A stretch of 31,112 nt of DNA from a virus: positions 1-31,112 of the IMG/VR virus record IMGVR_UViG_3300018081_000010; one strand, given 5' to 3'. How positions within the stretch are numbered: the first letter of the stretch is position 1; each line of letters begins with the position of its first letter. Under the pieces are notes generated by a model. It was not told where the DNA came from and ran no database searches. It saw only the letters and a list, made by a program, of their open reading frames with translations. Made by a program: the position numbers and the translations under genes. Shown here one piece after another: positions 1-31,112 of the stretch.

Positions 1-602
1 CAAGCGGTGCAACATCCGGGGCATCCGGGGTGGGTGGAGGCGGAGGAGGGTCCGCCGGAGCGGGAGCGGCGGGGGCGGGAGTGGCGGCAGTTTCGGGGGG
101 AGCGCCGGGTTCAATTACCGCAACAGGGGTCGGGGGACAGGGAGGACAGGGAAATTTTGGGACTGGTGCTGGCGGAGTAGCTGAGTATGGAGGCGGGGGC
201 GGTGGAGGCGGCGGAGGCCCCGTCGGCGAAGTCCCTGGAAATGGGGGCTCCTCTATGTATGGTGCCGGCGCAGGCGGCGGCGGCGGAATATCTACCGGGG
301 GTGCTTTCAACCCAGGCGCAACTGGCGGAAGTTGTTCTTCATATACTGGGGGAGGTGGAGCGACAGGGGGGCAAACCACCGGAGCAACAGGTGGAACGGG
401 CGCGGACGGCGGAACATCATTTAATTGCGGGGCCGGCGGCGGAGGCGGCGCATCGAACACTGGCGCAGGAACCGGCGGAAAAGGCGGCAAAGGTGGATTT
501 CCCGGCGGAGGCGGCGGCGGCGCGGGGTCAGCGACGACCGGGCCGGGCGGAACCGGCGGCGCGGGTGGGGCAGGACGAGTTACGGTGATTACGATTTTCT
601 AA
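1..602 (+). CDS. Glycine-rich fibre protein, C-terminal part (5' truncated)
   Basis: The reading frame is already open at base 3, with no stop between the window edge and the TAA at 600-602, so the gene starts outside the window. A GTG at 30 is only an internal codon. The visible ~200 residues are extremely rich in glycine, in runs such as GGGGGGGGG separated by A, S, T, P and N. They end in a short hydrophobic tail, GRVTVITIF. Known glycine-rich phage tail proteins have this pattern: glycine runs that can pack as polyglycine-II helices, closed by a short beta-strand. The likely role is the tip of a tail fibre or a receptor-binding adhesin. The glycine runs make the encoding DNA G-rich and low in complexity. 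The stop overlaps the next ATG (TAATG). Function is inferred from composition only. Confidence 0.6.
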   Translation, partial: SGATSGASGVGGGGGGSAGAGAAGAGVAAVSGGAPGSITATGVGGQGGQGNFGTGAGGVAEYGGGGGGGGGGPVGEVPGNGGSSMYGAGAGGGGGISTGGAFNPGATGGSCSSYTGGGGATGGQTTGATGGTGADGGTSFNCGAGGGGGASNTGAGTGGKGGKGGFPGGGGGGAGSATTGPGGTGGAGGAGRVTVITIF

Positions 603-697
603 TGAAACGGCGGATAGCATTATTCTTGAACTCGATTGCGCGTATGCTAAATCGGCTCGCGAAGTGGTTCAACGCCAATGCGAGAAAATTAACCTAA
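602..697 (+). CDS. Small basic peptide, 31 aa, coupled to the fibre gene
   Basis: The ATG at 602 shares its A with the TAA of the glycine-rich gene, an arrangement typical of translational coupling. The frame then encodes 31 residues ending at TAA 695-697. The peptide starts MKRRIALFLNSIARMLNRLA and carries about eight Arg/Lys residues with no acidic residue. Charged and hydrophobic residues alternate in a way that could form an amphipathic helix. No family is recognised. It could be a small membrane-active or nucleic-acid-binding peptide, or a spurious extension. The overlap with the preceding stop is the main support. Confidence 0.35.
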   Translation: MKRRIALFLNSIARMLNRLAKWFNANARKLT

Positions 698-709
698 ACG
701 TTGAAATAA

Positions 710-1777
710 ATGGCAACCCCACGAAGACTACACCTGCTAGGACTGCCCAATGCGCCAGTAAATCAGGATTATTCGCTCGACGGTTTTGCGACTGCCGGGC
801 ACCGATTCGCCAGAATGATGAAGCACCTTGGGCATAAAGTTTTCCTCTATGGAGCGGAAGGAAGTGATGCACCTTGCGATGAATTCATTCCAATCATTTC
901 TGAACGAGAGCGGGTTTCGTTACTTGGGGATTGTGAATACCAATACGCAACGATGGACGAACGATTCCCGCTTTGGCAATTATCCAATGCGAGAGCAGCG
1001 GCAGAGATTAAACACCGCAAGCAGCCGGGAGATATGCTGCTGACTATCGGCGGGGCTTCTCAGAAACCAATCTTCGATTTTCATCCTGACTTGATGCCAG
1101 TTGAATACTCCGTAGGATATGAAGGAAACTTTTGTCCGCACAGAGTTTTCGAGAGTCGCGCGTGGCAACACTTTTGTTATGGGAACAAGAATGTTTGGGA
1201 CGGGAGATTTTTTGATACTGTCATTCCGCTTTTTTTCGACCCGGACCAATTTCCATTTCAGGAAAAACCCGACGACTATTTTTTATATGTCGGGCGATTT
1301 ATTGAGCGCAAGGGGATTCGAGTTGTTTGTCAGGTTGCCGAAGCCGCCAGAATCAAAGTGAAATTTATTGGGCACGGGGATACGTCTCTGATTACTGGAG
1401 GGCATGAAATCCTTGGCGCGGTTGATTGGAAAACTCGCAACGAAGTCATGTCGAAAGCCCGGGCAGTGTTTTGCCCGACGCTATACATGGAGCCATTTAA
1501 CAGTGTCTCCGTAGAAGCGCAGCTTTGTGGGACGCCTGTGATTTCGACGGACTGGGGCGGATTTACGGAAACGGTCGAGCAAGATAAGACCGGGTTCCGG
1601 TGCTCATATCTTGGGGATTTTGTCAGGGCCACCAAAAAGGTCGATGCAATTCGGAGACCCTATGTTCGTGAACGCGCGTATCGGAAATATTCCATGTGGA
1701 ATCGTTGCTACGAATACAAGGACTACTTTTCTCGTCTGGAAAAGCTCTGGGGCGACGGATGGAATTCACTTGACTGA
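710..1777 (+). CDS. GT4-type glycosyltransferase (group 1), 355 aa
   Basis: This is probably a GT-B fold retaining glycosyltransferase that moves a sugar from a nucleotide donor to a glycan, protein or lipid acceptor. The C-terminal half shows the family hallmarks: YVGRFIERKG at residues 193-202, the start of the donor-binding domain, and EPFNSVSVEAQLCGTPVI at 261-278. The latter contains the E-x7-E pair (E261, E269) that contacts the nucleotide sugar. GWGD-like residues follow near the C-terminus. The N-terminal domain is compact and less conserved. There is no signal peptide or membrane segment, so it should be cytoplasmic. Its last codons (Leu-Asp-stop) fall inside the first copy of a 55-bp repeat that carries a promoter for the next gene. 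The donor and acceptor cannot be read from the sequence. Confidence 0.8.
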   Translation: MATPRRLHLLGLPNAPVNQDYSLDGFATAGHRFARMMKHLGHKVFLYGAEGSDAPCDEFIPIISERERVSLLGDCEYQYATMDERFPLWQLSNARAAAEIKHRKQPGDMLLTIGGASQKPIFDFHPDLMPVEYSVGYEGNFCPHRVFESRAWQHFCYGNKNVWDGRFFDTVIPLFFDPDQFPFQEKPDDYFLYVGRFIERKGIRVVCQVAEAARIKVKFIGHGDTSLITGGHEILGAVDWKTRNEVMSKARAVFCPTLYMEPFNSVSVEAQLCGTPVISTDWGGFTETVEQDKTGFRCSYLGDFVRATKKVDAIRRPYVRERAYRKYSMWNRCYEYKDYFSRLEKLWGDGWNSLD

Positions 1778-1822
1778 ACCTAAATATGCCGTATATTCCG
1801 GGCATGAGTTCGCTTGAAACAC
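1768..1822 (+). repeat. 55-bp direct repeat, copy A (promoter plus gene start)
   Basis: This segment matches 2030-2084 at 54 of 55 bases; the only difference is c1779 versus t2041. Each copy covers the last codons of the upstream gene (Leu-Asp-stop), a -35/-10 promoter-like pair and the first codons (MSSLET) of the downstream frame. The spacing suggests a duplication event that placed the small Zn-finger gene between two copies. Confidence 0.95.
1770..1797 (+). promoter_or_regulatory. Promoter-like site P1
   Basis: TTGACT (1770-1775) and TATATT (1792-1797) are separated by 16 bases. The predicted transcription start (about 1804) coincides with an ATG at 1804, exactly 34 bases after the first T of TTGAC. 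A short inverted repeat, AATAT-GCCGT-ATATT, overlaps the -10 element and could be an operator. The -35 overlaps the stop codon of the glycosyltransferase gene. Confidence 0.6.
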
Positions 1823-1839
1823 ACGGAGTCGATGCATGA
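1804..1839 (+). CDS. 11-aa leader peptide ORF overlapping the Zn-finger gene
   Basis: The ATG at the predicted start of transcription opens the frame MSSLETHGVDA, and its TGA (1837-1839) overlaps the ATG of the next gene (ATGA). The first six residues are identical to those of the protein at 2066, because both lie in the 55-bp repeat. Translation of this leader would deliver ribosomes to the Zn-finger ORF, which has only a poor Shine-Dalgarno of its own. It is probably the remnant of a repeated gene start that now works as a coupling leader. This is inference. Confidence 0.4.
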   Translation: MSSLETHGVDA

Positions 1840-2039
1840 AATTTTGTCGTCATTGCGGAATCAATAAAGTCCCCGATAGGCAGGGGGAAAGTTGTGCGAC
1901 GTGTGTTAGATATGAAACGTTGCTTGACAGCATGTTTTGTGTGATTTGCGGTGCGAAGGGCTGTGCGCGATGGGATTTTGTCAATGGGGCTAGCTGCTAT
2001 CGTCATCCCGTAAGGGCGGAATCTTTTCTACTTGACTGA
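1836..2039 (+). CDS. Small Cys-rich (zinc-binding) protein, 67 aa
   Basis: The protein has three CxxC pairs (C4/C7, C20/C23, C35/C38) plus C43 and C54, which suggests one or two structural zinc sites of zinc-ribbon type. No enzyme motif is visible. Small zinc-ribbon proteins are common among phage accessory genes and may bind nucleic acid or host proteins; the role here is unknown. The start at 1836 overlaps the leader ORF stop (ATGA). The last codons (Leu-Asp-stop) lie in the second copy of the 55-bp repeat. The gene is therefore flanked by repeats, like a cassette gained or duplicated by recombination. Confidence 0.6.
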   Translation: MKFCRHCGINKVPDRQGESCATCVRYETLLDSMFCVICGAKGCARWDFVNGASCYRHPVRAESFLLD

Positions 2040-2084
2040 ATCTAAATATGCCGTATATTCCGGGCATGAGTTCGCTTGAAACAC
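2030..2084 (+). repeat. 55-bp direct repeat, copy B
   Basis: This is the partner of 1768-1822, identical at 54 of 55 positions. It again joins an upstream Leu-Asp-stop, a promoter-like pair and the codons for MSSLET. Confidence 0.95.
2032..2059 (+). promoter_or_regulatory. Promoter-like site P2
   Basis: TTGACT (2032-2037) and TATATT (2054-2059) have a 16-base spacer. The ATG at 2066 lies exactly 34 bases after the first T, at the expected +1. The AATAT/ATATT inverted repeat over the -10 seen in P1 is also present. Confidence 0.6.
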
Positions 2085-2281
2085 TCGTTATTCTCAATTC
2101 GGTCCGGGGCGCAACCCGTGAACGAAACTTCGCCATCTCGCTGAACGCCGGTTCCGCCGGCAATGCAAAACACTCCGAAAAGGCCGGGGGTCCGCTGACC
2201 CCACAATCATGGATTGAAGACGGCGAATGGGAAGCGCTCAAACGCAAACGTAAACGCAAGAAACGGAGGGCTGGATATTGA
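2066..2281 (+). CDS. Small protein with strongly basic C-terminus, 71 aa
   Basis: The protein begins MSSLETLVILNSVRG and ends in a run of Lys/Arg (KRKRKRKKRR), which suggests binding to nucleic acid or an acidic surface. No family is recognised. An in-frame ATG at 2048 would add six residues, but it lies upstream of the -10 element of P2. The ATG at 2066 sits at the predicted transcription start and matches the spacing of four other genes here, so I chose it. If so, the mRNA is leaderless. The stop TGA (2279-2281) overlaps the TTG start of the next gene. Confidence 0.5.
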   Translation: MSSLETLVILNSVRGATRERNFAISLNAGSAGNAKHSEKAGGPLTPQSWIEDGEWEALKRKRKRKKRRAGY

Positions 2282-2805
2282 ATCTCTCCGAATATCAAGG
2301 GCTATTCAACAGGGGGGAGCCAACTCGGTATCCCGAGGAGTGTCAACGCATCGCACGGATAGCCAAAGAAGTGGGGCTATTCATCTCAAGTGGACAAGCC
2401 GAAGAAATTTGGCAATGGCACAGCGACAATTCTGGTGCTGGTTGGTTGGGGATTGCCGGGGAAGCTGATGAGGAAATCCAAGCGGTTCTATTAACTTATT
2501 GTGTGTTCTACTCTCGCATGAAAGGCCTTACAGGAGAAAATATTCACACCGCTGGAAATCCCGGACCTCCCGGACCTCCGCCCGGCTATCGTCTGTTGGA
2601 GTCCGATGATTACGTGAGTCCGGGCGATTTGTGGTTGCGACCTTATGACAATATTTGGGTCGAGTCTGGAACTGCGCATTGGGGATACGGGCGTTGCCCG
2701 ATTTCTGGTGAAATGGGATATAGGCGACGCCCTGCCCCGGGGCAAAGCTATGCGAGGAATATTAAACTTGACAAATCGCGGCTAGGGGCTACCATAAAGG
2801 TATGA
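2278..2805 (+). CDS. Hypothetical phage protein, 175 aa, TTG start
   Basis: The TTG at 2278 is supported by a strong Shine-Dalgarno, GGAGGG, at 2265-2270 with a 7-base gap. It overlaps the preceding TGA. The N-terminal ~80 residues look helical and globular. A short proline/glycine linker, GNPGPPGPPPG, follows. The C-terminal part (YRLLESDDYVSPGDLWLRP onward, with several Trp residues and a closing YRRRPA) resembles a short Trp-rich domain seen in many phage hypothetical proteins. No catalytic motif is evident and the function is unknown. A promoter-like site (P3) lies inside its last 40 bases, and its stop overlaps the start of the next small ORF. Confidence 0.6.
   Translation: MNLSEYQGLFNRGEPTRYPEECQRIARIAKEVGLFISSGQAEEIWQWHSDNSGAGWLGIAGEADEEIQAVLLTYCVFYSRMKGLTGENIHTAGNPGPPGPPPGYRLLESDDYVSPGDLWLRPYDNIWVESGTAHWGYGRCPISGEMGYRRRPAPGQSYARNIKLDKSRLGATIKV
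2768..2796 (+). promoter_or_regulatory. Promoter-like site P3
   Basis: TTGACA (2768-2773) and ACCATA (2791-2796) have a 17-base spacer. An ATG follows at 2802, exactly 34 bases after the first T, the same geometry as P1, P2, P5 and P7. The site lies within the 3' end of the upstream gene. Confidence 0.5.
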
Positions 2806-2882
2806 TTGATGTTTTTATGGTTACTTTCGCTGTAGCCGTCGTGGTGTTGTTCATTTTCGTCGCCGCCAAGGCGGTGCGATAG
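2802..2882 (+). CDS. 26-aa single-pass membrane peptide
   Basis: ATG at 2802 to TAG at 2880-2882 encodes 26 residues. After a short start (MIDV) comes one hydrophobic stretch, FMVTFAVAVVVLFIFVAA, that would span a membrane once, and then a basic tail (KAVR). The ORF has AAAGG just upstream and sits precisely at the expected transcription start of P3, which is why I consider it real despite its size. Small single-pass peptides in phages can act as holin-like, superinfection-exclusion or anti-host factors. None can be assigned here. Confidence 0.5.
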   Translation: MIDVFMVTFAVAVVVLFIFVAAKAVR

Positions 2883-2886
2883 CGTC

Positions 2887-2915
2887 TTGACTTTCGGGCC
2901 ATTCTGCGGACCTTT
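2887..2915 (+). promoter_or_regulatory. Promoter-like site P4 of the RNA locus
   Basis: TTGACT (2887-2892) is followed by GGACCTTT (2908-2915), with the same spacing as at 9836, 16002 and 25832. There is no ATG at the +34 position. Transcription would start near 2921, about 12 bases before the tRNA-like element, so this looks like the promoter for the RNA locus. Confidence 0.6.
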
Positions 2916-2933
2916 GTAGCAGTTCTTTGATAT

Positions 2934-3005
2934 GGCGGGTTGGAGTAATAGTAGCTCGTTTGGTTCATCCAGAAGGAGTGGGTTCAAATCCTGCACTCGC
3001 CGCCA
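2934..3005 (+). tRNA. tRNA-Met(CAT)-like RNA with a shortened anticodon loop
   Basis: A 72-nt cloverleaf can be drawn by eye. The acceptor is GGCGGGT/ACTCGCC (7 bp, one G-U), followed by discriminator G and an encoded CCA (3003-3005). The D arm is GAGT/GCTC with loop AATAGTA. The anticodon stem is TTTGG/CCAGA, the variable loop AGGA, and the T arm GTGGG/CCTGC with the canonical loop TTCAAAT. It resembles Met tRNAs, but the anticodon loop is TTCAT, only 5 nt instead of 7. The D loop also lacks the invariant GG (one G only). Acceptor position 1-72 is a G-C pair, unlike bacterial initiators. It may be a decaying tRNA, a tRNA with an unusual fold, or a tRNA mimic. It lies 12 nt downstream of the predicted start of P4. 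Confidence 0.6.
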
Positions 3006-3147
3006 ACTTCTCCCGCCGAAACGGGGGAACAAGTCGCGTGGTAAATCCTGTTCTACGCTAGGCATAGCTAGGGCATGGTGGTAAATCGCGGCCGCTGAGG
3101 CTTGCGGTGCGTTAGCGGGTCGCGCCCGGCACCGAACCCAGCAAATC

Positions 3148-3224
3148 ACTCGGGTAGTTTAAGACTAAAACACCGGTTTTGACACCGGAATTGCCGACGA
3201 ATAAAAACGAATCGGCCCCGAGTC
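3148..3224 (+). ncRNA. Cloverleaf-like RNA (Gln-like anticodon arm)
   Basis: All four stems are perfectly paired: acceptor ACTCGGG/CCCGAGT (7 bp), D GTTT/AAAC (4 bp), anticodon CCGGT/ACCGG (5 bp) and T GCCGA/TCGGC (5 bp). The D and anticodon arms resemble Gln(TTG) tRNAs. The loops are wrong, however. The D loop AAGACTA lacks GG. The anticodon loop TTTGAC has 6 nt. The T loop is 14 nt (CGAATAAAAACGAA) and lacks TTC. No CCA is encoded after position 3224. The stems argue for selection on the fold, while the loops argue against ordinary tRNA function. A decayed tRNA with a T-loop insertion is the main alternative. Confidence 0.5.
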
Positions 3225-3285
3225 AAAATTTCCAGTCGGAGTCCCCCAAACTGGTCGGCGCGAAGCGAAAATCGCTAATCCCGAC

Positions 3286-3361
3286 GAGCGGAATTCAGCG
3301 GGGCAAGACTGTGTAAACGAAGTCTCCGGGATTACCCGGGGACCAACCAAACATTCCGCTC
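3286..3361 (+). ncRNA. Structured RNA element closed by a perfect 9-bp stem
   Basis: GAGCGGAAT (3286-3294) is the exact reverse complement of ATTCCGCTC (3353-3361), enclosing 58 bases. Inside are hairpins AGACT/AGTCT and, directly abutting, CCGGG/CCCGG with loop ATTA. The overall length of 76 nt equals that of a tRNA, but no proper D or T arm can be drawn. It ends 12 bases before the CapD-like gene, followed by TCTTTT. It could be a third degenerate cloverleaf, a terminator-like structure or a 5' UTR element of that gene. Confidence 0.4.
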
Positions 3362-3373
3362 TCTTTTGCCACG

Positions 3374-4378
3374 ATGATTGATAAAGATTACCGCCGCCTG
3401 CTATGCCGGCCCGAGCATATCTTTGACGAGGCTGCTATCGACAAAGAATTGCTCGGGAAAAAAATCCTGATAACCGGGGCCGGCGGGTCCATCGGCTCTG
3501 CGCTGACTCGGAGGATTTGCCAAGCGAATCCCCTTTTGCTTTATGTTCTCGGACATGGCGAGGATTCTATTTTTCAGTTGCAACAACGGCTTCTAGATTC
3601 ATCGTGTATTCGACCGATTATCGCGGATGCGTATTCCCACGAGGTTTTCACTTTGCTCGAAACGGGCAACATCGACCTCGTTTTCCACACGGCCGCCCAC
3701 AAACATGTCGGGCTTATGGAATCAAATCCGCGCTCGGCCTTCGCGAATAATACCCAAGCGACGATTTGGCTTGCGCGCAAATGCGAAAAACATAACGTCC
3801 GGTTTGTCTATCTATCCACCGACAAAGCGGTAAAGCCCACCACCGTCATGGGCGCGAGCAAGAAGCTCGCCGAGGCCTGGGTCGATGCGAACTGTTCTAA
3901 CGCAGTGACGATTCGCCTCGGCAACGTGCTGGGGTCCGCCGGTTCGCTGGTGGAAATCATTGAGAGACGGCGAGAGACCGGGCACAGCTTTAATCTGGCT
4001 CACCGTGACATGGCTCGTCATTTCGTCACGGTCAAGGAAGCGGTAGGGCTGATTCTTACCTCCGGCATCGGTTTGCCCGGGAAATATACCCTTTACATGG
4101 GGTTACCGCGATATATTGAGGCGATTGTGAGACAAATTGCTCCGAGCATGGGAATAACCATATCAAATAAGGTCGGCAAAGAAAAGCTAGTCGAAGATTT
4201 GCGAGAGGATGACGAGGGATATTATGATAATCTGGATTCGCCCATTGTCAAACTGACCCGGGACGTGAAACCCGAGCTAGTCAGCGCGGTCCTCGAAATC
4301 ATCGAAGACCACGCGAATTCTGGCATCGAAACTGAGTCCCTTGGGCGGCTTATGGTGAACATAGCCAGGAAAATATAG
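3374..4378 (+). CDS. CapD/FlaA1-type nucleotide-sugar 4,6-dehydratase, 334 aa
   Basis: This is an extended short-chain dehydrogenase/reductase of the polysaccharide biosynthesis (CapD/FlaA1/PseB) family. The members act on UDP-sugars such as UDP-GlcNAc, giving 4-keto-6-deoxy intermediates. Visible motifs are the Rossmann GAGGSIGS (35-42), AAHKHVGLME (107-116), STDKAV (148-153) and MGASK (159-163). In the last, Met replaces the usual catalytic Tyr, as is normal for this family. The length matches the short soluble members without membrane helices. It is followed immediately by a putative glycosyltransferase (stop and start overlap as TAGTG) and, further on, by a fucose synthase. This makes a phage-encoded route to activated deoxysugars. 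The exact substrate and stereochemistry cannot be read from the sequence. Confidence 0.8.
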   Translation: MIDKDYRRLLCRPEHIFDEAAIDKELLGKKILITGAGGSIGSALTRRICQANPLLLYVLGHGEDSIFQLQQRLLDSSCIRPIIADAYSHEVFTLLETGNIDLVFHTAAHKHVGLMESNPRSAFANNTQATIWLARKCEKHNVRFVYLSTDKAVKPTTVMGASKKLAEAWVDANCSNAVTIRLGNVLGSAGSLVEIIERRRETGHSFNLAHRDMARHFVTVKEAVGLILTSGIGLPGKYTLYMGLPRYIEAIVRQIAPSMGITISNKVGKEKLVEDLREDDEGYYDNLDSPIVKLTRDVKPELVSAVLEIIEDHANSGIETESLGRLMVNIARKI

Positions 4379-5118
4379 TGACGGATAAAATATTGATTTT
4401 GCTTTCCTACTGGAAAGGAGACCGGGAGCAGGCAATGCGGCTAGCCCGCTTGCTTGCGGACCTGGAACCCCCCGGCTCAGGGGCGTGCGATTTTGCTTTT
4501 GTGGCACGCCGAGATTGTAAACACGATATTTCCTCGGTCAACTACGTGTCCCGAAAATTCACTACTTTTACAGGAATTTCCCAACGACACGAAACTGGTT
4601 GGCCGCTCGGTTGTGGGGGTTTGTTCTTTGGCGCGATGGACTGGTGCTTACGGGGAATTTCAAAAGGGAAGCTTCCAAAATACAAAGCGATTTTGAATTT
4701 AGCGGCCGATACATGCCCACTCGTAAACGACGGCTTGCTATACTTACACAGTGAATGGGACCGACTGTCAAAAAAGGGGGTTAAGATGGCCGGCGCGATG
4801 GTCGGAGGTAACGCGCGTTGTCAGTCCGGCTCACATATCAATGGAGACTGCACCCTGATATCCGGAGACCTAGAATATCTTACCTTTATTGCGAAGCAGG
4901 CCGGAACTGCGCTGCGCGGAGGGGGAGGATGGGATTGGATACTCGCACCCCAATTCGAGTTGAAGAAATGGGCGAATATCGCAGGCATTCAGTCGCATTG
5001 GAAACGACCGACTTTTCATGAGGGGGAATGGGAAGCCCTGCGGGCCGGGGGGATTCGATGGCTGCACGGCACGAAAGATAACAGTCTGTTAGAACTTGCG
5101 AGGAAAAAACTACTCTGA
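4378..5118 (+). CDS. Putative glycosyltransferase-like protein, 246 aa, GTG start
   Basis: The GTG at 4378 overlaps the TAG of the dehydratase gene, with AGGA about 10 bases upstream. The N-terminus KILILLSYWKGDREQAMRLA looks like the first strand and helix of a GT-A domain. The segment ILNLAADTCPLV (about residue 106) could hold the metal- and nucleotide-binding region. A Gly/Trp-rich piece, GGGGWDWILAP, lies around 178-188. No family is firmly recognised. Its place between a nucleotide-sugar dehydratase, another GT-A-like protein and a fucose synthase is the best argument for a sugar-transfer role. It has no membrane segment. Confidence 0.5.
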   Translation: MTDKILILLSYWKGDREQAMRLARLLADLEPPGSGACDFAFVARRDCKHDISSVNYVSRKFTTFTGISQRHETGWPLGCGGLFFGAMDWCLRGISKGKLPKYKAILNLAADTCPLVNDGLLYLHSEWDRLSKKGVKMAGAMVGGNARCQSGSHINGDCTLISGDLEYLTFIAKQAGTALRGGGGWDWILAPQFELKKWANIAGIQSHWKRPTFHEGEWEALRAGGIRWLHGTKDNSLLELARKKLL

Positions 5119-5813
5119 AAGTCGTCACATATTACGTCCCCGTTCCGGGTCTTTGGTCTGACCAATCGCAGCGCGAGTTAATTAAAATTTGGGAGCGCAG
5201 TTGGCGGAAAGCCGGCTGGGAACCTCTCGTGATTGACGAGAATGATATTCGCGGCCATGCGCGCTATGAATTTTTTAGAGAACATTTTTACGCTAAGCCT
5301 ACGGCCTATCCTGCGGACTACACGGCTGCCTGTTTCCTCCGTTGGTTTGGCGCGTATGTCATAGGTGAGCGTGTAAACGAGCCGGTGCTTTTGGCGGACT
5401 ATGATGTCCTCAATTACGGATTCGCTCCTCGTCCGCCCGAGCCCGGGAAAATGGAAATTCTTTGCGATACCCCTCCGGAATCCATATACATGGGGGCGGT
5501 CCTCGGCGTCCCGCAAAACTTCCTCGATATCGCGGAGCTTTTTGCTTCCTGGAAGCCGGATGAGTTGGATTTTGCGTACAATTCTAATGTATATCACCAG
5601 GACGATTTGTCAATGCTCGCAAGAATGTTCCACCCACCCCCGGGGGATACGGCGCGACCAAAGCCCGAATGGATGGTGAAGACAAACGGGGTTTGCGCAC
5701 TGTATGATTATGCCGGGTATCGCACGAGCCCCCTTGTCCATTACGGTTTCGCGATGCACAGCAAGGGCTATTGGCCTAAATATAAATTTGTAGAGGCCAT
5801 ACGCCCCTTTTAA
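5115..5813 (+). CDS. Putative GT-A glycosyltransferase with CTG start, 232 aa
   Basis: The first ATG-type start in this frame is at 5229, but that would cut off a well-formed N-terminus. Reading back, the frame gives KVVTYYVPVPGLWSDQSQRE, a typical first strand of a GT-A domain. The frame has no ATG, GTG or TTG between the upstream stop at 5079 and that segment. The codon in front is CTG at 5115, which overlaps the previous gene's stop (CTGA), with AGGA about 10 bases upstream. LLADYDVLNYGF around residue 94-105 contains a DxD-like metal site (DYD). The fold is consistent with GT32/capsular-type transferases. Neighbours support a glycan role. The CTG start is an inference. Confidence 0.55.
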   Translation: MKVVTYYVPVPGLWSDQSQRELIKIWERSWRKAGWEPLVIDENDIRGHARYEFFREHFYAKPTAYPADYTAACFLRWFGAYVIGERVNEPVLLADYDVLNYGFAPRPPEPGKMEILCDTPPESIYMGAVLGVPQNFLDIAELFASWKPDELDFAYNSNVYHQDDLSMLARMFHPPPGDTARPKPEWMVKTNGVCALYDYAGYRTSPLVHYGFAMHSKGYWPKYKFVEAIRPF

Positions 5814-5814
5814 T

Positions 5815-6762
5815 ATGGAGAGGGATTCAAAAATTTTTGTAGCCGGCCACAGAGGGTTAGTCGGCTCCGCGCTTGTTCACGAACTTCGTCAGCGGGGGCA
5901 CGCTAATATTCTCTGCGTATCGCGCAATGAAGTGGACCTTTGTGACCCGATTTCGGTTAGATGGTGGTTTTCCTGTCACCGACCCGAATACGTTTTTGCG
6001 GCCGGGGCGAGAGTGGGCGGCATAAGAGCCAACATCGCCAACCCAGCAGAATTCCTCGTAGACAATCTGCGCATTCAGGAAAACGTGACGCTGAGCGCGG
6101 CGGAGTATGGCTGCAAAAAACTTTTGTTTCTCGGAAGCTCCTGTATTTATCCTAGAAATGCGGAGCAGCCTATCAAGGAGTCTTCGCTGCTGACGGGCCC
6201 TCTAGAACCAACTAACGAGGGATATGCGCTCGCGAAACTTTGCGGAATCAAACTTGGACAATACCTCAAGCGCGCCGGCAAGTTGAATGTTGTCTCTGCG
6301 CAGCCGTGCAATCTTTTTGGGCCCAAGGATTTCTTTCACGAAACCGACGGACATCTTGTGCCTGGACTAATCGCCCGATTGCACAAAGCGAAGTGCGAGA
6401 ATGCGCCAGAGTTTGTGATTTGGGGCGACGGCACCGCGCGTCGGGAGTTGCTTTATTCCGCCGACCTTGCCCGCGCTCTAATCACCGTGATGGAAAAATA
6501 CGATGACGTGGAACCAATCAACACCGGCTCCGGCGAAGAATGGTCCGTCGATTGCCTCGCCCACGCGCTGGCCAAGGTCGTCGGCTATCGCGGTAAAATT
6601 ATTTTTGACCCGAACCAACCAGTTGGAGTGCTTCGCAAGTTAATGGACAACTCCAAGATTCGGGCGCTAGGATGGGAACCCCGAATAAACCCCGAGTGGG
6701 CTTTTCACGAGACTTACGAAGACTTTCTGACGAATCCCAACACGCGGCATGGAACTAGCTGA
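5815..6762 (+). CDS. fcl: GDP-L-fucose synthase, 315 aa
   Basis: This NADPH-dependent epimerase/reductase converts GDP-4-keto-6-deoxy-D-mannose to GDP-L-fucose. It has the Rossmann motif GHRGLVGSA (11-19), the catalytic block FLGSSCIYP (105-113) with Ser109/Cys110 in place, the YxxxK pair Y137/K141 (GYALAK) and a His at 180 in DGHLVPG that matches the family's catalytic His. The length agrees with bacterial enzymes. The upstream enzyme GDP-mannose 4,6-dehydratase (gmd) is not in this window, so the substrate must come from the host or from a gene elsewhere in the phage. Fucose or a related deoxysugar is then a plausible donor for the adjacent transferases. The 3' end overlaps the next gene by 14 bases. 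Confidence 0.85.
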   Translation: MERDSKIFVAGHRGLVGSALVHELRQRGHANILCVSRNEVDLCDPISVRWWFSCHRPEYVFAAGARVGGIRANIANPAEFLVDNLRIQENVTLSAAEYGCKKLLFLGSSCIYPRNAEQPIKESSLLTGPLEPTNEGYALAKLCGIKLGQYLKRAGKLNVVSAQPCNLFGPKDFFHETDGHLVPGLIARLHKAKCENAPEFVIWGDGTARRELLYSADLARALITVMEKYDDVEPINTGSGEEWSVDCLAHALAKVVGYRGKIIFDPNQPVGVLRKLMDNSKIRALGWEPRINPEWAFHETYEDFLTNPNTRHGTS

Positions 6763-7099
6763 CGGAACATATCCACGGCCTTATACGCCGGGACCGGAGG
6801 AGCCAATTCGTATTTACTGCCCGCAGAAAATCGAGTGGATTCGGCGAGCGTGGCTGGAAGCCACCCAAATGCCGAACGTGGATTGGAACGAAGACCCGGA
6901 GAAATGCAAGCTGATGATTTTTGTCTGCAACCATTACCCTTGCGTCACGCGAGAAGTTGCGGACGACATAAAAAAGTTCTATGCTCGGGACGGCCATGAA
7001 TCGTTGGTGTATGAGTGGGACGAGTATTTCAATCGGTTTCGTGATTGGGACTGCGACATTTTTCGTCGGGAGCCGTGGAGGATTTTAGATGCTCCTTGA
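6749..7099 (+). CDS. Hypothetical protein upstream of terminase, 116 aa
   Basis: The ORF overlaps both neighbours: its ATG lies 14 bases inside the fucose synthase gene and its stop 11 bases inside the terminase gene. The protein is acidic and aromatic, with many Trp and Tyr and the feature CNHYPC near the middle. No family is recognised. The position directly before the large terminase gene would suit a small terminase or packaging accessory, but no helix-turn-helix motif is visible, so I do not assign that. Confidence 0.5.
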   Translation: MELADGTYPRPYTPGPEEPIRIYCPQKIEWIRRAWLEATQMPNVDWNEDPEKCKLMIFVCNHYPCVTREVADDIKKFYARDGHESLVYEWDEYFNRFRDWDCDIFRREPWRILDAP

Positions 7100-8981
7100 C
7101 GGACCGCAAAAACAACTCGTCGCCGATGTCAGCGTGCTATTGCACGAGGACAAGCCATTTGAGGCCGCGAAGATAGTGGCAGAATGGGTGCGCTCCACCG
7201 GAGCGAAGGTTCCGGACCCGACAAAAAAAGCGGACGCATACACGTTGCTTAATATTCTCCTACATTTTTGCCTTAATAACGACGGGCTAGAAGATGCCGC
7301 TCGGTTGCTATGGGGCCCGACTCAATTCACGGCTGAGCCGGAATGCGTGCGGAGAGTATGGGATGCATGGGAAAATAATAATTTCATGCTGTTCATGGGG
7401 GCCGGGTCGATGGGTAAATCTTTTTCTTCGGCGGTTTGGCTTTTCCTGCAATGGATTCGAGACCCCGAATATACTACAATCAAGGTTCTCGGCCCTAGCG
7501 AGACCCATTTGGAAGATAATCTTTTCACGCACTTGGTAACGTTGCACAAAACCAGCAAGATTCCGTTGCCCGGCGAGGTGGGGAAACTTTACATCGGTCT
7601 TGATAAGAGGGCGCGCAAGGGCTCTATCACGGGTGTTGTGATTCCGCTTGGAAAAAAAGCCGCTGGACGTTTGCAAGGCGTGAAGCGTATACCTCGAAAG
7701 ACCCCGCACCCGATTTTCGGGGATATGTCGAGGCTATTTGTTTTCCTCGATGAAATCGCAAATATCCCCGCCGGCGTTCACCGCGACCTCGACAATATTA
7801 TGTCGAATATGTCCGGCGATGAACTCAAGGTTGGCGGCGCGTTTAATCCCACCGACCAGAATGACCTCGTAGGGCAACGTTGTGAGCCGCCTTTTGGCTG
7901 GCCATCGTTTGACCCGGACACTCACTTTGAATGGAAGTCCACGCGCGGCTGGTTTGTCGTGCGCCTCGACGCGAAATACAGTGAGAACGTAAAGGCCGGG
8001 AAAGTTATCTACCCCGGGCTGCAAACGCTAGAGGGCTTTAACCAAATCATTCGCAATTCGGGAGGCACCGATACGCCCGGCTACTGGGCTATGGCGCGAG
8101 GATGTTTTCCGCCACTCGGCACCGTTCTGTCGATTATTCCGGTTGGCATGTTAGACGATTTCAAAGCGGAGTTTGTATGGTATGAAAACCCTCGCCCCTG
8201 TGGAGGGGTGGACGGCGCGCTAGAAGGCGGAGACTCGGCCCGGTTTGCTTCCGGGAAGTGGGGCATGGCAACCGGCGTGAAATTTCCGCCGACGTTGCAA
8301 TATCCGAACGGGCGTACCGTCATGTTTAAGAACAATAAAGGCCGCGCCTATCCACGATATGCGCTTCAACTCGACAAGATTTTCCTTTTGCCGAAGGGCG
8401 ATACCGTCGCGATGAAGAACGAAATCGTCCGGCTGGCGAAAACTCTCGGGATTTCTCCGGAATGGCTGGCACTCGACAGAACCGGCAACATGCAGGGCGT
8501 ATTCGACCTTATGAAATATGAATGGGGGGTCGGAATTACCGGCGTGAATTACTCGGAAAGCGCATCCGAGACTCGAATCATGGTAGAAGATTCCGACGTG
8601 GCATACAAGCTTTATGACCGCATGCAGAGCGAGTTAATGTTCGCGCTGCGTAAGTTTATTGAGTTCGGATATCTCAAGGCTATGCCCGCGCTTGAAACCT
8701 CCGAGCTTTACCCGCAGATGACCGGCCGGCTTTTTCGAGCGACCGGGAAATTTTCCAAGGTGGAGCCGAAGCCGGACTACAAATCCCGGAACCAAGGCAA
8801 GTCCCCCGACGACGCCGACGCGGTTTCCTTGTTGGTGCAGGCAGTTCGCAAAGCCTCGGGCGTGGTGTTGGGAATGAGTTCCGAAAATACGCTAGCCGGG
8901 AGCAATGACGACGACGACTATTATTCAGGCGACGAGGTTCGCATTGATATCACGAACAGATTCTCGGAGCTTGATTTGTAA
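7089..8981 (+). CDS. terL: Terminase large subunit, 630 aa
   Basis: This is the packaging ATPase/nuclease that drives DNA into the procapsid and cuts the concatemer. The ATPase domain carries Walker A GAGSMGKS (104-111) and Walker B LFVFLDE (216-222). The C-terminal nuclease region shows acidic residues in the expected order: GGVDG with D375, GGDSARFASG (D382), LDRTGN (D463) and DDADAVSLLV (D574-D577). The ~85-residue N-terminal extension before the ATPase core is helical and may contact the small subunit or portal. The length is within the range of large terminases. The following genes are phage head genes. The stop overlaps the next ATG (TAATG). Confidence 0.85.
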   Translation: MLLDGPQKQLVADVSVLLHEDKPFEAAKIVAEWVRSTGAKVPDPTKKADAYTLLNILLHFCLNNDGLEDAARLLWGPTQFTAEPECVRRVWDAWENNNFMLFMGAGSMGKSFSSAVWLFLQWIRDPEYTTIKVLGPSETHLEDNLFTHLVTLHKTSKIPLPGEVGKLYIGLDKRARKGSITGVVIPLGKKAAGRLQGVKRIPRKTPHPIFGDMSRLFVFLDEIANIPAGVHRDLDNIMSNMSGDELKVGGAFNPTDQNDLVGQRCEPPFGWPSFDPDTHFEWKSTRGWFVVRLDAKYSENVKAGKVIYPGLQTLEGFNQIIRNSGGTDTPGYWAMARGCFPPLGTVLSIIPVGMLDDFKAEFVWYENPRPCGGVDGALEGGDSARFASGKWGMATGVKFPPTLQYPNGRTVMFKNNKGRAYPRYALQLDKIFLLPKGDTVAMKNEIVRLAKTLGISPEWLALDRTGNMQGVFDLMKYEWGVGITGVNYSESASETRIMVEDSDVAYKLYDRMQSELMFALRKFIEFGYLKAMPALETSELYPQMTGRLFRATGKFSKVEPKPDYKSRNQGKSPDDADAVSLLVQAVRKASGVVLGMSSENTLAGSNDDDDYYSGDEVRIDITNRFSELDL

Positions 8982-9568
8982 TGAAAAAATTTAACACATT
9001 TCTTCGGCCGGTCGGCGGAAAATATTTCTTAGACGCCGATGGCGTGAAGTTCCGAGGAGACCAATGGGAGCATGTCGCGGCCCGCCTGCGGTCCTATCGA
9101 AAGCGAGCGGGACAACCGCCCGGAGACCCAGAACAGGAAATCCTCGACCAAGTTTGCGCGCGTCAGCCAGAATATTGTCAAGAAGCAAAACCGTCACCCC
9201 CGGCGCAGCGAGCTATTGCCGCCGCGAATGAATTTTCTCGGGCATCCTCGCGGGCAATCACACAATGGTTGGTCAGCATCCTTCGCCTGCGCCGCGTCGG
9301 CGGAGCCCAACCCGTCCCTCGCGAGGAGGCCCGCCGTCGAGCCGCAATCTGCGCCGGATGCCCGATGCAAAAGGCTTTTTCATCTGTCTGTGGCTCGTGC
9401 AAAGCTATGCGGAAGACAGCCAAGCAGATTTTGTTTGGCGGAAGCTCGTCTATTGGTGAAAAGTTGAAGGGCTGCCGCGTTTTGGGTGAGGACACCTCGA
9501 CAAGCGTGCATATTTCTCAAGACCCGTCCGCAAATCTGGCACTGCCGGCGAATTGCTGGAGAAAATGA
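8981..9568 (+). CDS. Cys-rich hypothetical phage protein, 195 aa
   Basis: The start overlaps the terminase stop. The N-terminal part is basic and helical. In the C-terminal half, CAGCPMQKAFSSVCGSCKAM (124-143) gives two CxxC pairs that could bind zinc, with further Cys at 165 and 192. No enzyme motif is seen. Proteins of this kind recur between terminase and portal genes of podoviruses with no known role. It is paired with another small Cys-rich protein next door, with which it overlaps by four bases (ATGA). Confidence 0.55.
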   Translation: MKKFNTFLRPVGGKYFLDADGVKFRGDQWEHVAARLRSYRKRAGQPPGDPEQEILDQVCARQPEYCQEAKPSPPAQRAIAAANEFSRASSRAITQWLVSILRLRRVGGAQPVPREEARRRAAICAGCPMQKAFSSVCGSCKAMRKTAKQILFGGSSSIGEKLKGCRVLGEDTSTSVHISQDPSANLALPANCWRK

Positions 9569-9831
9569 AGGCCCCGGACGTAAAAAACACGGTAAAATCG
9601 GCCTGCCGGGTGATAAAGGCTATTGTGAAGGGCGACGCGCTGCTTTTAGACGAGTCGTCGGTTCGCCAACGGCTTGAGGCGTGCGAGGGCAAGCCGGGCG
9701 AGACGCCTCCCTGCCCGGCATTCGAGCCGACTGCTAGGCAATGCCTTGATTGCACCTGTTTTATAGACTTAAAGGCTCAACTCAGCACAGAACGCTGCCC
9801 CCGACACAAATGGGTTGTAACTAATAGGTAA
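9565..9831 (+). CDS. Small zinc-ribbon-like protein, 88 aa
   Basis: The ATG at 9565 overlaps the preceding TGA (ATGA); a TTG at 9553 is possible but less likely. After a basic helical N-terminus, the protein ends with spaced cysteines, RQCLDCTCFIDLKAQL then CPRHKW. This is a Cys/Lys arrangement seen in many small phage zinc-ribbon proteins that close with CPxxKW. Zinc binding is likely; the partner is unknown. The gene closes the cluster before the homing endonuclease promoter. Confidence 0.55.
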   Translation: MKAPDVKNTVKSACRVIKAIVKGDALLLDESSVRQRLEACEGKPGETPPCPAFEPTARQCLDCTCFIDLKAQLSTERCPRHKWVVTNR

Positions 9832-9835
9832 ACCC

Positions 9836-9864
9836 TTGACCGAGACGCTTTTTTGTGGACCTTA
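9836..9864 (+). promoter_or_regulatory. Promoter-like site P5
   Basis: TTGACC (9836-9841) is followed by GGACCTTA (9857-9864). The ATG at 9870 lies exactly 34 bases after the first T. The site occupies the only gap between the zinc-ribbon gene and the endonuclease gene. Confidence 0.6.
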
Positions 9865-9869
9865 ACTTG

Positions 9870-10583
9870 ATGCCAGATACGACATATATTTATGCCCTGA
9901 AGGAACTTGCCCACGGCGAGTTTTTTTCGACTCGGATTCGGTATGTCGGGAAATCCAACGACCCTTTTCAGAGGTTCGAGGAGCATCCAAGAACTAGCGA
10001 GAGATGTCACCGGGGATGCTGGATTCGTTCACTGCCCGCGCGGGGCCTATCTTTACAGCTTGAAATCTTGGATGAAGTGCCGGAATCGGAGTGGGAATTT
10101 TGGGAGCGAGAATATATAAAGGTGTTTCGGGCGATTGGATTTAATTTAGTAAATACGACTGAGGGAGGAGAGGGTATTGGCAAGGTTTCGGATGAAACTC
10201 GTAAAAAGATGAGCGTCGCGAAATCCGGCTCTAGACACCCTAATTTTGGAAGACCTCTATCTTCCGGGATTCGAGAAAAAATCAGTCGTGCGAATTCGGG
10301 AAAGAAACGCACTGCGGAGTCCTGCGAAAGGATTCGCCTAAGCCAACTCGGAAGGATTCTCTCCCCCGAGATGAAAGAAAAGATTGGACTTTCGCTCCGA
10401 GGAAAAGCCCACAAAGATAATACTTCTGGGTTTGTCGGGGTATTTTTTGCGAGACATCGTAATGGTTGGATGGCGTCAATCGGTGTTAAGGGCGTCGAGA
10501 TAAGGCTCGGATGCTTCCCCCGAATCGAAGACGCAGTAGCCGCGAGAAAAATGGCGGAACAAAAGTATTATGGCAGCGATTGA
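9870..10583 (+). CDS. GIY-YIG homing endonuclease with NUMOD3 and AP2 domains, 237 aa
   Basis: Residues 6-40 hold the GIY-YIG core: YIYAL, then RYVGKSNDPFQRF with the catalytic Arg. Residues ~105-175 hold NUMOD3-type repeats (SDETRKKMSVAKSG, GIREKISRANSGKK, SPEMKEKIGLSLRGK), which bind DNA. Residues ~182-235 form an AP2 domain with NTSGFVGVF, a conserved Trp, RLGCF and EDAVAARKMAEQKYYG. This domain order is known from mobile phage endonucleases, which cut an uninfected allele and copy themselves in. A GTG at 9855 lies upstream in frame, but the ATG at 9870 matches the P5 spacing. The 3' end overlaps the portal start by 14 bases. It is free-standing, with no intron detected around it. Confidence 0.85.
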   Translation: MPDTTYIYALKELAHGEFFSTRIRYVGKSNDPFQRFEEHPRTSERCHRGCWIRSLPARGLSLQLEILDEVPESEWEFWEREYIKVFRAIGFNLVNTTEGGEGIGKVSDETRKKMSVAKSGSRHPNFGRPLSSGIREKISRANSGKKRTAESCERIRLSQLGRILSPEMKEKIGLSLRGKAHKDNTSGFVGVFFARHRNGWMASIGVKGVEIRLGCFPRIEDAVAARKMAEQKYYGSD

Positions 10584-12675
10584 ATTTCCCTCTTATCCGC
10601 CGATGACGGATGACCAAAACGACTACGTCGGCGCGATTGCGTCCCCACATCTCTCCAATCAGGTAAAGCCAAGAAACCGTTCGATTATTGACACCGCCCA
10701 AGCGAAATCCATAATTACTACTCTTGAAATTGCTAACAAAGAAAGAAATCTTAAAAACGCCCGAATTATGGCAAAATATAATTCGGAGCGCCCCTATTCA
10801 CAAACTCAGTTAGAGGCTGAGGGTCTTTCGTGGAAGGCCAATATGACGACTAAACCTCTGCCAATGCTCATTGACAAGGTCGCACCGCGATTTGTCGAAG
10901 CGATTGAAGGCGTAAAATACCTTACTAACTCGTCGCTTCCTGACGACGAACCGGGTGCCGCCATAAAGACGGAAGCGTTTCGACGAGAAGTCACCTCGAC
11001 TTGCCGAGCACGGCCCGGATGGCGTTCTCTGCTTTCCGAACTCGGCCAAGAAAACGCGCTGTTCGGCTACGCGGCACTGGCACAACTCGACGAATTTCAT
11101 TGGTTCCCCAAGTTTTTCAGGCAGGATAAGTTTTTCATCCCAACCGGGACTAGGCAACTGCCGAACTTTGCGCAGGTTGTTGCACTCCGCGAGGAGGTTC
11201 TCATTCACGAACTCGCAATGATTATTTCGGATAAGGAAACGGCATCCGACCGAGGCTGGGACATTCCGAAAACTGTCGCTGCGATTAATTCCGCGATGCC
11301 GGAAAACCGACGCTCCGACCAAAAAAACCCGGAGCGAGCTTACGAGGACATGATTCGCGAATCTGTCGTCGGCACGTCTTACGAAGCCGGTGCTCGCGCA
11401 GTTTGTCTCTGGCATTTTTTCGCGACGGAGATTACCGGGAAGATTTCTCACTATGTCTTCGACTCTCACGATTTCGTGGAGCTTTTTGTAAGCCATGACC
11501 AATACGACAGCATGGCTGACGCCGTCTCGTTTTTCAGTTTCCAACAGGGCAATGGAACGATGCACGGGTCAAAGGGAATCGGGCGCGAAATTTACGCGAT
11601 GGCCGGCATTCTTGACCGCGCCCGCAATGAGGTAGTGGACCGGCTGAACCTGTCCGGCAAGATTATTATTCAAGGAGACGAAAAGCAGTTGCAGCGCTTC
11701 AAGATGAGCATCGTTGGCAACGCGATTCTCATTGGGGCCGGGTTTACGGTCGTTGAAAAGAAACTTGACGCGGAGGTTAAGCCGTTTTTGGAACTCGACG
11801 CATTCCTAACCGGGCTGCTCGACCAAATGGCTGGTGCAACCACGCCGAAGGTTTTTGAGGGCGAGCGCGTGACTAAGGCGCAGGTAGATTTGTTTGCCGC
11901 GCGGGAGGAACAATCCCGCGATACCATCATCGGGCGATTTTTGAATCAGTTCGCCGACATGATGACGACCCTGCAAAAACGACTGTGCGACCCGGATACG
12001 TCCGAGGACGATGCAAAGGAGATGCAGAAAAGATTGCTCAAGGTGATGACGCGCGAGGAATTGAGCCGGCTTGCGAAGAAACCCGTTGCGGAAACGGTCA
12101 AGGACTATACGGACCTCGAACGCCAGCAAATCGTTATCGCGGCAACTGAAGCCGCTGGCAATCCGTTATATAATCAGAAGGAATTGCAGATGCGAAAGGT
12201 TTCTGCGCAAGTCAACGAAGAATTTGCCAAGGCCGTGCTGCTTCCGGACGAAGACCCGACCGTGCTTGCGGAGCAAACTCGATTGCAGCAATTGGAGCTT
12301 CTTATTATCGCCGGCCAAGGTGCCGAGGTTCCAGTGTCACCGCGTGATAATCACATCGTCCACTTGCAAGTCCTCATGCCGTCGATGGACGGCGCGGCTC
12401 AAGCCGCGTCTACCGACCCGCATGCAGTCGACACGCTCGCCGCATTGCTAAAACATGCCGAGGCGCACCTTCAAGCTGCCGAAGCCGCCGGAACGCCGAA
12501 GCAACCCTTGGCTCCCGCGAAAGAAATTATCACGAAGCTGCGTGGCGCGATGGCAGAACTAATCCAACTTGCGGAACAGCAAAAACAGGCCGCGCAACTT
12601 TCCGCACAGTCTACACAAGCCTCCGAGGCCGTCGGAGCCGGACAAATTTCGACCGAACCGCCGTCCCCTATTTAA
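10570..12675 (+). CDS. Portal (head-tail connector) protein, 701 aa
   Basis: Its size and its place after the terminase and before the scaffold and capsid genes fit a podovirus portal, the dodecameric ring through which DNA enters. The middle section GTMHGSKGIGREIYAMAGILDR around 330-350 and the long helical C-terminal half (AEQTRLQQLELLIIAG, later rich in Ala/Gln) fit the wing, stem and barrel regions of portals. The start at 10570 lies inside the endonuclease gene; a later ATG at 10606 (MTDDQND) is possible. No family signature is sharp enough to prove it, so context carries weight. Confidence 0.75.
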   Translation: MAAIEFPSYPPMTDDQNDYVGAIASPHLSNQVKPRNRSIIDTAQAKSIITTLEIANKERNLKNARIMAKYNSERPYSQTQLEAEGLSWKANMTTKPLPMLIDKVAPRFVEAIEGVKYLTNSSLPDDEPGAAIKTEAFRREVTSTCRARPGWRSLLSELGQENALFGYAALAQLDEFHWFPKFFRQDKFFIPTGTRQLPNFAQVVALREEVLIHELAMIISDKETASDRGWDIPKTVAAINSAMPENRRSDQKNPERAYEDMIRESVVGTSYEAGARAVCLWHFFATEITGKISHYVFDSHDFVELFVSHDQYDSMADAVSFFSFQQGNGTMHGSKGIGREIYAMAGILDRARNEVVDRLNLSGKIIIQGDEKQLQRFKMSIVGNAILIGAGFTVVEKKLDAEVKPFLELDAFLTGLLDQMAGATTPKVFEGERVTKAQVDLFAAREEQSRDTIIGRFLNQFADMMTTLQKRLCDPDTSEDDAKEMQKRLLKVMTREELSRLAKKPVAETVKDYTDLERQQIVIAATEAAGNPLYNQKELQMRKVSAQVNEEFAKAVLLPDEDPTVLAEQTRLQQLELLIIAGQGAEVPVSPRDNHIVHLQVLMPSMDGAAQAASTDPHAVDTLAALLKHAEAHLQAAEAAGTPKQPLAPAKEIITKLRGAMAELIQLAEQQKQAAQLSAQSTQASEAVGAGQISTEPPSPI

Positions 12676-12677
12676 TT

Positions 12678-12992
12678 ATGTTCTCTCCCACGATAAAGGG
12701 AATTCTTTGGGATTCCGCTGACGCCAGTTTCCTAAAAGAATTTTTCTCGGGTAAGACCGGCGAGAAAGTCTTGCACATTTTACACAGCCGTATTCCCGAC
12801 CTCCTCGACGGCGAGCACAAAAACAAAACGCTTGTTCGAGCCGGAGAGGTGAAAGGTGCGCAGACAATTTTCGACATGCTGGTTTCGCTAACCGTGGAAG
12901 CACCTAACGATTTCCGACCACAACCCCAACAGACCGAAGCCTACCCCGACCTCGATTTAGAGCAACACTGGGACGGCAAAAACCCTCGATAA
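12678..12992 (+). CDS. Small head-module protein, 104 aa
   Basis: The ORF begins two bases after the portal stop and ends three before the scaffold start, so it is part of the head operon. The sequence is compact, with an LHILHSRIPDLLDGEHKNKT block and an acidic C-terminus. No family is recognised. Its position between portal and scaffold suits a head-assembly accessory factor. Confidence 0.55.
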   Translation: MFSPTIKGILWDSADASFLKEFFSGKTGEKVLHILHSRIPDLLDGEHKNKTLVRAGEVKGAQTIFDMLVSLTVEAPNDFRPQPQQTEAYPDLDLEQHWDGKNPR

Positions 12993-12995
12993 ACT

Positions 12996-14297
12996 ATGCC
13001 CACAACCCCATCATCTGACCTCCGAGAATTGTCCGCAATTCCCGGTTTTGATAGCCAACCATCTATCGACCCCGAGTCCGCCGCTGAACTAGATAAAATG
13101 TTCGCAGCGAAGACGGTCGATAAAACTTCGCCGCCGGATGACAAGGCCACGCCAGTCGAAGATGACAAGGCCACGCCAGTCGAAGATGACAAGGCCACGC
13201 CAGTCGAAGATGACAAGGCCGCGCCAGTCGAGGATGACAAGACTAAGACTAAGCCAGTCGAGGATGACAAAACCCTGCCTGCGGGGGATAAGACGACCCC
13301 GGCTGATGACTTCGACACGATTGCGCTCCCTCCATATAGTAAGCCGAAGACTAATGAATCTTTTGACAAGCTGAAGACGCTGGCGCGCGAGCGCGTGGCC
13401 GCTGCGGAGCAGGAACGCGACGCGCTAAAGAAAGAACGCGACGAACTCACGGCCAAGCTTGGTAACGGAATCCCGGTCGAACTAGAAAACGAGTTGAAGG
13501 AACTGCGGTCTTTTCGCCGCAAGCTTGACGTGGAGGCGGACCCAGAATTTAAGACCTTCGACAAGACGATTGCAGATAATACCGACTCGATTTACGCGCG
13601 ACTCAAGACCGACGGTTTTACCGACGAACACATTACTAAAATCAAGGCACTCGGCGGCCCTGCTGAAGTGGACTGGGATTCGATTAAAATGGATGGGCGT
13701 CTTAAACGTTTCGTCGATGCCAAAATCATCGAGAACGAGAATGTTCTCGAAAAGAAAAACAAAGCGGTTGCCGAAGCCAAGGCTAACGCGGATGAATATT
13801 TGCGGAATAAGCAGGCGTCTCAAACGGATGTTGTTTCGCAGCATAATAAACAGGTTGAACTCAAGGTTAAGGAACTCTCCCCGCAACTTGGTTGGCTTGA
13901 GGAGCGAAAGGCCAAAGACGGCGCAACGGCGGCGGAGAAATCTGCGGTTGAGTCGCACAACAAGCTTGTCAAGGAGTCGAACGAATTCCTGGCGCAGGCC
14001 GTCGCGGATAACTCCCCCGAGTTGCGCAGTCTACTTGCTGTCGGATATGTGCAGCTTTTGAAAGCTCGCACGGACATTGCGCGCATCACGGCGGATAGCA
14101 CGGAGAAAATCAAAAAGCTCGAATCTGACCTCAAGGACGTGAATGCGAAATACGAGAAGGTCAAGGGCGCAAGCACGGCCCGGCTGACCCCCTCTGCGAA
14201 GCCTGACAATGTGTCGAATCCGATTACGGACAACGTCAACGTGCCGAGTGTTGTCGCGATTGACAATCTGTTCAGGGAGAAGATGGGGTCCCGATGA
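12996..14297 (+). CDS. Scaffold protein, 433 aa
   Basis: The sequence is highly charged, low in aromatics and largely coiled-coil. A helical block at residues ~125-170 (ARERVAAAEQERDALKKERD) and another at ~355-390 (TEKIKKLESDLKDVNAKYEK) dominate. A disordered N-terminal region has tandem 8-residue repeats DDKATPVE. The C-terminus ends VAIDNLFREKMGSR, a short conserved-looking helix that in scaffolds often contacts the capsid protein. Scaffolds guide procapsid assembly and then leave. The gene sits after the portal, but three unrelated genes separate it from the capsid gene. The stop overlaps the next ATG. Confidence 0.75.
   Translation: MPTTPSSDLRELSAIPGFDSQPSIDPESAAELDKMFAAKTVDKTSPPDDKATPVEDDKATPVEDDKATPVEDDKAAPVEDDKTKTKPVEDDKTLPAGDKTTPADDFDTIALPPYSKPKTNESFDKLKTLARERVAAAEQERDALKKERDELTAKLGNGIPVELENELKELRSFRRKLDVEADPEFKTFDKTIADNTDSIYARLKTDGFTDEHITKIKALGGPAEVDWDSIKMDGRLKRFVDAKIIENENVLEKKNKAVAEAKANADEYLRNKQASQTDVVSQHNKQVELKVKELSPQLGWLEERKAKDGATAAEKSAVESHNKLVKESNEFLAQAVADNSPELRSLLAVGYVQLLKARTDIARITADSTEKIKKLESDLKDVNAKYEKVKGASTARLTPSAKPDNVSNPITDNVNVPSVVAIDNLFREKMGSR
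13137..13262 (+). repeat. 24-bp tandem repeat inside the scaffold gene
   Basis: Four near-identical 24-bp units (13137-13160, 13161-13184, 13185-13208, 13209-13232) encode DDKATPVE; the last differs by a few bases. A fifth, expanded 30-bp unit follows at 13233-13262. In-frame array length can change without frameshift. The repeats produce an acidic, proline-containing disordered linker. Confidence 0.95.
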
Positions 14298-14710
14298 AAA
14301 AGTGTCCGCACATTGAAGAATTCCCCGACCAGTATTGGATGAACTGTGTTAGGGAAGCGGAGCATCTATTTCCTAAGCCGTTGGAAACCGGGGTGACGGG
14401 TATTGAACTCGTAGTTGGCATTAATCCCCATTGGCCGTCTCAGCAAGGTCGAGTAGGTCCGTCCACAAAATATTTTGTTCAATTGGTTTGGGGATTTGAA
14501 AAGGGATTCCCGGCTATAAATTCGATTGGGCCGTTCCCTCGTCGGGAGGATGCCGAACACGTCGCAAAGCTATTCAGAGAGGGGAGGGAATACGCATGCT
14601 CGAATCTGGACCTATCGACACACTATGTGTGTGTTGTGGAAGTCGCCGAGAGAATCCCCCCCGCGTATGCGAAACTCCCTTATTACAACTCCTTCGACCC
14701 GATGATATGA
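14294..14710 (+). CDS. Hypothetical protein, 138 aa
   Basis: The ATG overlaps the scaffold stop (ATGA) and the stop overlaps the next ATG, so the gene is translationally chained. It encodes a globular protein with the pieces MKKCPHIEEFPDQYW and YFVQLVWGFEKGFPAINSIG. No family is recognised. It opens a three-gene cassette that separates scaffold from capsid. Confidence 0.5.
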   Translation: MKKCPHIEEFPDQYWMNCVREAEHLFPKPLETGVTGIELVVGINPHWPSQQGRVGPSTKYFVQLVWGFEKGFPAINSIGPFPRREDAEHVAKLFREGREYACSNLDLSTHYVCVVEVAERIPPAYAKLPYYNSFDPMI

Positions 14711-15552
14711 GTGAGAATAGGAACAACGTTTTGGTCGAGAACCGTTCTGTGATGATTTGTCTACCCTGGTATAAACAAACAAATCCCCGAACCGCTTTTG
14801 CACTTTTGTCTATGTATGATAGGCGGAGGATGGCTATTAGTCTCGATTTCGGCGATGCATGCGTTTTTCATAGCCGCAACAAATTGGCGGACCAGTTTTT
14901 GAAATCTAAACAAGAATGGTCGCTCTGGCTCGATGACGATAACCTCCCGCCGTTCGGCAGTGCTTCTCTATATAACTCGTTCACGGGATTTAATCTCCCG
15001 GAACATTTTGCGGGACTGCACGGCATAGACCAGCTGCTTTCACGGGGGAAAACGTTTATCGGCGGCGTATATCGAGGTCGTTGGCCACATCACTCTAATC
15101 CGGTTTTTGCGGAGGGGCCCCGCCTTAACAAATGGGTGTCGGAAGGTCCTAAAGACGAGGTAAGAGCAACGGAGTGGATTGGTTATGGTTTTGTTCTCGT
15201 GCACAGGTCAGTTTTTTTGGATATAGAGAGGGCCTTCCCTCATTTAGCCCGAAAGCAAGATGGAACAGGGGGGCAGTGGTTTACCCCCAGTCAGCATGAT
15301 TTAACTAACGCCGCAGAGGAAATCATTAGCTCAATAAATTCAGACTGCCCGATGGATTCCGAAGAAATTTCCAAAAAACTAGAGGGGGCGATTCGTCTAT
15401 CCAGGAGAAATTCCGGGCTAGGAACCGGTGAAGACGTTCAGATGGCGCGACGCGCGGCTCAAGCAGGGCACAACTGCCATGTCGATTTATCTTTACATGT
15501 CGGGCATTTTGGCGAACTGTGTTACCTTCCAGGAAAAACAAAAATTCAATGA
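14707..15552 (+). CDS. GT-A/GT2-like glycosyltransferase, 281 aa
   Basis: An upstream in-frame start at 14596 lies inside the preceding gene. The ATG at 14707 overlaps the previous stop (ATGA) and gives a good N-terminus, MSENRNNVLVENRSVMICLP. The core has the feature WSLWLDDDNLPPF (71-83), where the Asp triplet suits the DxD metal and nucleotide-sugar site. The C-terminal GEDVQMARRAAQAG and LHVGHFG match the acid/base and metal-ligand (His) regions of GT-A enzymes. No membrane segment is seen. It probably glycosylates a virion protein or a host surface glycan. It sits between scaffold and major capsid genes, an unusual place. Confidence 0.65.
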   Translation: MSENRNNVLVENRSVMICLPWYKQTNPRTAFALLSMYDRRRMAISLDFGDACVFHSRNKLADQFLKSKQEWSLWLDDDNLPPFGSASLYNSFTGFNLPEHFAGLHGIDQLLSRGKTFIGGVYRGRWPHHSNPVFAEGPRLNKWVSEGPKDEVRATEWIGYGFVLVHRSVFLDIERAFPHLARKQDGTGGQWFTPSQHDLTNAAEEIISSINSDCPMDSEEISKKLEGAIRLSRRNSGLGTGEDVQMARRAAQAGHNCHVDLSLHVGHFGELCYLPGKTKIQ

Positions 15553-15992
15553 AAAAGTGTTGGGACTGCGGGCAAGAAAAAGATTCCTGCGATTTTAACT
15601 TGGACAGGAGTCGATGGGACGGATTATATCCCCGATGTCGCAAATGCGCCAGTGAATATCATAGGGGGTATCGCGTAAGAAACCTGCCCCGACTGAAGTT
15701 GCGAGGACGAGATAAAAACCTCCGGACTAAATATGGATTCGGGCAAGACACTTTTAATCAGATGCTAGCGGCTCAATCGGGGGTTTGTGCATGTTGTAAA
15801 TCCGCCCCGGCGACAGACGTAGACCATTGTCACAAAACAGGGAGGGTCCGCGACCTGCTTTGTAATGCCTGCAACGCGGGAATCGGACAATTGCGAGATT
15901 CTCCGGCGCGATGCGAGAGTGCCGCGCGGTATTTGAGGAAATTTTCATCGGAATCGGAGGTTCTTCCGTTTGTAGGAAACTCGGGCCTGTAA
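15549..15992 (+). CDS. Endonuclease VII-like HNH protein, 147 aa
   Basis: The ATG overlaps the preceding stop (ATGA). The N-terminal part has CWDCGQEK and CRKC (C4/C7, C30/C33), a zinc ribbon. The C-terminal part has the endonuclease VII/HNH core: CACC (80-83), VDHCHKTGRVRDLLC (91-105) and CNACNAG (105-111), with Asp92/His93/His95 as likely catalytic residues and Cys as zinc ligands. Known relatives include T4 gp49, which resolves branched DNA before packaging, and free-standing homing endonucleases. Either role is possible. Its location just upstream of the capsid promoter, in a cassette, is compatible with a mobile gene. Confidence 0.75.
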   Translation: MKKCWDCGQEKDSCDFNLDRSRWDGLYPRCRKCASEYHRGYRVRNLPRLKLRGRDKNLRTKYGFGQDTFNQMLAAQSGVCACCKSAPATDVDHCHKTGRVRDLLCNACNAGIGQLRDSPARCESAARYLRKFSSESEVLPFVGNSGL

Positions 15993-16001
15993 ATTTTCCC
16001 C

Positions 16002-16030
16002 TTGACTTTTGGTCCTAAGTGTGGACCTTA
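16002..16030 (+). promoter_or_regulatory. Promoter-like site P6 of the major capsid gene
   Basis: TTGACT (16002-16007) and GGACCTTA (16023-16030) have the same spacing as P4, P5 and P7. No ATG follows at +34; instead transcription would start near 16036 and give a ~143-base leader. GGTCC and GGACC form a short inverted repeat overlapping the spacer and -10. Confidence 0.65.
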
Positions 16031-16035
16031 CCGTT

Positions 16036-16178
16036 AGAACTCAAGCATCCTCTGCCACTGTTCTAGGTTGAGATAGGCCATTTGTTGCGGCTGGCCGCGC
16101 GACAAGAAACCGTGAGCGTGTAAACGCCCACACCAAACTTAACCTGAGTCTCTCAGACTCAAACATTTATGGTTTAAC
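16036..16178 (+). promoter_or_regulatory. Structured 5' leader of the major capsid gene
   Basis: The leader holds a GGCCA/TGGCC hairpin (16076-16096), a likely hairpin around GTGTAAACG near 16118-16135 and a perfect 7-bp hairpin TGAGTCT-CTC-AGACTCA (16145-16161), 17 bases before the capsid ATG. A two-codon mini-ORF, ATG GTT TAA (16169-16177), ends one base before the capsid ATG. There is no Shine-Dalgarno-like sequence. The structure may stabilise or regulate the most abundant mRNA. Confidence 0.5.
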
Positions 16179-17501
16179 ATGGCAGATTGCATAACTCCCT
16201 CCGACCTCTCAGACATAGCCCGGAAAGATTCCGCGCGACTAGTGGGCCAAATCGCGAAAGCGCTAGCGGCAAATTCACCCTTTATCAATGTCCTGGGCGG
16301 CGGAACCTTCCCTTCCGGCATCTCTGATGTAATCCGAACCGCCGTTCAGCAGCAAGCCGCACCCGGCGATAGCCTCGCCCTACCGACGTTCGTCTGTGAC
16401 CTAGAACTTTGCGGAACCGTCGGTCTTCAAGACCTCACGGACGCCGTCGAATTTACGGCACAGCTTGAGTCGAAACGCGGTCTCGGCCCTCGGGTATGCG
16501 TCAAGAAAGGCTTTGCGGCATTCAAGTCCAGCTACCTGGCTGCTGAGGATTCGCTGAAAAAGCTCATGACCCAATACATCAACTCGGACATTCGCGCCCA
16601 GTTGTATCTGCGCTCTGCCTCTAAGTTCGTCGCCGCCATCGGCTACGATTTCGATTCGTTGTTCACCGGCGGTAACGAGACGGACGTTGGCGTCAAGTTC
16701 GCTCCCATCGCTCCGACGGCTCCGATTTCCTTCAAGGCGTTGCATACCATTGCTCGCTATTTGAAGGAAGCACTGTTCGCCGAGATGTTCGATGCCGGCG
16801 GGAAGGGGATGCCTCATTTCCGTTTCATCGGTAGCTCGGACATCATCGAAGCGTTTCGCAATGAAACCTCTGTTAAGGACGCCATCTGTTGTTTGACGCA
16901 AGGCAGCTATCGCCTCGGCGAGGTTGCAATCTCTGCCTACTCTTTTGAGCAGGCCGGCGCGTATCGCGGCATCGCTCTCGGCACCGACCAGCGGCCCCTT
17001 AGGGCTAACGGTTTCAACGAGGACGGCACGCTATCACTCATCGACCCCGTCATCACGGTCGTCAATACCTGTAAGAACACGGCGTATGCCAAGGCGAATC
17101 CGACTTGGCTTTCTGCGCTCTGGGAAGTTAGCTTCTTGTTCGCGGACAACTCGTTTAATCGGCTCACTCCGGAACGTTACACCGGCGAAGGCACGTTTAA
17201 ATTCGCGCCCCAGCTTTACATGGGCGAACTCGATTGGCATTACGAAATGGACAACGATTGCAACCTGTGGGGCGACTTCGGTCAGCACAAGTATCAGATT
17301 ACTCGTGCTTACCAGCCAGTCCGTCCGCAGCACGTAGTCGCGATTCTCTCCCTTCGCTGTCCGGCTGACCTTGGCTTGGAAGCTTGTGAGGTGCCTAGCT
17401 CGTCCAGCTTCACTGGGGCGGATACGTTCGCTGCCTTGGGAGTGTGTGAGGCCGAGGATTGCACCAACCCAGGCGGTTGCGTAGGCGAAGTTCTCACCTA
17501 A
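16179..17501 (+). CDS. Major capsid protein, 440 aa
   Basis: Inferred from position and expression setting. The gene follows the scaffold block, has its own promoter and structured leader, and ends at a strong terminator. The protein is a single globular chain without repeats. It contains a helical N-terminal arm (LSDIARKDSARLVGQIAKAL), a central Gly/Ala-rich region and a C-terminal tail with several cysteines (CEAEDCTNPGGC). The length suits a HK97-fold shell protein, though no signature of that fold can be read by eye. About a dozen Cys residues are unusual for a capsid and could form cross-links or bind metal. Confidence 0.7.
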   Translation: MADCITPSDLSDIARKDSARLVGQIAKALAANSPFINVLGGGTFPSGISDVIRTAVQQQAAPGDSLALPTFVCDLELCGTVGLQDLTDAVEFTAQLESKRGLGPRVCVKKGFAAFKSSYLAAEDSLKKLMTQYINSDIRAQLYLRSASKFVAAIGYDFDSLFTGGNETDVGVKFAPIAPTAPISFKALHTIARYLKEALFAEMFDAGGKGMPHFRFIGSSDIIEAFRNETSVKDAICCLTQGSYRLGEVAISAYSFEQAGAYRGIALGTDQRPLRANGFNEDGTLSLIDPVITVVNTCKNTAYAKANPTWLSALWEVSFLFADNSFNRLTPERYTGEGTFKFAPQLYMGELDWHYEMDNDCNLWGDFGQHKYQITRAYQPVRPQHVVAILSLRCPADLGLEACEVPSSSSFTGADTFAALGVCEAEDCTNPGGCVGEVLT

Positions 17502-17521
17502 TCGCCAAGAATTCGTGGGGA

Positions 17522-17553
17522 GGGTCGTCGTCGCAAGGCGGCGGCCCTTTTTT
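17522..17553 (+). terminator. Rho-independent terminator after the capsid gene
   Basis: An 11-bp stem GGGTCGTCGTC / GGCGGCGGCCC (17522-17532 with 17537-17547, some G-U pairs) has a GCAA loop and is followed directly by TTTTTT. This is a classic intrinsic terminator and would isolate the abundant capsid transcript from the tail genes. Confidence 0.9.
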
Positions 17554-17568
17554 AATTGATAAAATGTT

Positions 17569-17778
17569 ATGGGTGGAATGAATCGAATGCCAGAGTGGGT
17601 GAAAATAAAGACCGCCGCTATTATCGGCGTTACCGTTCCGTGGATAACAGAGCTTTTTGCGAAGGCCGGCCCGGTCCTCGACGCACTAATTAAAGTTGGG
17701 CAGGTCGGCGTGGCCGTAGCGACCATTTTATACATCCTCGCTAAATGGCGAAAAGTTCGCAACTCAAAGACTGAATGA
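17569..17778 (+). CDS. Small membrane protein, holin-like, 69 aa
   Basis: The protein starts MGGMNRMPEW (alternative starts at 17578 and 17587; GGTGGA lies upstream of the last). It has two hydrophobic segments, IKTAAIIGVTVPWITELF and VGQVGVAVATILYILAKW, then a basic tail. That matches the size and topology of class II holins and other small phage membrane proteins. No endolysin gene is in the window to support a lysis role. The stop overlaps the next ATG (ATGA), linking it to the lipoprotein gene. Confidence 0.5.
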   Translation: MGGMNRMPEWVKIKTAAIIGVTVPWITELFAKAGPVLDALIKVGQVGVAVATILYILAKWRKVRNSKTE

Positions 17779-18305
17779 AGTATTTTTCTCTAGTGCTTTT
17801 GTTCCTTACTGGTTGCATAAGTCCGCTCGAACCGGGCCACTCATCTTATACGTCGACAGACGGCACGCTGGTAGTTGCTAAACAATCACAAAACCCGAAA
17901 ACTGAGACGAAACAGGATTATGTCCGAACACATGAGACGAAAGACGGAAAAACCACCGAGGAAGTCCATACCGTCATCGGAGCCGCGCAGAAAGACACGG
18001 CGCGCGAAATCGGAGCGAAGCTCGCGTCTATGCGCTGGATGCAGGTTCTAGGCGTGTTGGTGTTCCTGTTCGGCGCGGCCAGCTTTGTCTATCCTCCGTT
18101 AAAACTTGTCGTGGGGTCAGTCACTACCAGCGCGGTCGCGTGTGCTTCCGGCCTCGCGCTAATGTTTTTGCCCGTCATCGTCGTAGGAAACGAAGCCTTG
18201 TTGCTGGCCCTCTCTATTGGAGCCGTCGCGCTCGTGGGCGTTTGGTTTTTCGTGCATCGGCACGCAACCCTGCACGGGAAATTGAAAGCACTTTCAGAGA
18301 AATAA
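17775..18305 (+). CDS. Lipoprotein with C-terminal membrane segments, 176 aa
   Basis: The N-terminus MKYFSLVLLFLTGC is a lipoprotein signal with lipobox LTGC, so Cys14 should be lipidated. After a soluble, charged, Thr-rich region, the second half has about three hydrophobic stretches: MQVLGVLVFLFGAASF, SAVACASGLALMFLPVIVV and ALLLALSIGAVALVGVWFFV. A lipid anchor plus membrane helices is uncommon in phage. It could be a lysis-related factor partnered with the upstream holin-like protein, or a superinfection-exclusion protein. The function is uncertain. Confidence 0.5.
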   Translation: MKYFSLVLLFLTGCISPLEPGHSSYTSTDGTLVVAKQSQNPKTETKQDYVRTHETKDGKTTEEVHTVIGAAQKDTAREIGAKLASMRWMQVLGVLVFLFGAASFVYPPLKLVVGSVTTSAVACASGLALMFLPVIVVGNEALLLALSIGAVALVGVWFFVHRHATLHGKLKALSEK

Positions 18306-18307
18306 TT

Positions 18308-19453
18308 ATGTCTTGCTCAAGCTGTGGATGTGTAAATTGCGGTTCTGGATTATGTCAAGATTGCATCAACGGAAATCGCGGCACTGGTAATTGCAACCCC
18401 TGTAATACTTGCCCGCCGAATACCGTAGACTGTGAGACGTTGCCGAGCGCGTTGGACAATTTCACGCGTCAATTTTTTGGTAGCATTGAACGAACTGTAA
18501 TAGATGGAGAAATTCGATGGGTGCTACCGTGCGACCTAGACGTGGGGTTACCCGGCAATCCGCGCCTCGACGGAGAGGGGCTCGCCTGCTATTTCCTACG
18601 GCTGTTTAACGACGGAATCATCGGCCAAATGGGCCCAATTGGTCCCATCGGCCCGGCTGGCACGAATGGACGAAACGCCTATGCGGTCATCACCTCAGCG
18701 TTTAACGCTCCATCCGACGATAATCCGACTTCACAGTTTACAATCATTCCGACTCCGGTTGTTTCAGTAGGCCAAACCATTTTTATCACGAGCCTCGGTT
18801 GGGTTCGCATCACGGATATTCTCGATAACACGACCGTTTTTACGACGCTCATCGAACTAATTCCGTCTTCGGCCGCTGTTGTCGTTCCCGGGTCTCTGGC
18901 ACTTCCTACGGGCCCTCGCGGGCTTTCCATCATAGGACCGCAAGGAGACCAAGGGCTCAAGGGAGACAAGGGAGACCAAGGCGTCACCGGTGATACCGGG
19001 GCGGCCGGACCAACCGGAGCAACGGGGCCTGCCGGCGCGGCCGCGACGAATTCTAACGGAACGGAAACCGGCGGTTCTACGGACTACACGATGACGAACG
19101 TCTACGCCAAGGTTGACTTCGGCACGAATGACCTAGACATTACTCTACCGACTGCTGGCACCTATCTTGTGATGTTTCAATTCGGGGGCCGTAACGATTC
19201 CGCCGCGACGCGCGAGTGGGATTTCAAGATACACAACTTGACCCAAGCCGCAGACATCCCGAACACAGAGCAATTCAACGTGGTTAATACAGATTCTTCC
19301 GCCACACGGTTCCAATATTTTTACGTGTTCGGGATTATCACAACCGCAGGAGCAAATGAGATAATTCAGCTTTTTGCGAAATCCTCCGCAAATACGGCCA
19401 CACAGCTTATTGATTTTGCCACAGCAAAGGGAGTGTTTATCAAGCTCGCATGA
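18308..19453 (+). CDS. Collagen-like fibre with Cys-rich N-terminus, 381 aa
   Basis: The start at 18308 is preferred over an in-frame upstream start at 18140, which lies inside the lipoprotein gene. Residues 1-42 hold ten Cys, dense enough for disulfides or metal binding. Two Gly-X-Y stretches follow: one short around 103-119 (GIIGQMGPIGPIGPAG) and a longer one at ~201-243 (GPQGDQGLKGDKGDQGV and on). They are separated by a ~75-residue beta-rich domain. The C-terminal ~130 residues form a compact beta domain (YTMTNVYAKVDFGTNDLDIT) similar in layout to trimeric C1q/TNF-like heads. This is a virion fibre or spike candidate. Collagen repeats imply trimer formation. Confidence 0.7.
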   Translation: MSCSSCGCVNCGSGLCQDCINGNRGTGNCNPCNTCPPNTVDCETLPSALDNFTRQFFGSIERTVIDGEIRWVLPCDLDVGLPGNPRLDGEGLACYFLRLFNDGIIGQMGPIGPIGPAGTNGRNAYAVITSAFNAPSDDNPTSQFTIIPTPVVSVGQTIFITSLGWVRITDILDNTTVFTTLIELIPSSAAVVVPGSLALPTGPRGLSIIGPQGDQGLKGDKGDQGVTGDTGAAGPTGATGPAGAAATNSNGTETGGSTDYTMTNVYAKVDFGTNDLDITLPTAGTYLVMFQFGGRNDSAATREWDFKIHNLTQAADIPNTEQFNVVNTDSSATRFQYFYVFGIITTAGANEIIQLFAKSSANTATQLIDFATAKGVFIKLA

Positions 19454-19668
19454 CGCCGTATCCAATCATCCGCGATGTCAATGGCGAACTCGCTGAACAC
19501 TGCTGCCCGCCGAAGGCCGGTATCAAAGAGGCGCACAGGATTCGGCACGAGCTTCCGCCATTTAGGTTGCTAAACAATGACCCGCAGATTTTGCAGGACG
19601 AATTCGGCGCTCCGATTAATGACGAGCAAACGAACGGACTAATTTATGACGACCTGAGAAATTTCTAG
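19450..19668 (+). CDS. Hypothetical small protein, 72 aa
   Basis: It overlaps the collagen-like gene by four bases (ATGA) and ends one base before the next collagen-like gene. It contains CCPPKAG and an acidic C-terminus. No family is recognised; possibly a small chaperone or component of the fibre unit. Confidence 0.5.
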
Positions 19669-19669
19669 C

Positions 19670-20284
19670 ATGGCAAAAATTTCTGAATACCCCGAGTCTA
19701 CCCAACCGCACCCCGATGGATTTTTATTCATCGCGGAGTTGCAGGAGGATGGCTCTTTCGTTACCAAGAAGGTTCGGCCGGATGTTGTCGGCGCAGTTGG
19801 GCCGGTTGGGCCACAGGGCATTCAAGGTCCGACGGGCCCGGCGGGAGATACTCCGGGCCCGCAGGGTCCGCAGGGTCCGGCGGGCTCTGACGGAGCCCCG
19901 GGAGCTACTGGCGCAACCGGGGCCACGGGAGCAACTGGCGCGACCGGGCCGGCGGGCAGCGATGCACACTCAGATATTGCTTACGCAGGCGCGGTTCAAC
20001 TTGATTTTAGCCTTGCTCAAAACTTCCACACTATCGAGTTAGCAGGAGATATTACTTTCACTTCCACCTGGCTCGCGTCTATGCGGGAGAAATTCGTTCG
20101 TCTTATCGCCGACGGCTCTGACCGCACGGTGACTATGCCCGCGACTTGGAATCCCGTCGGGGACACGATTGATTCGGGAACGAATACTTTTGTTGTTCCC
20201 GCAGGAACACAAGGAATTATGTCAGCGAAATCATTCGATACAACTGACGCAGACGTGGTAGTGGCCGCCGGAGTATTCGTCTAA
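19670..20284 (+). CDS. Collagen-like tail fibre protein, 204 aa
   Basis: After an N-terminal ~40-residue head, residues ~41-98 are Gly-X-Y repeats, including [16 protein letters not shown] and a run of GAT triplets. The C-terminal ~100 residues are a beta-rich head ([20 protein letters not shown]). The design repeats that of the gene at 18308 and suggests a trimeric fibre. The stop overlaps the next gene's start (TAATG). Confidence 0.65.
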
Positions 20285-21015
20285 TGGCTTCGTTTACTTT
20301 CAAAGACCAGGCGTTTCTTGCCAGCGCGAAATCAACTGCATTCTCCCCGCCGGACCCGGGAGACCTAGTGCTTTGGCTCACGCCGGAAGCTCTGACGGCG
20401 ATTCCACTCGCAAATAACGACCCGATTGATACGTGGCCGGATAGTAGTGGGAACGGGAATGATTTCATGGCCGAGAATACCAGCTTTCGTCCGCTCTATA
20501 AGACAAATCAAATCGGCGGGCATCCGGCGGCGGATTTCGACGGCGCGGATGACTTTCTAAAACGAGCTAGCGCGCTTGGGGTTACTCAGACGTATAGTCT
20601 TTTTATCGTTTTCAAGTTTGATAACGCCGTTCCGGCATCCGGCCGAGAATGGCTTTTTAAAAACGGCGAGGGATTCGGACACGGGCTTGCAAAATGGGAC
20701 GGAAACCGGATTTGTTTTTACAACACCGGGGTGTTTTTGACGGATAATCCAGCGACCACAAGCCCAGAATTATGGTCTTCAGTTCGCACATCGGCACCGC
20801 TGGAAAAACTATACGTAAACGGGGTTCTTCAGGGCATTACCAACGATACCAGCGCCATGACTAGCCCGGATGCGAATTCCCGGCTTGGTATTTTTCTGAA
20901 TACTACTTTTGGATTCGACGGAAAACTCTCCGAGGTAATGCTGTGGAAAAAGAATCTTTCGGACCCTAGCCGAAATATCGTCGAAGCCCATCTCATGACC
21001 AAATACGGACTCTAA
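20284..21015 (+). CDS. LamG/concanavalin-like lectin-domain protein, 243 aa
   Basis: The features WPDSSGNGNDFMAEN, AADFDGADDFL and the beta-strand pattern up to LGIFLNTTFGFDGKLSEVM are typical of concanavalin-like (LamG) jelly-roll domains. These often bind glycans in phage tail and capsid-surface proteins. A short N-terminal leader precedes it. The start overlaps the collagen-like gene's stop, so the two may be assembled together. A host-surface glycan contact is likely but is inference. Confidence 0.65.
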   Translation: MASFTFKDQAFLASAKSTAFSPPDPGDLVLWLTPEALTAIPLANNDPIDTWPDSSGNGNDFMAENTSFRPLYKTNQIGGHPAADFDGADDFLKRASALGVTQTYSLFIVFKFDNAVPASGREWLFKNGEGFGHGLAKWDGNRICFYNTGVFLTDNPATTSPELWSSVRTSAPLEKLYVNGVLQGITNDTSAMTSPDANSRLGIFLNTTFGFDGKLSEVMLWKKNLSDPSRNIVEAHLMTKYGL

Positions 21016-21020
21016 GAACT

Positions 21021-21404
21021 ATGCCCAACAAAACCGAACCAAAATACCCCATCGACCTCGGCAAAAAGCCATCGGACCTGGGCGTCCCAATGCCGGCCAG
21101 TGAATCCGACAAAATGCCGGAGACGATTTACCCCTCGTTATATCTCGAATGGGAAAAGCCCTATGGCTTTCCAGACGAGGGCACGATGACGGTTAAATTC
21201 AAGAAACGCTCCGAGGAAAACCGCAAGACTGGCGACAAGACGGTTCAGCGGGTAGAACTCGATATCCTTGAGATTCTCGATACCGAAGGCAAAGATATCC
21301 CGGACAAAGAAGAGGAAGATTCTGGAGACGTGCTTGATAAGGAAATGAAGAAGCTCTCTAAGAAAAAGGTTGACAAAACAGACGAGGAAGACGGGGGTTA
21401 CTGA
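21021..21404 (+). CDS. Small virion-associated protein, 127 aa
   Basis: The N-terminus is Pro/Lys rich; a compact core, YPSLYLEWEKPYGFPDEGTM, is followed by a basic KFKKRS strand and a long acidic/basic C-terminal tail. The short domain matches the general pattern of small phage capsid-surface or staple proteins (YPSLYL...GTMTVKFK). That assignment is tentative. The stop overlaps the next gene by one base. Confidence 0.45.
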   Translation: MPNKTEPKYPIDLGKKPSDLGVPMPASESDKMPETIYPSLYLEWEKPYGFPDEGTMTVKFKKRSEENRKTGDKTVQRVELDILEILDTEGKDIPDKEEEDSGDVLDKEMKKLSKKKVDKTDEEDGGY

Positions 21405-22348
21405 TGATAATTGTAACGGAAGTATGGGATGACGTTAAGACAATCGCCGGACATTGCAACGAGCCGAAATTATTCCGCTTTTTAACAGACTCGATTGAGC
21501 TTCTCGCGACTTCCGGTGACATCGACCCACTAATCGGAGTTGTGGATATTTGCGTAGATGGGAATTGCGTCACGCTTCCTCGCGAGATTGAAACCCCGAT
21601 TAGCGCGAATATTTGTGGCCGTCCTGCACACGGGAGAGATTTTCTTTTCCAGTTTCATCTGAATGGCCCCGGCTCTAGGGATTGTGGTTGCAGTTGGACA
21701 TGGGCGGATGCCGGAACGCATCCGGTATACAAAGACCTTAAGTGTCCGGCAAAACTGATAGCCTTCGTGGATGACGAGCGTGACTCCGGAAAGTTGCTCC
21801 GGGTTTTTGGCTTCGATACGCAAGGCCGGCCGTTACAAACGCTCGTCGGCGATATCGTTGAGCCTGGGCTCCGCGTCCCGACAATTTTCAACTACGCGCT
21901 TCCGTCGTCAACCGACCCGATGGTTGCGCGTATTACGGGCGTCGTGAAGGACCCCACGATTTCAACTATAAGATTGTCCAGTTTTGATAGTTCCACGTCA
22001 ACGGGAACGCTACTCGGAGTTTACGAGTCGGATGAAACCAAGCCGGAATATCGGCGCATTAAAATCAATCCGTCGGGGTCTTGGGTTCGACTGGTTTACC
22101 GGAAGCGGACGTATGAAATCACGTCCCTCCACGACCGGATTCTCCTCCATTCTCGACCCGCACTTCTTCTCGCAATGCGGGCGCTCAAGTGGTATCAGGA
22201 TGGAGACCTTGCTAACGGCAACGCATACGAGGCCAATGCCGTGCGACTACTCACGCAACGCCAATGGTGTCTTGATACGCCTATGGGAAACCCGCTCCAA
22301 GTAGACGATAGAAATTCCATAAGTAATAAATGTGATTATCTTGACTAA
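21404..22348 (+). CDS. Putative tail tubular/head-tail adaptor protein, 314 aa
   Basis: The gene lies directly upstream of a nozzle-like gene. It contains a mid-region with LLRVFGFDTQGRPLQTLVGD and a helical C-terminal segment (LLLAMRALKWYQDGDLANGN), which fits adaptor proteins that dock onto the portal in podoviruses. No clear signature is available, so the assignment rests on order, size and fold guess. Several cysteines are present in the N-terminal half. Confidence 0.5.
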   Translation: MIIVTEVWDDVKTIAGHCNEPKLFRFLTDSIELLATSGDIDPLIGVVDICVDGNCVTLPREIETPISANICGRPAHGRDFLFQFHLNGPGSRDCGCSWTWADAGTHPVYKDLKCPAKLIAFVDDERDSGKLLRVFGFDTQGRPLQTLVGDIVEPGLRVPTIFNYALPSSTDPMVARITGVVKDPTISTIRLSSFDSSTSTGTLLGVYESDETKPEYRRIKINPSGSWVRLVYRKRTYEITSLHDRILLHSRPALLLAMRALKWYQDGDLANGNAYEANAVRLLTQRQWCLDTPMGNPLQVDDRNSISNKCDYLD

Positions 22349-24343
22349 ATGTCCAGCCCTCAGATAAATCAAGTTCCGTTCCGCCGACCCGACGGAGATA
22401 TTTCATTCTTACCCGGGATGAATAGCAACGCGCACCCGACGCAATTGCAGCCCGGGCAATACGCGCGTTCCATGAACACCGTCAATCGTGGCGGAATCGT
22501 GCAATGCCGACCCGGTCGACGATGCAAGTTCGTTTGTCCTCCCGGAAATTTCCAGGGCAGCGAATGGTTTATTCCGAAGCAGGGCACGCGAGTAATTCTG
22601 TTCGCGGTGGAAGGACTCGTTTACATTTCAGAGTTTCCATTCACGAATTACCGGCAGATTCCCGGGATTTCGTTCCTGCCGCACGCAAGGCAGATTTTTT
22701 TCCAGCAAGTTGAGCAATCGGTAGTCATCAATGACGATGGGTCGCTAACACTGATTCCTCCGCGAAACCTGATGGTGATTCAGGACGGGGGGTTCACCCC
22801 TCCGGCAGTTTTTGATGGGACGACTGCGGAACATCAACGGGGAGCAAACAAGATTCCTCTCGGGGGGCCGATGGAATGGGTAGGAGACCGGCTTTGGGTC
22901 GCGCGGGATTCTTTTTTGTTCGCTTCCGACATTGCGAATCCCCTCTCGTTTACAGAGGCGATTTATTTCGCGACCGTCCGGGCTTTTACTCTTCCAGGAA
23001 CCATCACGGCATTGCACCGGACGACGAACCCCACATCGCCGCAATTACTGGCCTACACAGACCACACCACCACACTTTTTCAAGCCTCAATACGAGACCG
23101 GTCCCAGTGGCCTACGACCCCGAATTTTCAACAGGTCGTGTTGACGAGCATCGGATGCACCTCGAACCGGTCTGTTCAAGCCCACTACGGAATGCTCTGG
23201 TGGTGGTCTGAGCATGGGCTAGTCTCCTTTGACGCCGCCGGTTTGAATTTCATCACGGCTGCGTTGCCATATCGAGATGTAGAGATGAACGACAGCAAGG
23301 GCCAGCTTTCTGAGGATTGCGGCGGCATTGCGGTTGTTTCGGTGGAAAATTACCTTTTAGTCAGTGTTCCGCACTCGGATTTATATAATAAGCATACCTG
23401 GGTCCTCGATACCGGAGTCTTTCAAACGTTGAACCAAATGGCCCCGCCGGTGTGGAACAGCTTTTGGACCGGCACACGGCCGATTACGTGGCTCGTCGGT
23501 CAGGTGAACGATACCAACGCGTTCTTTGCCTTTTCACAAGATTATGACGGTCTAGTTAGGTTGTGGGAAGAATTCACGCCCGACCGGCTCGATGACGGAT
23601 GTCCGATTACATGGTATCTGGAAACCCGGGGATATTTCAACCAAGACCCCACCGTCAAAAAGCAATTCCGCTTCGCGAAAATTTACATGAGCGAATTGCT
23701 CGGCGTCATCGACGTAGCCGTGTTCTGGGCCGGGGCGCAACGTGGAAAATACAAACGAATTCTGACCAAGCGCATCAATGCCACTGCGGGGATGCTGCGC
23801 GCACTTGATATCGTTACTGCGGAGGACATTCTTTACTCGCTGAAAAAGCAGTCGCGAGAATTGCGGACTCAAGACGCAAAAGAAATCTGGACGAACGAAA
23901 AGCAGACTTCCTGTGGGGTCGAAGACCCGCTTGCCGAATTCAAGGATGAATCCTTTCAGCTTTTGATTGTGGTCTCCGGACCCGGCGCGATTAATTCGGT
24001 GTTGACCGAGACTGACCCCGAAGAAGGACAGAAGCTCGGGGGCGCGTGCGAGGAAGACGAAGCGGAAAACAAGCTAGTTCGATTCGATGGTGCGGGAGAA
24101 TCCTCCAAAGAATTTCTTGAGGCGGCAGACCGACTCGCGACCGACCTTGAAATTTTCCGGTCGAATCAGACGGCGACGTTAATGCAGGATGGATTTATTG
24201 AAACCGGCGTCGGGGAAGGCGAGAGCACGATTTCACAAGCGGCTGCGGACAAAATCGCGGAATGTATTGCGATTCGCAAAGCCGCGAAGCATCTTGAGGA
24301 AGAACTTCCGGCAATTGTTAGCCTGCCGGACTCGGCATTATGA
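22349..24343 (+). CDS. Putative tail tube/nozzle protein, 664 aa
   Basis: The ATG directly follows the adaptor stop. The first ~420 residues look like a beta-propeller (repeated W and VSF-type strands; GGPMEWVGDRLWVARDSFLF, YLLVSVPHSDLYNKHTWVLD). Beta-propeller or barrel platforms are typical of podovirus nozzle proteins. The C-terminal quarter is mixed helical and acidic (LGGACEEDEAENKLVRFDGA). Consistent with the tail nozzle that closes the connector and ejects DNA. The function is inferred from context and fold guess. Confidence 0.55.
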   Translation: MSSPQINQVPFRRPDGDISFLPGMNSNAHPTQLQPGQYARSMNTVNRGGIVQCRPGRRCKFVCPPGNFQGSEWFIPKQGTRVILFAVEGLVYISEFPFTNYRQIPGISFLPHARQIFFQQVEQSVVINDDGSLTLIPPRNLMVIQDGGFTPPAVFDGTTAEHQRGANKIPLGGPMEWVGDRLWVARDSFLFASDIANPLSFTEAIYFATVRAFTLPGTITALHRTTNPTSPQLLAYTDHTTTLFQASIRDRSQWPTTPNFQQVVLTSIGCTSNRSVQAHYGMLWWWSEHGLVSFDAAGLNFITAALPYRDVEMNDSKGQLSEDCGGIAVVSVENYLLVSVPHSDLYNKHTWVLDTGVFQTLNQMAPPVWNSFWTGTRPITWLVGQVNDTNAFFAFSQDYDGLVRLWEEFTPDRLDDGCPITWYLETRGYFNQDPTVKKQFRFAKIYMSELLGVIDVAVFWAGAQRGKYKRILTKRINATAGMLRALDIVTAEDILYSLKKQSRELRTQDAKEIWTNEKQTSCGVEDPLAEFKDESFQLLIVVSGPGAINSVLTETDPEEGQKLGGACEEDEAENKLVRFDGAGESSKEFLEAADRLATDLEIFRSNQTATLMQDGFIETGVGEGESTISQAAADKIAECIAIRKAAKHLEEELPAIVSLPDSAL

Positions 24344-24744
24344 GGGAATTCGCATCATTTGTAGGAATCACCCGGAGAGCGTTGTCGATTAACTACGTGT
24401 CGCCGCTGGTGTGCGAGATGATTGCTTCAAGTTCTGGCTCGGGCGGCGCAATCTCGGCAAGCCTTGAAGTCGAACAGACGAATCGGCTGGCAGGCCCAGA
24501 GACAATTTTCATGGACGGGGATTTCCTGTCATGGAGCACTCGCAATTATATCGATGCCTTCGTTATATATTATGCCACGGCGGAAATCGGACCATTTACT
24601 ATGCTGACCGCGAATGTGGTCGACTTGCATTTCAATGTGGTTGCAGCGTTGCCGCCCGGCACTTATTTTTTCAAGATATCCGGACTAGAGCCCGACTTCG
24701 GAGAAACTTTTCCATCACCTACAATTGGCCCAATTACTTTCTAA
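24340..24744 (+). CDS. Small beta-rich virion protein, 134 aa
   Basis: It overlaps the nozzle stop (ATGA). The sequence has beta-strand pattern and no long helix; the segment YATAEIGPFTMLTANVV and a closing PSPTIGPITF suggest a small Ig/FnIII-like tail protein. The role is unknown. Confidence 0.45.
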   Translation: MREFASFVGITRRALSINYVSPLVCEMIASSSGSGGAISASLEVEQTNRLAGPETIFMDGDFLSWSTRNYIDAFVIYYATAEIGPFTMLTANVVDLHFNVVAALPPGTYFFKISGLEPDFGETFPSPTIGPITF

Positions 24745-24747
24745 TAT

Positions 24748-25827
24748 ATGGCACTGAACAGAACAAATCTAGTCCTCCGAGCCGCCCCGCTTCCACAGGA
24801 CTTTCGCGGAACCGTACAAGACTTGTTTGAGGCAATGGTCCGGAGGCTATCTATTCTCAGCCCCGTCGGAACGAACTTTTTCGTTGTCGGGGACGTAGAG
24901 CCGTCTAGTAATGTCGGCCCCTGGTTAAAAGGGGGCACAAAATGGTATGTGTTCTCGGAAACAGAAGGGCGGTATGTACCCCTCGACGTGACCGACTCTC
25001 TACTGCCTCGGTTTTTTGCACAAGATGCGAATCCGGGAACGCCGGGCCCCGATGACCCGCTCGTCTGGCTCCGAACTTCGCAAAACCGAATTGTAGGTTT
25101 GTATGGATGGAATGGGGCAGAATGGCTCGCTTCCGCGAACATTACGCATTCCGGACCAACGGCGAATCGTCCATCCGAACCCGTCGACTTGGAGGAATAT
25201 TTCGATACCGATATCAACGTGCTCATTCGGTGGGAGCGCGGGACGTGGCGAACGTCTGCGGGCTCTCCCGGCGACGTAAAAATGGTTACGCACACCGTTC
25301 TTACGGAGGCGAAGCGGTTCAATCCCGGCTGGGAGGTGCTGGGGATTGAGGATGAATCCCAACGAGGGCGTTTTCTCGGGATGGCCACAAAAGACCCCGG
25401 CGCTGCCCCGGTTTCGGCATTTACCACGCAATCCGGCATCACCGGCAAGGCCGCAGGGGAGCAGGCCGGCGCAGAGCGCGTTGTGCTTGGCTCATTACAA
25501 GTTGAGCAGCACACGCACGAAATCGGCCATATGTTCGCCAACGCGGCGGACCAACGTTTTCGCATTCATCGAATAGATGACGGGGACACGCTTGAGATTC
25601 CCGAGCCAGTTCCGCCGAATCATTTTCGGTCGAATCCCCAGATTGGCCTGGGCCAAGGGATTGCGGGCGATGCCGTATCCGGCACCGCCGGAGATGGCAG
25701 CACCGGTGCGACGTTGATTACTGCTAAGCAATACGCCGAGGCGGATGCGGCTGCATATACAGAGCCGGCACAGTCCCACGAAAATCAACCCCAAGCTTAC
25801 TTCCTCTGGACGTTGAGAAAGCTGTAA
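24748..25827 (+). CDS. Tail fibre/collar-type protein, 359 aa
   Basis: The N-terminal ~80 residues hold an adhesion/anchor domain, then a Trp-rich middle section (WLKGGTKWYVFSETEGRYVP; GWNGAEWLASANIT). The C-terminus contains His/Gly-rich strands and ends with SHENQPQAYFLWTLRKL, similar to phage collar-type ends that close with HxNxPP then hydrophobic strands. A fibre or receptor-binding role is likely. No ATG/SD other than 24748 is needed. Confidence 0.5.
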   Translation: MALNRTNLVLRAAPLPQDFRGTVQDLFEAMVRRLSILSPVGTNFFVVGDVEPSSNVGPWLKGGTKWYVFSETEGRYVPLDVTDSLLPRFFAQDANPGTPGPDDPLVWLRTSQNRIVGLYGWNGAEWLASANITHSGPTANRPSEPVDLEEYFDTDINVLIRWERGTWRTSAGSPGDVKMVTHTVLTEAKRFNPGWEVLGIEDESQRGRFLGMATKDPGAAPVSAFTTQSGITGKAAGEQAGAERVVLGSLQVEQHTHEIGHMFANAADQRFRIHRIDDGDTLEIPEPVPPNHFRSNPQIGLGQGIAGDAVSGTAGDGSTGATLITAKQYAEADAAAYTEPAQSHENQPQAYFLWTLRKL

Positions 25828-25831
25828 CCGC

Positions 25832-25860
25832 TTGACTTGGGGACCTTTTTGGGGACCTTT
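25832..25860 (+). promoter_or_regulatory. Promoter-like site P7
   Basis: TTGACT (25832-25837) is followed by GGACCTTT (25853-25860). The ATG at 25866 lies exactly 34 bases after the first T. GGGGACCTTT is present twice in tandem within the site. Confidence 0.6.
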
Positions 25861-25865
25861 ACTAG

Positions 25866-26468
25866 ATGACTCCGGAACCATTTATTGTAAAAGACGATTT
25901 TCTGCCATTTCCCGAAATTACGCGGGAACTCGTGACGGGGGAATTGCCTTTTTCCGACGTGGTTGGCCCGGACGGTGAGCTTTACAAGCGAGTGTTCGTG
26001 GCAGACCCAAATCTCTTCAAGCCTGAAATTGAAAAGTGGCTCAACGCCAAGGTGTCGCAGCGTTATTCCGTTTTTCGCCTGAACTACGCCGGGGAGAATC
26101 CGAACAGCGCAATTCACTCCGATGCGCTTTATGACAGCCACGCGCTCGTGCTATACCTCAGCCGGCCGGAGGATTGTCAGGGGGGCACCGCCTTCTGGCG
26201 GCACCGCAAGACGGGATTTACGGCTTGGCCTACGAAACAGCAAATCCTCGCGAGGGGGAAAAACCCCCAACGTATTTGGGAGGGCCTCACCCATGACTGG
26301 GACGACCTTTCGGCTTGGGAACGAACCCACCTTGCCGAGATGAAATACAACCGTTCAATTTGTTATCCGACGGCCGCTTTTCATTCTCGATATCCCTTTG
26401 ATGCTTTCGGAAATTGCCCAGAGAACGGGCGTTTAATTTTTTGCAGTTTTTTCACCCCCACAAAATAA
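25866..26468 (+). CDS. 2OG-Fe(II) oxygenase-like protein, 200 aa
   Basis: The protein has the HxD motif H84-S85-D86 in AIHSDALYDSHALVLYLS, a likely distal iron-ligand His at 173 (AAFHSRYPFD) and Arg189 (GRLIFCSFF) sixteen residues later to bind 2-oxoglutarate. It also has GGTAFWRH (107-113), which resembles the strand between the iron ligands in prolyl-hydroxylase-type enzymes. Such enzymes hydroxylate protein side chains or small molecules. The gene has its own promoter P7 just after the fibre genes and is followed at once by a GNAT gene. A virion fibre or host target is a guess. Confidence 0.7.
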   Translation: MTPEPFIVKDDFLPFPEITRELVTGELPFSDVVGPDGELYKRVFVADPNLFKPEIEKWLNAKVSQRYSVFRLNYAGENPNSAIHSDALYDSHALVLYLSRPEDCQGGTAFWRHRKTGFTAWPTKQQILARGKNPQRIWEGLTHDWDDLSAWERTHLAEMKYNRSICYPTAAFHSRYPFDAFGNCPENGRLIFCSFFTPTK

Positions 26469-26917
26469 TGACCCCCACCGAAAAACTTAATATTAAAAAC
26501 CTCTCTGATGTCGAAGATATCGGGCACGCGTTCACGGCGGAAGTGAATTACCCCGGCGGATTCGTGTTCGATGCCTTCGCGAGCCATTGGGGCCCTCTGA
26601 TTGAGTCTGGCATCGGCGAGATTTTCGTTATCCGAGATGGGACACGAGTTGTGGCCGCGCTCGGATGCGCCTTCGTAGACGATTGCTTTAGCGGACGAAA
26701 GATGGCCTGCGAAAACTGGTGGTTCGCCCATAAAGAACACCGTGGACACGGAATCGCCAATCAGCTTTTTGATGCTTTCGAGGCGGAGGCAGCAAAGCGG
26801 GGAGCGCGGAAAATCATCATGGGGCGGCTTGAAACGCCGCAGGCCGAAAAGTTAGAGGCATTGTATGTCCGACGAGGGTATAAGCCGCTTGAGAAAACTT
26901 TTGTGAAGGATTTATGA
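26468..26917 (+). CDS. GNAT-family acetyltransferase, 149 aa
   Basis: The start at 26468 overlaps the stop of the oxygenase gene (TAATG); an upstream in-frame start at 26414 would lie inside it. The core contains HKEHRGHGIANQLFDAFEAE (88-107), the acetyl-CoA pyrophosphate loop R/Q-x-x-G-x-G/A, and YVRRGYKPLEK (133-143), a typical C-terminal strand. It probably acetylates a protein N-terminus, lysine or small molecule. The tight link to the oxygenase suggests the pair acts on the same target class. The substrate is unknown. Confidence 0.7.
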   Translation: MTPTEKLNIKNLSDVEDIGHAFTAEVNYPGGFVFDAFASHWGPLIESGIGEIFVIRDGTRVVAALGCAFVDDCFSGRKMACENWWFAHKEHRGHGIANQLFDAFEAEAAKRGARKIIMGRLETPQAEKLEALYVRRGYKPLEKTFVKDL

Positions 26918-26945
26918 TTTTAAGAATTAAAACGGGAGGTATATC

Positions 26946-28025
26946 TTGGCGGTCATAACCACCGCCGCTGTTGTGGCTGCCGGCGTGGCTGCGGCTGCCA
27001 TTGTCAAGAAGCGCGCGGCCGATAAAGCGGCGAAAGCCCAGAAAAAGGCAATCGGTCAGCAGGAGCAACTTCTCAGGAAGAGGCTCGACCCCGAGGCATT
27101 GAATCGTCTCGCAATTCAGTTCGATGAAGACCGGGCGAAGAATCGTCTTGCGCTTCAAAAAGAAGTCGACCCGGAAATTGCCGACTTGCGCCAATATAGC
27201 AAAGAACAGCTTCTCAAGCTAATAAAGCAGCCGTCGGAGACGCGGCAGACGACTCAAGTTGCGAATCAGCTTTTTAAGGAGAATATCAATCCCGACGAGC
27301 GGATGGAGAAACTTAAAAACTCCATCATTCAGCGCGCTCAGGAAGATTTTGACCAAGGGGCAAATCTCCCCCCCGAATTTCAGGGAGAGCTTGTTCGGGC
27401 CGGACTTACTACCGGCGCACAAGCGGGAATTGGAACAAATGAACGCGCAATCGGCGGGACGACATCCCGATTGCTCGGCGGAGCCGGGTTAGCACTCAAG
27501 GCCCAACGCGCTCAGGAAGGCGCGCAACTGGCCGGCACCGCAGACGCGTTAGCCCGGTCACGACAACAATTACTGGCCAACATTTTTCCGACTGTAGCGG
27601 CAAAAGAAGCGGCCGATTTACAGCGGGCCGGGGTCGGATTGCAGCTTTCGGAGTCGTTGTTGCCGGAGAGCGGACTTTCTGGCACCCAAGCAACTGATAT
27701 TGAGATTGCAAAACAAAAGGGGTTCGCGAACTTGCTTGGACAACGGGGGCAAATCAAAGCGGGCCAAGCACAGGCGCAGGGACAGCTTACGGCAAGTTTA
27801 ATCGGCGCAGGCACGAGCTTGGCGACCGGCGGAATTGGGGCTTTTGCGGGGCCCGCAGTAGGTTCCGTTGCAGGAGCAGGGGCAGGCGGAGCCGGAGGTG
27901 TCCTCGGGGGCGCAGGCGGGGCGCAAGTCGGTGGAACGATTGCACAACAACAGGCCATCAATTATCCGCAATTAACTCAAAGTATTTTGCAGAACCCGAA
28001 TATTAACTACGGAGTTCGCTACTGA
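26946..28025 (+). CDS. Internal virion/ejection protein, 359 aa, TTG start
   Basis: The TTG at 26946 follows a strong Shine-Dalgarno, GGGAGG (26934-26939). The N-terminus is a hydrophobic helix (AVITTAAVVAAGVAAAAIV) then a long charged helical region. The C-terminal part contains a Gly/Ala-rich tract (LIGAGTSLATGGIGAFAGPA) that could insert in a membrane. This combination is typical of podovirus ejection proteins, which leave the capsid with the DNA and cross the cell envelope. No sequence signature proves it. Confidence 0.55.
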   Translation: MAVITTAAVVAAGVAAAAIVKKRAADKAAKAQKKAIGQQEQLLRKRLDPEALNRLAIQFDEDRAKNRLALQKEVDPEIADLRQYSKEQLLKLIKQPSETRQTTQVANQLFKENINPDERMEKLKNSIIQRAQEDFDQGANLPPEFQGELVRAGLTTGAQAGIGTNERAIGGTTSRLLGGAGLALKAQRAQEGAQLAGTADALARSRQQLLANIFPTVAAKEAADLQRAGVGLQLSESLLPESGLSGTQATDIEIAKQKGFANLLGQRGQIKAGQAQAQGQLTASLIGAGTSLATGGIGAFAGPAVGSVAGAGAGGAGGVLGGAGGAQVGGTIAQQQAINYPQLTQSILQNPNINYGVRY

Positions 28026-28026
28026 T

Positions 28027-29442
28027 ATGCCTATCGGAACCGACAGAGCGGGTGGAATCAATACATCAGATATTTCCGGAATCGGGGCCGGCGGAGTTCC
28101 GCCGACACCGGCCGTGGAGGATTTGATGCAGGCATTCCGGTCTGGATTTTTAACCGTAGATGATGCCATTAGGCGTGGACTATCGTTGCCAGTTGAAGCC
28201 GAGACACAGAAACAAAATCTCGCGGACCAACGAGTCATTCGTCCACTCGCTAGGCAAGCCCAAACAGGTGCGCTCTCCAATGAAATCGAAATTCAACCTC
28301 GCAAGCAAGCCCTTGTAATGGGACAAACCGAAGCCGCAATTCGTGCGCTTCCTACCGAAGCGGAATCAGCCGCTTCCGACGCAGCGAGAGCTAAAGCAGC
28401 AGCCATTGCAACCGGTCTCGCTAGTCCCGACGTGGATACTCGATTGCGAACAGTCTCGAATCTTACCACTGACCAAATCCTCGACGCTTGGACAGCAGCC
28501 AGCGGGTCTCCCCCGCCAGAGCGACTCGAAGTTGACGACCCGGATGCCAGCACGAATACCCCCGCTCCGATTGATGAGTGGTTTCTTAATTCAGGCGGCA
28601 CACATCCTGTCGGCACTGACGCGGTGGACAACCTGAACCGACCCGAAGTCCAATCGGCGTATCAGCAGTATGTCAACGAGGTAAAATCCCGGCCTCTAAC
28701 TCTTTTCAAGGGCACGCCGGAGTATTATCAGCGGCTCAAGCAGGACGTTCACGACCTCGCGACGAAACAGGCTATCGAGGCTGCGCGCATCAAAGCGATT
28801 CCGGGAGTTATCGAAGCGCAGGCAAAAATGGCTGGCGAAGCGGGGTCGAAGTTGGAGGCTTCCGTTCGCGCGGAGAATTCCGCCTACGGCACCAAACAGG
28901 AAATTCAGGATTTACGGAAGGTGCAATCTGCCTTTTTCAAATTGCAGAATGTCCTCGACCCGAATAAGCTTAGCACTCCGCAGACTGACCAAGCGGCGAT
29001 TTTCTCGTGGATGAAAATTCTCGACCCGGGTTCCACCGTTCGTGATACTGAATACGCCACGTCCGAGAATGCCCGGGGCGTCCCGGATACCATCAAAAAT
29101 TATTGGAACAAAGTCGTCAAAGGACTTATCCTGACGCCGGAACAGCGCATCAAACTTGCGCAGGCCAGCGAAGATGTTTATCTCGGGCAAGTGCAATCTG
29201 CCATTCCGACGATTGAACAGTTCGTAGATACAGAGAGCCGAATCGGTGCCGCTGTGGGGTCCGTAGTCCCGCAGCAGGACGTGGATTTGCTGAATCGGGT
29301 GAACCGTCGCGCGAAGCCGGCGATTGGTCGTTCAACGCCTGCGGCGGGAGGTTCTGCGCCCCCATCCGCCGGAACCCAGCGCGTCGTCCAGAACGGTGTT
29401 ACCTTCCAATGGGACGGCTCGAAATACGTCCCCGCCCAATAG
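28027..29442 (+). CDS. Internal virion/ejection protein, 471 aa
   Basis: Starts one base after the preceding stop. It is hydrophilic, mainly helical, rich in Ala, Gln, Glu and Lys, with low Cys. Order and composition fit an internal virion protein following the smaller one. The C-terminus contains a Pro/Ser/Gly-rich linker (AIGRSTPAAGGSAPPSAGT) and a Trp-containing tail (QWDGSKYVPAQ). No family is assigned. Confidence 0.5.
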   Translation: MPIGTDRAGGINTSDISGIGAGGVPPTPAVEDLMQAFRSGFLTVDDAIRRGLSLPVEAETQKQNLADQRVIRPLARQAQTGALSNEIEIQPRKQALVMGQTEAAIRALPTEAESAASDAARAKAAAIATGLASPDVDTRLRTVSNLTTDQILDAWTAASGSPPPERLEVDDPDASTNTPAPIDEWFLNSGGTHPVGTDAVDNLNRPEVQSAYQQYVNEVKSRPLTLFKGTPEYYQRLKQDVHDLATKQAIEAARIKAIPGVIEAQAKMAGEAGSKLEASVRAENSAYGTKQEIQDLRKVQSAFFKLQNVLDPNKLSTPQTDQAAIFSWMKILDPGSTVRDTEYATSENARGVPDTIKNYWNKVVKGLILTPEQRIKLAQASEDVYLGQVQSAIPTIEQFVDTESRIGAAVGSVVPQQDVDLLNRVNRRAKPAIGRSTPAAGGSAPPSAGTQRVVQNGVTFQWDGSKYVPAQ

Positions 29443-29445
29443 ATT

Positions 29446-31112
29446 ATGGCGAATTTTCCCTTGCCGACATTGCCGGCGCAGTTTGACCCGAGTAAACCTT
29501 TTACTCAGGTGCCGGAAATTTCTGCCTCGGTGAAATCCTCAGCCGCACCGGTTTCGCACACCCCTCAATTCAATCCGGACCAACCTTTTGAGGAAATCCC
29601 GGACGCACCGGCAACTCCGGCCACCGCACAGTTCAACCCCAACGAAACTTTCTCCAAGATTTTCACTCCTGTCGATATTGCGACCAAGACCAAAGATGAA
29701 CTAGCAGCCGACAAGGAATTCAATCCCACTGACTTTTTTGCGAATAACCCGGATGTTGCGCGAGACCCGGCACAGCTTAAAAAGGTCATTGATGCGTATC
29801 GTGCGCGGAGAGTAGAGGGAATCAAACTCGGCGAAACAGCCGCCGCCGCCGCGAAATCCGCGCTGCCGACAGTTGGAAAGTTCGCTAAGGGCGCATACCA
29901 ACAAGCATCGAATCTTTTTGTTCTTACCGGTCTGCAAGACCTCGCGAATGATGTCCTCGGCACCGTCACGGGACAGACCCCGCAGGTAAAGCAGGAGTTG
30001 ATGAAAGAAGGTTTGAAGGCGGGCACGGAGGCTCAAGCGAAATCCGTAGCGGCAACCGAAACTTCGGCAACCGGACTCTCCGACCTCGCGCGTACCGGGG
30101 CACGAAAGCTTTTCGGAAAATCCCCGGAAAAACTCACCGACCAAGAATTATTGCAGGAACTATCTGCCGACGCGGCTTTTCAAACCAAGTTGCGCGAAAC
30201 CACTGAAGGGCGCGGAGAATTCCTCAAGGGCATCGGGCTTGATTCGGACGAACTCGCGAAGCAAGGAATTGCACTTGACCCGAGCGCAATCGAAAACATG
30301 TCACTCGTCGACCCGCTGACACTCGTCGCACTTGGCGGCGCGGGAAAGGGTGGTTTTCAACTCGTCGGCAAGGGCGGTAAAATTCTCGCCACGGTTCCCA
30401 GCGTTCAGGCGGGTATCCAACTCGCTGGAAAGCTTGGCAATGCAGTAAAGCCGGCACTCGAATCGCTCTCGCAGGCAACAAGAAATGCCGTCGGCGGAGT
30501 AACTGGATTCGCGGGTAAGACAATCTCTTTCGTGAGTCCCGCCGCCCCCGTAATTGGCGGAGTCCTTGGAGTCGCCAAAGGTGGGCCTTTCGGACTAATT
30601 AGTGGAATTTATGCGGGCGAACGACTTGCCCCGAAGTTGGTGCAGGCTGGCGAAGCCGTGCAGTCTCTCGGGCAGCAAATTACAGGAAAAGCTACTTTAT
30701 CCCCGGCGTTGCAGAGCATTGTTTCCGGCACCAAGATTGCAGCTTCGCTAGCGGCGGCTCCCGCCAAAGGCGCAGTAATCGGAACCGCAATCGCTTTGCC
30801 GCTCGCGGCAGCGGCGGAAGGAAGCGAACAGGCCGGCGCGATTCTCGGCGGCGGTCTAGGACTCGGGGCAATCGGCGGAGCAGTCCACGGAACTGCGCGC
30901 GCCGCAAGCGAACTCGCCGCGAAGACGTTCTTCGACCCGCACTCGGTCAAATTCGAGCCCGTTTCCAGTCCGGACTATGGGGTTGACGTAACTCTCGATA
31001 CCGCGCACCGCGCAAATTTGGGCAAACGCTCCCTCAATGAGCAGGGCGACGTTACCACGGCCCGAGAAATCTTCCGTCCGCTCGGCGGCGAGATTTACTC
31101 CGTAGACAAGAC
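29446..31112 (+). CDS. Large ejection-type virion protein, 5' part (truncated at window end)
   Basis: The ATG at 29446 opens a frame that stays open to the last base (555 codons seen). The N-terminal 100 residues contain four spaced F(D/N)P motifs: AQFDPSKPF (11-19), PQFNPDQPF (40-48), AQFNPNETF (61-69) and EFNPTDFF (91-98). Then follow helical segments and Gly/Ala-rich hydrophobic stretches around residues 365-400 and 425-480. Such repeated F-x-P-x-x-x-F linkers occur at the start of large phage virion-internal polyproteins. It may carry an enzyme further on, outside the window. Confidence 0.55.
   Translation, partial: MANFPLPTLPAQFDPSKPFTQVPEISASVKSSAAPVSHTPQFNPDQPFEEIPDAPATPATAQFNPNETFSKIFTPVDIATKTKDELAADKEFNPTDFFANNPDVARDPAQLKKVIDAYRARRVEGIKLGETAAAAAKSALPTVGKFAKGAYQQASNLFVLTGLQDLANDVLGTVTGQTPQVKQELMKEGLKAGTEAQAKSVAATETSATGLSDLARTGARKLFGKSPEKLTDQELLQELSADAAFQTKLRETTEGRGEFLKGIGLDSDELAKQGIALDPSAIENMSLVDPLTLVALGGAGKGGFQLVGKGGKILATVPSVQAGIQLAGKLGNAVKPALESLSQATRNAVGGVTGFAGKTISFVSPAAPVIGGVLGVAKGGPFGLISGIYAGERLAPKLVQAGEAVQSLGQQITGKATLSPALQSIVSGTKIAASLAAAPAKGAVIGTAIALPLAAAAEGSEQAGAILGGGLGLGAIGGAVHGTARAASELAAKTFFDPHSVKFEPVSSPDYGVDVTLDTAHRANLGKRSLNEQGDVTTAREIFRPLGGEIYSVDK

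What the first reader, a model, noticed from the sequence alone, without database searches (positions are those of the whole stretch)
2934..3224. Two cloverleaf RNAs with paired stems but altered invariant loops and short anticodon loops
Seen: stems are well paired in both elements (perfect in the second, a few G-U in the first). But the D loops lack GG, anticodon loops are 5 and 6 nt instead of 7, and the second has a 14-nt T loop and no CCA. In the first, the T loop and an encoded CCA are canonical. Either the tRNAs are decaying, or these are tRNA mimics that are not meant to decode. Decoys for anticodon nucleases or aminoacylation/processing substrates are possible; that is speculation. A promoter of the phage motif family lies just upstream.
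Basis: partly seen in the sequence, partly recalled or inferred. Interest (0 to 1): 0.7.

Follow-up and report, generated by a model that had tools for sequence, protein, structure and literature searches.

The report
Non-decoding tRNA-derived RNAs in phages
This uncultured phage carries two RNAs built from transfer RNAs whose code-reading loops are the wrong size to read codons; the second is kept almost letter for letter in a relative, so such phages seem to keep tRNA-shaped RNAs for a job other than translation.

Summary
El1 (2934-3005) is a tRNA by Rfam (45.3 bits) with a 5-nt anticodon loop, no GG in the D loop, normal T loop and encoded CCA. El2 (3148-3227) is a second cloverleaf: 21/21 pairs, 6-nt anticodon loop, 14-nt T loop, no CCA. 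The interpretation splits. El1 belongs to the phage group's Met(CAU) tRNA family (E 1.4e-11) minus four loop bases; Met tRNAs with normal anticodon loops stand at the corresponding place in four relatives, so decay, assembly error and mimicry cannot be separated. El2 is not decaying: outside the anticodon arm it is 96% identical in a relative whose flanking genes have saturated synonymous sites, and there the anticodon arm is a longer hairpin with a 3-nt loop. Ten of 31 tRNA-shaped RNAs parsed from this group have anticodon loops of 3-8 nt other than 7, while stems covary (107 double changes). Best reading: processed, non-decoding tRNA-fold RNAs, probably acting on host enzymes that bind tRNA bodies or tails; that last step is inference. 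Another conserved structured RNA lies between them (3006-3143).

The parts
2887..2920 (+). conserved upstream block TTGACTTTCGGGCCATTCTGCGGACCTTTGTAGC, promoter-like
   Evidence: shared with L001 5180-5213; TTGACA-headed blocks at a similar distance upstream of the tRNA in L011, L012, L015; activity not tested
2934..3005 (+). el1: Met(CAU)-lineage tRNA-like RNA with 5-nt anticodon loop TTCAT (2964-2968), D loop without GG, G73 and encoded CCA
   Evidence: Rfam tRNA 45.3 bits; Met-family model R3 53.4 bits, E 1.4e-11, deletions only in D loop (1), anticodon loop (2) and variable loop (1)
3006..3143 (+). conserved structured RNA of about 140 nt between the two cloverleaves (three helices, two GGTAAATC boxes)
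   Evidence: long identical blocks with L001 5303-5434; both sequences fold alike, with a double change in the first pair of the GUCGCG/CGCGGC helix; no Rfam match
3148..3227 (+). el2: tRNA-derived cloverleaf, 6-nt anticodon loop TTTGAC (3178-3183), 14-nt T loop (3198-3211), no CCA here; the relative encodes G-CCA
   Evidence: Rfam tRNA 31.3 bits; model R1 built without el2 finds it, E 4.3e-6; 54 of 56 compared positions outside the anticodon arm identical to L001 5472-5556
3228..3372 (+). rest of the ORF-free stretch, possibly further structured RNA up to the next gene
   Evidence: 7-bp GCGGAAT/ATTCCGC closing helix read by eye; folding z -2.0 only; weak

Best explanation
The two elements are tRNA-derived small RNAs in an ORF-free stretch of this phage's virion-gene region. 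Shown by sequence: both keep the four tRNA stems; neither has a 7-nt anticodon loop; el2 is under strong purifying selection everywhere except the anticodon arm; and the same phage group carries several other tRNA-shaped RNAs, of Glu-like and other type, whose anticodon loops range from 4 to 8 nt and whose D-loop GG and T-loop TTC have usually been lost together. Inferred: the region is transcribed as one unit and cut by the host's tRNA maturation enzymes, which would explain why many of these RNAs end in N-CCA (or a near form) followed by ATTT. Inferred and less certain: the mature RNAs act by their tRNA body and 3' tail, without decoding, by occupying host enzymes that act on tRNA bodies or ends, for example immune nucleases or tail-modifying toxins. 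El2 is the clear case. El1 may be a recent recruit to this class or simply a Met tRNA that has just lost function. I put about 0.8 on 'el2 is a selected, non-decoding tRNA-derived RNA' and about 0.35 on the decoy or competitor step; the confidence below is for the statement as a whole.
For: Two cloverleaves against none in shuffles. El2 versus L001: 54/56 identical outside the anticodon arm, while four-fold sites of seven neighbouring genes are 30-63% identical, 46% in the gene next door. The L001 anticodon arm is a 7-bp hairpin with loop ATA; one stem pair changes on both sides (UA to CG) and one GC to GU. tRNA ancestry both ways: the model built from el2 alone finds a phage tRNA-Thr (35.5 bits) and the mimic L043:3056 (35.2 bits) as its best outside matches; the Glu-type model built without el2 finds el2 (28.7 bits). 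Other odd loops: L043 TTGCT, TATTGAAT and GCCAA, G043/G048 ATTGGT, G053 GCGT, G020 TCGCTATA, G052 GATGT. On 19 aligned members 94.2% of pair cells are paired, against 66% in shuffles, with 107 double changes against 36. D-loop GG and T-loop TTC are lost together (13 of 15 RNAs without GG also lack TTC, 15 of 16 with GG have it, p 7e-6, not corrected for kinship). RNA ligase genes are commoner in tRNA-bearing members (7 of 15 against 1 of 14, p 0.035, uncorrected), a weak hint of tRNA damage as a pressure. TGA is a stop in 14 of 29 genes, so el1 is not a UGA reader.
Against: No transcript, processing or binding data exist. El2 is seen in only two phage lineages of 53 records. El1's shortened loop is seen in one assembly only. 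Loop sequences differ so much that no common target can be read from them. Several group members carry only ordinary tRNAs, or none. The alignment used for pair counts was fitted to the structure and includes ordinary tRNAs, and my parses maximise pairing, so those figures lean towards the structure.
Confidence: 0.45

Rival explanations
1. Decaying tRNA genes: the loops were hit by deletions after the phage stopped needing the tRNAs. (Plausible for el1, about even odds; very unlikely for el2.)
For: El1 differs in length from the group's Met tRNAs by deletions in loops only, and Met tRNAs with normal anticodon loops stand at the corresponding place in relatives. Window el2 lacks the CCA that the relative encodes.
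Against: El2 outside the anticodon arm is far more conserved than neutral sites. Random substitution of a perfect cloverleaf leaves all 21 pairs intact in under 0.1% of trials at 12 changes. Odd loops with paired stems recur in other phages.
Confidence: 0.2
2. Processing signals: the cloverleaves serve mainly as cut sites for RNase P and 3' processing enzymes, so that neighbouring RNAs and mRNAs get defined ends, as tRNA punctuation does in mitochondria.
For: Tandem arrangement with short spacers (L043 3056-3127 and 3134-3207), N-CCA followed by ATTT at many elements, a conserved RNA sandwiched between el1 and el2.
Against: El2's D and T loops are kept almost letter for letter, more than a cut site would need; many of these RNAs lack the D/T elbow that RNase P normally reads (the RNase P point is general knowledge).
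Confidence: 0.2
3. Aminoacyl donors outside translation, like the Staphylococcus tRNA-Gly variant that feeds cell-wall synthesis and has altered D and T loops.
For: Intact acceptor ends and encoded CCA in several; altered D and T loops reminiscent of that case (PMC8007984).
Against: Glu- and Gln-type synthetases read the anticodon (general knowledge), which is unrecognisable here; no amino-acid transferase family was recognised among the window genes scanned (one GNAT-like acetyltransferase lies 23 kb away).
Confidence: 0.08
4. Functional decoding tRNAs with unusual loops, including frame or stop readers.
For: ARAGORN can read el1 as UCA in a 7-nt loop on a 4-bp stem; 8-nt loops occur in L043 and G020.
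Against: TGA is an ordinary stop here; loops of 3, 4, 5 and 6 nt have no consistent anticodon; L001 el2 has a 3-nt loop.
Confidence: 0.07

Closest known systems
Phage-encoded tRNAs with anticodon-loop changes that evade host anticodon nucleases (van den Berg et al. 2023, PMC10264068)
   Same: Phage tRNAs whose anticodon loops depart from the host's, linked to tRNA-targeting defence.
   Different: In the passages read those are mutations in tRNAs meant to keep translating; here loop length itself changes and decoding appears lost.
Bacteriophage T4 RNAC and RNAD (PMC3014915, PMC9697503)
   Same: Small phage RNAs of unknown function transcribed from a tRNA region; a parallel for the RNA at 3006-3143.
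   Different: No sequence comparison was made; el1 and el2 are themselves tRNA cloverleaves.
Staphylococcus aureus tRNA-Gly variant for cell-wall synthesis (PMC8007984)
   Same: tRNA body diverted from translation, with variant D and T loops.
   Different: That one is charged by its synthetase; here the anticodon loops are resized and charging is untested.
RF00005 tRNA
   Same: Four-stem cloverleaf; both elements exceed the Rfam cut-off.
   Different: Anticodon loops of 5 and 6 nt, no GG in the D loops, el2 T loop of 14 nt.

Membership tests
tRNA (RF00005) | score over the curated cut-off | tested here: met
   el1 45.3 bits, el2 31.3 bits in a focused search, cut-off 29; L001's el2 is not listed
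tRNA (RF00005) | 7-nt anticodon loop usable for decoding | tested here: not met
   5 and 6 nt in the window, 3 nt in L001 el2
tRNA (RF00005) | D-loop GG with T-loop TTC (elbow) | tested here: not met
   el1 lacks GG only; el2 lacks both
tRNA (RF00005) | 3' CCA encoded or added, and aminoacylation | tested here: inconclusive
   CCA encoded in el1 and L001 el2, not in window el2; addition and charging not testable here
tRNA-Sec | extended acceptor/T stack and long variable arm | tested here: not met
   7 + 5 bp, 4-nt variable loop
UGA-reading tRNA in a recoded phage | UGA not used as a stop | tested here: not met
   TGA ends 14 of 29 genes
GOLLD / ROOL large phage RNAs near tRNAs | match to the Rfam family models | tested here: not met
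   only RF00005 plausible in the window; same in L001, L012, L043
tmRNA | ARAGORN or Rfam tmRNA hit | tested here: not met
   no tmRNA
Decoy for a host tRNA-acting enzyme | binds or is cut/modified by the enzyme and protects translation | not testable with these tools
   needs biochemistry or infection assays

The most novel reading that the evidence does not exclude
This phage group maintains a set of processed, CCA-ended tRNA-fold RNAs that have given up decoding and act as decoys or competitors for host enzymes that attack tRNA bodies and tails, a counter-defence based on tRNA mimicry.
Probability: 0.3. Interest if true: 0.85.

Novelty: new variant of a known kind. Interest (0 to 1): 0.62.

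Why it matters
Why phages carry tRNA genes is a long-standing question, usually answered by codon supply or by nuclease-resistant replacements. RNAs that keep the tRNA body under selection while giving up the anticodon fit neither answer. They would be a clean test case for tRNA-directed defence and counter-defence, and they show that standard gene finders miss or mislabel a class of phage RNAs (ARAGORN calls el1 SeC and misses el2).

Tried and rejected
Nucleotide similarity of 2700-3500 to 50,697 phage records: none. Pattern scan for the paired GGTAAATC boxes in viral contigs: beyond the known relatives only chance matches in unrelated sequence. Pattern for the el2 5' half: only the two known relative records. 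Model R2 over 53 records: el2 only in the window and the L001/L002 pair. Scan of genome contigs with the terminase: one contig, binned in a Candidatus Peribacteraceae MAG (L043), which proved rich in mimics but does not prove a host. SeC or UGA reading of el1: rejected on structure and on TGA stop usage. The possibility that el2 is only a chance four-way junction: rejected by conservation and by tRNA models. A minus-strand near-match to the el2 model at 22893-22975 (19.4 bits) was taken as chance. Literature searches found no description of non-decoding tRNA-like RNAs in phages, but the library lacks most subscription papers.

Full report
What was checked. The window is one 31,112-base virus record with a terminase, a portal-like gene, a conserved virion gene that I took for the major capsid gene, and sugar-nucleotide genes (the portal and capsid labels are my reading, PHROGs gave no name). 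The two elements lie in an ORF-free stretch of about 490 bases between small ORFs and an NAD-dependent epimerase gene at 3374. A relaxed cloverleaf scan found exactly these two in the stretch and none in 20 dinucleotide shuffles. In a focused Rfam search el2 itself passes the tRNA cut-off at 31.3 bits.

Relatives. Terminase, capsid and portal scans gave relatives with genomes of roughly 65-76 kb, some only as fragments, and one contig binned in a Candidatus Peribacteraceae genome (L043). The closest with the region, L001 and L002, come from different IMG records and are alike over it. Four relatives at 65-66% terminase identity (L011, L012, L015, L043) have a Met(CAU) tRNA with a normal CTCATAA loop and CCA about 3-4 kb upstream of the terminase, as el1 is in the window. 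L001 has a Lys-anticodon tRNA with a Glu-like body there.

El1. A model built from seven Met tRNAs of the group, without el1, finds it at 53.4 bits, E 1.4e-11; the differences in length are one base in the D loop, two in the anticodon loop (after CAU) and one in the variable loop. So el1 descends from this phage tRNA. Whether it has just died, is an assembly error, or now works as a mimic cannot be told from a single sequence. The UCA/SeC reading is unlikely: 14 of 29 genes end in TGA.

El2. Window and L001 share 54 of 56 compared positions outside the anticodon arm, plus one 2-base indel in the T loop; four-fold degenerate sites in seven shared genes are only 30-63% identical, 46% in the neighbouring epimerase. 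The anticodon arm differs: window CCGGT-TTTGAC-ACCGG, L001 a 7-bp hairpin with loop ATA; one shared pair changes on both sides and one GC to GU, one pair is lost. Two sequences give too little covariation for a test by themselves. L001's copy ends G-CCA-ATTT. Ancestry: the el2-only model picks out a phage tRNA-Thr and the mimic L043:3056 as best outside matches (E about 7e-6), and the Glu-type model built without el2 picks out el2. From memory, the el2 anticodon arm resembles E. coli tRNA-Gln(UUG) and the Glu-type bodies resemble E. coli tRNA-Glu; these are leads, not tests.

The wider class. Parsing the tRNA-like RNAs of the group gave ordinary tRNAs and odd ones: L043 with loops TTGCT, TATTGAAT and GCCAA, G043 and G048 ATTGGT, G053 GCGT, G020 TCGCTATA, G052 GATGT, plus el1, el2 and the L001 copy of el2. 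In the table of 31 RNAs used, ten have loops other than 7 nt. On 19 RNAs aligned to the Glu-type model 94.2% of pair cells are paired and 107 cells change on both sides, against 66% and 36 in shuffles; sliding partners by one column drops pairing to about half. The alignment was fitted to the structure and includes ordinary tRNAs and the sequences the model was made from, so this shows a maintained fold in the set, not proof for each member. D-loop GG and T-loop TTC tend to be lost together, as expected if the elbow contact is given up as a unit; kinship was not corrected for.

Other RNAs. Between el1 and el2, 3006-3143 is conserved in L001 with a common three-helix fold and a double change in one pair. 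The L011, L012, L015 and L043 stretches hold further conserved structured RNAs without Rfam match. Many elements end in CCA followed by ATTT, which suggests tRNA-type 3' processing; not tested.

How it most likely works. Shown: tRNA-derived, non-standard loops, selection on el2. Inferred: transcription as a unit and excision by host tRNA enzymes. Inferred and less certain: action on host enzymes by body and tail. Bacterial immunity offers suitable targets: anticodon nucleases such as PrrC, VapC and PARIS, and Cas12a3, which grips the acceptor stem, T arm and CCA tail and still cleaves tRNAs with loops removed (PMC12851939, passages read). A PF09414 RNA ligase occurs in 7 of 15 tRNA-bearing records of the group and 1 of 14 others, weakly consistent with tRNA damage during infection; records are incomplete and the test is uncorrected.

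Comparison with the known. Phage tRNAs with anticodon-loop mutations that evade nucleases are described (PMC10264068, passages read), as are T4's two small RNAs of unknown role from its tRNA region (PMC3014915; PMC9697503) and a bacterial tRNA diverted to cell-wall synthesis (PMC8007984). I found no report of phage RNAs that keep a tRNA body under selection while losing the anticodon loop, in an open-access library only. I therefore rate it a new variant of a known kind.

Verdict. Observation confirmed. Mimicry supported for el2, undecided for el1, mechanism open.

Noticed in passing
window 3006-3143; L001 5303-5434: Conserved structured RNA of about 140 nt with two GGTAAATC boxes and a common three-helix fold; no Rfam family.
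   Followed up: partly
L011 7720-7855, L012 4650-4790, L015 7220-7350, L043 4050-4225: Conserved RNA of about 150 nt containing CGCGGTGAATGG.G.ATAAC, closed by a GCGGGAG/CTCCCGC helix; no Rfam match.
   Followed up: no
L012 4579-4630 and 4870-4925, L015 7519-7571: Mini element of about 54 nt, GCCGGG..CCGAGAGTTCTA..GAAC..CCCGGC, some copies ending in NCCAATTT; looks like an acceptor stem with two arms.
   Followed up: no
L011 7170-7320, L012 4398-4520, L015 6660-6790: Another conserved stretch, GACTGCATGAAGCTGCC..GTTGGCA..GGTCTAAACAGTC, in the same RNA-rich region.
   Followed up: no
L043 (JABFSS010000059.1): A contig of this phage group is binned in a Candidatus Peribacteraceae MAG; either misbinning or a hint about the host.
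   Followed up: no
L012 4241-4316, L015 6507-6582: Met(CAU) tRNAs with normal anticodon loops but without D-loop GG and T-loop TTC.
   Followed up: partly
L145 6242-7126 (G001): RNA ligase (PF09414) gene; matches over cut-off in 8 of 29 group records, mostly tRNA-bearing ones.
   Followed up: partly
window 9855-10583 and 15519-15992: Homing-endonuclease-like gene (NUMOD3) and an endonuclease VII gene among virion genes.
   Followed up: no
window 18140-20284: Genes with collagen-like GPTG/GATG repeats, probably tail or fibre proteins.
   Followed up: no
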